Shown: piece by piece, positions 1 to 64,000 of the stretch
How positions within the stretch are numbered: the first letter of the stretch is position 1
Layout of the letters: every line of letters begins with the position of its first letter
Origin: Roseibium salinum
GTDB lineage: Bacteria > Pseudomonadota > Alphaproteobacteria > Rhizobiales > Stappiaceae
Assembly: GCF_026240905.1 (NCBI RefSeq)
Contig: NZ_JAPEVI010000003.1
Location: forward strand, 930,001-994,000
Length of the DNA: 64,000 bases
Direction: 5' to 3'
Translations under genes and position numbers: made by a program
Notes under the pieces: model-generated
Told to the model about the DNA's origin: nothing
Databases searched by the model: none
What the model saw: the letters and a program-made list of their open reading frames with translations, nothing else

Positions 1-1284
1 GGCGTGGCGGCCAGGCAGGACGTGATCGTGTCGGTCACCGCCAAACAGCTGAAGGACAAGGGCATCGACCTGACAACGTTCCTGAACGGTGCCATGACCT
101 TGAGCGTTACCAAGGCGAGCGACGGCCAGGAGTTCGTCGTCGACCTGCAGCAGACGGAAGTGCGCTTGCAGGCGCTTGGCTGGCAAAAGGCCAAGGGGGT
201 TCCGGCAACAGCCTCGTTCAAACTGGTCGAGACGGAAGACGAACGCCGCATCAAGGATTTCAAGCTGGATGCGGAAGGCGCGCGCGTGAGCGGCTCCATG
301 CGGCTGTCCGCGGACGGCAACCTTACCCACGCATCCTTCGACACATTCAGGCTGCGGCCGGGCGACGACGCCGAGGTGGACATCCAGCGGGCCGGCGACG
401 GGCGCTACGACATCATCTTCGCCGGTTCCGCCTTTGATGCGCGCGGCCTCATCCGCAGCATGCGCAGCCCCGGCGGCAGCAAGGGCGGCGGTGATTTCTC
501 GAAGGGCGCCAGAATCGCTGCAACGATCGACCGGGTGACCGGGTTCAACAAGCAGACCATCGAGAAGTTCTCCGGCAAGGTCGAGACCGGTGCGAAGGGC
601 CTGGTTACTGCGGACTTGAAGGGGCTCGTCAACGGCCGGGCCAATTTCGAATTCACCGTAACCGACGAGGACGACACGCAGGTCGCAAACGGCCGGTTTG
701 CGAATACGGGCGCAACGCTCAGGTTCCTTGATGTCTATCAGCGCATGCGCGGCGGCACCGGCTTGCTGAACGTCGCGATGGCCGACGAAGACAGCTGGGT
801 CGGCGATTTCACAGTGCGCTCCCTGCGCATCACGGAAGACCCGGCGATCCAGCGCATCCGCCAGCAAAACCGCCGGGTCAATTCCAATCTGGACGCATCG
901 ACCTCCGTCGCCATCCGCGAGCCGGAAGGCTCAGCGAGTTTCGATACGCTCGATCTGAGTTTCACGCGCGAAGTGGACACCTTGACCGTCATCCGCGGGA
1001 CCCTCCAGGGCAACGCCCTGGGCGGTACGGTGAGCGGGATGGTGGATCTCAATCAGCAGACGCTGAACCTGACCGGCACCTTCGTGCCGATCTATGCACT
1101 GAACAACTTCTTTGCCAAAATTCCGCTGCTGGGATTTGCGCTTGGCGGCAGCTCCGGCGAAGGCCTGATCGGAGTGACCTACCGGCTCTCCGGCTCCATC
1201 TCCGATCCGGTTCTGTCGGTCAATCCGATCTCCGCGATCGCACCGGGCATTTTCCGCAAGATGTTCGAGTTCCAATCGAATTGA
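1..1284 (+). CDS. AsmA-like C-terminal domain protein (YhdP/DUF3971-type), 5' truncated by window edge
   Basis: The reading frame is open from the first base and ends at TGA 1282-1284, so the start lies upstream of the window; the GTG at 4 is unlikely to be the real start. About 427 C-terminal residues are visible. They are long runs of alternating beta-strand-like sequence. The last ~90 residues (the segment around VPIYALNNFFAKIPLLG, then GEGLIGVTYRLSGSISDP and the VNPISAIAPG tail) match what I know of the AsmA_2/DUF3971 C-terminus found in large inner-membrane-anchored periplasmic proteins of the YhdP/AsmA group. These are thought to bridge inner and outer membrane and help transport phospholipid. 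Family assignment is good; the specific role is inferred. The gene converges on tyrS, with 45 bases between them and no clear terminator. Confidence 0.75.
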   Translation, partial: GVAARQDVIVSVTAKQLKDKGIDLTTFLNGAMTLSVTKASDGQEFVVDLQQTEVRLQALGWQKAKGVPATASFKLVETEDERRIKDFKLDAEGARVSGSMRLSADGNLTHASFDTFRLRPGDDAEVDIQRAGDGRYDIIFAGSAFDARGLIRSMRSPGGSKGGGDFSKGARIAATIDRVTGFNKQTIEKFSGKVETGAKGLVTADLKGLVNGRANFEFTVTDEDDTQVANGRFANTGATLRFLDVYQRMRGGTGLLNVAMADEDSWVGDFTVRSLRITEDPAIQRIRQQNRRVNSNLDASTSVAIREPEGSASFDTLDLSFTREVDTLTVIRGTLQGNALGGTVSGMVDLNQQTLNLTGTFVPIYALNNFFAKIPLLGFALGGSSGEGLIGVTYRLSGSISDPVLSVNPISAIAPGIFRKMFEFQSN

Positions 1285-1329
1285 CATGACGGGCCGGGCA
1301 GCGAGCCCGGCGCCTCCTGCCGGCTGTGG

Positions 1330-2583
1330 TCAAACCGGCTTCAGCAGCACATGCTTCTTCTTTCCGAGCGACAGTTTGATGATGCCGTCATCGGTGAGGT
1401 CTGCGAGGGAAAGCTGGCGCTTTTCGTTCTGTTCGCCGCGATCGTTGATCCTGACGGCGCCACCCTTGATGTTGCGCCGGACATCGCCGTTGGATGCGCA
1501 AAGGCCTGCGATGACGAAAGCCGACAGGACGCCGAGCCCCGCTTCAAGGTCGGATTTCGGAACCTCCACCGTGGGCAGGCCTTCAGCCGACTCGCCTTCC
1601 TCGAAGGCCTTGCGGGCGGTCTCCGCTGCCGCTTCCGCCTTTTCCCGGCCATGGATCAGCGCCGTCGCCTCGGTAGCGAGGATCTTCTTTGCGTCATTGA
1701 TCTCGGAGCCTTCCAGTGCGGCAAGGCGGGCAATTTCGTCCATGGGCAGTACGGTGAACAGCTTCAGGAAGCGTTCGACATCGGCGTCCTCCGTGTTGCG
1801 CCAATATTGCCAATAGTCATAGGAGGCGAGCTGTTCCTCGTTCAGCCAGACCGCGCCGGCCGCGGTCTTGCCCATCTTGGCACCGGAGGCTGTGGTCAGA
1901 AGCGGCGAGGTGAGGGCGAAAGCCTCGACATCAGCCAGGCGGCGGACAAGGTCGGTGCCGGAAAGGATGTTGCCCCACTGGTCGGAACCGCCCATCTGCA
2001 GCCGGCAGCCGGTGCGCCGGTAGATTTCCAGGTAGTCGTAGCCCTGGAGCAGCATGTAGTTGAATTCCAGGAAGGACAGATGCTGTTCGCGCTCCAGGCG
2101 CAGGCGGACGGAATCGCGCTGGATCATCTGGTTCACGGAGAAGTGCCGGCCGATCTCGCGCAGGAAGTCGACATAATTGAGCTTCAACAGCCAGTCGGCA
2201 TTGTCGAGCATCATGGCATCGGTCGGGCCGTCGCCGAATGTCAGCAGCTTTTCGAAGACCTTCCTGATGCCGGCCTTGTTGTCCTCGATCGCTTCGTCGG
2301 TGAGCAGCTTGCGCGATTCATCCTTGCCGGACGGATCACCGACGCGGGTGGTGCCACCGCCCATGAGCGCAATCGGACGGTGTCCGGTCTTTTGCAGCCA
2401 GTGCAGCATCATGATCGGAACGAGCGAACCGGCATGCAGGCTCGGGGCCGTGCAGTCAAAGCCGATATAGGCGGTTACGGTATCGGTGGCGCACAGGTCA
2501 TCGAGCCCCTTGGGATCGGAAATCTGATGAATGAAACCGCGTTCTGAAAGAACGTTTAGAAAGTCCGATTTGAACTCGCTCAT
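1330..2583 (-). CDS. tyrS: Tyrosine--tRNA ligase
   Basis: 417-residue class I aminoacyl-tRNA synthetase that charges tRNA-Tyr in the cytoplasm. The HIGH-like signature is SLHAG at residues 48-52, the tyrosine-recognition strand [10 protein letters not shown] is at 196-205, and the KMSKS loop reads KMGKT at 236-240. The last ~65 residues form an S4-type RNA-binding domain ([16 protein letters not shown]). Length and domain order fit the bacterial TyrRS family. The ATG at 2583 is preceded on the minus strand by a weak GGCAGG-type ribosome-binding site. It is a single gene, convergent with the AsmA-like gene, with a small minus-strand gene upstream. The assignment is secure. Confidence 0.97.
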
Positions 2584-2718
2584 GCCTGCCTGTCCGTCCG
2601 TATTTTCTTGCCCACCGTCTGGTGTTTCTGCGGACGTGCTCTAGCGCGTGCGGGGTGACTTGTAAATTGCGGCTGCCCGGAAAACCGGCCAGCCGGGGGA
2701 AATGCGGTGCGGGGGCGG

Positions 2719-2937
2719 TCAGTTTGCGGACGGGCCGGCGCCGCGCGCCTTGACGCAGATGTATTTCAGTTCCCCCGCTTCCCACGCAAGACGCATGGTT
2801 TCCGACAGCGTTCGCGGCACGGCTTCGTCGAGCGCGGCCTGACAGGCGGCTTCATCTTCGAAGGTGCCTTCTTCGGTCACAGGCCAGACATTCGGCCCGG
2901 CCAGCAACTGGATGGAAACCGCCATGATCACCCACAT
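2719..2937 (-). CDS. Small hypothetical protein with N-terminal hydrophobic segment
   Basis: 72 residues from ATG 2937. A TTG two codons upstream extends the frame, but the ATG is preferred because AAAGGAG lies 6 bases in front of it on the minus strand, one of the best ribosome-binding sites in the region. Residues 2-13 are hydrophobic (VIMAVSIQLLAG), suggesting an uncleaved anchor or a short export signal. Two cysteines (32 and 61) flank an acidic helix, so a periplasmic disulfide is possible. I do not recognise a family. It lies 135 bases upstream of tyrS in the same direction and diverges from the glycine-rich secreted protein at 3119. The ribosome-binding site is the main reason to call it a gene. 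Confidence 0.6.
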   Translation of the reverse strand: MWVIMAVSIQLLAGPNVWPVTEEGTFEDEAACQAALDEAVPRTLSETMRLAWEAGELKYICVKARGAGPSAN

Positions 2938-3118
2938 CGGCAACTCCTTTCACGTAGGTCAAGGTCAGCGAAACAGCAGAAGACTACACGCCTCCATACC
3001 ACAATTGCGTGAAAGTGACCCAACGTGATGGTGGTCACAGCCTGGGACGCAACGGCGGCATAAGGTGGTTTTCATCAGCAATGAGCCTGCTGTTGAAGAT
3101 CATTCGAGAGGAGCCGTC

Positions 3119-3406
3119 ATGTTTCGCAAGTTTGCCATCGCCGCCGTTGCCGTTGCCACTCTGGCAACCGCCGCAGTCACCATCACGCCGAACGAAGCCT
3201 TCGCCGGGAACAGGAACCGCGGGGGAGCCCTCGCAGCCGGCGCCATCATCGGCCTTGCCGCCGGTGCGATCATCGCCTCGCAGGCCAAACCCCGCTATTA
3301 CGCCCCTGTTTACGCCCCTGTGCGCTGCCACAACGAGCCGGTCCAGCGCTGGAGCCCCTATCACGGCCAATATATCGTCGTCGGCTACCGTCAGGTTTGT
3401 TTCTAA
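3119..3406 (+). CDS. Small secreted protein with glycine-zipper segment
   Basis: 95 residues starting at ATG 3119, chosen over the upstream GTG at 3065 because GAGAGGAG sits 6-13 bases before it and a complete signal peptide then begins at residue 1: FRK positive start, Ala/Val-rich core, AFA-type cleavage near residue 29. The mature part opens with a glycine-zipper-like hydrophobic stretch (GGALAAGAIIGLAAGAIIA, 35-53), followed by a Tyr/Pro-rich tail with Cys70 and Cys94 that could form a disulfide. Proteins of this shape are common in Rhizobiales envelopes; their function is not established. Single gene followed by a terminator hairpin. Confidence 0.72.
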   Translation: MFRKFAIAAVAVATLATAAVTITPNEAFAGNRNRGGALAAGAIIGLAAGAIIASQAKPRYYAPVYAPVRCHNEPVQRWSPYHGQYIVVGYRQVCF

Positions 3407-3440
3407 GTCAGCCCAAAACCCAAAGTCCAAAACGAAGGAG

Positions 3441-3460
3441 CCTCCTTGTGGAGGTTTTTT
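3441..3460 (+). terminator. Rho-independent terminator after the glycine-zipper gene
   Basis: CCTCC at 3441-3445 and GGAGG at 3450-3454 form a short GC stem with a four-base loop, directly followed by six T. The flanking ACGAA and TTCGT could extend the pairing. It lies 34 bases after the stop of the small secreted protein. Confidence 0.6.
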
Positions 3461-3524
3461 CGTGTTGAGCCTGCTCCGGGTCTGCCTGTTTAATGAGCAA
3501 GCTCGAATCTGAGGTCAGGTGCCC

Positions 3525-4568
3525 ATGTCTTCCAAATCCCGCTCCCCTTGCAGCTCTTATGGTCTTGCCTGTGGAACGCTGGAGGCAGGGAAGGGCAACA
3601 CGATTGCAGATGTTGCGGGTGTGACTGTCGGTCATTTCACCTTGAGAGACGGAGACTTACGGACCGGATTTACGGCGCTGCTGCCTCATCAGGGCAATCT
3701 CTTCTGCGAAAAGCTTACCGCTGCGGTCGAGGTGATCAACGGATTCGGCAAAAGCGCCGGGCTCGTACAGGTGGATGAACTGGGCACGCTGGAAACGCCC
3801 GTGCTTCTGACCAACACTTTCGGGGTCGGCACTGGCGTCAATGCACTGATCCGCCGGGCCATTTCGGAGAACCCGGAAATCGGCCGCTCGACCGGAACCG
3901 TCAATCCGGTGGTCCTGGAATGCAATGACGGCTATCTCAGCGACATCCAGGCCATGGCCCTGACGGAAGCGCATGTGGTCGCGGCGATCGAAGCGGCGTC
4001 GGAGAGCTTCGAACAGGGCAGCGTGGGGGCAGGCACCGGGATGAGCGCCTTCGGCTTCAAGGGCGGCATCGGCTCGGCTTCGCGCGTGTATGAACTGGAT
4101 GGGCGCAGGTTCACGCTCGGCGCGCTTGTGCTGGCAAATTTCGGCCGGCCGGGCGACCTGGTCCTGCCGGATGGCAGGAGGCCGCATCCGAAGGATCTGA
4201 AACGGGCGGAGGAGCGCGGCTCCGTCATTGTCGTCCTAGCCACCGATGTGCCGCTGGAAAGCAGGCAACTCAAACGGATTGCAAAGCGCGCCGGGGCCGG
4301 CCTTGCGCGTCTGGGCGCCTTTTACGGCAATGGCAGCGGCGACATCGCGCTGGCGTTCACCACGGCAGGGCGCGTCGCCCATTTTGCTTCGAGCGATTTT
4401 GTCGTGCGCGAGATACTCGTGGAGGACAGGATCGACATTCTGTTCCAGGCGGCCGCAGAGACGACGCAGGAAGCGGTGCTCAACGCGATGATCGCGTCAC
4501 CCGCCATGCGCGGACGAGGGAGAAACAAGCGGCCGTCGCTGGCCGACTGGCTGGCGGCAAACGGTTAG
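3525..4568 (+). CDS. P1 family peptidase (DmpA/BapA-type aminopeptidase)
   Basis: 347-residue member of peptidase family S58, whose studied members (DmpA, BapA) release N-terminal D-residues, L-residues or beta-amino acids and mature by self-cleavage into two chains. The diagnostic cleavage site is visible: Gly232-Ser233 in RGSVIVVLATD, where the serine becomes the N-terminal nucleophile of the small subunit. DmpA has the same Gly-Ser pair. Other family blocks are the N-terminal ITIADVxGVxVGH-like segment, NTFGVGTG and GSVGAGTGM. There is no signal peptide, so it is probably cytoplasmic. The start is ATG 3525 with GAGG 10 bases upstream; a GTG at 3519 is possible. Single gene, convergent with glnA. 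Substrate cannot be predicted. Confidence 0.88.
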   Translation: MSSKSRSPCSSYGLACGTLEAGKGNTIADVAGVTVGHFTLRDGDLRTGFTALLPHQGNLFCEKLTAAVEVINGFGKSAGLVQVDELGTLETPVLLTNTFGVGTGVNALIRRAISENPEIGRSTGTVNPVVLECNDGYLSDIQAMALTEAHVVAAIEAASESFEQGSVGAGTGMSAFGFKGGIGSASRVYELDGRRFTLGALVLANFGRPGDLVLPDGRRPHPKDLKRAEERGSVIVVLATDVPLESRQLKRIAKRAGAGLARLGAFYGNGSGDIALAFTTAGRVAHFASSDFVVREILVEDRIDILFQAAAETTQEAVLNAMIASPAMRGRGRNKRPSLADWLAANG

Positions 4569-4635
4569 GCGGGGCTCGCAGCAGGTCGTTCAATCGCGAC
4601 GCACATCCAGCGCGGGACCGTCTGGACTGCAACAA

Positions 4636-4661
4636 AAAACCCCAGCTTTCGCCGGGGTTTT
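4636..4661. terminator. Bidirectional terminator between P1 peptidase and glnA
   Basis: AAAACCCC at 4636-4643 pairs with GGGGTTTT at 4654-4661 around a ten-base loop. The T run on the plus strand serves the peptidase gene; the A run serves glnA on the minus strand, whose stop is 23 bases away. Confidence 0.75.
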
Positions 4662-4683
4662 CGTTGCCGCAAGACCGGAGGTC

Positions 4684-6093
4684 TTAGACGGAGTAGTACA
4701 TGTCGAATTCGACCGGGTGCGGGGTCATTTCGAAGCGCTCGACCTCTTCCATCTTCAGTTCGATGTAAGCGTCGATCTGGTCGTCATCGAACACGCCGCC
4801 GAGTTTCAGGAACTCGCGGTCGGCATCGACAGCTTCCAGCGCTTCGCGCAGGGATCCGCAAACGGTCGGGATTTCCGAGAGTTCTTCCGGCGGAAGGTCG
4901 TAGAGGTTCTTGTCCATGGCGTCGCCCGGATGGATCTTGTTCTTGATCCCGTCAAGGCCGGCCATGAGCAGAGCCGAGAAGCACAGATACGGGTTCGCGG
5001 ACGGATCCGGGAAGCGGACTTCGACGCGTTTCGCCTTCGGAGAAGCGGTGAACGGGATGCGGCAGGATGCCGACCGGTTACGCGAGGAATAGGCCAGAAG
5101 AACCGGTGCTTCGTAACCCGGTACCAGGCGCTTGTAGGAGTTGGTGGACGGGTTGGTGAAGGCGTTCAGTGCCTTTGCGTGCTTCAGGATACCGCCGATG
5201 AAGTACAGGCAGGTCTCGGAAAGATCGGCATACTGGTTGCCGGCAAAGGTCGGCTCGCCGCCCTTCCAGATCGACAGGTGGCAGTGCATGCCGGTGCCGT
5301 TGTCGCCGAAGACCGGCTTCGGCATGAAGGTTGCGGTCTTGCCATAGGCATGCGCAACCTGATGCACGACATACTTGTAGATCTGCATGTTGTCGGCGCA
5401 TTTGGTCAGGTTGTCGAACTTCATGCCGAGTTCGTGCTGGGCAGCAGCCACTTCGTGGTGATGCTTTTCGGTCGGGACGCCCATTTCGGCCATGACCGAC
5501 AGCATTTCGGAACGGATGTCCTGGGCGCTGTCGACCGGCGGAACCGGGAAGTAGCCGCCTTTGGTGCGCGGACGGTGGCCGAGGTTGCCGGTCTCGTATT
5601 CGGAGCCCATGTTGGACGGCAGTTCCATGCTGTCCAGAATGAAGCCGGTGTTGTACGGGTCCGCATTGAAGCGAACGTCGTCGAACATGAAGAATTCGGC
5701 TTCCGGACCGACATATACCGTGTCGCCGAATCCGCCGGACTTGACGTAGGCTTCGGCCTTTTTGGCGGTCATGCGCGGATCGCGGTTGTAGCCCTCGCCG
5801 GTGACCGGGTCGACGATGTCGCAGAAGATCGCCATTGTGGACTGGGCGAAGAACGGGTCGATGTGAGCGGATTCCGGATCAAGGATCAGCATCATGTCGG
5901 ACTCGTTGATGGCCTTCCAGCCGGCAATGGACGAGCCGTCGAAAGCAACGCCTTCTGCGAACATGTCTTCGTCAACAAGGCCAACGTCCATGGTGACGTG
6001 CTGCATCTTACCCTTGGGGTCGGTAAATCGCAGGTCGACGAATTTCACGTCCTTTTCCTGAATTTCCTTCAGGACTTCAGCGGCAGTGGTCAT
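4684..6093 (-). CDS. glnA: Type I glutamine synthetase
   Basis: Makes glutamine from glutamate, ammonia and ATP as a cytoplasmic dodecamer, the entry point for ammonium assimilation. Starting at ATG 6093 gives 469 residues, the canonical GSI-alpha/beta length. An ATG three codons upstream has its Shine-Dalgarno directly abutting it and is rejected. Metal-site residues lie in GPEAEFF near residue 130 and the [10 protein letters not shown] block near 265-274. The adenylylation tyrosine is Tyr398 in [10 protein letters not shown], so activity is probably switched by GlnE. It follows glnB by 124 bases in a glnB-glnA unit, and a 22-codon ORF overlaps its start codon, suggesting coupled translation. 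The assignment is secure. Confidence 0.98.
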
Positions 6094-6158
6094 ATTGTCC
6101 ATCCCTTTAGTTTTTCGTGTGAACAGTTGGGTTTGGTTCCGGCCAGGCAGGGCGTCAT
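6090..6158 (-). CDS. Candidate 22-residue leader ORF translationally coupled to glnA
   Basis: A minus-strand ATG at 6158 has AAAGGAG 8 bases upstream, stronger than the glnA site. The frame reads 22 codons and stops at TGA 6092-6090, sharing ATGA with the glnA start. The glnA Shine-Dalgarno (AAAGGGA) is inside its last codons. The peptide is polar, with two cysteines and no glutamine codons, so it does not look like a classic attenuation leader. No homologue is recalled. Overlap of stop and start suggests the ORF, if translated, re-initiates ribosomes on glnA. It may equally be chance, hence the modest confidence. Confidence 0.4.
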
Positions 6159-6217
6159 ACCTTCGGCTCCTTTGCGCAGACCGGAATTCGGATTACCGGC
6201 AGGCGCCGGAATGGGGG

Positions 6218-6607
<390 letters not shown>

Positions 6608-6666
6608 TCAGGCAGGCTTAAGGTCCAACAGACCCGGAGGCCGTTGGGGACCGTTGCAGGCTTCAA

Positions 6667-6683
6667 AGCATGATGCGTGCCAA
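6667..6683 (-). promoter_or_regulatory. Sigma-54 (RpoN) promoter of glnB-glnA
   Basis: Minus-strand TTGGCACGCATCATGCT matches the -24/-12 consensus TTGGCACG-N4-TTGCW at all but one position, with GG and GC exactly ten bases apart. The predicted transcript starts near 6656, about 100 bases before the glnB ATG. The 360-base gap between glnB and nnrD is otherwise gene-free; an AT-rich element around 6784-6803 could serve IHF. I could not find a convincing NtrC dyad by eye. Confidence 0.8.
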
Positions 6684-6922
6684 TCCGGGAACAATGATCC
6701 CAATTTCTTTCGGAGCCGGGAATTCCGCCACTAAAAGCGGCAACTTTCTCGCCTTGGGCCGCACTGTAGCACTGCCCTGCGCGAGATATTGATCAAAAAA
6801 TATGCACCTCGCCTAAAAAATGAGCGCAAATGCGACCTCCATTCGTGTTCCACGCTTCCGCTCGACAAAAATCAGGCGCCTGTGCACAGTACCGGCACAG
6901 GAGTATGTGAGATCGGCAGGCA

Positions 6923-8456
6923 ATGACAAGCAACAGATATAAATCGGAAGCGGTATTGCTGACGCCGGAGGAAATGGGGCGGGCCGACCGGTTGACCGTT
7001 GAAAGGGGCGTGCCGGGCATCGACCTGATGGAGCGGGCCGGCCAGGCCGTTGCGCGCGCGGCTGAACGTATGGTCTCCGGCATCCGGCCCATCCTCGTGC
7101 TGTGCGGTCCGGGAAACAACGGCGGCGACGGCTTTGTTGCGGCGCGGTACCTCGCGGCCGCCGGTCACTCTGTCGATGTCCGGCTGATCAGGCCGGCGGA
7201 ACATCTCAAGGGAGATGCGCTCGAAGCCTTCGGTCATATGGAGTTGCCGTACGCCGCGGCGCTGGAGGGCGATGGTGTCGCAAGCGATTTGACCCCGGCG
7301 CTTGAACGCGCGGAACTCGTCATCGACGCCTTGTTCGGTGCAGGGCTGGACAGGCCGCTGTCGGGAGCGGTGCTTGCGCTTGTGGAAGCGGTTAATCGGT
7401 CCGGCGTTCCTGTCCTTGCCGTCGATCTGCCTTCAGGCCTCAATGGAGCGGACGGCGCGATCCTGGGCGGGGCGATAAAGGCGCGCGCGACGATAACGTT
7501 TTTCCGCGAAAAGCCGGGGCATCTGCTCTTTCCGGGCCGGGGCCTGTGCGGCAGGGTGAGCGTTGCCGATATCGGCATCCGGCCGGACGTGCTCGATCAG
7601 ATCGCGCCCGCGACCTTTCACAATTGCCCGGACCTCTGGTTGAGCTCCTGGCCGCGCCCTGATCCGGCGGGTCACAAATATACCAGGGGCCATGCGGTCG
7701 TCTTCAGCGGGCCGATGGCCAGAACCGGGGCCGCAAGGCTGGCGGCGGGGGCAGCGCTCAGAGCCGGAGCCGGACTGGTCACCCTGGCATCACCCCCGAT
7801 GCGATGATGGTGAATGCCAGCCACCTGACGGTGGTGATGCTGAATAAAGTGGCGGATGTGGATGCCATCCCCGGATTTCTTGCCGACAAGCGGCTCAACG
7901 CCGTCCTGATCGGGCCGGGCTACGGGGTAGGCGATGAAACCTGTGCGGCGATCGCTGCCATTCTGGAATGCCGCAGGGCCGTGGTGCTCGATGCCGACGC
8001 ACTGACAAGTTTTGCGGCGGATCCGGATGCGCTATTCGCGCGCATCAAGGCGGCCCGGTCGCCGGCCGTTTTGACGCCGCATGATGGAGAATTCGCCCGG
8101 CTGTTTCCCGACATCGAGGGCGACAAACTCAAGCGCGCCCGTGAGGCGGCAGTGCGTTCGGGAGCAGTGGTCCTTCTGAAAGGGCCGGACACGGTTGTCG
8201 CCGCGCCTGACGGCCGGGCCGCGATCAACCGCAACGCGCCCCCTGGCTGGCGACGGCCGGGGCGGGAGACGTTCTTGCCGGCATCATTGCCGGCCTGCTG
8301 GCGCAGGCCGTTCCCGGCTTCGAGGCTGCCTGCCAGGCCGTCTGGCTGCACGGAGAAGCCGGCAACGCAGCCGGTCCGGGCCTGACGGCGGAAGACCTGG
8401 CGCCCGCCCTGATGGCGCCGATCCGTGCACTTGTGGACAAATCCGGGGAGGCTTGA
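6923..8456 (+). CDS. nnrD: Bifunctional NAD(P)HX epimerase/dehydratase, with two apparent frameshifts
   Basis: Repairs hydrated NADH/NADPH. The N-terminal YjeF_N epimerase domain (to about residue 215) shows [10 protein letters not shown] and the [15 protein letters not shown] motif. The C-terminal ribokinase-like dehydratase shows [23 protein letters not shown] and, after the second shift, [21 protein letters not shown] 6923 opens the frame. The frame breaks at the C5 run 7793-7797 (a stop follows at 7807) and again at the C5 run 8239-8243. Adding one C to each run restores one continuous protein of about 510 residues ending at TGA 8456, a normal family length. Both breaks have the same character, so homopolymer sequencing error is more likely than decay. 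Downstream is tRNA-Leu. Confidence 0.88.
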
Positions 8457-8478
8457 GAGCACCTTGCCGCTTTTTCCT

Positions 8479-8506
8479 TTGACGGGGAAATCTGCGGTGC
8501 TATAGA
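8479..8506 (+). promoter_or_regulatory. Sigma-70 promoter for tRNA-Leu
   Basis: TTGACG at 8479-8484 and TATAGA at 8501-8506 with a 16-base spacer, the latter in a GCTATAGAGG context common in alphaproteobacterial tRNA promoters. The tRNA begins 42 bases downstream. Confidence 0.65.
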
Positions 8507-8547
8507 GGCCCCGCTTCAAATACAGGGCCTGCCCGTGCCCTTAAGAT

Positions 8548-8632
<85 letters not shown>

Positions 8633-8705
8633 TCAGCGTTGTTCATGTTCCGTTGCAGGCGTTCCGGGTCCCGGCAGCGATTTTGCGCCAAATCCCCTAA
8701 TCCCC

Positions 8706-8734
8706 TTGACACTTTGGGGCCCAAGCTTTATCGC
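8706..8734 (+). promoter_or_regulatory. Putative sigma-70 promoter of tig
   Basis: TTGACA at 8706-8711 is a perfect -35; 17 bases later TATCGC (8729-8734) is a partial -10. It lies 154 bases before the tig start codon, in the 255-base gap after tRNA-Leu that holds no gene. Confidence 0.5.
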
Positions 8735-8887
8735 GCTCCCATCGTGCGTCTTGGAGCTTTCCCAGGGCGATGCATTGCCGTTTGAACGCTTCCGGCAAAA
8801 GGGAAGTGCTGGCAATGCGGCACACGGAATTCTAAAAACAAAACCTCCGGGGCGGATTGCCGCTCGGGACCGAGGACGACAAAACCC

Positions 8888-10237
8888 ATGCAGGTAACCG
8901 AAACCCTCGCCGAGGGCCTCAAGCGAGAGCTCAAAATCGATGTTCCGGCGAACGATCTCGCCAGCAAGCTCGATGACTATCTGAACGAGCTTAAAACCAA
9001 GGCTAACATCAAGGGCTTCCGCCCGGGCAAAGTTCCGGTCGGGCACCTGAAAAAGATGTATGGCCGCCAGGCCATGGCCGAGATCCTGTCGAACACGATC
9101 CAGGAATCCACCCAGAAGGCCGTTGAGGAGCGCTCCGAGCGCCCGGCGCTGACGCCGGAAATCGACCTGCCGGAAGAAGATGCGGAAAAGATCCTGGCCG
9201 GCGACGCCGATCTGTCCTTCACGATGACCTACGACGTGCTGCCGGAATTCGAGATCATGGATTTCTCCGGCATTGAAATCGAGCGCCCGGTCGTCGAAAT
9301 CGCCGACGAGGAAGTCGACCAGCAGATTGCCGAAATCGCCAAGAACAACACGCCGTTCGACACGAAGGATGGTCCCGCCGAAAGCGGCGACAGGATCACC
9401 ATGTCCTATGTCGGCAAGATCGACGGCGAGCCGTTTGAGGGCGGTGCCGACGAAAACGGCATGCTGGTACTGGGCTCCGGCCAGTTCATCCCGGGTTTTG
9501 AAGATCAGCTGATCAACCTCAAGGCCGGCGACGAGAAGGTCGTCGAACTGACGTTCCCGGAAGACTACCCGGCGGCGCATCTCGCCGGCAAGGCAGCCAC
9601 CTTTGACGTGACCGTCAAGGACGTTGCGGCGCCCGGCGAAGCCACCGTTGACGATGACTTCGCGAAAGGGCTCGGCCTTGAGTCCCTCGACCAGCTGAAG
9701 GAAATCGTGCGCGGCCAGATCGAAAGCCAGTTCGGCGCCTTGACCCGCCAACGCGTCAAGCGCCAGCTGCTCGACAAGCTTGACGAGCACTATTCCTTCG
9801 ACCTGCCGGAGAAACTGCTCGAATCCGAGTTCGACGTCGTTTGGCGCCAGGTCGAAGAAGACATGAAGCGCAACGAAAAGACTTTCGAGGACGAAGAGAC
9901 CACGGAAGAAGAGGCGAAGGCGGAATACCGCAAGATCGCCGAGCGCCGTGTCCGCCTCGGTCTTGTGCTGTCCGAGATCGGTGAGAAGAACGACATCCAG
10001 GTCACCGACGAAGAACTGCAGCGCGCTCTTTACGATCGCGTCCGCCAGTTCCCGGGACAGGAGCAGCAGGTGTTCGAATTCTACAAGAACAACCAGCAGG
10101 CCCTTGCGTCCCTGCGGGCACCGATCTACGAGGAAAAAGTCGTCGATTACATTCTGGAGCTTGCCAAGGTGAGCGACAAGACGGTGACCAAGGAAGAGCT
10201 GGAAAAGCTGGTCGCGGAGGATGAGGACGACGCGTAA
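8888..10237 (+). CDS. tig: Trigger factor, ribosome-associated chaperone
   Basis: 449-residue chaperone that binds ribosomal protein L23 at the exit tunnel and helps nascent chains fold. The N-terminal ribosome-binding domain carries the signature GFRPGKVP at residues 43-50. The FKBP-type peptidyl-prolyl isomerase domain lies roughly at 160-250 (SGDRITMSYVGKIDGEPFEGG, then GSGQFIPGFEDQL), followed by the helical C-terminal chaperone arms and an acidic tail. Length is normal. It is transcribed ahead of clpP and clpX, the usual order, but a strong terminator separates it from clpP. Secure. Confidence 0.98.
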   Translation: MQVTETLAEGLKRELKIDVPANDLASKLDDYLNELKTKANIKGFRPGKVPVGHLKKMYGRQAMAEILSNTIQESTQKAVEERSERPALTPEIDLPEEDAEKILAGDADLSFTMTYDVLPEFEIMDFSGIEIERPVVEIADEEVDQQIAEIAKNNTPFDTKDGPAESGDRITMSYVGKIDGEPFEGGADENGMLVLGSGQFIPGFEDQLINLKAGDEKVVELTFPEDYPAAHLAGKAATFDVTVKDVAAPGEATVDDDFAKGLGLESLDQLKEIVRGQIESQFGALTRQRVKRQLLDKLDEHYSFDLPEKLLESEFDVVWRQVEEDMKRNEKTFEDEETTEEEAKAEYRKIAERRVRLGLVLSEIGEKNDIQVTDEELQRALYDRVRQFPGQEQQVFEFYKNNQQALASLRAPIYEEKVVDYILELAKVSDKTVTKEELEKLVAEDEDDA

Positions 10238-10320
10238 TCGCGTTCTCCCCGAAATCCCCGGATGCGGTGGCAGATTTAACTTTGCCTTCATGCCGCATCT
10301 GTCATGTCATTGCGTTGAGG

Positions 10321-10354
10321 GCGACATCCCGTATATACGGGATGTCGCTTTTTT
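10321..10354 (+). terminator. Terminator downstream of tig
   Basis: Perfect 28-base inverted repeat at 10321-10348 (GCGACATCCCGTAT and its complement) followed by six T. It sits 84 bases after the tig stop and 85 before clpP. Confidence 0.9.
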
Positions 10355-10438
10355 CGAGTCAGGCCCTGATCGATGCGCTCAGGGCCTGTGTCCAGTCCGG
10401 CCGAATGCCGGGCGTCATCTCAAGCTTATGGATGAGGT

Positions 10439-11068
10439 ATGAAGGATCCTGTCGATATCTATATGAACACACTCGTGCCGATGGTTGTCGAACAGACAAA
10501 CCGGGGCGAGCGGGCCTTCGATATCTACTCGCGCCTGCTGAAGGAGCGCATCATCTTCATGACCGGTCCGGTCGAAGATCACCTGGCGACCCTGGTATGC
10601 GCGCAGCTACTGTTCCTGGAGTCCGAAAACCCGTCAAAGGAGATCGCGCTCTACATCAATTCCCCGGGCGGTCTTGTTACCTCCGGGCTCGCGATCTACG
10701 ATACGATGCAGTTCATTCGACCGGCGGTGTCGACGTTGTGTATCGGTCAGGCTGCCTCCATGGGCTCGCTGCTTCTGGCCGCCGGTGAAAAGGGCATGCG
10801 GTTCAGCCTGCCGAATGCGCGGGTGATGGTGCACCAGCCGTCGGGCGGGTTCCGCGGCCAGGCCGCAGATATCATGCTTCATGCACAGGAAATCCTGGCA
10901 ATGAAGCGCCGGCTCAATGACATCTACGTGAAGCATACCGGTCAGACCCTCGACCAGGTTGAAGAAGCGCTCGAACGCGACAACTTCATGACTGCTGACC
11001 GGGCCAAGGAATTCGGAATCGTGGACAAAGTGATCACCGACCGAGCAACTCTTGGCGACGACAGCTAA
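10439..11068 (+). CDS. clpP: ATP-dependent Clp protease proteolytic subunit
   Basis: 209-residue serine protease that forms the 14-subunit chamber fed by ClpX or ClpA. The catalytic triad is visible: Ser107 in QAASMGS, His132 in MVHQPSGG and Asp181 in ERDNFM. ATG 10439 is preceded by GATGAGGT. The family usually removes a short propeptide; here processing would fall near residue 10-15. The clpX gene follows 244 bases later in the same direction, so the two may share transcription, although the gap is long enough for a separate clpX promoter. Secure. Confidence 0.98.
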
Positions 11069-11312
11069 ACTGAACAGAGAAACCCGGTCTTAATCATGGA
11101 TTGAGATTCCGGGGGAAACGCCGGAAAAACCAAGGTTGGTGCCGGGTTTTCATCTTCGCCTTAAACCTATATTGATTTTTAATGGCGAAGCATGGTGACA
11201 TCAGACTTTGAAGTGGCGCGCCGTTGCGTCGCTTCATTGCCGGTTCGGTCATAATTTGGCCCCAACCGGAAAGATAAGGGGATATACTCCCCGTAAACGC
11301 GAGGTTGACTAC

Positions 11313-12578
11313 ATGACAAAGGCCAGCGGCAGCGATTCCAAGAATACGCTCTACTGCTCCTTCTGCGGCAAAAGCCAGCATGAGGTTCGCAAGCTGATCG
11401 CCGGCCCGACTGTTTTCATTTGCGATGAATGTGTCGAGCTGTGCATGGATATCATCCGCGAGGAAAACAAATCCTCGCTGGTGAAGTCACGGGACGGGAT
11501 CCCGACCCCTCAGGAAATTCGCGATGTTCTCGATGACTATGTCATCGGCCAGGGCGGTGCGAAGAAGGTTCTGTCGGTCGCGGTTCACAACCACTACAAG
11601 CGCCTGAACCACGCATCGAAAAACAACGATGTCGAACTGGCGAAGTCCAACATTCTGCTGGTCGGACCGACCGGTTGCGGCAAGACGCTTCTGGCGCAGA
11701 CGCTTGCCCGCATCCTGGACGTGCCGTTTACCATGGCCGATGCCACCACGCTGACCGAAGCAGGCTACGTGGGCGAGGACGTTGAAAACATCATCCTGAA
11801 GCTCCTGCAGTCCGCCGACTACAATGTCGAACGCGCGCAACGCGGCATTGTCTATATCGATGAGGTCGACAAGATCAGCCGCAAGGCCGACAATCCGTCG
11901 ATCACGCGGGACGTGTCCGGCGAAGGTGTGCAGCAGGCGCTCCTGAAGATCATGGAAGGCACGGTTGCTTCCGTTCCGCCGCAGGGCGGCCGCAAGCACC
12001 CGCAGCAGGAATTCCTGCAGGTGGACACGACCAATATCCTGTTCATCTGCGGCGGCGCCTTTGCCGGTCTGGACAAGATCATCTCCGATCGCGGTACCCA
12101 GACCTCCATCGGCTTCCAGGCCCAGGTCCATGCCCCGGAAGACCGCCGTATCGGCGAGCTGTTCGCGGAGCTGGAACCGGAAGATCTGCTGAAATTCGGT
12201 CTCATCCCGGAATTCGTCGGCCGTCTGCCGGTGATCGCAACGCTGGAAGACCTGGACGAAGAAGCCCTGGTGACGATCCTGACCGAGCCGAAAAACGCCC
12301 TGGTCAAGCAGTATCAGCGTCTCTTCGAAATGGAACAGGTGGAGCTTTCCTTCCACGACGAAGCCCTCAAGGCCATTGCCCGCCGGGCGATCGACCGCAA
12401 GACCGGTGCCCGCGGCCTGCGGTCCATCCTGGAGTCGATCCTGCTCGACACCATGTACGAGTTGCCGGGACTGAAAGGCGTGAAGGAAGTCGTGATCTCG
12501 CCGGAAGTGGTGAAAGGCGAGGCACGCCCGCTTTATATCTACGAGGACCGGGAAGAAACCTCCGCGACCAGCGCCTGA
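11313..12578 (+). CDS. clpX: ATP-dependent Clp protease ATP-binding subunit ClpX
   Basis: 421-residue AAA+ unfoldase that recognises tagged substrates and threads them into ClpP; in alphaproteobacteria it also degrades cell-cycle regulators. The N-terminal C4 zinc finger has Cys15, Cys18, Cys37 and Cys40. Walker A is GPTGCGKT at 118-125, Walker B is [10 protein letters not shown], and the C-terminal small domain includes [12 protein letters not shown]. The start is ATG 11313, with GAGG 8 bases upstream, instead of an ATG 35 codons earlier. A GGGGA-TATAC-TCCCC dyad at 11278-11292 lies in the leader. Secure. Confidence 0.98.
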
Positions 12579-12613
12579 GGCTGATCCATCCGGTCCTGAT
12601 ATGAGAAGTGAAT

Positions 12614-12641
12614 AAATGCCGCTCCCTGTGAGCGGCATTTT
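12614..12641 (+). terminator. Terminator downstream of clpX
   Basis: AAATGCCGCT (12614-12623) pairs with AGCGGCATTT (12631-12640) around a seven-base loop, ending in a T run. It closes the clpP-clpX unit. Confidence 0.8.
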
Positions 12642-12917
12642 GCCTTCCTGGCAGGTTTGTGCGGTGCCGGCGGCGATATCCACCAGCGTTGCGAGTCGTC
12701 AACAGACAAGACCTCTCTATTGCGCCGCATTACCTTGACACGGGCAGTTCAGGTGTCCACCTAATAGACCGAAAGGACGGCTCGTGCGGATCGTCAGTAC
12801 GCCCAATTGGGGTTCTGCGGTCCGGCCAATCGGGACTTCTGAACCGAAAGCCGTTATCCAGTGTCCAGGCTGCCTTTTATCGAGTGGGGCCAGGGCACGT
12901 CGAGAAAGGATAAAAAC
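12642..12917 (+). other. clpX-lon intergenic region
   Basis: No gene seen. CTTGACA at 12734-12740 is a good -35 for either sigma-70 or RpoH; the best -10-like element (CACCTAATAG, 12758-12767) is at an unusually long spacing, so I do not call a promoter. A heat-shock promoter for lon would be expected here from relatives. Confidence 0.35.
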
Positions 12918-15347
12918 ATGAGCGACGCACCAACCCGCGCCACCGACTCGGACAGCACCGCTGTCTATCCCGTATTGCCCCTGCGCGATATCGTCGTCTT
13001 CCCGCACATGATCGTGCCGCTGTTTGTCGGCCGCGAAAAATCGATCAAGGCGCTGGAAGAGGTGATGACCACGGACAAGCACATCCTTCTGGCGACCCAG
13101 ATGAATGCGGCGGATGACGATCCGAATCCGGATCAGATCTACAATGTCGGTACGCTTGCCACCGTTCTGCAATTGCTCAAGCTGCCGGACAATACCGTGA
13201 AAGTCCTGGTTGAGGGCGGCGCACGCGCGCAGATCGGTGACTACACCGACCGGGCCGACTATTTCGAAGCCTCGGCAACGGTTCTGCCTGAACGCGACGG
13301 CGAGAACATTGAAATAGAAGCTTTGGCGCGCTCCGTCGTTTCCGAGTTCGAGAACTATGTGAAGCTGAACAAGAAGGTTTCACCGGAAGTGCTCGGAGCC
13401 ATCAATCAGATCGACGATTACTCCAAGCTGGCCGATACGATCGCGTCGCATCTTGCCATCAAGATCCCTGAAAAGCAGGAGATCCTCGGCATCGTTTCCG
13501 TTGCCGAACGGCTGGAGCGCGTGCTCGGCATGATGGAGAGCGAGATCTCCGTCCTGCAGGTGGAAAAACGCATCCGCTCCCGCGTCAAGCGGCAGATGGA
13601 GAAAACCCAGCGCGAGTACTATCTGAATGAGCAGATGAAGGCCATTCAGAAGGAGCTCGGCGACAGCGAGGACGGCCGCGACGAAATCGCGGAGCTTGAG
13701 GAAAAGATCAAGAAGACCAAGCTGAGCAAGGAAGCCCGCGAGCGCGCGGCTGCGGAGATCAAGAAGCTCAAGCAGATGAGCCCGATGTCCGCGGAAGCGA
13801 CCGTGGTACGCAATTACCTTGACTGGATGGTCGGCATTCCGTGGAACAAGAAGTCCAAGGTCAAGCTCGACCTGGCTTATGCCGAGAAGGTGCTCGACAC
13901 CGACCACTACGGCCTCGAAAAGGTCAAGGAGCGGATCGTCGAGTATCTCGCGGTCCAGAGCCGGGCGAACAAGCTGCGCGGCCCGATCCTCTGCCTAGTC
14001 GGTCCTCCCGGCGTCGGCAAGACCTCCCTCGGCAAGTCGATCGCCAAGGCCACCGGCCGTGAGTTCGTCCGTATGTCGCTTGGCGGCATGCGCGATGAAG
14101 CGGAAATCCGCGGTCACCGCCGCACCTATATCGGCTCGATGCCCGGCAAGGTCATCCAGTCGATGAAGAAGGCCAAGAAATCCAACCCGCTCTTCCTGCT
14201 CGACGAGATCGACAAGATGGGCATGGATTTCCGCGGCGATCCGTCTTCGGCTCTGCTTGAGGTGCTCGATCCGGAACAGAACTCGACGTTCATGGACCAC
14301 TATCTGGAAGTCGAATACGACCTTTCGGACGTGATGTTCGTGACCACGGCCAACACGCTGAATATTCCAGGTCCGTTGATGGACCGTATGGAAGTGATCC
14401 GCATTGCCGGCTACACGGAACAGGAAAAGGTGGAAATCTGCCGCCGTCACCTCATTCCGAAAGCGGAAAAGGATCACGGTTTGCGCGAAGGTGAGTTCTC
14501 CATCGAGGACGAGGCCCTGCAGTTCATCGTCCGCCGCTACACCCGCGAAGCCGGTGTGCGTAACCTTGAGCGCGAATTGGCGACCCTGGCCCGTAAGGCG
14601 GTCAAGGACATCCTGATGAGCGACAAGGAAAGCGTCACGGTGACGACGGAAGTGGTCGAGAAATATCTCGGCGTTCCGCGCTACCGCTACGGTGAAGCGG
14701 AACTGGAGGACCAGGTCGGTGTTGTCACCGGTCTTGCCTGGACCGAGGTTGGCGGTGAGCTCCTGACCATCGAAGGCGTGATGATGCCGGGCAAGGGCAA
14801 GATGACCGTGACCGGCAACCTGAAGGAAGTGATGAAAGAATCGATTTCGGCAGCGGCCTCCTATGTCCGCTCGCGTGCAATCGACTTCGGCATCGAGCCG
14901 CCGACCTTCGACAAGAAGGACATTCACGTCCACGTGCCGGAGGGCGCAACGCCGAAGGACGGTCCGTCCGCCGGTATTGCGATGGCGACCGCGGTGATCT
15001 CGACCCTGACCGGCATCCCGGTACGCCGTGATGTGGCCATGACCGGCGAGATCACCCTGCGCGGCCGCATCCTTCCGATCGGCGGGTTGAAGGAGAAGCT
15101 GCTTGCTGCACTGCGTGGCGGCATGAGGCTGGTGATGATCCCGGAAGACAATGCCAAGGACCTGGCAGAGATTCCGGACTCGGTCAAAAACTCGCTCGAA
15201 ATCATCCCGGTTTCCGGCATGGAAGAGGTGCTGAAACATGCTCTCGTCCGGCTGCCGGACCCGATCGAATGGGATGAAACCGCCGCCGAGGCAGCCGCCA
15301 AGGCACGTGAGTCGGACGACGAAAAGGCAGGCCTTTTGGCCCACTGA
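12918..15347 (+). CDS. lon: Lon endopeptidase
   Basis: 809-residue ATP-dependent serine protease that removes misfolded and short-lived regulatory proteins in the cytoplasm. The N-terminal LON substrate-binding domain begins [15 protein letters not shown]. The AAA+ module has Walker A GPPGVGKT at 362-369 and [10 protein letters not shown]. The C-terminal protease domain has catalytic Ser684 in PKDGPSAG and its partner lysine in the GGLKEK segment at 725-727. The start is ATG 12918 with AAAGGA upstream, in preference to an upstream frame beginning MSRLPF. It follows clpX and precedes hupB, a typical alphaproteobacterial order. Secure. Confidence 0.98.
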
Positions 15348-15374
15348 CGGCCATTTTGCACTGCAAAAGAAGTC

Positions 15375-15401
15375 AAGCCCCGGGAAATCCGGGGCTTTTC
15401 T
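15375..15401 (+). terminator. Terminator downstream of lon
   Basis: AAGCCCCGG (15375-15383) and CCGGGGCTT (15389-15397) form a nine-pair stem with loop GAAAT, followed by T-rich sequence. Confidence 0.85.
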
Positions 15402-15534
15402 TTTGAATAATCGGTCAAAATGGCGGTTTTCTGCGAAAAAACCACTTGCGTTTCAGTTCAATTCGCACGAATTTCGCGCAACGGCGCTGACAGGAATCGT
15501 CGGCACTCTGCCGTTTCTTAGAAAGGTATCTGCT

Positions 15535-15811
15535 ATGAATAAAGAACGATTTGATCGCAGCTGTTGCAGAAAAGACCGGCCTCACCAAGGCGCAGGCGGG
15601 CGAAGCAGTTGACGCAACCTTTGAAGCTGTCACAGAAACCCTGAAGGGCGGCGATGAAGTCCGTATCATCGGATTCGGCAACTTCACGGTTTCTGAACGT
15701 GCTGCAACCGAAGGCCGCAACCCGCGGACTGGCGAAACGATCCAGATCCCGGCTTCTAAGACGCCGAAGTTCAAGGCTGGTAAAGGCCTGAAAGACGCTG
15801 TGAACGCTTAA
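15535..15811 (+). CDS. hupB: DNA-binding protein HU, with an apparent +1 frameshift in codons 3-4
   Basis: Nucleoid-associated HU homodimer subunit. From residue 6 onward the frame is clean: [20 protein letters not shown], then the DNA-binding arm around [18 protein letters not shown] and [15 protein letters not shown]. The 5' end reads ATG AAT AAA GAA CGA, which runs out of frame. Deleting one A of the AAA at 15541-15543 gives M-N-K-N-D-L-I, the expected HU N-terminus, and a 91-residue protein, the standard length. GAAAGG at 15521-15526 is the ribosome-binding site for ATG 15535. Reading from TTG 15551 instead loses the start of helix 1. A sequence error is most likely. It stands alone after lon with its own terminator. 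Confidence 0.93.
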
Positions 15812-15836
15812 TCGTTCGAAGACAGTTTCGACAAGG

Positions 15837-15870
15837 ACCCCGTACCTGCATTTCAGGTGCGGGGTTTTTT
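15837..15870 (+). terminator. Terminator downstream of hupB
   Basis: ACCCCGTACCTG at 15837-15848 pairs with CAGGTGCGGGGT at 15854-15865 (one G-U pair), followed by a run of six T. Confidence 0.88.
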
Positions 15871-15985
15871 CTTGAGCAGAATCAGCTTTTGGTTGTTCCT
15901 TGTCCGTATTGCATTCTATCGTTCGAGTTGGCCGGTGCGCTGTAAAATGCAATCCGTGTTCCGACGCGATGGACGGGAGTGGTGA

Positions 15986-16642
15986 ATGACGCTGAATGCT
16001 CTCATCAAACGCCGCCAGCGGGCGCTGTTCGAGGCCTGGGTGCGCAATCCGCTGGTTCAGGTGCAGGTGGAACATCCGGAGTATCTCGGCCGCCTGGTTT
16101 TTCTGGGCGATTTCGATGACACCGTAGAAACCGCGCAGGCGGGGAGGCGAAGCCTGAAGAACGTCGCCATCGTCAACAAACCCGGCAATCCCGATGTGAA
16201 CACCAGCGTCTGGGTCCGGGCGGGCTATTCGTCCTATCAGAAGGCCTGGCTGGGATTCGTCGAACAGGTCTACGGCATAAAGGCGACAGCCAACGATCTC
16301 GCCGGCTACAATATCGATCACCTGCTCAACAAGGCACGCAGTCCGGACAAGGCCGGTTTCATCCGGATCGAGGCGATTAACGACGCGGTCAATCAGGACT
16401 GGGGCCGCCTGTTCGAACGGGCGGCAAGCAATCCGGATTTCAGCGCAAATCAAAAGCGTTTCCGGCGGACGATGTCCTGGATCATTGCCGCCAAGCTCAT
16501 GGAGCAGTCACCGCCGCGAGGACCAGGAGACCACGATGGCATCGCGCGGCTCGTTCAGTTTTTCAATCGGAATGGCCTGGCAGCGGACAACCCGCAGCGC
16601 GGCCTGACGGAGATGCTGGAATTTGCATACCGCTTTCAATAG
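15986..16642 (+). CDS. Conserved-looking hypothetical protein with an HNH-like NxDHLxNxxR segment
   Basis: 218 residues from ATG 15986, with GGGAG about 9 bases upstream. No signal peptide or membrane segment. I do not recognise a named family. The segment Y-N-I-D-H-L-L-N-K-A-R around residues 108-118, followed by FIRIEAINDAVNQDWG, resembles the core spacing of HNH-type nuclease folds (Asn-x-Asp-His-x-x-Asn), but the flanking metal-binding cysteines are absent, so nuclease activity is only a guess. Two aromatic-rich strands precede it (NTSVWVRAGYSSYQKAWLGFV). It stands alone between hupB and tRNA-Val. Codon use resembles its neighbours, so recent transfer is not indicated. Confidence 0.65.
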   Translation: MTLNALIKRRQRALFEAWVRNPLVQVQVEHPEYLGRLVFLGDFDDTVETAQAGRRSLKNVAIVNKPGNPDVNTSVWVRAGYSSYQKAWLGFVEQVYGIKATANDLAGYNIDHLLNKARSPDKAGFIRIEAINDAVNQDWGRLFERAASNPDFSANQKRFRRTMSWIIAAKLMEQSPPRGPGDHDGIARLVQFFNRNGLAADNPQRGLTEMLEFAYRFQ

Positions 16643-16835
16643 GCCGAGAGGCCTCTGCAAGAGGCATGGCGGGCTGGCCTTTGCGGTTGTCCGGTATTGT
16701 TTGCGGCGCTCTGAATTCGGTTCCGCGTAACGGCCGGGCAGGGCTCGGACAGACGTGGCCCCGGGCCTTCAAACACTGGCGGTTTCCATCATCCACAGGC
16801 CGGTCTGAGCGAGAGGATTTTCTTTCGATTTGCAC

Positions 16836-16864
16836 TTGCCAAGCGGAATGGGACCACCTAAAAG
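16836..16864 (+). promoter_or_regulatory. Sigma-70 promoter for tRNA-Val
   Basis: TTGCCA at 16836-16841 and TAAAAG at 16859-16864, spacer 17, 17 bases before the tRNA. Confidence 0.55.
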
Positions 16865-16881
16865 GCGTCTCACCTCGTTGA

Positions 16882-16957
<76 letters not shown>

Positions 16958-17283
16958 TTCTCCCAAAAATCCTGAACGAATGCAGCCGCTTGGCGGATGG
17001 CCCGTGTCTTTGACGGCCGGTTTGCGCCGCAGATTCGGGTCTGCGTGCATGTGCCGTGTGCCCTCTGCTTCGGCGAGCGCCGCAGGTCGTGGTTGACGTT
17101 TGCCGGCGTGCGCACGGAGCATGCTGTGTGTTTTCCGGCCGACGACTGGCGCTTTGCCACAATTTTGGGGCAGTGTGATGGCTTGGCCCGGCAACACGGA
17201 GCGCCTGGTTTCCTTTCTTCGATCGCTTCGATACACTTGCTCGGCTAAACAAAAAAACCGTTGCAAGGTAAAAGCTTACGTCG
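16958..17283 (+). other. Gap between tRNA-Val and the phosphate symporter gene
   Basis: 326 bases. Open frames here are GC-driven and lack ribosome-binding sites. I see no convincing terminator or promoter. Confidence 0.3.
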
Positions 17284-18943
17284 ATGGCTATTCTGGTTCT
17301 GATAAAGATGCTGGGGGCAGTGATGCTGCTCCTTTATGCGGTCCGCATGGTTCGGACGGGCTTCGAACGGGCTTCGGGGTCAGCGCTGCGCAGAACCATA
17401 GGCAAGGCCTCGTCCGGTCCGCTGTCAGGGGCGGTCTCAGGCATGCTGGTTGCCATCCTGCTGCAGAGCGCCACGGCCGTTGCGATCCTTGCCGCCGGCT
17501 TCGCGACATCCGGCTTCATCACGACCGCGTCCGGACTCGCCGTCCTGCTCGGCGCCGACCTCGGTTCCGCCCTCGTTGTACAGTTCCTGGTCTTCGACCT
17601 CAGCTGGCTGATCCCGGTGCTGCTGGCTGCCGGAGCCTGGCTGTTCCTGAAGATAGAAGCTCGCATGGCGAAACAGGCGGGACGAGATCATGATCGGGAT
17701 CGCGCTGATACTGCTGTCACTGCAGATGATCGGCGAGGCGACAGCGCCTTTGAAGGAGGCGCGCTTCATGCCGCAGGTGGCCGGCTATCTGGCCGAGGAT
17801 GCGTCGACCGCGCTTGCCGTGGGAGCGTTGTTGGCTTTTCTGCTGCATTCCAGTGTCGCCACCGTGCTGATGGTGGCCGCCTTCGTTCAACAAGCGGGCC
17901 TGTCGATGGAGGCGGCCGTTCCGCTCGTCCTGGGGGCGAATGTGGGCGCCGGCCTGGTCGCCATTTGGCTGACGCGCGGAATGGACCGGAAGGCCAAGCT
18001 TCTGCCCCTTGGAAATTTCGTCTTCAGAACGGTTGGCGCGGTAGCGGTGCTGCTTGCGGTGAGCGCGATTGAAAATCCTTTTGCAGGAATTGACGCCGAG
18101 CCGGCGCTGCTGATCGTGGCCGTCCACGTCCTTTTCAATGTCCTGCTGGTCGTGTGCTGCCTCCCGCTGACAAAACCTCTGGCATGGCTGGTGGAAAAGG
18201 TGGTGCCGGAAGACCGCCGGGCGGAGGGCGAGGCGCGCCTCATGCCGCAAAGTGCGCTGGATCAGCGCGTCGTCGGCAATCCCCGGCTTGCGCTGGCCAG
18301 TGCGACCCGTGAACTGCTGCGCATGGGAGAGCTGGTCGAGGCAATGACAAGGCCGATCGTCATCATGCTGGAGAAAGGGAGCCCGGAGGAAATCACGGGC
18401 CTGCAACTGATGGATCGCAACGTCAATGCGATTCACTCGGCCATAAAGCTCTACATCGCCGAGGTGAACCGGGGTGAGCTTACCGCCGACCAGGCGGAGC
18501 GGAGCATGGAACTGGTCAGTTTTGCCGTGAACCTGGAGCGGGCGGGGGACCTGGTTGCCAAAAACCTGCTGGAACAGGCGCTGGAGCTTCACCAGAGGAA
18601 GATCAGTTTTTCCCAGCAGGGGCTGAAAGAATTGGCACGGATGCATGATCGTGTCCTGGCGAACATGCAATTGGCCCTGAACGTCCTGGTGTCAGGGGAC
18701 GTTGCGTCGGCGCGGGAACTGATTGCCGAAAAGGACAAGATGCGGGAGATGGAGCGCGAATGTCACAACCGGCATCTTGAGCGGCTCAAATCAAGAACGC
18801 CGGAAAGCATGGAGACCAGCAACGCCCACCTGGAAGTGGTGCGGAGCCTCAAGGAGATCAATTCGCTGTTCGCCGCCGTGGCGGTGCCGATACTGGCCCG
18901 CGAGGGCCTGCTGCGCGATACGCGGCTGGTGCCGGCCGAATAG
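17284..18943 (+). CDS. Na/Pi cotransporter family protein with C-terminal PhoU-like domain, with an apparent frameshift
   Basis: Inner-membrane PNaS-type symporter, usually importing or exporting inorganic phosphate with sodium. The first half carries the internal repeat GLLLQSATAVAILAAGFA-like (LLQSATA near residue 61) and the second half its partner LLHSSVATVLMVAAF, the paired QSS-type motifs of the family. The last ~210 residues form PhoU-like helices with E/R-rich repeats (MDRNVNAIHSAIKLYIAEVNRG). The frame is broken at about 17684-17690: GRDHDRDRA should read GRIMIGIA, which needs one base removed from GACGAGATC. With that the protein is one chain of about 552 residues, a normal length. 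The ATG at 17284 has only a weak, distant AAGG. Confidence 0.85.
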
Positions 18944-19165
18944 GGCGGCAGGCGACGCAGCCCCGGAGTGCCGGGCCGGGGTGCCGGAGTCGATCGCAAA
19001 ACGGGTCGGGTACCTTGCCAGACAGTGCAGGCGTTGCCGAAAGGCACCGTTATTGACGTTGGGAAACAGTGAGTTATCCACATTGAACGGCGCGCTCTTT
19101 GAAGAGGAAAACCAAGCATGCTTGCCGCTTTGTCAAAAAACGGCAATTCGAAGCCTCCAGGGTGC

Positions 19166-19194
19166 TTGACTTCGCAATCCAGCCGCCGTACATC
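19166..19194 (+). promoter_or_regulatory. Putative promoter for the tRNA-Asp pair
   Basis: TTGACT at 19166-19171 and TACATC at 19189-19194, spacer 17, 37 bases before the first tRNA-Asp. The -10 is weak. Confidence 0.4.
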
Positions 19195-19231
19195 AGCGCC
19201 ACTTCAGGGCGACAGCACGTCGCCTTGCGAA

Positions 19232-19308
19232 GCGGGTGTAGCTCAGTTGGTTAGAGTGCCGGCCTGTCACGCCGGAGGTCGCGGGTTCGAGCCCCGTCAC
19301 TCGCGCCA
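19232..19308 (+). tRNA. tRNA-Asp (anticodon GUC), copy 1
   Basis: 77 bases with CCA. The acceptor GCGGGTG pairs with CACTCGC (one G-U); the anticodon stem CCGGC/GCCGG encloses CTGTCAC, anticodon GTC. Confidence 0.97.
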
Positions 19309-19379
19309 TTTCCCCAGTCGCCCTTGACCAAGACGTTCTTGGCATGTGACCGTGGAATGGTGCAAGATACCGTGAATGT

Positions 19380-19456
19380 GCGGGTGTAGCTCAGTTGGTT
19401 AGAGTGCCGGCCTGTCACGCCGGAGGTCGCGGGTTCGAGCCCCGTCACTCGCGCCA
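19380..19456 (+). tRNA. tRNA-Asp (anticodon GUC), copy 2
   Basis: Identical over all 77 bases to the copy at 19232-19308 and separated from it by 71 bases of unrelated sequence. Probably on the same transcript. Confidence 0.97.
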
Positions 19457-19963
19457 CTCACGGATTGATCTTTGGCGTAAAGCCCTTATCTTGAACAGTT
19501 AAAGCAGAATGTAAGCTTACCGGCTGATTGAGCGGCATGCTTGACGCGGTATGCTTCCCATTGACGCACCCGATCCGGCATGTGAATGCGGATCGGCGCA
19601 GCGTCTTCAAATCGCTTGTTTTTTGCAGTTTTCGTTGATCGAAAACGATTCTAGCCTGGAGGTGGATTTCCATCTCGGGTGCGGCATATTTCCGGGCACT
19701 TTGTGCAAAGAAAATACCTTGCCGCAAAGCGGCTGAAATGAAGGAATTGTTGGTGCGAGGCCGGAAGTTGGTCCAACGATGGCAAGAGTTTGGCTGGCTT
19801 GGGGTCTTGCGTTGCAGCAGGTCGTAAGATAAGCGTGCGCTCGCATGTTGGTTTCATTGGCCGACGGGCCGAGCGTGACCGGTTGGCGATGTGGCCACGG
19901 GGTCTGCGGCCCCGGCAACGGATCACCTCCCGATCCGCCTCCATATGCAAGGACGCGAAAGAC
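19457..19963 (+). other. Gap between tRNA-Asp and nuoA
   Basis: 507 bases with no supported gene. A TTTTCG-TTGAT-CGAAAA hairpin lies near 19629-19645. The complex I operon promoter should be here, but no -35/-10 pair is convincing by eye. Confidence 0.3.
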
Positions 19964-20329
19964 ATGGAAGAACTCTTGCGGGAATATCTCCCGATTGCCG
20001 TGTTCGTCGGCATTGCCTTGGTGATCGGCCTCGCGCTGCTGGTTTCCCCGTTCATCCTGGCTTACAAGAACCCGGATCCGGAAAAGCTGACCGCCTATGA
20101 ATGCGGGTTCAACGCATTCGATGACGCGCGCATGAAGTTCGACGTGCGCTTTTATCTGGTCTCGATCCTGTTCATCATCTTCGATCTCGAGGTGGCGTTC
20201 CTGTTCCCCTGGGCAACGGTGTTCGGGGAACTGGGCTGGTACGGGTTCTGGTCCATGATGGTCTTCCTTGGTGTCTTGACCGTCGGCTTCATCTATGAAT
20301 GGAAAAAAGGAGCGCTGGAATGGGATTGA
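19964..20329 (+). CDS. nuoA: NADH-quinone oxidoreductase subunit A
   Basis: 121-residue membrane subunit of complex I, with three transmembrane helices (about 10-32, 63-85 and 92-112) and the conserved [12 protein letters not shown] loop near residues 45-56, which lies at the quinone-channel junction. The start is ATG 19964 with AAGGA 10 bases upstream; the upstream extension of the frame lacks membrane character. It is the first gene of the nuoA-N operon and overlaps nuoB by 10 bases, indicating translational coupling. Confidence 0.97.
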
Positions 20330-20898
20330 CCACGACAGGACCGCTCGTCACGCAACAGCCCAAAGGCATTGTGGACCCGAACACCGGCAAGCCGGTCGGT
20401 GCCGATGACGCGTTTTTCCTCGAAGTGAACAATGAGCTGGCCGACAAGGGCTTTCTCGTCACTTCGACCGACAACCTGATCCAGTGGGCCCGCACGGGTT
20501 CGTTGATGTGGATGACCTTCGGCCTGGCCTGCTGCGCCGTCGAAATGATGCAGATGTCGATGCCGCGCTACGATGCCGAGCGGTTCGGCTTTGCGCCGCG
20601 CGCTTCTCCGCGCCAGTCCGACGTGATGATCGTCGCCGGCACGCTGACCAACAAGATGGCGCCGGCCCTGCGCAAGGTCTATGACCAGATGCCGGAACCG
20701 CGCTACGTCATTTCCATGGGGTCCTGCGCCAATGGCGGCGGGTACTATCATTATTCCTATTCGGTGGTCCGCGGCTGCGACCGCATTGTTCCGGTCGACA
20801 TCTACGTCCCCGGATGCCCTCCGACCGCCGAGGCTCTTCTTTACGGCGTCCTGATGCTGCAAAAGAAGATCCGCCGCACGGGCACGATCGAACGGTAA
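20320..20898 (+). CDS. nuoB: NADH-quinone oxidoreductase subunit B
   Basis: 192-residue peripheral-arm subunit that holds iron-sulfur cluster N2, the last electron donor to quinone. The four cluster ligands are visible: adjacent Cys71-Cys72 in [10 protein letters not shown], Cys136 in [10 protein letters not shown] and Cys166 in [10 protein letters not shown]. The start is ATG 20320, inside the end of nuoA, with AAGGAG 8 bases before it. An N-terminal extension of about 45 residues before the core is typical of alphaproteobacterial NuoB. Secure. Confidence 0.98.
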
Positions 20899-20987
20899 AA
20901 ATCTGCCGCGGGAGAGGCGGTGGATTTACTACGAATTGGACGCCCGGCGTCCGGCAAACTGGCTCCAGGGGAGTGAGGTCGAACACG

Positions 20988-21593
20988 ATGGACGAGACTT
21001 TGAAGGAACTCGCTGAGCATATCGAGCTCGGCCTGGGTGAGTCCCTTGTGTCCTGGAAGATCGAATATGGTGAGCTGACGCTGACCGTGGACGCGACCGG
21101 AATTCTCGACGTGGTCCGCTTCCTGCGCGACAACAGCTCGTGCAAATTCGTCAATCTGACGGACATTTGCGGCGTCGATTATCCCGCGCGCGAAAGGCGC
21201 TTCGAAGTGGTGTACCACTTCCTGTCTCCAGTGCAGAACCAGCGCATCCGGGTCAAGATCGCGACCGACGAGACGACACCGGTCGCCTCGCTGACGCCTC
21301 TGTTTCCGGGCGCTGAATGGTTCGAGCGGGAAGCCTATGACCTGTACGGGATCCTGTTTTCCGGTCATCCGGACCTGCGCCGCATTCTCACCGACTACGG
21401 TTTCGACGGCCATCCGCTGCGCAAGGATTTCCCGGTCACCGGTTTTGTGGAAGTGCGTTACGACGACGAGAAGAAACGCGTCGTTTACGAGCCGGTCCGT
21501 CTGACCCAGGAGATGCGTCATTTCGATTTCCTCTCGCCATGGGAGGGCACGGACTACGTGCTTCCGGGCGACGAGAAGGCAACGACGAGTTAG
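20988..21593 (+). CDS. nuoC: NADH-quinone oxidoreductase subunit C
   Basis: 201-residue hydrophilic subunit (30-kDa type) of the quinone-reducing module. The family signature [37 protein letters not shown] is present around residues 112-148. It is not fused to nuoD, unlike in enteric bacteria. The start is ATG 20988, downstream of GAGTGAGG; longer in-frame extensions overlap the end of nuoB and look non-coding. The next gene is not nuoD but a GFA-family gene 12 bases later. Confidence 0.97.
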
Positions 21594-21605
21594 GGCGGGG
21601 CAGGG

Positions 21606-22040
21606 ATGAACGAACGGCTTTCAGGCAGCTGTCTTTGCGGTGCGGTGAAATTCACGGCAGTGCCGGAGAAGACCGAAATGGGCGTCTGCCACTGTGCCAT
21701 GTGCCGGCGCTGGACCGGCGGCACCTTCATGGCGGTCGGCTGTGGCAAAAGCGTCGAAGTCGACGGAGAAGATGCCCTGGGCGTTTACAAGTCCTCAAAT
21801 TACGGCGAGCGCGTCTTCTGCAGCAGGTGCGGATCGACCCTGTTCTGGCGTATGGCCGACGGATCCCACACCAGCGTTTCCGCCCAGGCCTTCGACGACC
21901 CGTCCATCTTCAAGTTCACCTCGGAAATATTCGTCGACGAACAGCCGGCCAATTACGCATTTGCCAATGACACGAGCAAAATGACCGGCCCGGAAGTCTT
22001 TGCCTATTTCGCACAACAGCAGGATCCTGAACATGGCTGA
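21606..22040 (+). CDS. GFA family protein (glutathione-dependent formaldehyde-activating-like) inside the nuo operon
   Basis: 144-residue zinc-binding protein of the CENP-V/GFA superfamily. The ligand pattern is complete: SCLCGAVKF (Cys9, Cys11), CHCAMCRRW (Cys28, Cys30, Cys33) and [10 protein letters not shown] (Cys72, Cys75). The family name comes from an enzyme reported to help join formaldehyde to glutathione, but most members have unknown substrates. It starts 12 bases after nuoC and its last 8 bases overlap the start of nuoD, so it is a true operon member. It is not a complex I subunit. A link to redox or glutathione status is conceivable but unproven. Confidence 0.9.
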
Positions 22041-23217
22041 GGCTCAGGTTCGCAATTTCAACATCAACTTCGGTCCGCAGCATCCGGCTGCGCACGGCGT
22101 GCTGCGCCTAGTTCTGGAACTGGACGGCGAAGTCGTTACCCGTGTCGACCCGCATATCGGCCTTCTGCATCGCGGCACGGAAAAGCTGATCGAACAGAAG
22201 ACCTACCTGCAGGCCATTCCCTATTTCGACCGCCTCGACTACGTGGCGCCGATGAACCAGGAACACGCATTCGCCCTGGGGATCGAGCGCCTGCTCGGCA
22301 TCGAAGTGCCCAAGCGCGGCCAGCTGATCCGGGTGCTCTATTCCGAAATCGGCCGCCTGCTGTCCCATCTTCTGAACGTGACCACCCAAGCCATGGACGT
22401 CGGCGCCCTGACGCCGCCGCTCTGGGGCTTTGAGCCGCGTGAGGAACTGATGGTGTTCTATGAGCGCGCCTCAGGGTCGCGCATGCACGCCGCTTTCGTG
22501 CGCCCGGGCGGGGTGCACCAGGACCTGCCGCGTGATCTGCTCGATGACATCTGGGATTTCTGCGATCCGTTCCTGCACACGCTCGACGACATCGAAGGCC
22601 TTCTGACCGAAAACCGCATCTTCAAGCAGCGCAACGTCGATATCGGCGTGGTCGATCTGGACGATGCCTGGGCCTGGGGCTTTTCCGGCGTGATGGTCCG
22701 CGGTTCCGGTGCCGCCTGGGACCTGCGCAAGTCGCAGCCGTATGAATGCTATTCCGAGCTCGATTTCGACATTCCGATCGGCAAGAACGGCGACTGCTAT
22801 GACCGCTACCTGCTCCGCATGGAAGAAATGCGCCAGTCGGTCCGGATCATGAAGCAGTGCCTGGAAAAGCTGACGGTCGAAACCGGACCCGTGTCATCGG
22901 CCCAGGGCAAGGTCGTGCCGCCGAAGCGCGGCGAAATGAAGCGCTCGATGGAAGCGCTTATTCATCACTTCAAGCTTTATACCGAAGGATATCACGTCCC
23001 GGCCGGGGAGGTGTATGCCGCGGTCGAGGCGCCCAAGGGCGAGTTCGGCGTCTATCTGGTCTCCGACGGCACCAACAAGCCGTATCGCTGCAAGATCAAG
23101 GCGCCGGGGTTCGCTCATCTCCAGGCGATGGACTTCCTTTGCCGCGGTCACCTGCTCGCCGACGTCTCGGCTGTGCTGGGTTCCTTGGACATCGTGTTCG
23201 GCGAGGTCGACCGCTGA
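22033..23217 (+). CDS. nuoD: NADH-quinone oxidoreductase subunit D
   Basis: 394-residue 49-kDa-type subunit that forms much of the quinone pocket with NuoB. Family blocks are present: [15 protein letters not shown] near residues 12-26, [24 protein letters not shown] text and the C-terminal [23 protein letters not shown], which is the usual ending. The start is ATG 22033, giving the canonical N-terminus [18 protein letters not shown]; the frame open upstream is the end of the GFA gene read in another frame. Secure. Confidence 0.98.
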
Positions 23218-23298
23218 TGCGGGCGGCCCGCCACCAATTTTCGACCCTGGCAGCCGCCTGTCCGGCTCCGGTCACTTTGACAGAACGGGGATAAAACC

Positions 23299-24531
23299 AT
23301 GGCAGTTCGCCGACTTGCCGCGGAACAACCAGAAAGCTTCGAGTTCACCGAGCGCAATCTCGCGTGGGCGAAGAAAGTGATAGACCGCTATCCGGCAGGC
23401 CGTCAGGCCTCCGCGGTCATTCCGCTCTTGTGGCGTGCCCAGGAGCAGAACGAAGGCTGGGTAAGCGAGCCGGCTATCCGCTACGTCGCGGACCTGCTCG
23501 ACATGCCGAATATCCGCGTGCTGGAAGTGGCGACCTTCTACACGATGTTCCAGCTGCAGCCGGTCGGCAAGAAGGCGCATATCCAGGTATGCGGGACCAC
23601 GCCGTGCCAGCTTCGCGGTTCTGAAGATCTGATCAAGATCTGCAAGTCGCGCATCGCCCAGCACATGCACGAGATTTCGGAAGACGGAAACTTCTCCTGG
23701 GAAGAGGTCGAATGCCTGGGCGCCTGTGTGAACGCGCCCATGGTGCAGATCTTCAAGGACACCTACGAAGACCTGACCGAAGAAAGCTTCAATCAGCTGA
23801 TCGACGATATTGCCGCGGGCAAGGAAGTCACGCCCGGTCCGCAGAACGGCCGCCGTTTTGCGATGGCCGAAGGCGGACAGACGACGCTGACCGAAATTGA
23901 TGACAACACCAAGGGCGAAACGCCCGTCCCACAGGTCGTCGACGGTGCCGAGAATGCGTCGCACAGCTTCGCCGGAGCCGCGATTAACGCGGGCGGCCAC
24001 GATTTCAATGGTGTGCCGACCCCGGCTGAAGATGCCGTCGAGAAGGTGAGAGTGGCGTTTGGCGCAAGGGCGGCCAAGGCGCCAGCGGTCGCACCGGCCC
24101 CCAAGAAGGCCGAAGCCGAATCTGAGAAGAAGCCCGCCGCAGCAAAGAAAAAGGCGTCGAAGCCGGATGCCGGCACCCCGTCCAAGGCCAGTGCGCCCAC
24201 GGCCGGTGAACCTCAGTCCGGCGCGGACGAAAAAGAGCCGGAGCTTCTGAAGAAAGCCCGCGGCGGAAATCCGGACAATTTGAAAATGCTCAAGGGCGTG
24301 GGTCCGAAGCTCGAAGCCACCTTGAACGAGCTCGGCATATTCCACTTCGACCAGGTGGCGAGCTGGGGACCGCAGGAAATCACCTGGGTCGACAGCCGCT
24401 TGAAATTCAAGGGCAGGATCGAGCGTGACGGCTGGATCGAGCAGGCAAAGACCCTCGCTTCCGGCGGGGAAACGGAATTTTCCAAGCGCGTGGAAGCCGG
24501 CGATGTGGCCTCCAGCAAGAGCGAAGAGTAG
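23299..24531 (+). CDS. nuoE: NADH-quinone oxidoreductase subunit E with long C-terminal extension
   Basis: 410 residues, against about 165-220 for a minimal NuoE. Residues 1-190 are the thioredoxin-like 24-kDa subunit with [2Fe-2S] ligands Cys98, Cys103, Cys139 and Cys143. Residues 190-310 are a low-complexity Ala/Lys/Pro/Glu linker. The last ~100 residues contain [22 protein letters not shown], a helix-hairpin-helix-like element also found as a fused or separate 41-kDa-type domain in rhizobial complex I. The extension is known in Rhizobiales; its role is not. It lies between nuoD and nuoF, with nuoF following after 9 bases. Confidence 0.96.
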
Positions 24532-24540
24532 GGGGAAGAG

Positions 24541-25842
<1,302 letters not shown>

Positions 25843-25868
25843 GCGGAACGGGATTTGGAGAGCAACGG

Positions 25869-27933
25869 ATGACGAAGCTCATCATCGACGGCAAGGAAGT
25901 GGATGTCCCGGCGGACTACACGCTGCTTCAGGCCTGTGAAGAGGCGGGCGCCGAGGTTCCGCGCTTTTGCTACCACGAACGGCTGTCGATTGCCGGCAAC
26001 TGCCGCATGTGCCTTGTGGAAGTGAAGGGCGGACCGCCCAAGCCGACCGCGTCTTGCGCCATGGGCGTGAAGGACCTGCGTCCCGGCCCGAACGGCGAAC
26101 CTCCGGTGGTGGAAACCAGGTCCGAAATGGTCAAGAAGGCCCGCGAGGGGGTGATGGAGTTCCTGCTCATCAACCACCCGCTGGACTGCCCGATCTGCGA
26201 CCAGGGCGGCGAGTGCGACCTGCAGGATCAGGCCATGGCCTACGGGGTCGACGCGTCGCGCTTTGCCGAAAACAAGCGTGCGGTCGAAAACAAGGAAATC
26301 GGTCCGCTCGTCAAAACCATCATGAACCGCTGCATCCACTGCACGCGCTGCGTCCGTTTTACCACGGAAGTCGCGGGTGTTTCGGATATGGGCCTGGTCG
26401 GCCGCGGGGAAGACGCGGAGATCACTACCTACCTGGAAGCGGCGCTTTCGTCCGAACTGCAGGGCAACGTGGTTGACCTTTGCCCGGTCGGCGCGCTGAC
26501 CTCCAAGCCTTATGCTTTCAATGCGCGTCCGTGGGAACTGACCAAGACCGAAGGCATCGATGTGATGGACGCGCTCGGATCCGCGATTCGCATCGACACG
26601 CGCGGCAAGGAAGTCATGCGCATCATGCCGCGGCTCAACGAGGAGATCAACGAAGAGTGGATCTCCGACAAGACCCGCTACATCTGGGACGGGCTGAAGA
26701 CCCAGCGTCTCGATCGGCCCTATGCGAAGAAGGACGGCAAGCTCCAGCCGGTCTCCTGGGCCGAAGCCTTCCAGATCATAGCCGACAAGGTGAAAGACGT
26801 TTCGGCCGACAGGATCGGCGCATTGGCCGGGCAACTGGCCGGCGTTGAGGAAATGTTCGCCCTGAAGAGCATGATGGAGAAGCTCGGCGTCGCCAACATC
26901 GACAGCCGCTTCCCGGGCTCGCCGCTGCACCCCGGCAAAGGCCGCGCCAGCTACATCTTCAACTCCACCATCCAGGGAATTGAAGATGCCGATGCGATCA
27001 TGCTGATCGGCACCAATCCGCGCCAGGAAGCGCCGATCCTGAATGCACGCATCCGCAAGCGCTGGACGCGCGGCGACATTCAGATCGGTGTCGTTGGCGA
27101 GAAGGCCGAACTGACCTATCCGGTGAACTATATCGGTGCCGGCCCGGAAAGCCTGAAACAGCTGGCCGACCACATGCCCGTCACGGCCGAGCGCCCGATG
27201 TTCATCATCGGACAGGGCGCGCTCAACCGTCCGGACGGGGCACAGGTCCTGGCCGCGGCCGCAGCGGCTGCCAAGGCGCTCGGGGTCGTCAAGGACGGCT
27301 GGAACGGCTTCAACATCCTGCACACGGAAGCTTCCCAGGTCGGCGCTCTCGATATCGGTTTCGTACCGGGCGAGGGCGGCAAGGACACGGGCGCCATGCT
27401 GGAGCCGGGTGCGCTCGACGTGCTGTTCCTGCTGGGTGTCGACGAGGTCGAGGTGCCGGAGGACGCATTCGTCATCTATCAGGGCACCCATGGGGATCGC
27501 GGCGCGCACCGTGCGGACGTCATCCTGCCGGGGGCAGCCTATACGGAAAAATCCGCGATCTACGTCAATACCGAGGGCCGGGTCCAGATGTGCGAACGCG
27601 CGGCGTTTCCGCCGGGCGATGCCCGGGAAGACTGGGCGATCCTCAGGGCACTGTCTGCCAGCCTCGGCGCGACACTGGATTACGATCTCGCTCAGCCAGC
27701 TCCGTGCGAAACTGTTCAAAGCTGTCCCGCATATGGCCGCCATCGACGAGATCGAGGCCGGTGATGCGGCCGATCTCGGAAAGCTGGGCAAGGGATCGGC
27801 CAAAACGAACAGTGCCGGATTTGCAAATGTGATCCGGGACTTTTATCTCACCAACCCGATCGCTCGCGCTTCCAAGGTAATGGCCGAGTGTTCGGCGCTC
27901 GCCCGGACGCGAGCGGCAGAAGCAGCAGAATAG
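25869..27933 (+). CDS. nuoG: NADH-quinone oxidoreductase subunit G, with an apparent +1 frameshift near the C-terminus
   Basis: Large iron-sulfur subunit of the NADH arm. [2Fe-2S] ligands are Cys34, Cys45, Cys48 and Cys63; cluster ligands His103, Cys107, Cys110 and Cys116 follow, then the CIHCTRC site from Cys155; the rest is molybdopterin-oxidoreductase-like. The start is ATG 25869 with GGAGAG upstream. At 27684-27690 (GATCTCGCTC) the frame departs into a non-family tail that stops at 27764. Skipping one base continues the conserved ending (SLSQLRAKLFKAVPHMAAIDEIEAGD ... NPIARASKVMAECSALA, given here in pieces) to TAG 27931-27933, 688 residues in all, and nuoH then begins 16 bases later. A sequence error is the simplest explanation. 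Confidence 0.95.
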
Positions 27934-27949
27934 GGGGTAGGGGACCGAT

Positions 27950-29008
27950 ATGGCTGAGTTCATGACGACCTACGGCTTGCCGTTCCTCTGGATCGCGTTC
28001 CAGAGCGTTCTGCTGATGGTCGTGCTTCTGGTGATCGTCGCTTACATTCTCTACGCCGACCGCAAGATCTGGGCCGCCGTCCAGATCCGCCGCGGCCCGA
28101 ACGTCGTCGGCCCCTGGGGCCTTCTGCAGAGCTTCGCCGATCTTCTGAAGTTCGTGCTGAAGGAGCCGGTGATCCCGGCCGGATCCAACAAGATCCTGTT
28201 CCTGCTGGCGCCTCTGGTGTCCGTGCTTCTTGCCCTGTCGGCATGGGCGGTGATCCCGGTCGCGGACGGCTGGGTGATTGCCAATATCAATGTCGGCGTG
28301 CTGTTCGTCTTCGCGGTGTCCTCGCTTGAAGTCTACGGCGTGATCATTGGTGGCTGGGCCTCGAACTCCAAATATCCGTTCCTTTCGGCGCTTCGCTCGG
28401 CCGCGCAGATGGTGTCCTATGAAGTCTCCATCGGCTTCGTGATCGTCACCGTGCTTCTGTGCGCCGGAACGCTGAACCTTTCCGGTATCGTCAATGCACA
28501 GCAGACCGGTCTTGCGGACCTGCTCGGCGTGCCGTGGCTGTCGTTCCTGAACTGGTACTGGCTACCGCTTTTCCCGATGTTCGTCGTGTTCTTCATCTCC
28601 GCGCTCGCAGAGACGAACCGTCCGCCGTTCGATCTGGCCGAAGCGGAGTCGGAACTGGTTGCCGGTTTCATGGTCGAATACGGCTCCACGCCGTACATGA
28701 TGTTCATGCTCGGGGAATATGTCGCCATTTCCCTGATGTGCGCATTGATGACCATCTTCTTCATGGGCGGATGGCTGCCGCCGTTCGATTTCGCACCGTT
28801 CACCTGGGTGCCGGGCGTGGTCTGGTTCCTGCTCAAGTGCCTGCTTGGCTTCTTCATGTTCGCCATGGTGAAGGCAATGGTGCCGCGTTACCGCTATGAC
28901 CAGCTGATGCGCCTGGGCTGGAAAGTGTTCCTGCCGCTGTCGCTGGGGATGGTCGTGGTCGTCGCTGCCGTGCTGATGGTCATGGGCTGGGCGCCGGGCG
29001 CGGCGTGA
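27950..29008 (+). CDS. nuoH: NADH-quinone oxidoreductase subunit H
   Basis: 352-residue membrane subunit (ND1) at the quinone entry site, with about eight transmembrane helices. Family signatures include [21 protein letters not shown] near residues 33-53, [23 protein letters not shown] near 218-240 and the [15 protein letters not shown]-terminal loop. Length is normal. Its stop codon overlaps the GTG start of a small membrane ORF (GTGA). Confidence 0.98.
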
Positions 29009-29241
29009 GTATCTCGCTCGCCGGTGTGATCGGCGCAGCCATCGGGCTCTACGTCGGCTGGCTCGATTACAGGATCCTGAAGGGCATGCTTCAGGCGGCC
29101 GAGACGAAAAACAGACAGGCGGGCGGCGACGGTGGCGCCGCCGCGAAATACAAGGCGCTGTTGAGCGCGGTGATTTTTGTGGTTCCGGTGATCGGCTTTC
29201 CGATCATCGGCTATTGGGCCGCCAGTGCGCTGGCTGGCTGA
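29005..29241 (+). CDS. Small two-helix membrane protein between nuoH and nuoI
   Basis: 78 residues, starting at GTG 29005, which overlaps the nuoH stop in the sequence GTGA and so implies coupled translation. Two hydrophobic helices are predicted, about residues 2-18 (with GxxxG-like small residues) and 54-76, linked by a polar glycine-rich loop. It ends 20 bases before nuoI. I know of no named family and it is not one of the 14 core subunits. Its placement between nuoH and nuoI and the absence of frame breaks support a real gene, possibly a lineage-specific accessory or assembly factor of complex I. Function is inferred from position only. Confidence 0.65.
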
Positions 29242-29261
29242 GGAAAGAGAGGCAAAAAGCG

Positions 29262-29750
29262 ATGGGACTTAGTCAAGCCGTCAAATCGCTGTTTCTGCAG
29301 GAGTTCGTTTCGGCATTCTTTCTGGCGATGCGTTACTTCTTCAAGCCGAAGCCGACGATCAACTATCCGTTTGAAAAGGGCCCGGTAAGCCCGCGTTTCC
29401 GGGGCGAACACGCGCTGCGCCGCTATCCGAACGGTGAAGAACGCTGCATCGCCTGCAAGCTGTGCGAAGCCATCTGCCCGGCGCAGGCGATCACGATCGA
29501 GGCCGGTCCGCGCCGCAACGACGGCACCCGCCGCACCACGCGCTACGACATCGACATGGTCAAATGCATCTATTGCGGCTTCTGCCAGGAGGCCTGCCCG
29601 GTGGATGCGATCGTTGAAGGGCCGAACTTCGAATTCGCCACGGAAACCCGTGAAGAGCTCTACTACGACAAGGACAAGCTGCTCGCCAACGGCGACCGGT
29701 GGGAGCGTGAAATCGCCCGCAACATTGAAATGGACGCTCCTTACCGCTAG
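29262..29750 (+). CDS. nuoI: NADH-quinone oxidoreductase subunit I
   Basis: 162-residue ferredoxin-like subunit carrying two [4Fe-4S] clusters, N6a and N6b, that wire the NADH arm to NuoB. Ligands are [12 protein letters not shown] (Cys62, 65, 68, 72) and [12 protein letters not shown] (Cys102, 105, 108, 112). The start is ATG 29262 with AGAGAGG upstream; the frame is open further 5' but overlaps the preceding small ORF. Length is the family standard. Confidence 0.98.
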
Positions 29751-29842
29751 GAGCTAATCGAACACTTCGAATTCAGCCCGGCAATTCGGCCGGGCCCCGC
29801 ATTTCCGGCCGGAACCGGCCACACGACAGGCAGGTCTTTGAA

Positions 29843-30457
29843 ATGATCCTGGAAGCCCTCTTTTTCTACCTGTTCGCGGGCGTCACGGTGGCGTCCGCCT
29901 TCATGGTGATCGCGTCGCGCAATCCGGTGGCGTCGGTTCTGTTCCTGATCCTGGCCTTTGTGAACTCCGCCGGCTTGTTCATTCTCCTGGGGGCGGAATT
30001 CCTGGCACTGATTCTGATCGTGGTCTATGTCGGCGCGGTGGCGGTGCTGTTCCTGTTCGTCGTCATGATGCTGGACGTCGATTTCGCGGAGCTTCGGCAG
30101 GGCTTCCTGCAGTATATGCCGATCGGTGCCCTGATCGGGCTCATTCTGCTGGTCGAAATCCTGATGGGTCTTGGAGCCTGGGTCATCGCGCCGGAAATGC
30201 TGGGGCAAGGTGCTGAGCCGACGCCGGCGCTCAGCACGATGAGCAACGTCCAGGCGCTCGGGTCCGTCCTTTATACGAAATACATCTACTTCTTCCAGGT
30301 CGCCGGCCTGGTGTTGCTGGTGGCGATGATCGGGGCGATCGTCCTGACGCTGCGCCACAAGCCGAATGTCAAACGTCAAGACATTCCGACCCAGATTGCG
30401 CGGTCACGCGAAACTTCGATCGAGGTCCGGAAGGTGGAGACGGGCAAGGGTATCTGA
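29843..30457 (+). CDS. nuoJ: NADH-quinone oxidoreductase subunit J
   Basis: 204-residue membrane subunit (ND6) with five hydrophobic helices in the first 170 residues and a basic cytoplasmic tail. The characteristic helix-3 region VVYVGAVAVLFLFVVMMLDV lies near residues 55-74; it is the part that changes conformation during turnover in studied complexes. It follows nuoI after a 92-base gap, the longest in the operon apart from those around nuoC, nuoE and nuoK. No terminator hairpin was seen in that gap. Confidence 0.97.
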   Translation: MILEALFFYLFAGVTVASAFMVIASRNPVASVLFLILAFVNSAGLFILLGAEFLALILIVVYVGAVAVLFLFVVMMLDVDFAELRQGFLQYMPIGALIGLILLVEILMGLGAWVIAPEMLGQGAEPTPALSTMSNVQALGSVLYTKYIYFFQVAGLVLLVAMIGAIVLTLRHKPNVKRQDIPTQIARSRETSIEVRKVETGKGI

Positions 30458-30556
30458 CGCAGGACGTCTGCGTTTGTCGAGATAGTCCGGATACCGGCAC
30501 GCTCCTCCGTGCGGTTTCCGGTTGGGGTTAAACGAGGGGAGCACGGCGAGGCGCCC

Positions 30557-30865
30557 ATGGAAATCGGTCTGTCGCACTATCTGTCGGTCGCGGCGATCCT
30601 GTTCACGATCGGGATCTTCGGGATCTTTCTGAACAGGAAAAACGTGATTGTCATCTTGATGTCCATCGAACTGCTCCTGCTGTCGGTGAACATCAATTTC
30701 GTCGCCTTTTCGTCGTTCCTCGGCGACATGATGGGGCAGATCTTCACGATGCTGGTGCTTACCGTGGCCGCGTCCGAAGCGGCGATCGGCCTGGCAATCC
30801 TGGTGGTCTTCCACCGGAACCGCGGCTCGATCGCGGTTGAAGACATCAACATGATGAAAGGGTAG
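30557..30865 (+). CDS. nuoK: NADH-quinone oxidoreductase subunit K
   Basis: 102-residue, three-helix antiporter-like subunit (ND4L). Starting at ATG 30557 ([19 protein letters not shown]) with CGAGG upstream gives exactly the canonical length. The conserved buried glutamates are present: one in [14 protein letters not shown] and one in the [11 protein letters not shown] helix. The stop precedes nuoL by 6 bases. Confidence 0.98.
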
Positions 30866-30871
30866 GAGCTG

Positions 30872-32875
30872 ATGTATTCCGCAATCCTGTTCCTGCCGCT
30901 TATCGGCTTCCTGATCGCCGGCCTGTTCGGCCGCGCCATCGGAGCCAAGGCCTGTGAATATATTACCAGCGGCCTGCTGCTGCTGGCGGCTCTCCTGTCC
31001 TGGATAACCTTCTTCGGCTTCTGGCTCGGCGGGTCCGAGGCGCAGATCGTCGAACTGTTCCGCTGGATAGACACGGGCAACCTGAACGTTTCCTGGTCGA
31101 TCCGCGTCGACACGCTGACGGCCGTCATGCTCGTCGTGGTCAACACGGTTTCGGCCCTGGTGCATGTCTATTCCATCGGCTACATGCATCACGATCCGCA
31201 CCGGCCGCGCTTCTTTGCCTATCTGTCCCTGTTCACCTTCGCGATGCTGTCGCTGGTGACGGCCGACAACCTACTGCAGATGTTCTTCGGCTGGGAGGGT
31301 GTCGGCCTGGCATCCTATCTGCTGATCGGCTTCTGGTATCAGAAGCCGTCCGCGAACGCGGCGGCCATCAAGGCCTTCGTCGTCAACCGTGTCGGCGACT
31401 TCGGCTTTGCGCTCGGTATCTTCGGCGTGTTCTACGTTTTCCAGAGCATCGAATTCACGACCATTTTCAATGACGCGCCGTCCTTCGTCGAAGGCCAGGG
31501 CGAAGCCATGACGTTCCTCGGCTATCACCTTGATCCGCAAGCGGCGCTGACGGCCATCTGCCTGCTGCTGTTCATGGGCGCGATGGGCAAATCCGCCCAG
31601 TTCCTGCTGCACACCTGGTTGCCGGACGCGATGGAAGGCCCGACGCCTGTCTCCGCGCTCATCCATGCCGCCACCATGGTGACCGCCGGCGTGTTCATGG
31701 TGGCGCGCCTGTCGCCGCTGATGGAACTGTCGCCCACCGCCCTGACGGTGATCGTCTTCTTCGGCGCAACCACGGCGTTCTTCGCCGCAACCGTCGGTCT
31801 CGTCCAGAACGACATCAAGCGTGTCATCGCCTATTCGACCTGTTCGCAGCTTGGCTACATGTTCGTGGCGCTCGGTGTCGGTGCCTATTCCATCGGCATC
31901 TTCCACCTGTTCACGCACGCCTTCTTCAAGGCGCTGTTGTTCCTGTGTGCCGGCTCCGTGATCCATGCGGTCTCCGACGAACAGGACATGCGCAAGATGG
32001 GCGGGCTTCGCAAGCACATCCCGATCACCTACTGGACGATGATCATCGGCACGCTCGCGCTTACCGGTGTCGGCATTCCGTTCACCCATCTCGGCTTCGC
32101 AGGCTTCGTGTCCAAGGATGCGATCATCGAGGCCGCCTTTGCCGGATCGATGGGCGAACATCCCAACCCGATGGCGATCTACGGCTTCTGGCTGACGGTG
32201 ATCGCAGCCGGACTGACATCGTTCTATTCGTGGCGCCTGGCGTTCATGACCTTCCACGGCAAGGCGCGCGCGCCCGTCGATGTCATGAAACACGTGCACG
32301 AATCGCCGCTGGTGATGACAATTCCGCTGTTGGTGCTGTCGATCGGTGCGATCTTCGCGGGGATGGTGTTCTACGGGCCATTCTTCGGCGAAGGATACGC
32401 GGAGTTCTGGCAGGCTTCGCTGTTCACGTCCGAAGCCAACCATATCCTGCACGACATGCATGAAGTGCCGGCCTGGGTGAAGGTGTCGCCGTTCGTGATG
32501 ATGGTGCTCGGTCTCCTGGTCGCCTATCAGTTCTATATCCGCTCGCCGGAAATGCCGAAGCGGCTGGCCGAGCGCCATTCCGGGCTCTACCAGTTCCTGC
32601 TCAACAAGTGGTACTTCGACGAACTCTATGATTTCCTCTTTGTCCGTCCTGCAATGCGGCTCGGCCGCGTGCTGTGGAAGAAGGGCGACGGCGCCGTCAT
32701 CGACGGCTACGGCCCCGACGGGATCGCCTCCCGCGTCCAGAACGTGACGACCTGGGTCGTCAGACTGCAGACCGGATATCTCTATCACTATGCATTTGCG
32801 ATGCTGATCGGTGTGGCTTTGCTTATCACCTGGTCGATGTTCACCGGTGCCGGCACCGGCGGGGGTGCACACTAA
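30872..32875 (+). CDS. nuoL: NADH-quinone oxidoreductase subunit L
   Basis: 667-residue distal proton-pumping subunit (ND5), with about 15-16 transmembrane segments and the long C-terminal lateral helix. The antiporter core shows [19 protein letters not shown] near residues 136-154, the [31 protein letters not shown] block (given as family text) near 240-270, and [18 protein letters not shown]. Length is normal. Its TAA overlaps the nuoM ATG by one base (TAATG). Confidence 0.98.
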
Positions 32876-34401
32876 TGATTGACTGGCCAATTCTGTCACT
32901 CACTACCTTTTTGCCGCTGCTCGGCGTGCTCTTCATTCTGCTTGTTCCGGGCGAGGATGAGGGCAGCAAGAAGAACATCCGCATGGTCACGCTCGTGACC
33001 ACGGGGGTCACCTTCGTGCTGTCGCTGGCGATCTGGGCGTTCTTCGACTATACCAACCCCGGCTTCCAGTTCGTCGAACAGCGCGACTGGCTGGGCGGGA
33101 ATATTTCCTACCGGATGGGCGTGGACGGCATTTCGGTGCTGTTCGTCATCCTGACGACCTTCCTGATGCCGTTCTGCGTCCTAGCGTCGTGGGAAAGCGT
33201 TCAGAAGCGCGTCAAGGAATACATGATCGCGTTCCTGGTGCTGGAAACGCTCATGATTGGCGTGTTCTGCGCGCTGGATCTGGTGGTCTTCTACGTGTTC
33301 TTCGAAGCCGGCCTCATCCCGATGTTCCTGATCATCGGCGTCTGGGGCGGCGCACGGCGCGTCTATGCGTCCTACAAGTTCTTCCTCTACACGCTGCTCG
33401 GATCGGTTCTGATGCTGATCGCGATCATGACGATGTACTGGAACGCGGGCACCACGGATATCGAACAGCTTCTGGCGCATTCGTTCCCGGCAGGCATGCA
33501 GACCTGGCTCTGGCTGGCGTTCTTCGCGTCCTTCGCGGTGAAAATGCCCATGTGGCCGGTGCACACCTGGCTGCCGGACGCGCACGTGGAGGCGCCGACG
33601 GCCGGTTCGGTGATCCTGGCGGGCGTTCTGCTGAAGCTCGGAGGCTACGGCTTCCTGCGCTTCTCGCTGCCGATGTTCCCGATCGCATCCGACCTGTTCG
33701 CGCCGATGATCTACACGCTGTCCGTGGTGGCCATCATCTATACCTCGCTGGTGGCGCTGGCGCAGGAAGACATCAAGAAACTGATCGCCTATTCCTCCGT
33801 CGCCCATATGGGCTACGTGACCATGGGCATCTTCACGATGACCCATCAGGGCGTGCAGGGCGGCATCTTCCAGATGCTCTCCCACGGTATCGTGTCCGGG
33901 GCGCTCTTCCTATGCGTCGGGGTGATCTACGACCGGATGCACACCCGGGAGATCGCCGCCTATGGCGGTCTGGTCAACCGGATGCCAAAATACGCGGTGG
34001 TATTCCTGGTTCTCACAATGGCCAATGTCGGCTTGCCCGGCACGTCCGGCTTCGTCGGCGAAATCCTGACGCTGATGGGTGTGTTCCAGGTGAATACGTG
34101 GGTTGCGTTCTTTGCGACCTTCGGCGTGATCCTGTCCGCCGCCTATGCGCTCTACCTCTATCGCCGCGTGATCTTCGGTGCGCTGGAGAAGGAAAGCCTC
34201 AAGTCGATCCTCGACCTGGATTTCCGGGAGAAGGCCATCCTGATCCCGATGGTGCTGCTGACCGTCTTCTTCGGTTTCTATCCGATGGCGATCCTGGATG
34301 TGACCCAGGGAGCGGTCGACAATCTGATCACGCAATACACTGCGGCCCTTGATGCTGCCGGGATCACCAAGCACGCGGCTGCCGCCGCCGTGTCTCACTA
34401 A
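32875..34401 (+). CDS. nuoM: NADH-quinone oxidoreductase subunit M
   Basis: 508-residue proton-pumping subunit (ND4), with about 14 transmembrane helices. Visible signatures are [41 protein letters not shown] and [19 protein letters not shown], which include the conserved glutamate and lysines of the half-channels. The ATG at 32875 shares its A with the nuoL stop. The coding frame is open further upstream only as a shadow of nuoL. Confidence 0.98.
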
Positions 34402-34424
34402 GGTTTCGAGGACGAGACAGAGCT

Positions 34425-35864
34425 ATGTCAGATATGACCCAATTGCCAGATCTCATGCCGGTCCTGCCGGAGATCATCCTTGCCCTCGGAGCCATGACGT
34501 TGCTGATGGTCGGCGCCTTTGGCGGCAAAAGCGTCAGCTATGCCGTATTCGGCGGTGCGATGGGCCTGCTCGGCGGCACCTTCATGGTGCTGCTGCTGGT
34601 GCCAACCTACGGCGAAACCTTTGGCGGCTCCTTCATTCTCGACGAGTTCGCCTATCTCCTCAAGCTGCTCGTCCTGGCCGGCTCGTTTTTTGCGATTGCC
34701 ATGTCCTGGGCCTACGCAAAGAGCCAGTCGTTCGATCATTTCGAGTATCCGATCCTGATCGTCCTGGCGACGCTCGGCATGATGCTGATGCTGTCGGCCA
34801 ACGACATGATCGCGCTCTATCTGGGCCTCGAGCTGCAGAGCCTTGCGCTTTACGTGGTGGCTGCAATCAACCGCGACAGCGTCCGCTCCACCGAGGCGGG
34901 CCTGAAATATTTCGTTCTCGGATCGCTTTCCTCCGGCATGCTTCTCTACGGCATGTCCCTGGTCTACGGCTTCACCGGCCAGATCGGTTTCGGGGAGATC
35001 GCCGAAGCCCTGTCCGCAGGCGGCGCCACGATCGGCCTCGTTATCGGCCTGACCTTCATTCTGGCCGGCCTTGCCTTCAAGATATCCGCGGTACCGTTCC
35101 ACATGTGGACGCCGGACGTCTATGAAGGCGCACCGACGCCGGTTACGGCCTTCCTTGCCGCCGCACCGAAAGTGGCTGCCATGGGCATGCTGGTGCGGAT
35201 CGTCGTGGAAGCCTTCCAGCCGGTGACCAGCGACTGGCAGCAGATCATCGTGTTCGTATCCATCGCCTCCATGGCGCTTGGCGCATTCGCGGCGATCGGC
35301 CAGAGAAACCTGAAGCGGCTGATGGCCTATTCCTCGATCAGTCATATGGGCTACGCGCTTGTCGGCCTTGCCGCGGGCACGCAGACCGGCGTCGAGGGCG
35401 TCATCTTCTACATGATCGCGTATCTCGGCATGACGCTCGGCGTCTTCGCCTGCATCCTGTCCATGCGCCGCAAGGACGGCATGGTGGAGGAAATCACCGA
35501 TCTTGCTGGCCTTTCGCAGACCAACCTGCCGATGGCGATCCTTCTCGGACTGATGATGTTCTCATTGGCCGGAATTCCGCCGCTGATCGGCTTCTTCGGC
35601 AAGTGGTACGTGTTCGCGGCCGCGGTCGAGGCGGGTCTTTATCCGCTGGCGATCATCGGTATCGTCATGTCGGTGGTCGGGGCCTTCTATTACCTGCGCA
35701 TCGTCAAGGTGATGTTCTTTGACGAGCCCGTGGAAGCCTTTGAGAAGATGCCAATGGAACTGCGGGTCGTGCTGGGACTTTCCAGCCTCCTTGTCGTCTT
35801 CTTCTGGCTTGCGCCCGGCCAGGTGGTCACTGCCGCCAGTGCCGCGGCGCAGTCGCTGTTCTGA
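34425..35864 (+). CDS. nuoN: NADH-quinone oxidoreductase subunit N
   Basis: 479-residue proton-pumping subunit (ND2), with about 14 transmembrane helices. It shows [17 protein letters not shown] near residues 127-143, [38 protein letters not shown] and [29 protein letters not shown] precedes the ATG. It is the last structural gene of complex I; birA follows after 8 bases, so the transcript probably continues. Confidence 0.98.
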
Positions 35865-35872
35865 CGCCGGGC

Positions 35873-36646
35873 ATGAGCGAGAAGGGTCTTGAACGTCCGG
35901 CGCCGGGTGCGCCGGACTTTCGCATTGAAGAGCACGAGAGCGTCAGCTCGACCAATAATCTTTGTTTTGAGCGGGCGCGCAGCGGACATGCGGGAGGGCT
36001 CTGGATCCGCGCACAGATGCAGACCGAGGGCCGCGGGCGCCGGGGACGGGACTGGCAGTCGCCCAGGGGCAATCTGTTTGCCAGTCTGCTGCTGATCGAC
36101 CCGCAACCGGCCGACAGAATAGGCGAACTGCCGCTTGTTGCCGCTGTTGCGCTGTCGGAAGCCGTTGACAAATCGGCCGGTACACTGCAACTGGTATCGC
36201 TGAAATGGCCCAACGACCTTCTGGTCGACGGGGCAAAGCTTTCCGGCATCCTGCTGGAGGCCGAAACCCTGGGCGATGGCCGCCAGGCGGTGGTCATCGG
36301 GTTTGGCGTCAACTGTGTTTCCCACCCGCCGCTTTCGCTGTATGAGGCAACGGACCTCAGGAGCCTTGGTTTTCAGGTGACCGCTGAAAGACTGTTCGAT
36401 GCCCTTGCGGCCGCCATGGCGGAACAACTCGCCCATTGGGGGCAGCCGGGCGGATTCGAGACTATTCGCCGTACCTGGCTGAGCCGGGCGGCACACCTGG
36501 GCAAGGCGATCACGATCAAAACCGCCCAGGAAGAGATTACCGGCGTTTTTGCCGATCTGGATGCCCGCGGACATCTGGTGTTGAAACAGAATGATGGCCG
36601 CCAGCGTACGATTTACGCAGGCGACGTGTTTTTGACCGGGGACTGA
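35873..36646 (+). CDS. birA: Biotin--[acetyl-CoA-carboxylase] ligase
   Basis: 257-residue ligase that makes biotinyl-AMP and attaches biotin to carrier proteins such as AccB and pyruvate carboxylase. The biotin/ATP loop is TEGRGRRGRDWQSPRGNLFAS (within residues ~51-71) and the second core motif is KWPNDLLVDGAKLSGILLE. There is no N-terminal helix-turn-helix, so unlike E. coli BirA it should not repress the biotin genes. A small C-terminal SH3-like domain ends the protein. It begins 8 bases after nuoN and is followed by rnj after 36 bases, an arrangement I recall as common in Rhizobiales. Confidence 0.95.
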   Translation: MSEKGLERPAPGAPDFRIEEHESVSSTNNLCFERARSGHAGGLWIRAQMQTEGRGRRGRDWQSPRGNLFASLLLIDPQPADRIGELPLVAAVALSEAVDKSAGTLQLVSLKWPNDLLVDGAKLSGILLEAETLGDGRQAVVIGFGVNCVSHPPLSLYEATDLRSLGFQVTAERLFDALAAAMAEQLAHWGQPGGFETIRRTWLSRAAHLGKAITIKTAQEEITGVFADLDARGHLVLKQNDGRQRTIYAGDVFLTGD

Positions 36647-36682
36647 CTGCGGGCCTGAGAACAGGTTTTGAAGGAGCAATCA

Positions 36683-38356
36683 ATGGCTTCGGCCAATAAA
36701 AATGACATAGTGTTTCTGCCGTTGGGTGGTGTCGGTGAGATCGGCATGAACCTGGCTCTCTACGGCTATGGCCCGGAGGACGATCGCACCTGGCTGATCG
36801 TCGATTGCGGCGTCAGTTTCGCCGGGCCGGAACTTCCGGGCATCGATCTCGTCCTGCCGGACATCAAGTTCCTGGAAGAGGAAGTCGACAACATCGCCGG
36901 CATGGTGATCACTCATGCCCATGAGGACCACTACGGGGCCATCATGCATCTGTGGCCGTTCTTGAAGGTGCCTGTTTATGCAACACCTTTCACGGCTGCC
37001 ATGCTTGCATCGAAAATCGAAAGCGAGCCAGGCGCGGAAGAGGTTCCGGTAACGATCGTCCAACAGGGTGAGCGGCACAAGATCGGGCCGTTCGATGTCG
37101 AGTTCGTCGCGATGGCCCATTCGATTCCGGAACCCTGTGCGCTGGCGATCCGCACGCCGGCCGGACTGGTCTTCCATACCGGCGACTGGAAAATCGACAA
37201 CATGCCGGGCGTTGGCCTGCCGATCAACATGGACCGCCTGGCCGCGCTCGGCCGGGAAGGCGTCATGGCGCTGATCGGCGACAGCACCAATGCGGTGCGC
37301 GACGGCGTCAGCCCGAGCGAAACGGAAGTGGCGGAAGAACTCGGCAAGGTGATGGCCAGGGCCAAACACCGGATCGCCGTGACGACCTTTGCCTCGAACG
37401 TCGCCCGTATCCGCGCGATTGCCGCCGCCGCCGCCCTCAACCAGCGGGATGTGGTGGTGGTCGGCCGGTCGATGCACCGGGTGATCGATGTGTCACGCGA
37501 ACTCGGTTACCTGGAGGGCCTGCCGGCGTTTCACGAGGAGGAAGCCTACGGCTACCTTCCGCGGGAGAAGACGGTGTTGCTGTGTACGGGGTCGCAAGGG
37601 GAAAGCCGTGCTGCGCTGGCGCGGATCGCTGCCGGCGAACACCGCAATGTGGCCCTTTCGTCGGGCGACATGGTGATCTTTTCCTCGCGCACCATTCCCG
37701 GCAACGAGAAGGCCGTCGGCGAGGTCATGAACAACCTTTCGGACAAGGGCGTCGAAATCATCACCGACCGGGATGCGCTGGTCCACGTTTCCGGCCACCC
37801 GCGCCGCGGGGAACTGGCGCAGCTCTACAAGCTGCTTCAGCCGAAAGTCCTGGTTCCGGTCCATGGCGAACCGTTGCATCTTGCCGCCCATGCCACGTTT
37901 GCCAAGGAACACGGCATTCCCGAAGTGGTTCGCGGCAAGAACGGCGACATCATCCGCCTGAATGCGGGCAGGGCCGCGATCATCGATGAAGCGCCGTCCG
38001 GCATTCTGGTGAAGGACGGGGATATCCTGGACGATCCGGAGGTTACCGGTGTCAAGGAACGGCGCAAGCTGTCCTTTGCAGGTGCTGCCGTGATTGCCCT
38101 GGTCGTCGACCGGGCAGGGGCGTTGCTCGCCGATCCGGACGTGACGCTCATGGGACTGCCGGACACGGACGATGACGGCGTGCCGATGGAAGACGTCGTC
38201 ACCAAGGCGGTGACCGGTGCGGTGACGAGCATTCCGAAAGCCCGGCGGAAGGACAAGAACGTTATCGCCGAAGCCGCGCGGCGCGGTGCCCGGGCCGGTA
38301 TCCTGGAGGTCTGGGGCAAAAAGCCGCTCTGCAAGGTGATGGTGACCCAACTATAG
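36683..38356 (+). CDS. rnj: Ribonuclease J
   Basis: 557-residue metallo-beta-lactamase/beta-CASP RNase with endo- and 5'-3' exonuclease activity in studied homologues, taking part in rRNA and mRNA maturation. Zinc ligands are in HAHEDH at 78-83. Further core motifs are HSIPEPCALAI, FHTGDWKID, GDSTNA and the beta-CASP segment ending in HVSGHPRRGEL and VPVHGEPLHLAAHA. The start is ATG 36683 with AAGGAG 6-11 bases upstream; a TTG at 36668 is rejected. It is likely cotranscribed with birA. Confidence 0.96.
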   Translation: MASANKNDIVFLPLGGVGEIGMNLALYGYGPEDDRTWLIVDCGVSFAGPELPGIDLVLPDIKFLEEEVDNIAGMVITHAHEDHYGAIMHLWPFLKVPVYATPFTAAMLASKIESEPGAEEVPVTIVQQGERHKIGPFDVEFVAMAHSIPEPCALAIRTPAGLVFHTGDWKIDNMPGVGLPINMDRLAALGREGVMALIGDSTNAVRDGVSPSETEVAEELGKVMARAKHRIAVTTFASNVARIRAIAAAAALNQRDVVVVGRSMHRVIDVSRELGYLEGLPAFHEEEAYGYLPREKTVLLCTGSQGESRAALARIAAGEHRNVALSSGDMVIFSSRTIPGNEKAVGEVMNNLSDKGVEIITDRDALVHVSGHPRRGELAQLYKLLQPKVLVPVHGEPLHLAAHATFAKEHGIPEVVRGKNGDIIRLNAGRAAIIDEAPSGILVKDGDILDDPEVTGVKERRKLSFAGAAVIALVVDRAGALLADPDVTLMGLPDTDDDGVPMEDVVTKAVTGAVTSIPKARRKDKNVIAEAARRGARAGILEVWGKKPLCKVMVTQL

Positions 38357-38462
38357 TTGGCCTCGGGGGCGGGATCGGCGGACGTTCGACCGGGAGCGGC
38401 TGGACGTCCGACAACGGGTCGACGTCGAAGTGTCGGTGCTTCCCACGCGGAGGAGTGTGCAA

Positions 38463-38867
38463 ATGATCGGACGGCTTAATCACGTGGCAATCGCGGTGCC
38501 GGATATCGAGGCCGCGGCGGCGGTATACCGGGATACGCTCGGGGCCGAAGTGTCGGCGAAGGAAGAACAGCCGGATCACGGTGTCAGCACGGTATTCATC
38601 ACCCTGCCGAATACGAAGATCGAGCTGCTCGAGCCGCTCGGCGACAATTCGCCGATCGTGAAGTTTCTGGAAAAGAACCCGTCCGGGGGCATCCATCACG
38701 TATGCTACGAGGTCGATGACATCATCGCGGCCCGCGACCGATTGGTGGCAAGCGGCGCCAGGGTTCTGGGCGACGGGGAACCCAAGATCGGCGCCCATGG
38801 AAAGCCGGTGCTGTTTTTGCATCCGAAGGATTTCCTGGGCACACTGACGGAACTGGAAGAGGCTTAA
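38463..38867 (+). CDS. mce: Methylmalonyl-CoA epimerase
   Basis: 134-residue vicinal-oxygen-chelate enzyme interconverting (S)- and (R)-methylmalonyl-CoA in propionyl-CoA breakdown. It begins MIGRLNHVAIAVPDIEAA, with the first metal histidine at residue 7; further family text is GVSTVFITLPNTKIELLEPLG, SGGIHHVCYEVDDI and GKPVLFLHPKDFLGTLTELEE, where the final glutamate is the last ligand. The ribosome-binding site is a very strong GGAGGAG. A DUF1467 gene follows 4 bases later. The ending distinguishes it from generic glyoxalases. Confidence 0.94.
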   Translation: MIGRLNHVAIAVPDIEAAAAVYRDTLGAEVSAKEEQPDHGVSTVFITLPNTKIELLEPLGDNSPIVKFLEKNPSGGIHHVCYEVDDIIAARDRLVASGARVLGDGEPKIGAHGKPVLFLHPKDFLGTLTELEEA

Positions 38868-38871
38868 GGCA

Positions 38872-39162
38872 ATGTCCGTGGCGTTCGGCCTGGCGGTTTA
38901 TTTCATGATCTGGTGGATCATTCTGTTCGCGATCCTGCCGTTCGGCCTGCGCCGGACACAGGAGGAGGCAGGCGAAGTCGTGCCGGGTTCCGAGCCAAGC
39001 GCTCCGGACAGACCGCAATTCCTCAGAGTGATCATCCTGACAACCATCGTCACAACCGTGATTTTCACCAGCTATGTGGCGCTTCGGCAGTCAGGGTTCG
39101 GGCTGGACGATATTCCATTCCTCAAGCCGCCCGCGAACAGCTACAACAGTCCTGGAAATTAG
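38872..39162 (+). CDS. DUF1467 family membrane protein
   Basis: 96 residues with two hydrophobic helices, about 4-26 (AVYFMIWWIILFAILPFGL) and 52-70, and a charged loop between them. The WWIxLFAxLPFGxR pattern is typical of DUF1467, a small inner-membrane family found in alphaproteobacteria, generally next to mce and proS as here. Function unknown. It lies 4 bases after mce and is followed by a terminator, so it ends that two-gene unit. Confidence 0.88.
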   Translation: MSVAFGLAVYFMIWWIILFAILPFGLRRTQEEAGEVVPGSEPSAPDRPQFLRVIILTTIVTTVIFTSYVALRQSGFGLDDIPFLKPPANSYNSPGN

Positions 39163-39193
39163 CCCGCCATTCGGCCGGAGTATTACAAAAGAA

Positions 39194-39222
39194 AAAGGCA
39201 GAGCCAAGCTCTGCCTTTATAA
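39194..39222 (+). terminator. Terminator after the mce-DUF1467 unit
   Basis: AAAGGCAGAGC (39194-39204) and GCTCTGCCTTT (39208-39218) form an eleven-pair stem with a three-base loop; the A and T runs on both sides make it potentially bidirectional. Confidence 0.82.
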
Positions 39223-39753
39223 AGTTCCGCGTCTAAATTGACCCTGATCCCTTACCGACTGATATTTCAATCTGGCTGGGCGGCTGCAAACCGAAAGGTG
39301 CGCCTGAGGGTCCTTCCTCCCAAGACTCAGACCGCGATGTCCTTGAGCTTCTTAGCATTTCTGCCAAGGCATCTTCTTTTTATGAGAATGGAAACTAGCC
39401 GATTGAATCAGGATTGTCACCTATTTGTCGCGGTTCGCCTATTTTTTTTGCCTGCCTAGTTTGTATGCTGGCGATTGTACTCAAGGCTCGATTGTTTAAC
39501 CGTCTAAAATGAGCCGGCAAAGCGGTTCGCTTTCCATTTTCCGGCTTCTTTTTCCTGCAAGTTGTGCGCCCGGGAAGTGCCCCGCCACCCATGGGATAGA
39601 GCGACCAGACAGGCACGGGGTGAGGCCGGGCGAGCGCTCATTATCCAAGCGTGGCACAGAATATGAGAAATGCGGGACGGGGGCTTGTTTTTGGGCGTGG
39701 CTTGCGCTTTGACTGCGCATCAAACTGGCGTTGCCAAAATTGAGAGAAACTTC
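39223..39753 (+). other. Gene-free, AT-richer gap upstream of proS
   Basis: About 530 bases visibly richer in A and T than the flanking genes, with T-runs near 39440. No frame has both a ribosome-binding site and protein-like composition. No T-box or riboswitch structure was recognised. TTGACT at 39707 could be a proS -35, without a good -10. Confidence 0.35.
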
Positions 39754-41085
39754 ATGCGTCTTTCCCGATATTTTCTACCCATCCTGAAGGAAACTCCCAA
39801 GGAAGCAGAAATTGTTTCCCACCGCCTGATGCTTCGGGCCGGCATGATCCGCCAGCAGTCGGCAGGGATCTATTCCTGGCTGCCGCTGGGATTCAGGGTC
39901 TTGCGGAAGATTGAACGGATCGTGGAAGAAGAGCAGGCACGCGCCGGGGCCATTCAGCTGTTGATGCCGACCATCCAGTCCGCAGATCTGTGGCGCGAAA
40001 GCGGGCGCTACGATGCCTACGGCAAGGAGATGCTGCGCATCACGGACCGGCACGAGCGGGACATGCTCTTCGGCCCGACCAACGAGGAGATGATCACCGA
40101 CATCTTCCGTGGATACGTGCGCTCCTACAAGGACCTGCCGCTGAACCTTTACCACATTCAGTGGAAGTTCCGCGACGAGACGCGTCCGCGTTTCGGCATC
40201 ATGCGCGGCCGCGAATTCCTGATGAAGGATGCCTATTCCTTCGATCTGGATCAGGCAAAGGCCGTGGAGGCCTATAACCGCATGTTCGTCGCCTATCTGC
40301 GCACCTACAAGCGCATGGGCCTGACCGCTATCCCGATGCGGGCGGAAACCGGACCGATCGGCGGCGATCTCAGCCACGAGTTCATCGTGCTGGCGGAGAC
40401 CGGCGAGAGCGCGGTCTATTGCCATGCCGATTATCTGAGCAAGGCGACGCCGGGCGAGGAAGTCGATTTCGACGCCGACCTGCGGCCCATCGTCGACGAC
40501 TGGACGTCGCATTACGCGGCGACGGAAGACGTTGTCGACAAGGCGGAGTTCGAGGCAGCCGTTCCGGAAGACAAGCGCATTGTCGCGCGCGGTATCGAGG
40601 TCGGCCAGACGTTCTATTTCGGCACCAAGTATTCCGAGCCCATGGGGGCAAAGGTCGCGACGGCGGACGGTACCGAAGTGCCCGTCCACATGGGGTCCTA
40701 TGGTATCGGGGTCTCACGTCTTCTCGGTGCGCTGATCGAGGCCAGCCACGATGAGAACGGAATCATCTGGCACAAGTCGGTTGCCCCGTTCCATGTCGGC
40801 CTGATCAACCTGAAGCCGGGCGACGAGTTGACCGACAAGACGTCGGAGGATCTCTACGCCAGGCTGGAAGCCGCCGGCATCGAGGTGCTCTATGACGACA
40901 CGGATACGCGCGCGGGCTCGAAATTCGCGACGATGGATCTGATCGGCCTGCCGTACCAGGTGGTTGCCGGCCCGCGTGGGCTGAAAGACGGCCTCCTGGA
41001 GGTCAAGGACCGCGCAACTGGGGAAAAGGAAATGCTTTCGCCGGAAGCCGCCTTGAACAAACTTACGGCGGCATTGACGGATTAA
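39754..41085 (+). CDS. proS: Proline--tRNA ligase
   Basis: 443-residue class II synthetase of the short alphaproteobacterial type, which lacks the editing insertion found in E. coli ProRS (about 570 residues). Core blocks are [31 protein letters not shown] (described in parts) at the N-terminus, [13 protein letters not shown] for motif 2 surroundings, [25 protein letters not shown], and the anticodon-binding domain from about residue 345. The start is ATG 39754 (MRLSRYF), not the GTG 28 codons upstream. lolC follows after 79 bases. Confidence 0.97.
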
Positions 41086-41164
41086 TGAAGTCCGGTGATC
41101 CTCGGTGCGGGGATTCGGCCGCAGGCTGCTGCGGTCGGTTGGGCATTGCTGAAGTGGATGGACG

Positions 41165-42469
41165 ATGACAGCGGCAGACACGGCAGACGTTGACCAGGAC
41201 CGGGACGCGGCAAAACCCACACGCCCCTTTTCCACCTTTGAATGGATGATCGCGGGCCGGTACCTGCGCTCACGGCGGCGCGAGACCTTCATCTCCGTGA
41301 TTGCCGGCTTCTCGTTTGCCGGCATCATGCTCGGCGTGGCGACCCTCATCATCGTCATGGCGGTGATGAACGGCTTCCGCTCGGAACTTCTCGACAAGAT
41401 ACTCGGCATCAACGGCCACATGCTCGTCCAGCCGATCGATATGCCGCTCACCGACTATGATGCTGTGGCGGGACGGCTTGAAGGCGTGCCGGATGTCGTC
41501 AGCGCCATTCCCTTTGTCGAAGGCCAGGCTCTGGTGTCCGGGCCGGCCGGCAATCTCGGCGCCCTGGTGCGCGGCCTTTATGAAAGCGATCTGCGCCGGG
41601 TGCCGCTGGTTGCCAACAATGTCCGTTCCGGCTCGCTCGACGGGTTCGGCGAAGGCGCGGGCGTTGCGATTGGCTCACGCATGGCTCAGCAGCTCGGGAT
41701 CTCCGCCGGCGACAACATCACGATCATTTCGCCGCGCGGCAGCGTTACGCCCATGGGGGTAACCCCGCGCGTGAAGGCCTATCCGGTGACTGCGATCTTC
41801 GAGATCGGCATGAGCGAATATGACAGCACATTCGTGTTCATGCCCCTGGAAGAGGCGCAGGCCTATTTCAACATGGACGACAAGGCGACGGGTATCGAAC
41901 TCTACGTGGTCGATCCCGACAATGTCGGCGTCATGAAGACCGCGATCGAGGATGCCGCGGGGCGGCCGGCCTTTGTTACCGACTGGCGGCAGCGCAACGT
42001 CACGTTCTTTTCCGCACTGGAGGTGGAACGGAACGTGATGTTCATCATTCTCACCCTGATCGTCCTGGTGGCGGCGCTGAACATAATCTCCGGCATGATC
42101 ATGCTGGTGAAGGACAAGGGCAAGGACATCGCCATTCTGCGGACCATGGGCGCGACCCGCGGGTCGATCATGCGGATCTTCCTGATCACCGGTGCAAGCA
42201 TCGGCTGCGTAGGTACGCTGGCCGGGTTCATTCTCGGCCTGATCGTCTGCCTCAACATCGAGAGCATCCGTCAGTTCGTCTCCTGGATGACCGCAACGGA
42301 GCTGTTCGATCCGACGCTCTATTTCCTGTCCAGGCTGCCGGCGGAAATCGACAACGGGGAGACCATCTCGGTCCTCGTCATGGCGCTGGCCCTGTCGCTG
42401 CTTGCAACGCTCTATCCGGCCTGGCGGGCGGCGCGGCTCGATCCCGTAGAAGCTCTGCGGTATGAGTAA
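41165..42469 (+). CDS. lolC: Lipoprotein-releasing ABC transporter permease LolC/E
   Basis: 434-residue inner-membrane permease that extracts outer-membrane lipoproteins and hands them to LolA. It has one N-terminal transmembrane helix near residues 34-58 ([27 protein letters not shown], described in parts), a large periplasmic domain and three C-terminal FtsX-type helices ending [19 protein letters not shown], the family hallmark. A single LolC/E-like protein (LolF type) is usual in alphaproteobacteria, so it probably works as a homodimer with LolD. The stop is followed by lolD after 10 bases. Confidence 0.94.
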
Positions 42470-42479
42470 GGAGGCGGAG

Positions 42480-43196
42480 ATGAACATGGCTGTCGACCCG
42501 CGCAGGGCCTCCGGAGTGACCCCGGCGGCGCTGGAACTGACCGATATCACCCGCAGCTTCGACGAGGGAAACCGCAAGCTGCACATCCTGAAAGGCGCAA
42601 ACCTGCGCATCGAAGCCGGAGAGATGGTGGCGCTTGTGGCACCCTCCGGCACCGGCAAATCGACCTTGCTGCACATTGCCGGGCTTCTGGAGCGGCCGGA
42701 TGGCGGCAACGTGTTTCTCGGCCCGGTCAATTGCTCGGATCTGTCTGACGACAAGCGCACCGCGATCCGCCGCAACGACATCGGATTCGTCTATCAGTTT
42801 CATCATCTTCTGCCGGAATTCACTGCGCTGGAGAATGTGATGATGCCGCAGATGATTCGCGGCCTGTCGAAGAAACTCGCCGCTGAGCGAGCGAATGAGC
42901 TCTTGAAGTACATGAAGCTCGAAGAAAGGGTTACGCACCGCCCGTCCGAACTGTCCGGCGGCGAGCAGCAGCGCGTGGCCATCGCCCGCGCGGTTGCCAA
43001 TGCACCGCGCATCCTGCTGCTCGACGAACCCACCGGCAATCTCGATCCGAAAACCGCCCACTACGTTTTCGACGCCCTGTCGGCCCTGGTGCGCGCTTCC
43101 GGCCTCTCCACGCTGTTTGCCACTCACAATCTTGAACTGGCGGGTCGAATGGACCGGTCGATCACCCTGCAGGACGGTCTGGTGACGCCCCTTTAG
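42480..43196 (+). CDS. lolD: Lipoprotein-releasing ABC transporter ATP-binding protein LolD
   Basis: 238-residue ATPase of the LolCDE-type complex. Walker A is APSGTGKST at 54-62, the Q-loop is [21 protein letters not shown], the ABC signature is [14 protein letters not shown], and Walker B is [12 protein letters not shown]. The start is ATG 42480, 5 bases after AAGGAGG. The frame also contains an ATG at 42462 inside the lolC end and one at 42486. It couples to lolC and ends the proS-lolC-lolD group; an SOS-regulated promoter region follows. Confidence 0.95.
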
Positions 43197-43345
43197 AGGC
43201 CATACCCCAGGTCAGACGAGAATGCCCTGATCCGCTCCGGATCTGAGGCAGTTCTCCCCGGGCGATGTGCTGCCTGGGAACAAAACAAAAACACACAGTT
43301 TTCGGCAAATTTGATATGCCGCACGGCAGCAGGAACAAAAAGGGC

Positions 43346-43374
43346 TTGTAAAAGGAACAAAAATAGAACATAAC
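43346..43374 (+). promoter_or_regulatory. LexA-controlled sigma-70 promoter
   Basis: TTGTAA (43346-43351) and CATAAC (43369-43374) are a -35/-10 pair with a 17-base spacer, each four of six to consensus. The spacer holds an SOS box, so LexA binding would block RNA polymerase. Transcription would start near 43381 toward the 32-residue ORF at 43412, with dnaE about 300 bases further on. Confidence 0.6.
43355..43369 (+). promoter_or_regulatory. LexA (SOS) box, alphaproteobacterial GAAC-N7-GAAC type
   Basis: GAAC-AAAAATA-GAAC at 43355-43369; on the other strand GTTC-TATTTTT-GTTC. Alphaproteobacterial LexA binds this direct repeat with exactly seven spacer bases, unlike the palindromic CTGT-N8-ACAG of gammaproteobacteria. 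The AT-only spacer is typical of strong sites. Confidence 0.75.
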
Positions 43375-43411
43375 TTGTAACCATACGATAGGCCAAGATT
43401 TGGAGAGTGTG

Positions 43412-43510
43412 ATGATCCATGTCGCTCGCGATTTTGCTGCTTTCAGCTCCCTGGTTTGTTTCTGCACGACGCTGATCGTCTGGGGCGATGTGCTGTTCTC
43501 CGTCAGCTGA
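43412..43510 (+). CDS. Candidate SOS-induced 32-residue membrane protein
   Basis: ATG 43412 is preceded by TTTGGAGAG with good spacing and lies 31 bases after the predicted SOS promoter start. The product has 32 residues: a short polar N-terminus (M-I-H-V-A-R-D-F) and a hydrophobic segment from about residue 9 to 31 that includes Cys16, Cys18 and Trp24, long enough to span the membrane once. No homologue is recalled by sequence. By analogy, Caulobacter SidA is a LexA-regulated inner-membrane protein of 29 residues that blocks division through FtsW. Similar arrangement here is suggestive only. It could also be a short leader for dnaE. Confidence 0.5.
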   Translation: MIHVARDFAAFSSLVCFCTTLIVWGDVLFSVS

Positions 43511-43695
43511 GAGTAGAAGCTGTTCTGCGTGGCGAGTTTCTCCAGCGATCGAGGGAGGTCTCCGACCTGTCCTTCCGGGTCTGATGAACCGGGTGCGGTA
43601 AAGAACAGCGGTGACAACCTGATTGTCGGCTCGACAGAGCTCTTCTGAGGCGCTTCACTCGAGTGCTGATTCTGGAAGATGCTAAGAGCGCCGTG

Positions 43696-46600
43696 ATGAC
43701 TGGTTCCGAGACTGAAACGTTGACCCCGCTCAGGACGCCGAACGGCGAGGGTGAGGACGGATCCGGACCGGGCTTCGTGCATCTTCGGGTCCATTCCGCA
43801 CTTTCGCTGCTGGAAGGTGCGCTGCCCATCAAGAAACTTCTGGATCTTGCCAAGGCCGACGATCAGCCGGCCCTTGCGATCGCCGATACCAACAATCTGT
43901 TTGGTGCGCAGGAATTTTCAGGCAAGGCCTGGAGCATGGGCATCCAGCCCGTCACTGCCTGTCAACTGTCGATATTTTTCAACGACGGCCTGGACAGTGG
44001 CCGCCGGAGCGAGCCTGCGCTCGCAGATGTCGTCGTGATCGCCATGACGGAAACCGGCTACGCCAACCTGATGGAGCTGACCTCCCGCGCTTTCCTCGAT
44101 ACCGATACCGGTCTCCGGCCGCATGTGTCGGCCGATTATCTCCTGTCCAAGTCGGAAGACGTTATCGTCCTGACCGGCGGTGCGCTTGGCCCGGTTGGGG
44201 CCGCTTTGCTGGCCGGGCGGAAAGATCTTGCCGGAGACCGGCTGCGGAAACTGGCGGCCGGTTTTCCCGGCCGCTGCTATGTCGAAATCCAGCGCCACGG
44301 CATGGAGGTCGAGAAGAAGACGGAAGATGCCTTCCTGGATCTTGCCTATGAACTGGGCCTGCCGCTGGTTGCCACCAACGAGGCCTTTTTTCCCAAGCGG
44401 GAGGACTACGAGGCCCATGACGCTCTGATCTGCATTGCCGAAGGCCGGGTGCTGATCGAGGATGACCGCCGACGGCTGACGCCCGAACACTATTTCAAGA
44501 GCAGGGCGGAAATGCGCGCGCTGTTCTCCGACCTGCCCGAAGCGCTGGCGTCGACCGTGGAAATCGCCCGGCGTTGCAGTTTCCGGCCGCTGCGCAGGGA
44601 GCCAATCCTGCCGCGGTTCGCCGCCACGAGTTCGGATCCGGAAGAGGCGGAACGGGCCGAGGCGGAAGAACTGAAACGCCAGGCCCGGGAGGGACTGAGG
44701 GCGCGTCTCGATGCACATGGCCTGGCGCCGGGCACTGAGGAAAAGGACTACTGGGAGCGGCTGGAATACGAAACCGGCATCATTGCAGGGATGAAGTTCC
44801 CGGGCTACTTCCTGATCGTTGCCGACTTCATCAAATGGGCGAAGACCAACGACATTCCCGTCGGACCGGGGCGAGGATCGGGCGCAGGCTCGCTGGTGGC
44901 CTGGGCGCTGACCATCACCGACCTCGATCCGATGCGCTTCTCGCTGCTGTTCGAACGCTTCCTCAATCCGGAACGCGTGTCGATGCCGGACTTCGATATC
45001 GATTTCTGCCAGAGCCGCCGCGAAGAAGTCATCCGCTATGTTCAGGAAAAATACGGCCGCAAGCAGGTGGCGCAGATCATTACGTTCGGCTCCCTTCAGG
45101 CCCGGGCCGTGCTGCGCGATGTCGGCCGTGTTCTGCAGATGCCCTACGGCCAGGTCGACCGGCTCTGCAAGCTGGTGCCCGCCAATCCGGCCAATCCCGT
45201 CACCCTCGCACAGGCCATAAGCGACGAACCGCGTCTGCGCGACGCGGCGAAGGAAGAGGAGATCGTCGAGCGGCTGCTGCGCATCGCACAGAAGCTGGAG
45301 GGGCTCTACCGTCACGCGTCGACCCATGCGGCCGGCGTGGTGATCGGCGACCGGCCGCTGGAACAGCTGGTGCCGCTCTATCGAGATCCGCGCTCAGACA
45401 TGCCGGTGGCGCAGTTCAACATGAAGATGGTCGAAGATGCCGGCCTGGTGAAGTTCGACTTCCTCGGTCTCAAGACGCTCACTGTGATCGACACGGCCGT
45501 CAAGCTCATAGAGCGGCGTGGGATCAAGGTCGATGTGGCAGGCCTGCCGATCGAAGACGAAAAGACCTACCAGCTTTTGGCGCGCGGCGAGACCTTCGGC
45601 GTGTTCCAGTTGGAAAGCCAGGGCATGCGCCGGGCGATTGCCGGCATGAAGCCGGACCGGTTCGAGGACATCATTGCGCTTGTCGCGCTTTACCGGCCTG
45701 GCCCGATGGAGAACATCCCGGTCTACAACGCCGTGAAACATGGCGAAATGGAACCCGACTGCCTGCACCCGCTGCTTGAGCCCATCCTGATGGAGACGAA
45801 CGGCATTATCGTCTATCAGGAACAGGTGATGCAGATCGCGCAGGTGCTGTCCGGCTATTCGCTCGGGGAAGCAGACCTGCTGCGCCGCGCAATGGGCAAG
45901 AAGATCGCGTCCGAAATGGAGGTCCAGCGAGCCCGCTTCGTCGACGGCGCGGTCGAGCGCGGCATCAACAAGACCCAGGCGGGGACGATTTTCGATCTCG
46001 TGGCGAAATTTGCCAATTACGGCTTCAACAAATCCCACGCCGCCGCCTATGCCCTGGTCTCCTATCACACCGCATGGCTCAAGGCGAACCATCCGGTGGA
46101 GTTCCTGGCCGCGTCCATGACGCTCGATGTCGGTAATACCGACAAGCTGGGGGACTTCCGTCAGGAAGCCCGCCGGATGGGGATTGAAATCGTCCCGCCG
46201 TCGATCAACCGGTCGCACGTCTATTTCGATGTCGCCGACGGCAAGATTCTCTACGCCATGGGGGCGATCAAAGGTGTGGGAGAGCACGCGGTCGAACACA
46301 TTGTCGAGGTCCGGGGCGACAGGCCGTTCAAGAGTCTTGGCGATTTTGCCCGGCGTATTTCGCCCAAGGCGTTGAACAAAAGAACGCTCGAAAATCTCGT
46401 CACCGCCGGGGCTTTCGATGAACTGGAGCCGAACCGCGCGCGCGTCTTTGAGGGGCTCGACCGGATCATGGGCCTGGCGCAGCGTACGGAAGAAAACAGG
46501 GCGCTCGGCCAGAACGAACTGTTCGGTGGCAGTGACAGCGAAGAGCCGTTGCAGCTCGACGATGTGCCCGCCTGGAAGGATGAGGAAAAGCTGCAGCGGG

Positions 46601-47198
46601 AACATTCGGCCATCGGCTTCTATCTCTCCGCCCATCCGATCGATGCCTATGCGGCCATCCTGGAAAAGATGCGGGCGCAGCCCTGGGCGCAATTTGCCGA
46701 GGCGGTGAAAAGGGGGCGTCGCACGGACGGCTGGCGGGTACCGTCGTCTCCATGCAGGAGCGCAAGACAAAATCCGGCAGCCGTATGGGCATTGCCCGCC
46801 TCTCCGATGCGACCGGCCAGTTCGAAGCCCTGTTGTTCCGAGAAAAACTGGAGCAATACCGGGATGTCTTGCAGACGGGACGCTCCGTTGTCCTGTTGGT
46901 GGGCGCGGACATGCGCGATGACGAACCTTCGCTCCGTATCGAAAAGGTGGATCCGATTGAAGAGGAGGCCGCCCGGCTGCAGAAGAGCATGCGGGTCTTC
47001 GTCCGCGACGAACGCCCGATCCGGAGCCTTGCCAAACATCTTCAGGCGAGGGGCGAGGGCGATGTGACGGTGATTGTGCTTCTGGAAAACGGAACCCGGG
47101 AAGTGGAAGTGAAACTGCCCGGACGCTTCCGCCTGTCGCCGGAGATCGCTGGCGCGCTCAAGGCCGTGCCCGGAGTGACCGACGTTCAGGTGGCATGA
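43696..47198 (+). CDS. dnaE: DNA polymerase III subunit alpha, with an apparent frameshift near the C-terminus
   Basis: Replicative polymerase subunit, about 1167 residues once corrected. The PHP domain begins FVHLRVHSALSLLEGALPIKKL; the polymerase domain has GPGRGSGAGSLVAW, PDFDIDFCQ (catalytic aspartates) and the QEQVMQIAQVLSGYSLGEADLLRRAMGKK region. It is DnaE1-type, with the full C-terminus, not the ImuC/DnaE2 error-prone form. At the G5 run 46712-46716 the frame shifts; adding one G restores the OB-fold and tau-binding C-terminus (RLAGTVVSMQERKTKSG onward) to TGA 47198. Without it the protein would end at 47067 with a scrambled tail. The start ATG 43696 has AAGAG upstream; GTG 43663 is an alternative. 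An essential gene, so a sequence error is likely. Confidence 0.95.
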
Positions 47199-47365
47199 CG
47201 CGTTTTCGGGAACAGAATTGCGGTCGTTCAAAAGCGATTGAGCCTGTTTGCGACTTATTAATGCTGAATTGAATTGTCCCTGTGCGGTTAGGCTTGTCTT
47301 GACCAGTTGGCCCCATGCTTCGCTTCAAAAGCAAGACAAGTGTTTGGGAGCTTTGGGGTCAGGTT

Positions 47366-48142
47366 ATGAATTTCGTTCGACTGCTGGTGCTGGCTGTTGC
47401 CTTGGGGGCAGGGGTTGTCGCGTTCCGTATGGTGAGTGAGAGCGGCAGTCCGGTACCGCCCCCGCCGGAGGTGAAGATCTCGGGCGCTCAGGTTCTGGTC
47501 GCGACCAGGGACATTCTGCTCGGCAACAAGCTGGCCGGTCCGGATCTTGCCTGGGTGGAATGGCCCGAAAATGCGGTGCCGGAAGGTGCCTTGACCAAGG
47601 AGTCCAGCCCGGCGGCGAACCAGATGTTTCTTGGCCGGATCGCCAAGGCTCCGATTTTCTCCGGCGAGCCGATCCGCCCGGAGCGTCTGATCAGCACCGA
47701 CAAGGGCTACATGGCGGCCATCCTGCCCAAGGGAAAGCGGGCGATCGCCGTCAAGGTCGAGCAGGAAACCTCGGCGGGCGGGTTCATTCTTCCCGGCGAC
47801 AAAGTGGATCTCATCCTGACCCGCAAGATCAGCGATGGTGTGGCCTCGAGCGAAACCATCATGAGAAACATCCGAGTTCTTGCGATCGACAGCATCACCG
47901 CAGGCGAACAGGAGACCAAGAACCTGGCGCCCCAGCGAACGGCCACCCTGGAACTGACCATAGGGCAGTCGGAAATCGTCGCCCAGTCTCAGCAGGTGGG
48001 AACCATCGCGCTGGCCCTGCGAAGCGCCGAAGACTCCGCCGATGACACGTTGGTGGAAGAAGAGGTGCAGCGGGATCCCAAGTTCGTGCGGATACGGCCG
48101 GATCGCTGGTCTGTCGGAACCGTTCAGGGCGACGTGCAGTAG
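47366..48142 (+). CDS. cpaB: Flp pilus assembly protein CpaB-like
   Basis: 258 residues from ATG 47366. An N-terminal membrane anchor (MNFVRLLVLAVALGAGVVAF) is followed by a SAF/CpaB domain (VLVATRDILLGNKLAGPDLAWVEWP) and the RcpC/CpaB block GYMAAILPKGKRAIAVKV ... FILPGDKVDLILTRK, the family core. CpaB helps tight-adherence (Tad/Flp) pilus assembly, near the secretin CpaC. No other cpa or tad genes are in the window; it sits alone between dnaE and a VOC gene, whereas cpaB usually leads a cpa cluster. It is intact, so it may work with a cluster elsewhere or be a leftover. Confidence 0.85.
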   Translation: MNFVRLLVLAVALGAGVVAFRMVSESGSPVPPPPEVKISGAQVLVATRDILLGNKLAGPDLAWVEWPENAVPEGALTKESSPAANQMFLGRIAKAPIFSGEPIRPERLISTDKGYMAAILPKGKRAIAVKVEQETSAGGFILPGDKVDLILTRKISDGVASSETIMRNIRVLAIDSITAGEQETKNLAPQRTATLELTIGQSEIVAQSQQVGTIALALRSAEDSADDTLVEEEVQRDPKFVRIRPDRWSVGTVQGDVQ

Positions 48143-48194
48143 GGTTGCAGTTTGCGCGGGACAGGAACCCTTCTTAAGGGGAAAGCGGCCCGCG

Positions 48195-48596
48195 TCACTG
48201 ACCGGCAGGCCAGATGATTTCCATACGGATGCCGCCCGGCTCGCAAAACATCATGTGCATGCGCGCGCCGTTTCCCACAGGTTCCGGTTCGAATTCAATT
48301 TGCACGCCGGGCCAGGCACGGAGTTTTGCGGCCATTGCCAGCAGGTCTTCCTTGCTGGCGACCTCGATCGCCACGTGATGCAGGCCGATATTGGTCTTGC
48401 GATCGAAGTCCGTCAGTGGCCGCGTGCGGTCCGCCTGCCACAGCGTGAAACGGCAGTGGCCGTCGGAGACCGTTGTGCGCGGGTAGCTGTCGTCCCTTGC
48501 AAGCAGTTCCCATCCCAGTATATCGGTGAAAAAAGTCGTGGTCTGATCGAGATCACGGACGGTCAGTCCCAGATGGTTTATGCCTTTTGTTGTCAA
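48195..48596 (-). CDS. VOC family protein (glyoxalase/dioxygenase fold)
   Basis: 133-residue single-domain vicinal-oxygen-chelate protein. It shows the paired beta-alpha-beta modules: INHLGLTVRDLDQTTTFFTDILGW with the first metal histidine, then GLHHVAIEVASKEDL and a final EPGGIRMEIIWP with the metal glutamate. Substrate cannot be assigned; the family includes glyoxalases, extradiol dioxygenases and fosfomycin-resistance proteins. The start is a TTG at 48596 (AGGA about ten bases upstream), since no in-frame ATG lies nearby. It is convergent with cpaB and divergent from rpsB. Confidence 0.82.
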   Translation of the reverse strand: MTTKGINHLGLTVRDLDQTTTFFTDILGWELLARDDSYPRTTVSDGHCRFTLWQADRTRPLTDFDRKTNIGLHHVAIEVASKEDLLAMAAKLRAWPGVQIEFEPEPVGNGARMHMMFCEPGGIRMEIIWPAGQ

Positions 48597-48761
48597 AATG
48601 TCCGTTTCCTGAATTGGTGACGTGAAGCCCTGTTAAAAATTACCAGGCAGGAGGTCAATGCGGCCCGGCTTTTTGGACCGGCCGCGAACACCGAACCTTT
48701 TCGCCCGGCTCACCGCGCCCGTTCCTGGTGGAGAGTATCCAAGAAAAGCAGAGCATGGGCC

Positions 48762-48790
48762 TTGAAATAAACATCCTGCCCAACTATAAG
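48762..48790 (+). promoter_or_regulatory. Sigma-70 promoter of rpsB
   Basis: TTGAAA (48762-48767) and TATAAG (48785-48790) with a 17-base spacer, five of six matches each. Predicted start near 48797, leaving a leader of about 120 bases that could carry autoregulation by S2; no defined structure was recognised there. Confidence 0.7.
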
Positions 48791-48917
48791 GCCCGAATTC
48801 CACACGCAAGGGGCGGAAACCGAGTCTATCGGGGTCCATCCGGTGGCCGCCTGGAGAAATCTGACGGCCCACATCCTCTTGCGGAGGTCAAACCGGAAAA
48901 CTCAGGAGATTAGGGCC

Positions 48918-49724
48918 ATGGCATTGCCCGATTTCACTATGCGTCAGCTTCTGGAAGCTGGCGTGCACTTTGGTCACCAGAAACACCGTTGGAACCCGCG
49001 CATGGGCCAGTACATCTATGGTGTACGCAACGATGTTCACATCATGGATCTGTCCCAGACCGTTCCTCTGCTGCATCAGGCGCTGAAAGCCGTTTCCGAC
49101 ACCGTTGCCGGTGGCGGCCGCGTTCTGATCGTCGGCACCAAGCGCCAGGCTCAGGAAGCTGTTGCTGCGTCAGCACGCAATTCTGCCCAGTATTTCGTCA
49201 ATGCCCGCTGGCTCGGCGGCATGCTGACCAACTGGAAGACCATTTCAGGCTCCATTCAGCGTCTGCGCAAGCTGGAAGAAACGCTTTCTTCCGACGCAGC
49301 CAACGCGCTGACCAAGAAAGAGCGCCTGTTCATGGACCGCGAGCGTGAAAAGCTCGAACGGAACCTGGGCGGTATCAAGGACATGGGCGGTATCCCGGAC
49401 CTGATCTTCGTGATCGATACCAACCGTGAAGCCATCGCCATCCAGGAAGCCCGCCGTCTGGGCATCCCGGTCGCAGCGATCCTCGATTCCAACTCCGATC
49501 CGGAAGGCATCACCTATCCGGTTCCGGGCAACGACGATGCCGGCCGTGCGCTGTCGCTCTACTGCGATCTGATCTCCCGTGCTGCCATCGACGGTATTTC
49601 CCGCGCGCAGGGCGCCTCCGGCATGGATATCGGCGAATCGGAAGAAGCGCCGGTTGAAGAGGCTCTCGTTGAAACCGCTCAGGAAGAAACTCCGGCGGAA
49701 ACGGAAGCTGCTCCTCAGGCCTGA
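48918..49724 (+). CDS. rpsB: 30S ribosomal protein S2
   Basis: 268-residue small-subunit protein. It shows [21 protein letters not shown] at the N-terminus, [15 protein letters not shown], and [23 protein letters not shown] near residues 177-200, all S2 signatures. The acidic Glu/Ala-rich tail after residue 240 is common in this class. The start is ATG 48918 with AGGAG upstream; the frame is open further 5' but non-conserved. It leads the rpsB-tsf-pyrH-frr-uppS-cdsA-dxr-rseP cluster. Secure. Confidence 0.98.
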
Positions 49725-49731
49725 GGCATTT

Positions 49732-49757
49732 CTGCCGCGAGCCTTCGCGGCAGTTTT
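49732..49757 (+). terminator. Terminator or attenuator between rpsB and tsf
   Basis: CTGCCGCGA (49732-49740) pairs with TCGCGGCAG (49745-49753), followed by only four T; partial read-through into tsf is likely. Confidence 0.72.
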
Positions 49758-49772
49758 ATGTTGAATTCGCAA

Positions 49773-49801
49773 GACGGGCTGCAACGTGTTGCAGTCCCGT
49801 C
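49773..49801 (+). repeat. Inverted repeat in the tsf leader
   Basis: GACGGG and TGCAAC on the left match GTTGCA and CCCGTC on the right around a two-base centre, with small internal mismatches. There is no T run, so it is not a terminator. It lies 67 bases before tsf and may be an RNA stem or operator. Confidence 0.5.
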
Positions 49802-49867
49802 ATAAAGGCGCGGAAAGCTATAGGCTGAACCGTGTCTCACCCGAAACCCCCATCCACGAGGCAATCG

Positions 49868-50785
49868 ATGAGCATTACCGCTGCGATGGTAAAAGAGCTC
49901 CGCGAGAAATCCGGCGCTGGCATGATGGACTGCAAGACCGCCCTGAACGAAACCGGCGGTGACATGGAAGCGGCTGTTGACTGGCTGCGTACCAAGGGCC
50001 TGGCCAAGGCGGCCAAGAAGGCCGGCCGCGTGGCCGCCGAAGGCCTGATCGGTGTGGCGACCGAAGGCTCCAAGGCCGCCGTTATCGAACTGAACTCGGA
50101 AACCGACTTCGTTGCCCGCAACGACGGCTTCCAGGACCTGGTGTCCAAGGTTGCCAAGGTTGCCATGACGACCGACGGTTCCGTCGAAGCCGTTGCTGGT
50201 GCTGATCTCGGTGGCAAGCCGGTAGCCGATGCAATTACCGACGCGATCGCCACGATCGGCGAAAACATGACCCTGCGCCGCTCAGCCGTTCTTTCGGCTG
50301 ACACGGGGGTTGTCGCCACCTATGTTCACGGCGCCGTGGCGGAAGGCCTCGGAAAGATCGGCGTTCTGGTTGCTTTGGAATCATCAGGCGACAAGGACAG
50401 GCTGAACGCTCTCGGCCGTCAGATCGCCATGCATGTTGCCGCAACCAGCCCGCTGGCTCTGAACACCGAAGAGCTGGACCAAGCCGTTGTCGAGCGTGAA
50501 AAGGCAGTCTTTTCCGAGCAGGCCCGGGAATCGGGCAAGCCGGAAAACATCATTGAAAAAATGGTGGAAGGCCGTTTGCGCAAATTCTACGAGGAAGTTA
50601 CCCTCGTGAAACAAGCCTTCGTCATCAACCCGGACCAGACGGTTGAGCAGGCTGTTGAGGCGCTCGCGAAAGAACTGGGCACCGAAGTCAAGCTCACCGG
50701 ATTCGTCCGCTTTGCCCTGGGCGAGGGGATCGAAAAGGAAGAGCAAGACTTTGCCGCGGAGGTGGCAGCAGCCACCGGGCAGTAA
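49868..50785 (+). CDS. tsf: Elongation factor Ts
   Basis: 305-residue guanine nucleotide exchange factor for EF-Tu. N-terminal UBA-like text is [26 protein letters not shown], and the EF-Tu-contacting motif is [14 protein letters not shown] near residues 79-92. The start is ATG 49868 with GAGG 7 bases upstream; 12 further codons upstream are not family-like. Length is usual for alphaproteobacteria. A strong terminator follows. Secure. Confidence 0.98.
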
Positions 50786-50792
50786 GCTCAAG

Positions 50793-50823
50793 AAAAAGCG
50801 CCGGCAAGACCGGCGCTTTTTTT
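50793..50823 (+). terminator. Terminator downstream of tsf
   Basis: AAAAAGCGCCGG (50793-50804) and CCGGCGCTTTTT (50810-50821) form a twelve-pair stem with loop CAAGA, followed by further T. Confidence 0.9.
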
Positions 50824-50851
50824 GGAAAGATAATTTTTATAGGGTGCACCC

Positions 50852-51571
50852 ATGACGAATTCCTTGCGTTGGAAACGGATCCTCCTGAAACTCTCCGGCG
50901 AGGCTTTGATGGGTTCGCAGGCGTTTGGGATCGATCCGGCCATCGTGCAGAGGATCGCCAAGGAAATTGCCGACGCAGTCGCTCTTGGAGCACAGGTCGG
51001 CGTCGTCGTGGGCGGCGGTAATATCTTCCGCGGCGTGGCCGTGGCCGCCAAGGGGGGCAATCGCGTCACCGGCGACCATATGGGCATGCTGGCGACGATC
51101 ATGAACAGCCTGACCCTCGCCGACGCCCTGCGTCGCCTGAAGGTGAATGCACGCGTCCTTTCCGCCGTTCCGGTGCCTTCGATCTGCGAAACGTTCACGC
51201 AGCGCGTCGCAGACCGCTACATGGAAGATGGCGATGTCATCGTGTTTGCGGGCGGTACCGGCAATCCGTTTTTCACCACCGACAGTGGCGCCGCCCTGCG
51301 TGCGGCCGAGATGAAATGCGATGCCTTTCTGAAAGGCACGCAGGTGGACGGTGTTTATTCCGAAGATCCGAAGCTCAATCCGGATGCCGAACGCTACCTG
51401 ACGCTTGGCTATGATGAGATCATAACACGCAACCTGAAGGTCATGGATACGACGGCCATTGCACTGGCGCGCGACAACTCCATCCCCGTCATCGTGTTTT
51501 CTATCCACACACCCGGCGCTCTCGTCAGTGTGCTTCAGGAAACAGGCACCTATACAGTCGTCGGGGGCTGA
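50852..51571 (+). CDS. pyrH: UMP kinase
   Basis: 239-residue hexameric amino-acid-kinase-fold enzyme that phosphorylates UMP to UDP for pyrimidine nucleotide synthesis, typically controlled by GTP and UTP. Motifs are [12 protein letters not shown] at the N-terminus, [28 protein letters not shown] and [20 protein letters not shown]. The ATG follows AGGG with a short spacer. It sits between tsf and frr, the normal order. Confidence 0.98.
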
Positions 51572-51683
51572 ACTATTTTGCCGCCTTATTCCGGCGCAAG
51601 CTCTTGTGTTTCGGCGCGTTTATGCCATGTTGGCGCGCGCCGGGATTCCATTAAGCCAAGCACATGACAACAGTGAGGACAAA

Positions 51684-52247
51684 ATGTCGGTAGAAGGTGT
51701 CGATCTGGACGATTTGAAGCGCCGGATGCAGGGAGCTCTTTCAGTGTTGAAGACCGAGTTCGCAGGCCTTCGAACCGGCCGTGCGTCCTCATCCATGCTG
51801 GACCCGATCACGGTGGAAGCTTATGGCCAGTCCATGCCCATCAATCAGGTGGCCACCATTTCCGTTCCCGAGCCGCGCATGCTTGCAGTCCAGGTCTGGG
51901 ACAAGACCATGGTCTCCGCCGTTGACAAGGCGATCCGCGAATCGAACCTGGGCCTCAACCCGGTTGTCGATGGCCTGTTGCTGCGCCTGCCGATCCCCGA
52001 GCTCAACCAGGAGCGGCGTCAGGAAATGGTCAAGGTCGCTCACAAATATGCCGAGCAGGCGAGGGTGGCGATCCGTCATGTGCGCCGCGATGGCATGGAT
52101 GCCGCGAAAAAGGCGGAAAAGGATGGCGACATCTCTCAGGACGACAGCCGCGTGGCATCGGACGAGGTCCAGAAACTGACCGATCAGATGATCGGCGAAG
52201 TGGACGCCATGCTGGAAAAGAAAGAGCAGGAAATCTCTCAGGTCTGA
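51684..52247 (+). CDS. frr: Ribosome recycling factor
   Basis: 187-residue L-shaped factor that splits post-termination ribosomes with EF-G. Family blocks: [46 protein letters not shown] (described in parts), [14 protein letters not shown] and [11 protein letters not shown]. The start is ATG 51684 ([15 protein letters not shown]), with GTGAGGAC just before it. uppS follows 31 bases after the stop. Confidence 0.98.
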
Positions 52248-52278
52248 CACGACCGGAGCCTGCGAGTTGGGGGAGCTT

Positions 52279-53046
52279 ATGAGCGTCAGCCCGGACCGGC
52301 ACCCGCAAGTGCCTGCTGCGGAGAGTTCCAGCGCAAAACTGCCGCGCCACGTTGCCTTCATCATGGATGGCAACGGGCGTTGGGCGACCGCGCGCGGGCT
52401 TCCTCGCACGGAAGGGCACCGCCAGGGCCTGGAGGCGCTCCGTCGCACGATCCGGCATGCCGGCAAGATCGGCATCGAGGTCATAACGATCTACAGCTTC
52501 TCGTCCGAAAACTGGAGCAGGCCTGAAACGGAAGTCTCCTTCCTCATGGGTCTCCTGCGCCGTTTCGTACAGCGCGACCTGAGCGAACTCCACGAGGCCA
52601 ACACGCGCATTCGCATCATCGGCAGCCGAAGTGATCTCGAGCCGGGCATTGCCTCGCTTTTGCAGGAGGCAGAGGACCTGACCCGGAACAACACCGGGCT
52701 GAACCTTGTCGTTGCTTTCAATTACGGCGCCCGCGCGGAGATCCTTCGCGCGACCAGAGCCCTCGCCCAAAAGGTGCTGTCCGGCGACCTGAAGCCCGAC
52801 GACATTACCGAAGCCGATATTTCGGAAGCACTCGATACGGGCGGACTGCCGGATCCTGATCTGATCATCCGGACGAGCGGCGAGATGCGCCTTTCCAATT
52901 TTCTCCTGTGGCAGGCTGCCTACTCGGAGTTCTATTTCTGCGAGCAGCACTGGCCGGACTTTGACGAAGCGGCGTTCGAAAAAGCCCTGAACAACTTCTG
53001 CAGCCGGGAGCGCAGGTATGGCGGTCTCGACGCCAAGGCGTTGTGA
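52279..53046 (+). CDS. uppS: Isoprenyl transferase (undecaprenyl diphosphate synthase)
   Basis: 255-residue cis-prenyltransferase that makes C55 lipid carrier for peptidoglycan and O-antigen. The catalytic Asp30 is in FIMDGNGRWA; further signatures are EVITIYSFSSENWSRP and the C-terminal DLIIRTSGEMRLSNFLLWQ. The start is ATG 52279 after GGGGGAG, though the spacing is short; a TTG at 52267 would add four residues. It directly precedes cdsA. Confidence 0.97.
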   Translation: MSVSPDRHPQVPAAESSSAKLPRHVAFIMDGNGRWATARGLPRTEGHRQGLEALRRTIRHAGKIGIEVITIYSFSSENWSRPETEVSFLMGLLRRFVQRDLSELHEANTRIRIIGSRSDLEPGIASLLQEAEDLTRNNTGLNLVVAFNYGARAEILRATRALAQKVLSGDLKPDDITEADISEALDTGGLPDPDLIIRTSGEMRLSNFLLWQAAYSEFYFCEQHWPDFDEAAFEKALNNFCSRERRYGGLDAKAL

Positions 53047-53062
53047 CGTCCGGCTCCCGCTA

Positions 53063-53899
53063 ATGGCACAATCCGAAAACACCTCGAAAAAACTGTCCGA
53101 TCTTGGTCTGAGGCTGCTTTCCGCGGTGATCCTGGGACCGCTGGTGTTGCTGATCACCTATTACGGGGGCGCGCCATATGCCCTCCTGGTGGTGGTCGCC
53201 GCGGTCCTCTTCCTGTGGGAATGGCTCTCGATTACCGGAACGTCCCAGCTTTCGGCACCATCCGTCATCGGGCACGGGGCCATGGTGGCCGTCGTGGTCC
53301 TGGATTATTCGGGACTGCCGGAGGCCGCACTGGCGGTGGTGGTGTTGGCCGCCCTGGCCGCTTATGCCTTCAGCGGGTTTTCCCGGGCCGGGCGGTGGTC
53401 CGCAATAGGCGTTCTGTTCAGCGGGCTTTCTGCCTTTGCGCTTCTGGCCGTGAGGGAAGAGGGACTGCTGTTCACGTTCTTTGTGCTGCTCGTCGTCTGG
53501 GCAACGGATATCTTTGCCTACTTCACGGGCCGGGCCATTGGCGGTCCGAAGCTCTGGACACGCGTTTCGCCGAAAAAAACCTGGTCGGGGGCGATTGGCG
53601 GGCTGTTGCTGGCGACGGTTTGCGGTGCGGGCGTGGCTTATGCCGGGGAGGCTGACAGTCTCTGGCTGTGGGCATTGCTGGCGGCCGGCCTGTCGATCGT
53701 CTCCCAAGGCGGCGATCTCATGGAATCGGCTGTCAAGCGCCGGTTCAGCGTCAAGGACTCCAGCCGCCTCATCCCCGGACATGGCGGCATAATGGACCGT
53801 ATCGACGGACTTGTTACCGCTGCCATTTTCGCGGTTCTGATCGGCTTGATTTCCGGTGGCTCTCTGGCAGACCCGATCGCAGGTCTCGGCCTGAACTGA
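53063..53899 (+). CDS. cdsA: Phosphatidate cytidylyltransferase
   Basis: 278-residue inner-membrane enzyme that makes CDP-diacylglycerol, the branch point to all phospholipids. It has about eight transmembrane helices. The C-terminal signature is complete: SAVKRRFSVKDSS, then PGHGGIMDRIDGL, with the metal-binding acidic residues. I chose ATG 53063 (MAQSENTSKKL), which has no clear ribosome-binding site; an in-frame ATG at 53018 inside the uppS end has GCAGG upstream and cannot be excluded. Order and identity are secure, the start is not. Confidence 0.94.
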   Translation: MAQSENTSKKLSDLGLRLLSAVILGPLVLLITYYGGAPYALLVVVAAVLFLWEWLSITGTSQLSAPSVIGHGAMVAVVVLDYSGLPEAALAVVVLAALAAYAFSGFSRAGRWSAIGVLFSGLSAFALLAVREEGLLFTFFVLLVVWATDIFAYFTGRAIGGPKLWTRVSPKKTWSGAIGGLLLATVCGAGVAYAGEADSLWLWALLAAGLSIVSQGGDLMESAVKRRFSVKDSSRLIPGHGGIMDRIDGLVTAAIFAVLIGLISGGSLADPIAGLGLN

Positions 53900-53914
53900 A
53901 ATTGGAGTAACAAG

Positions 53915-55120
53915 ATGGCGGCCGGAACCCCACGATGGGACGACAGCGCACCGATCCGGCTCATTGTCCTGGGCGCGACAGGCTCGATCGGACAGAGCCT
54001 GGCGGACCTCATCGAGCGCAATCGCGAGCGGTTCGATGTCGTCGCCCTTGTGGCGAACAGGAATGCCGGTGCGCTTGCGGACATGGCCCGGCGGCTGAAC
54101 ACCTCGTCGGCGGTTCTGGCCGACACGGCCTGCTACGGCGAGCTCGCGGATCTATTGCACGGCAGCGGCATCGAAGTCTCCGCGGGGGAGGCTGCCGTGC
54201 TGGAGGCGGTCGATAGGGACGCCGATCTGGTCGTCGGTGCCATCGTCGGTGCCGCCGGTCTTGCGCCGACCATGGCCGCCATCAAACCCGGCCGCCGGAT
54301 TGCGCTTGCCAACAAGGAGTGCCTTGTTTGTGCCGGCGACCTGTTCATGGCAAAGATCCGGCAGACCGGCGCCGAGCTTCTGCCGGTCGACAGCGAACAC
54401 AATGCCATCTTTCAGGTTTTTGAATCGGACAAGGCCGACCAGATCGAAAAAGTCCTTCTGACTGCCTCGGGAGGGCCCTTCCGGACGTTCTCCAGGGCTG
54501 CCATGGCCGACGTGACGCCGGAACAGGCGCTCAAGCACCCCAATTGGGACATGGGCGCCCGCATCACCATCGACAGCGCGACAATGATGAACAAGGGATT
54601 TGAAGTCATTGAAGCTTCATTCCTTTTTCCGGTGCACCACGAACAGCTCGGTGTTCTCGTGCATCCGCAATCCGCGGTTCACGGCCTGGTCCAGTACAGG
54701 GACGGATCGCTGCTCGCGCAGCTCGCCAGTCCGGATATGCGCACGCCCATCGCTCATTGCCTCGCGTTTCCGCGCCGGATACCCGTGCCGGTCAAAAGGC
54801 TCGACCTGGCGGAACTTGGAACGCTGACCTTCGAAGCTCCGGACCTGGACCGGTTTCCGGCCCTCGGTCTTGCCATCGAGGCCATGAAGGCCGGCGGTGC
54901 GGCGCCCGCTGCCCTCAATGCGGCGGACGAAGTTGCCGTTGACGCCTTCCTGTCGGGTCGCGCCGGTTTTCTCGACATCCCTGCGGCAATCGAAGCCGTG
55001 CTCGACCGGCTGGCATCGGACGGCCATCTGACCGCCTCCGCAAGCGTGGACGATGTCCTGGCGCTCGACCTGGAAGTTCGCAATAAAACGCAAGAGTGGA
55101 TAAACTCCCGGTCGCTATAG
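53915..55120 (+). CDS. dxr: 1-deoxy-D-xylulose-5-phosphate reductoisomerase
   Basis: 401-residue NADPH enzyme forming MEP, the committed step of the non-mevalonate isoprenoid pathway. The nucleotide fold is LGATGSIGQSLADLI at residues 15-29; the metal/substrate site shows ANKECLVCAG and PVDSEHNAIFQVF, and NWDMGARITIDSATMMNKGFE is the flexible-loop block (described in parts). ATG 53915 is preceded by GGAG. It provides isoprenoid precursors used by uppS two genes upstream. Confidence 0.97.
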   Translation: MAAGTPRWDDSAPIRLIVLGATGSIGQSLADLIERNRERFDVVALVANRNAGALADMARRLNTSSAVLADTACYGELADLLHGSGIEVSAGEAAVLEAVDRDADLVVGAIVGAAGLAPTMAAIKPGRRIALANKECLVCAGDLFMAKIRQTGAELLPVDSEHNAIFQVFESDKADQIEKVLLTASGGPFRTFSRAAMADVTPEQALKHPNWDMGARITIDSATMMNKGFEVIEASFLFPVHHEQLGVLVHPQSAVHGLVQYRDGSLLAQLASPDMRTPIAHCLAFPRRIPVPVKRLDLAELGTLTFEAPDLDRFPALGLAIEAMKAGGAAPAALNAADEVAVDAFLSGRAGFLDIPAAIEAVLDRLASDGHLTASASVDDVLALDLEVRNKTQEWINSRSL

Positions 55121-55255
55121 TTTCCACGGCTTATTATGGTGTGTGTGTAATCTGGTGGAGCTTCTGGAAATTTCCGTCGCCCCATTAACACGCCGCAATT
55201 TTACCTTTAGTACAGTGGTTCTGACCAATCCACGCTGAGCAGATCGGACGCCTTG

Positions 55256-56398
55256 ATGGAACTTTTTCTTTTCGCATACGACTTCATTGTCGGTACGATC
55301 ATTCCGTTTCTGTTCGTTCTGACAGTGGTTGTTTTCTTTCATGAGCTCGGACATTTCGGAGTTGCCCGCTGGTGCAACGTCAAGGTGGATGCGTTTTCCG
55401 TCGGGTTCGGACGCGAGATCTTCGGCCGGACCGACAAGCAGGGAACCCGCTGGAAACTCTGCATGATCCCTCTGGGCGGCTATGTGAAGTTCGCCGGCGA
55501 CGAGAACGCCGCAAGCGTTCCGAGCCGCGAGCGGATCGCCAACATGAGCGCCGAGGAACGCAAGACCGCCTTCGTGGCCAAGCCGGTCTGGCAGAGAGCG
55601 GCCGTAGTCGCGGCCGGGCCTCTGGCCAATTTCCTTCTTGCGATCGTGATATTCACCCTCCTGTTCATGTCACTCGGCAAGGAGGGCATTCAGCCGGTTG
55701 TCGAGGAAGTGCTCCCCGGAAGGGCCGCCGAACGTGGCGGCATTCAGGCCGGTGACGTCATCAAGGAAATCAACGGGCGCGAAGTCCAGACCTTCGGTGA
55801 ACTGCGCCAGGTCGTGCTGATGAACGCGAACACGCCGCTGGTTTTCGAGGTCGAACGCGACGGAAAGCGGGTGGAGCTCGCGGTCACGCCGGAGGCGCGG
55901 GAAAAGGAACTCTTCGCGGGCGAAGTGCAGATGGCCGGAGATATCGGCGTCCGCGGGTCCAGCGATCCGCAATATCTGGTGCGCATCAAGTACGGACCGG
56001 TCGGCGCGTTCAACGAGGGGCTGAAGGAAACCTACCGCATCATCGAAGGCACGGTCAGCTACGTCTGGGGCGTGATCACGCAGCGCCAGTCCGCGGACCA
56101 GCTCGGCGGCCCCATTCGCGTGGCGCAGATATCCGGCCAGGTGGCCGATCTCGGCATTCTGCCGCTGATCAGTCTCACGGCGATCCTGTCGGTCAGCATC
56201 GGGCTGATCAATCTGGCGCCGGTTCCGATTCTCGACGGCGGACACCTCGTCTATTACGCCGCTGAAGCGCTGCGCGGAAAACCCTTGAGCGAAAGGGTTC
56301 AGGACGTTGGGTTCAGAATTGGTTTAGGACTGGTACTTATGCTGATGGTCTTCGTGACGTGGAAGGACATCATGCGGATCATCACCAACATGTCGTAG
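55256..56398 (+). CDS. rseP: RIP metalloprotease RseP (site-2 protease)
   Basis: 380-residue inner-membrane zinc protease that cuts transmembrane segments, such as anti-sigma factors and signal-peptide remnants. The catalytic motif HELGH is at 29-33 in the first helix; one PDZ domain lies near 125-200 (GIQPVVEEVLPGRAAERGGIQAGDVI, described in parts); and the C-terminal NLAPVPILDGGH carries the third zinc ligand. It has a single recognisable PDZ domain, against two in E. coli RseP. ATG 55256 is used; the TTG one codon upstream is unnecessary. bamA follows. Confidence 0.96.
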   Translation: MELFLFAYDFIVGTIIPFLFVLTVVVFFHELGHFGVARWCNVKVDAFSVGFGREIFGRTDKQGTRWKLCMIPLGGYVKFAGDENAASVPSRERIANMSAEERKTAFVAKPVWQRAAVVAAGPLANFLLAIVIFTLLFMSLGKEGIQPVVEEVLPGRAAERGGIQAGDVIKEINGREVQTFGELRQVVLMNANTPLVFEVERDGKRVELAVTPEAREKELFAGEVQMAGDIGVRGSSDPQYLVRIKYGPVGAFNEGLKETYRIIEGTVSYVWGVITQRQSADQLGGPIRVAQISGQVADLGILPLISLTAILSVSIGLINLAPVPILDGGHLVYYAAEALRGKPLSERVQDVGFRIGLGLVLMLMVFVTWKDIMRIITNMS

Positions 56399-56563
56399 GG
56401 GGCCGTGGCATTGTCGCAACGTCTTCTGACTAAATCGCTTTCGGCCCGGGAGGGCGGTTGCGTTATCGGTAAAAACCTATAAAACACTCGTCGGTTCCGA
56501 GATTCTGCTGGGGTGAGTGCGGATTCTCGGGAGAGGTATTTGTAACAAAGGCATAGCGCAATA

Positions 56564-58945
56564 ATGCAGCGATTGCAGAAACTTACACGGGCCGTTCTGT
56601 TGGCGGCAGCCGTATTTTCGATCGGGTCGGCTTTGCCTCAGCCCTTTGGCTTCCTGTCATTTGTGACAGAGGCGCAGGCAGCCGTCGCCAGAAGCATTCA
56701 GGTGCGCGGCAATACCCGGGTAGAGGACGAAACCGTCATCAGCTACATGACCATCGCTCCGGGGCGCAATTACACCGCGTTCGATGTCGATGAGTCCCTG
56801 AAGGCGCTTTATGCAACGGGTCTGTTTGCCACGGTCGATATCACCCCGAGTGGCAGCACCGTCGTCGTAACGGTGACGGAGAACCCGATCATCAACCGCG
56901 TTTCCTTCGAAGGAAACCGGAAGATCAAGGATGATGCGCTGGAAACGGCCGTTCGCTCCCAGCCGCGCTCGATGCTGTCCCGTGCCAAGGTGCAGGCGGA
57001 CGTACAGAACATTCTGGAGGCCTATCGCCGGTCCGGCCGGTACGGTGCATCCGTTGAGCCGCAGATCATCGATCGCGGCCAGAACCGCGTCGATCTCGTT
57101 TTTGAAATCAACGAGGGCGCGAAGACCGGTGTCGAGCGTATCAGCTTCATCGGCAACGAGGCTTTCAGCGACAGCCGGCTGCGCGACGTGATCCGCACCC
57201 GTGAAAGCGGCCTGTTGAGCTGGCTGCGCAGCACCGACACCTACGATCCCGATCGTCTGGCCGCTGACGAGGAACTGCTGCGTCAGTACTATAACAAGAA
57301 GGGCTTTGCCGATTTCCGCGTCGTTTCCGTGAGCGCGGACCTCGATCGCGAGCAGAACATCTTCTACGTCACCTTCACCGTGGAAGAGGGCGAGAAATAC
57401 GAGATCGGCGACGTGGAAATCGTCTCGACCATGCCCGATGTCGATCCGGACGAGCTGCGCGGACTGCTGCGTACGCGCAGCGGTCAGACTTTCAACTCGC
57501 TTCGTGTCGAACAGACCGTCGAAGACATCACCTTGCGCGTGTCCGAGGACGGGTATGCGTTTGCACGGGTTCGTCCGCGCGGCGCACGTGACTACGAAAA
57601 CAACACGATTTCGCTGATCTACTACATCGAGGAAGGCCCGCGCGCCTATATTGAGCGCATCAACATCATCGGCAACGATCGGACGCGCGAATATGTCATT
57701 CGCCGTGAGTTCGACATTGCCGAAGGTGACGCTTTCAACCGGGCGCTTGTCGACAAGGCGGAGCGCCGCCTGCGGAATCTCGGTTTCTTCGAGCGCGTGG
57801 CCATCACGACCCAGCAGGGCAGCGCCCCCGATCGTGTTGTGGTCAACGTTCGTGTAGAAGAGAAGCCCACGGGCGAAATCTCCTTCGGTGTCGGCTATTC
57901 GACCGTGGACGGTGTCATTGGTGATATCTCGCTCACCGAAAAGAACTTCCTTGGCCGCGGTCAGTTTGTGAAGATCGCCGTTGGCGGCGGCACGGACACC
58001 CAGTCCTACGAGTTCCGTTTCATCGAGCCCTTCTTCATGGGCCGGCGGGTTGCCCTGGATCTGGACCTCTACCGCAAGGTGGACGATGCCAACGACTACC
58101 GCTCGTTCGACCAGAAGAAGACCGGCGGCGGTTTCGGGTTCACTCTGCCTCTCCGCGAAGAAGAGCTGACCCTGCGTCTGTTCTACAATATCTTCCAGGA
58201 AGAGAACTCGGATCCGAACGATCGCTCGACCGACATCAACAACTGTAACACCGCCGATCTGTCCCTTGCGATCTGTGACTCGCTCGGAACGTATCTGACA
58301 TCGCTGGTGGGCTACGAACTGCGCTACAACACGCTGGACCGCAACGTCGATCCTTCGGACGGCTTCTATGCCTCCTTTGGTCAGGAATTCGCAGGCGTTG
58401 GTGGCGACAGCTACTACATCAAGACCGAAGCTCAGGCGCGTGCCTACAAGGAAATCCTTGCAGACTACGGCCTGGTCGGCAGCCTGTCGGTGCGCGGCGG
58501 TAACATCATGGCCCTCGGTGACGAACGTCTGCGTGTCTCCGAACAGTTCATGCTCGGCGGCACCCTCGTTCGCGGTTTCGAGAACCAGGGCATCGGTCCG
58601 CGCGATGCGGCGACCGAGGATGCAATCGGCGGCCGGTTCTATTTCGCCGCCACGGCTGAAACCCGGTTCCCGTTCCCGGTCCTTCCGAAGGAATTCGGGT
58701 TGAGCGGTGCCGTATTCGCCGATGCCGGCTCTCTTTGGGATGCTGACAGCAATCTGGTCAATCTCGTGGAAAACGGCGGCGGCTCGATCGACTCGAACGA
58801 CTTCAACATCCGCGCGTCCGTCGGCGCCGGCATCCGCTGGAACTCTCCCTTCGGACCTCTGCGCGCGGATTTTGCCTATCCGCTCGTCAAGGACGATGCC
58901 GACAAGACGCAGATATTCCGCTTGAGTGGCGGCACCCGCTTCTAA
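56564..58945 (+). CDS. bamA: Outer membrane protein assembly factor BamA
   Basis: 793-residue Omp85 protein that inserts beta-barrels into the outer membrane. Residues 1-40 form a signal peptide (Ala-rich core, cleavage near AQA-A). Five POTRA domains follow up to about residue 435; POTRA 1 opens SIQVRGNTRVEDETV. The remainder is the 16-strand barrel, including the lid-lock motif region VRGFENQG (VRGF) at about residue 671 and a C-terminal Phe (GGTRF), the outer-membrane sorting signal. The ATG at 56564 has no strong Shine-Dalgarno. A hairpin terminator follows. Essential gene. Confidence 0.97.
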   Translation: MQRLQKLTRAVLLAAAVFSIGSALPQPFGFLSFVTEAQAAVARSIQVRGNTRVEDETVISYMTIAPGRNYTAFDVDESLKALYATGLFATVDITPSGSTVVVTVTENPIINRVSFEGNRKIKDDALETAVRSQPRSMLSRAKVQADVQNILEAYRRSGRYGASVEPQIIDRGQNRVDLVFEINEGAKTGVERISFIGNEAFSDSRLRDVIRTRESGLLSWLRSTDTYDPDRLAADEELLRQYYNKKGFADFRVVSVSADLDREQNIFYVTFTVEEGEKYEIGDVEIVSTMPDVDPDELRGLLRTRSGQTFNSLRVEQTVEDITLRVSEDGYAFARVRPRGARDYENNTISLIYYIEEGPRAYIERINIIGNDRTREYVIRREFDIAEGDAFNRALVDKAERRLRNLGFFERVAITTQQGSAPDRVVVNVRVEEKPTGEISFGVGYSTVDGVIGDISLTEKNFLGRGQFVKIAVGGGTDTQSYEFRFIEPFFMGRRVALDLDLYRKVDDANDYRSFDQKKTGGGFGFTLPLREEELTLRLFYNIFQEENSDPNDRSTDINNCNTADLSLAICDSLGTYLTSLVGYELRYNTLDRNVDPSDGFYASFGQEFAGVGGDSYYIKTEAQARAYKEILADYGLVGSLSVRGGNIMALGDERLRVSEQFMLGGTLVRGFENQGIGPRDAATEDAIGGRFYFAATAETRFPFPVLPKEFGLSGAVFADAGSLWDADSNLVNLVENGGGSIDSNDFNIRASVGAGIRWNSPFGPLRADFAYPLVKDDADKTQIFRLSGGTRF

Positions 58946-58968
58946 ATCGCGGTCATATAGGATAGAAG

Positions 58969-58998
58969 ACGGCCGCCGAGTGATCGGCGGCCGTTTTT
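58969..58998 (+). terminator. Terminator between bamA and lpxD
   Basis: ACGGCCGCCGA (58969-58979) pairs with TCGGCGGCCGT (58984-58994) around GTGA, followed by five T. It lies 23 bases after the bamA stop. Confidence 0.85.
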
Positions 58999-59022
58999 GT
59001 TGGCGGCAATGAGGATAGTGTC

Positions 59023-60060
59023 ATGTCCGAGCCAAAGTTTTTTACAATGCCTGCCTCCGTGTCCCTGCAGGACATCGCTTCCTGGGCGGAAGCGGAGATC
59101 GAGCGCGGGGACGGCTCGCTGGAAATCACCGGCGTGGCGCCGCTTGAAGATGCCGGGCAGGGCGCTCTCGTCTTTTTCGACAATACGGCCTACCTGAAGC
59201 AGCTTCAGGCCACCACGGCGGCCGCCTGTCTCGTCACCAAGCGGCACAAGGACAAGGTGCCTGACGGGGTCGCCGTCCTTGTATGTGCCGACGCCTATCG
59301 CTCCTGGGCCAAGGTTCTGGCGCGGCTCTTTCCCGAGGCGATGGTGCCGAAGGACCCCGCACCAGTTGCCATATCGGAGCGGGCGAGCGTCGATCCCGGA
59401 GCGTCTCTTGAAGAGAATGTGACCGTGGAGCCGGGTGTGGTCATAAGCGCCGGTGCCGAGATCGGCGCCGGGACGGTCATCCGGGCCAATGCGGTTATCG
59501 GCAGAGGCGTGAAGATCGGCCGGGATTGCGTCATCGGCGCGAATTGCACGGTCCAGCACTCGGTGCTTGGAAACCGCGTTTACCTGCATCCGGGCGTGTG
59601 CTGCGGACAGGACGGTTTCGGCTATGCCATGGGGCCGCAGGGCCACCTGAAAGTTCCCCAGGTCGGCCGCGTGATCATTCAGGACGATGTCGAGATCGGT
59701 GCCTGCACCACCATCGACCGGGGCGCGAACCGGGATACGGTGATTGGCGAAGGCACGAAGATCGACAACCAGGTTCAGATTGGCCACAACGTCGTGGTCG
59801 GCCGTCATTGCGTCATCGTTTCACAAGTCGGCCTGTCGGGCAGTTGCACGTTGGAAGATTTCGTCGCGATCGGCGGTCAGACAGGCGTGCGCGGTCATGT
59901 GACGATCGGCATGGGCGCCCAGGTTGCGGCGGTAAGTGTTGTCAGCGAGGACCTGCCGGCGGGCGGCCGTTACGGCGGGACACCCGCAAAACCGGTAAAA
60001 CAGTGGTTCCGTGAGGTCGCGGCCGTGAGAAAACTTGCAGAGCGTGGCGGCGGATCGTAA
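59023..60060 (+). CDS. lpxD: UDP-3-O-acylglucosamine N-acyltransferase
   Basis: 345-residue trimeric acyltransferase adding the second 3-hydroxyacyl chain in lipid A synthesis. An N-terminal uridine-binding domain (to about residue 110) is followed by a left-handed beta-helix of hexapeptide repeats (IGAGTVIRANAVIGRGVKIG and others). The catalytic-region histidines lie near FGYAMGPQGHLKVPQVG, and VEIGACTTIDRGANRDT is a family signature. ATG 59023 follows GAGGAT. It opens the lpxD-fabZ-lpxA-lpxI-lpxB group. Confidence 0.97.
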   Translation: MSEPKFFTMPASVSLQDIASWAEAEIERGDGSLEITGVAPLEDAGQGALVFFDNTAYLKQLQATTAAACLVTKRHKDKVPDGVAVLVCADAYRSWAKVLARLFPEAMVPKDPAPVAISERASVDPGASLEENVTVEPGVVISAGAEIGAGTVIRANAVIGRGVKIGRDCVIGANCTVQHSVLGNRVYLHPGVCCGQDGFGYAMGPQGHLKVPQVGRVIIQDDVEIGACTTIDRGANRDTVIGEGTKIDNQVQIGHNVVVGRHCVIVSQVGLSGSCTLEDFVAIGGQTGVRGHVTIGMGAQVAAVSVVSEDLPAGGRYGGTPAKPVKQWFREVAAVRKLAERGGGS

Positions 60061-60112
60061 ACGATAATTCGAATTGGGACTTTGCGGCGTTAAATCCGCC
60101 AAGGGGCATTTC

Positions 60113-60577
60113 ATGGAAGACGCAGAAAATAATACACTTGCAAGCGCAGACATCATGAAAATCATGAAACTTCTGCCGCACCGTTATCCCTTTTTGCTGA
60201 TCGACAAGATCATCGAGATGAATGGTGATGAAAGCTGCATCGGCATCAAGAACGTCACCATCAACGAACCGCATTTTACCGGCCATTTTCCGGGAAGACC
60301 GGTGTTCCCGGGGGTTCTTCTGATCGAAGCCATGGCACAGACTGCAGGCGCTCTGTGCGTTCATGCGCGGGGCGTCGATGCGCCGCCACAGCTTGTTTAT
60401 TTCATGACCATCGACAGGGCCAAGTTCCGCAAACCGGTGGAACCTGGCGATCAGGTTCACTTTCACGTTCAAAAGATCAAGCAACGTTCCAACATCTGGA
60501 AGTTCGATGCCGTCGCCAGGGTGGACGGTGCCAAGGTCGCAGAAGCAGAAGTCAGCGCCATGCTGATAGATGCGTGA
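60113..60577 (+). CDS. fabZ: 3-hydroxyacyl-[acyl-carrier-protein] dehydratase FabZ
   Basis: 154-residue hot-dog-fold dehydratase of fatty-acid elongation, competing with LpxA/LpxD for 3-hydroxyacyl-ACP. Catalytic His58 is in the [14 protein letters not shown] segment and Glu72 in [11 protein letters not shown]; the N-terminal [13 protein letters not shown] is also conserved. The start is ATG 60113 with AAGGGG upstream, since the longer frame begins in non-conserved intergenic sequence. lpxA follows after 6 bases. Confidence 0.97.
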
Positions 60578-60583
60578 GGAAAT

Positions 60584-61381
60584 ATGACTGAAATTCATCC
60601 AACGGCCATTGTTGAAGACGGGGCCGTGATCGGAGACGGGGTTCGTATCGGGCCATATTGCGTGGTCGGGCCGCAGGTGCAGCTGCGCGACAATGTCGAG
60701 TTGAAATCACATGTTGCCGTATCGGGAATAACGACCATTGGCGCGGGAACCAGCATCTTTCCCTTTGCCTCCGTCGGGCACCAGGCCCAGGATCTCAAAT
60801 ATCGCGGTGAGGCCGCGACCCTTGAAATCGGCGAAGGATGTATCATCCGCGAAGGCGTGACGATCAACCCAGGTACGGCGGGTGGTGGCATGTCTACCAC
60901 GATCGGCAATCAATGCGCCTTTCTGGCGAATTCGCATGTGGGCCATGACAGTCACGTGGGCGACCGGGTCATCCTGTCCAACAACGTGATGATTGCCGGC
61001 CATGTCGACGTCGGAAACAACGTCATTTTTGGCGGCGGTTCGGCGGTCATTCAGTTCACGCGGATTGGCAGTTACGCGTTCGTCGGCGGTCTTGCAGGAC
61101 TTGAGAACGACCTTATTCCGTTCGGCATGGTGACCGGCAACAGGGCAAGTCTGGGCGGCCTCAACCTGGTCGGCCTCAAGCGCGCCAGTTTTCCGCGCGA
61201 ACAGATCCATGCGCTGCGTTCCGCCTACAGGGCGCTGTTCGAAAGCAACGAGGGCACGCTTCGCAGCCGGGCGGAAGGCGTGGCCGCCGAGTACAGGGAC
61301 CAGCCGCTGGTGAAGACCGTCACCGACTTCATCCTTGAAAAGGACGACCGGCGGTTCTGCACACCGCGCAGCGAAGACTGA
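60584..61381 (+). CDS. lpxA: Acyl-ACP--UDP-N-acetylglucosamine O-acyltransferase
   Basis: 265-residue first enzyme of lipid A synthesis, a trimeric left-handed beta-helix. It begins IHPTAIVEDGAVIGDGVRIGPYCVVGP; the catalytic histidine lies in the NNVMIAGHVDVGNNV stretch near residue 132-146 and the acyl-chain ruler region follows. The C-terminal helical domain includes GLKRASFPREQIHALRSAYR. ATG 60584 is preceded by GAGGAAAT. The stop is 4 bases before lpxI. Confidence 0.97.
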   Translation: MTEIHPTAIVEDGAVIGDGVRIGPYCVVGPQVQLRDNVELKSHVAVSGITTIGAGTSIFPFASVGHQAQDLKYRGEAATLEIGEGCIIREGVTINPGTAGGGMSTTIGNQCAFLANSHVGHDSHVGDRVILSNNVMIAGHVDVGNNVIFGGGSAVIQFTRIGSYAFVGGLAGLENDLIPFGMVTGNRASLGGLNLVGLKRASFPREQIHALRSAYRALFESNEGTLRSRAEGVAAEYRDQPLVKTVTDFILEKDDRRFCTPRSED

Positions 61382-61385
61382 CACC

Positions 61386-62270
61386 ATGTCCGGGGCGGAC
61401 CTGGCAGCCATGGCGCGTATCGCCCTCATTGCCGGCAATGGCCGCCTCCCGTGCCAGGTCGCGGACGCCTTGAACAGCGCCGGGCGTGACTTCCAGGTAA
61501 TTGCCATCAGGGGCGAAGCCGACGAGATGACCCGCCAGCGCGCCAATGCGGAAATCGGTTGGGGCGAAATCGGCCGGCTTTACGGTTTCCTGGAAAAGAC
61601 GGGCTGCCGCGAGGTCTTGTTGATCGGGGGCGTGTCCAAGCGGCCCGATTTCACGTCGATTCTGGGAGACTTTGGCACGCTCAAGCGGCTGCCAACCATC
61701 ATCAGGGCCCTGGCCGGCGGCGACGACAGCCTGCTGACCAAGGTGATCCGCCTGTTTGAAGATGAGGGGTATCGCGTCGTGGGGATCAAGGATGTTGCAC
61801 CGCAGTTGCTGGCATCCAGTGGCGTCCTGGGCCGTATCCGGCCCAAAGAGGACGACTGGCGGGATTTGCAGCTGGCCTTGAGAGCCACGGAAAAACTCGG
61901 TGAACTGGATATCGGCCAGGCGGCGATTGCCGTTGGCGGGCGCGTTGTCGCACTGGAAGGCGCCGAGGGAACCGATGCCATGCTGGAGCGCTGTGCGGAG
62001 CTGAAGCGGATCGGCCGGATACGGGCGAAGGCGCATACGGGTGTTCTGGTCAAGACGGCGAAACCGGACCAGGATTTACGGGTCGATCTTCCAACGGTCG
62101 GTCCCAGGACCATAGATCTGGCCCAGGCTGCCGGCCTTGCCGGCATCGCCGTGGAAGCTGACGGCGCGCTGGTCGCCGAAAGGGAAGAGACCCTGAGCAA
62201 AGCCGATGCTGCAGGCCTGTTCGTGATCGGCATCAACCGCGGCAATGCTGCGGGACCCGGCGATCAATGA
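61386..62270 (+). CDS. lpxI: UDP-2,3-diacylglucosamine diphosphatase LpxI
   Basis: 294-residue enzyme cleaving UDP-2,3-diacylglucosamine to lipid X; the alphaproteobacterial replacement for LpxH, to which it is unrelated. Visible family text: ALIAGNGRLPCQVADAL at the N-terminus, the GEIGRLYGFLEKTGCREVLLIGGVSKRPDF block, KVIRLFEDEGYRVVGIKDVAPQLLAS and, at the C-terminus, HTGVLVKTAKPDQDLRVDLPTVGP-like (described in parts), where the catalytic aspartate is expected. ATG 61386 is used; a second ATG at 61410 (MARIALIAG) is an alternative. It overlaps lpxB by four bases. Confidence 0.93.
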   Translation: MSGADLAAMARIALIAGNGRLPCQVADALNSAGRDFQVIAIRGEADEMTRQRANAEIGWGEIGRLYGFLEKTGCREVLLIGGVSKRPDFTSILGDFGTLKRLPTIIRALAGGDDSLLTKVIRLFEDEGYRVVGIKDVAPQLLASSGVLGRIRPKEDDWRDLQLALRATEKLGELDIGQAAIAVGGRVVALEGAEGTDAMLERCAELKRIGRIRAKAHTGVLVKTAKPDQDLRVDLPTVGPRTIDLAQAAGLAGIAVEADGALVAEREETLSKADAAGLFVIGINRGNAAGPGDQ

Positions 62271-63454
62271 CCGGCACCCGGCCGACCATATGTCTTGTTG
62301 CCGGCGAGGAATCCGGCGATCAACTCGGCTCGGAGCTGATGAAAGCCCTCAATGAGCGGCTGGGGGACGGCGTTGGCTATTGCGGTGTCGGCGGCGAGCG
62401 GATGACCGCGCTCGGCATGACCAGCTTCTTTGACCTGTCCGATGTCTCGGTGATGGGCCTCACCGCCGTTCTGGCCCGTTTGCCCCTCATCGTAAAACGC
62501 GTCTACCAGACCGTGGATGCGGTCGTGACCGCTGACCCGGACGTTCTGGTGATCATCGACAGTCCGGATTTCACCCACAACGTTGCAAAGCGGGTGCGCA
62601 AGAGAGCGCCGCACATACCCATCGTCGGTTATGTTTCTCCGTCCGTATGGGCCTGGCGGCCAGGGCGCGCCAGGAAAATGAGCCGCTATGTGGATGAGCT
62701 TCTGGCCCTGCTTCCCTTCGAACCGGATGTGCACGAGCGCCTCGGCGGACCACGCACCCACTATGTGGGTCATCCCCTGAGCGAGAATGCCGGGGAATTA
62801 CGGCCCAGGGAAGGGGAGCGGGCACCCTTGAACGGCGCTGAAAAGGTTCTCCTGGTTCTTCCCGGCAGTCGGCGCAGTGAGATTGACCGGCTGTTGGATG
62901 TATTCGGTGACACGGTTGCCAAAGTGAAACAGGAGCTGCCGGAGATCCAGATCGTTCTGCCGGCCGTTGCGCATCTTGAAGACAAGATTCGTGCAGGCGT
63001 CTCGGACTGGCCTGCGATGCCGCAGATCGTCACCGGCCTGGAAGCCAAGAAGGCGGCATTCCGCCGTGCGCATGCTGCGCTGGCAGCCTCCGGCACGGTG
63101 TCTCTGGAACTGGCGCTTGCGGGCGTTCCGATGGTCGTGGCCTACAAGGTTGACTGGGCCTTCCGCAGGCTCAAGGAACTCAACCGCTTTTTCAAGGTCG
63201 CCAGCGTGGATTCCTTCGTGCTGCCGAACATCATTCTCGGCACGAAGGCGATTCCTGAATTCCTGGACGAAGAGGTGCAGGCAGATGTTCTGGCCGCTCA
63301 TCTGAAGGAACTTCTGACCGACAGCACAGAGCGGCGGGAGCAGGTCTCAGAGCTGACGCGCCTTGACGAGGTGATGAGCCTGCCGGACGGCTACAGCCAG
63401 CGTGGCGCGGCTGCGGATGTCGTTCTGGGGGCCATGAAAGCGGAACGGCGATAG
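62267..63454 (+). CDS. lpxB: Lipid-A-disaccharide synthase
   Basis: 395-residue GT19 glycosyltransferase joining lipid X to UDP-diacylglucosamine. It shows ICLVAGEESGDQLGSELMKAL near the N-terminus, IDSPDFTHNVAKRVRK, YVSPSVWAWRPGRARKM and LLPFEPDVHERLGGP, then the C-terminal half LLVLPGSRRSEIDRL and ASGTVSLELALAGVPMVVAYK with the nucleotide-sugar site. The start overlaps the lpxI stop (ATGA). It is the last gene of the lipid A group and is convergent with gltA. Confidence 0.97.
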   Translation: MTGTRPTICLVAGEESGDQLGSELMKALNERLGDGVGYCGVGGERMTALGMTSFFDLSDVSVMGLTAVLARLPLIVKRVYQTVDAVVTADPDVLVIIDSPDFTHNVAKRVRKRAPHIPIVGYVSPSVWAWRPGRARKMSRYVDELLALLPFEPDVHERLGGPRTHYVGHPLSENAGELRPREGERAPLNGAEKVLLVLPGSRRSEIDRLLDVFGDTVAKVKQELPEIQIVLPAVAHLEDKIRAGVSDWPAMPQIVTGLEAKKAAFRRAHAALAASGTVSLELALAGVPMVVAYKVDWAFRRLKELNRFFKVASVDSFVLPNIILGTKAIPEFLDEEVQADVLAAHLKELLTDSTERREQVSELTRLDEVMSLPDGYSQRGAAADVVLGAMKAERR

Positions 63455-63502
63455 GCACCGGTTTGCGAGCAGGCTTCACGGTTCCGGTGTCGCACCAATA
63501 AA

Positions 63503-63535
63503 AAATCGACCCGGGATGCCCGGGTCGATTTGATT
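63503..63535. terminator. Bidirectional terminator between lpxB and gltA
   Basis: AAATCGACCCGGG (63503-63515) pairs with CCCGGGTCGATTT (63519-63531) around a three-base loop, with A and T runs on both sides. It serves both convergent genes. Confidence 0.88.
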
Positions 63536-63549
63536 TTGCACCTATTGTC

Positions 63550-64000
63550 TTAGCGGCGCTGGTCGATCGGCGTGTAGTCGCGCTTGGTCGCACCGGTATA
63601 GAGCTGACGCGGGCGGCCGATGCGCTGAGACGGATCTTCCACCATTTCCTTCCACTGTGCGATCCAGCCGACGGTACGCGCCAGCGCGAACAGCACGGTA
63701 AACATGGTGGTTGGGAAGCCGAGCGCACGCAGCGTGATGCCCGAGTAGAAGTCGATGTTCGGATAGAGCTTCTTCTCAACGAAATAATCGTCGTTGAGCG
63801 CCATTCTCTCCAGTTCCATCGCAACATCGAGGAGCGGGTCGTCCTTGATGCCCAGCTCGCCCAGCACTTCGTGGGTGGTCTTCTGCATGATGCGCGCACG
63901 CGGATCATAGTTCTTGTAGACCCGGTGACCGAAGCCCATGAGACGGAACGGATCGTTCTTGTCTTTCGCCCGTTCCACAAATTCCGGGATCCGGTCAACG
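63550..64000 (-). CDS. gltA: Citrate synthase, C-terminal part (5' end beyond window)
   Basis: The last ~150 residues of a type II citrate synthase; the frame is open to the window edge, so the start lies outside. Visible signatures are [16 protein letters not shown], where the histidine is catalytic and the arginine binds citrate, [24 protein letters not shown] (described in parts), and the C-terminal [13 protein letters not shown]. It condenses oxaloacetate with acetyl-CoA at entry to the TCA cycle. Convergent with lpxB across a shared terminator. Confidence 0.96.

Follow-up and report, generated by a model that had tools for sequence, protein, structure and literature searches.

SidA is a 29-residue inner-membrane protein of Caulobacter that is induced in the SOS response and inhibits division by acting on FtsW, whereas the target of SulA is FtsZ (PMC4211646). 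FtsW is the reported target of YneA too, and SosA and SidA have likewise been modelled on it; in these AlphaFold 3 models of 2026, which are of low confidence, SidA lies on TM7 of FtsW, on the opposite side from the site of YneA, ChiZ and SosA (PMC13396833). In the accessible portions of the literature searched (PMC4211646, PMC12700426, PMC13384398, PMC10769358, PMC9578287, PMC13396833 and PMC10957082), there is no mention of a SidA homolog outside Caulobacter or of a small ORF under LexA control ahead of dnaE. Here we analyzed a 64-kb stretch of DNA (the window), in which a preliminary description had pointed to a 32-codon ORF upstream of dnaE as a possible functional analogue of SidA.

RESULTS

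A small ORF between lolD and dnaE

The genes lolD and dnaE flank a LexA-type box and a 32-codon ORF in the window, in the order lolD, box, ORF, dnaE, all on the plus strand (Table 1). The ORF and its GGAGAG site were found as had been claimed, with a gap of 6 nt between GGAG (43402-43405) and the ATG. The predicted peptide indeed has a single hydrophobic segment, with a top 17-residue Kyte-Doolittle mean of 1.98. The window peptide and three relatives matched no curated family of Pfam-A or NCBIfam up to an E value of 10, and a 40-residue family member (locus L056) used as the query of a protein search retrieved three proteins, none of which has a name. A profile search of the window's own genome at E <= 0.01 gave no second family member, and that genome has one ftsW match above the cut-off.

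Table 1. Features of the window at and around the 32-codon ORF
Feature	Position	Strand	Basis or remark
lolD, upstream neighbour	42462..43196	+	best NCBIfam match TIGR02211 LolD
Distal LexA-like box, GAAC-N7-AAAC (7/8 core bases)	43278..43292	+	77 nt upstream of main box
Isolated GAAC half-site	43333..43336	+	22 nt upstream of main box
-35-like TTGTAA	43346..43351	+	TTG conserved; consensus TTGCAA in 43 aligned same-genus loci
Main LexA-type operator (putative), GAACAAAAATAGAAC	43355..43369	+	exact GAAC-N7-GAAC between -35 and -10; conserved in family
-10-like CATAAC	43369..43374	+	17 nt past TTGTAA; CATA kept in same-genus alignment
Ribosome-binding site (predicted), GGAGAG	43402..43407	+	sequence; genus alignment consensus TTGGAGG
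sidA ortholog candidate, 32 codons, MIHVARDFAAFSSLVCFCTTLIVWGDVLFSVS	43412..43510	+	family HMM, codon constraint, profile match
dnaE (DNA polymerase III alpha), downstream neighbour	43663..47198	+	NF004226 match

The score of the upstream neighbour against the LolD model, 255.7 bits, is below the curated NCBIfam cut-off of 307.75. Downstream, NF004226 scored 1386.8 bits on 43663-46700, and dnaE starts at 43663 or alternatively at 43696. The reading frame of dnaE was seen to shift at about 46.65 to 46.67 kb, with one tblastn match running in frame 3 as far as about 46674 and a second one beginning in frame 2 at about 46647; in an essential gene, this change of frame (46647-46674) is perhaps a sequencing error.

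Main box, promoter and LexA

The GAAC-N7-GAAC box that had been described upstream of the ORF was confirmed in the sequence and proved to be conserved in the family. The TTGTAA and CATAAC hexamers of the promoter claimed around it are present at the 17-nt spacing, but together they match the sigma-70 consensus at only 8/12 positions, which is below the limit of our consensus scan, and the scan reported no promoter. A TTG begins 9 nt ahead of the box in 86/120 loci.

By its count alone, GAACN7GAAC is not enriched in the window, with 2 occurrences against 2.27 expected from shuffles, and the box stands above chance because of its conservation in the family. Genome-wide, the pattern was found 242 times, compared with 127 for the reversed pattern, and an A/T-rich form of the box, GAACAWWNNNNGAACAW, was found 13 times, compared with 0 for its reversal. 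The genome has a single lexA match above the curated cut-off (C3:999086-999787, minus strand); two GAACN7GAAC boxes (C3:999845-999859 and 999873-999887) lie a short distance ahead of it on that strand. Among the 13 A/T-rich boxes, one lies ahead of a gene of the impB/mucB/samB family, which by our reading would be ImuB-like, and one lies ahead of an MmcB-like DNA-repair gene. Three further ORFs behind such boxes gave one aminotransferase and two without match in Pfam, so that not every A/T-rich box need be a functional site. Two neighbouring similar genes of about 160 codons each (MADFEDITGWREELAAFEATDEGRAFF...; G000:C3:179259-179928, L367 and L368) start 42 to 43 nt behind the start of each one's own LexA-like box.

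Conservation of the ORF and the box

We read 149 loci upstream of dnaE, 83 from the window's family (83/87 genomes) and 66 from other families of its order (66 of 188 genomes with a match, from a draw of 199 genomes). Every family locus carries the ORF upstream of dnaE with the box, which is exact in 75 loci and has at most one mismatch in all 83. In the other families of the order the ORF was present in 40/66 loci, 34 of which have an exact box.

A family HMM grown from 57 seeds matched 123/149 dnaE-upstream loci of the order at E < 1e-3. Among the 122 matched loci in which the box could be tested, it was exact in 109 and had at most one mismatch in 121, counts that lean upwards because the seeds had been chosen for motif and box. 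In the same 122 loci, a control stretch 200 nt farther upstream gave 3 exact boxes and 8 with at most one mismatch. The reversed pattern gave no exact match, and tolerance of one mismatch is a weak criterion, as the reversed pattern satisfied it in 16/122 loci.

The box and the ORF were also counted independently of the HMM, by looking for an exact box followed by a hydrophobic ATG ORF of 25 to 50 amino acids. In the order, family included, 111/147 loci had this arrangement (reverse strand, 0/147; shuffles, 0.000). The frame and the box, whose conservation in relatives had been put forward as a check, are kept in most loci of this wider set as well as in the family. Two class sets gave 8/28 and 10/60 loci (shuffles, 0.007 and 0.000), each including one genome of the window's order that was positive, and the named loci described below gave 46/78 (shuffles, 0.000); the reverse strand gave 0 in every set. 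Loci with less than 250 nt upstream (two of the order, one of the class and one named locus) were left out of this count, as were one window copy and a named locus that lacked the DnaE N-terminus.

The 26/149 order loci without an HMM match mostly lack an exact box too. In four HMM-negative loci (L101, L149, L157 and L181), a small hydrophobic ORF preceded by a Shine-Dalgarno-like site still follows an exact box. Within one family (f24), two loci of genus g30 (L163 and L378) carry the ORF upstream of dnaE, and four others (L177, L379, L380 and L381, of which three belong to g68 and one to g99) have neither the ORF nor an exact box there, a difference that may reflect loss or relocation of the ORF. 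A LolD-like ABC signature was found upstream on the same strand in 80/114 HMM-positive order loci with enough sequence. A profile search of 385 class genomes, which we judged insensitive, matched 6, of which 3 belong to the window's order. The 38-residue peptide of a Stappia locus (L358) is identical to those of four loci of the window's family (L076, L077, L080 and L124), which makes Stappiaceae the most likely identity of this family.

The ORF codons are under purifying selection

Synonymous and nonsynonymous changes were compared, as had been proposed for this ORF, on 61 distinct 32-codon sequences, and constraint was found. Mean heterozygosity was 0.33, 0.19 and 0.57 at codon positions 1, 2 and 3, respectively. 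The median dN/dS was 0.23 (interquartile range, 0.14 to 0.41; 457 usable pairs), and pooled pN/pS was 0.39, a value blurred because synonymous sites are almost saturated (pooled pS, 0.68). A randomly drawn subset of 30 sequences out of the 61 gave a pN/pS of 0.42, compared with 100 column shuffles that averaged 0.89 and did not fall below 0.67. Residues A, F and W are nearly invariant across 27 family members.

Further sites upstream of the main box

A second LexA-like site with at most one mismatch is present exactly 77 nt ahead of the main box in 33/45 loci of the window's genus, and at 76 nt in 3 more. The GAAC half-site 22 nt upstream is present at exactly this distance in 45/45 same-genus loci. 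Elsewhere it was found in 3/3 loci of genus g19, 1/13 of g22 and 2/38 of other families of the order, with none listed for genera g18, g20, g21 and g23. The GAAC-type sites at -77, -22, 0 and +11 (43278-43369) are spaced by multiples of 11 nt, 11 nt being the distance from one half of the box to the other. These fixed spacings may be due in part to shared descent within one genus. They would also be consistent with cooperative binding of LexA at multiple GAAC sites.

Outside the window's genus, words of the TTAACC, TTTACC, GTTAAC or CTAACC type, which we take to be CtrA-like, occur 20 to 75 nt ahead of the box in 29/75 loci, compared with 0/75 just after the ORF and 4/75 after shuffling. In the window's genus such words were found in 4/45 loci, the same as in shuffles. 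Examples with TTAACC or TTTACC 41 to 67 nt upstream of the box are L116, L119, L125, L137 and L139. Cell-cycle control of sidA through these words is possible.

Relationship to the Caulobacter loci

In one genome of our class survey, two boxes are followed by a 29-codon ORF directly ahead of dnaE. The named-genome loci are the best 80 of 590 relatives in a scan of named genomes with this DnaE, which is closest to that of Brevundimonas (94%); the 80 include Caulobacter, Phenylobacterium, Brevundimonas, Asticcacaulis, Maricaulis, Stappia, Bradyrhizobium and Phreatobacter. In 9/9 Caulobacter-titled loci among these best 80, a 29-codon ORF lies directly upstream of dnaE, with a box that is exact in four and has one mismatch in five; one of the nine ORFs begins with GTG. 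The motif scan gave no ORF upstream of dnaE in Asticcacaulis benevestitus (L318). Rfam CC2171 was dropped as a Caulobacter marker, as it was not specific (35/153 genomes matched).

Five of the nine Caulobacter-titled loci have a nucleoside hydrolase motif on the minus strand directly ahead of the ORF, and the motif search did not find it in the other four. In Caulobacter sp. B11 the upstream hydrolase belongs to PF01156, and an ABC ATPase lies farther out. The next long plus-strand ORF upstream is LolD-like by eye, like that of the window, in one locus each of Asticcacaulis, Maricaulis, Phreatobacter and Stappia, and is something other than LolD-like in L285, L309 and L363. In the published annotation, sidA is CCNA_02004 (PMC10769358), CCNA_02005 is an inosine-uridine nucleoside hydrolase (PMC3667746) and dnaE is CC1926 in the CB15 numbering (PMC1839093, table). 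The two sets of recN tags, CC1983 and ccna_02062, give an offset of 79 that would not hold near dnaE, and we infer from the tags that sidA lies next to dnaE in NA1000. The published locus tags fit the identification of the Caulobacter 29-codon ORF as sidA, and the Caulobacter ORFs are taken as putative SidA on the grounds of length, box and locus order.

We then compared profiles built from 27 order ORFs, 23 Caulobacteraceae ORFs, through which SidA was represented, and 8 bridging ORFs from Maricaulis-, Robiginitomaculum- and Parvularcula-type loci. The order and Caulobacteraceae profiles aligned with a score of 23.35 over 18 columns, methionine on methionine (probability, 82.8%), whereas 200 column shuffles averaged 8.3 and reached 15.8 at most; where a Caulobacteraceae locus has no exact box, its ORF had been picked by a motif filter. 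All 18 columns are N-terminal, and the C-terminal halves differ. The bridging ORFs scored 38.18 over 29 columns against the order set (shuffled maximum, 14.1 in 200 shuffles) and 25.19 against the Caulobacteraceae, the latter without a shuffled control.

DISCUSSION

The place next to dnaE, the operator type, the size and the in-register profile similarity support the candidate SidA analogue of the preliminary description, its function being a prediction from sequence. In view of these four features, 'functional analogue' appears too cautious a term. We consider it very likely that the ORF is a SidA ortholog, that is, a LexA-repressed, damage-induced and membrane-inserted peptide that would act on FtsW. 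The firmer part of this proposal is a real coding gene linked to LexA, and FtsW as the target is the weaker part.

For the window ORF we infer LexA binding, translation, membrane insertion and a divisome target, as follows. LexA bound to the box between the -35 and -10 elements would hold the promoter shut. Upon DNA damage, RecA-stimulated cleavage of LexA would open the promoter, and the 32-residue peptide would be made and would enter the inner membrane as a single helix. Its proposed homology with Caulobacter SidA suggests that it may then act on the late divisome (FtsW, along with FtsI and FtsN) and hold constriction back until repair is finished.

The same features might instead describe an SOS-induced membrane-active peptide of the TisB/DinQ type that slows growth by disturbing the membrane, without binding the divisome. 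Such peptides share the size class, the LexA-type box and the single hydrophobic segment with the window ORF, and DinQ is an SOS-regulated toxic single-transmembrane peptide of E. coli (PMC3567139). However, the window ORF shares its dnaE-adjacent place with the Caulobacter ORFs and has an in-register profile similarity to them, and the near-invariant A, F and W residues suggest a specific contact. In addition, the search for an antisense RNA, an Rfam scan of 42400-44500 at gathering scores, gave 0 matches. We regard a peptide of this type as improbable.

The ORF might also be a leader that gives dnaE a damage-inducible promoter, with a peptide devoid of action in trans; it precedes dnaE on the strand that both share, and a terminator scan of 43190-43760 returned no intrinsic terminator. 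Against this stand the amino-acid constraint, the residue pattern kept across genera, and the inhibition of division by Caulobacter sidA alone (PMC4211646), and we give the leader slightly less credit still than a membrane-disturbing peptide. A chance ORF next to a chance box, to which the shuffle-level count of GAACN7GAAC in the window might point, was rejected on the conservation counts and the coding constraint and is barely conceivable.

Taken together with a SidA ortholog in the window, the surveys lead us to a broader proposal, which we hold to be likely as a whole. Far from being peculiar to Caulobacter, SidA would be an ancestral LexA-controlled division brake of the Alphaproteobacteria. 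It would have been retained directly ahead of dnaE across most of the window's order, in the Caulobacteraceae and in several further families, and overlooked because of its length of about 30 codons. In the window's genus, its promoter would be a compound LexA operator in which GAAC-type sites recur at 11-nt steps (-77, -66, -22, 0 and +11), an arrangement that would give cooperative and sharply switching repression.

A candidate SOS division inhibitor can now be named for Rhizobiales-type bacteria, as one small gene. If the proposal is true, the coupling of damage to division via FtsW is old in Alphaproteobacteria. The gene is below most annotation cut-offs and was found via its neighbour and operator instead of its length. 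The kind of system was already known, and its breadth and its absence from annotation seem to be new.

Comparison with known systems

DidA of C. crescentus is, as we propose for the window ORF, a small single-helix division inhibitor induced by damage, but it has 71 residues and is SOS independent, being induced by DriD (PMC4211646). SulA of E. coli, YneA of Bacillus and SosA of Staphylococcus are likewise SOS-induced division inhibitors, SulA and YneA being unrelated to SidA (PMC4211646). With TisB and DinQ the window ORF has in common that these are tiny hydrophobic SOS-induced peptides. TisB is an E. coli toxin with an antisense RNA, and we know of no gene neighbourhood that either peptide shares with the window ORF. 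DinQ differs in being an E. coli toxin with an antisense RNA (PMC3567139).

The closest likeness is to SidA, judged by the Caulobacter-titled loci, which agree with the window ORF in a length of about 30 residues, a single hydrophobic segment, a LexA-type box upstream and a place next to dnaE. The N-terminal motif R-[DE]-x-x-[AS]-[LF]-x-S-[VL]-x-x-F is common to the window ORF and these loci. In the C-terminal half the window's genus has V-W-G-D-V-L, whereas Caulobacter has V-W-M-x-C-x-V-A, and the neighbour of the ORF is lolD in the window but a nucleoside hydrolase gene in 5/9 Caulobacter-titled loci.
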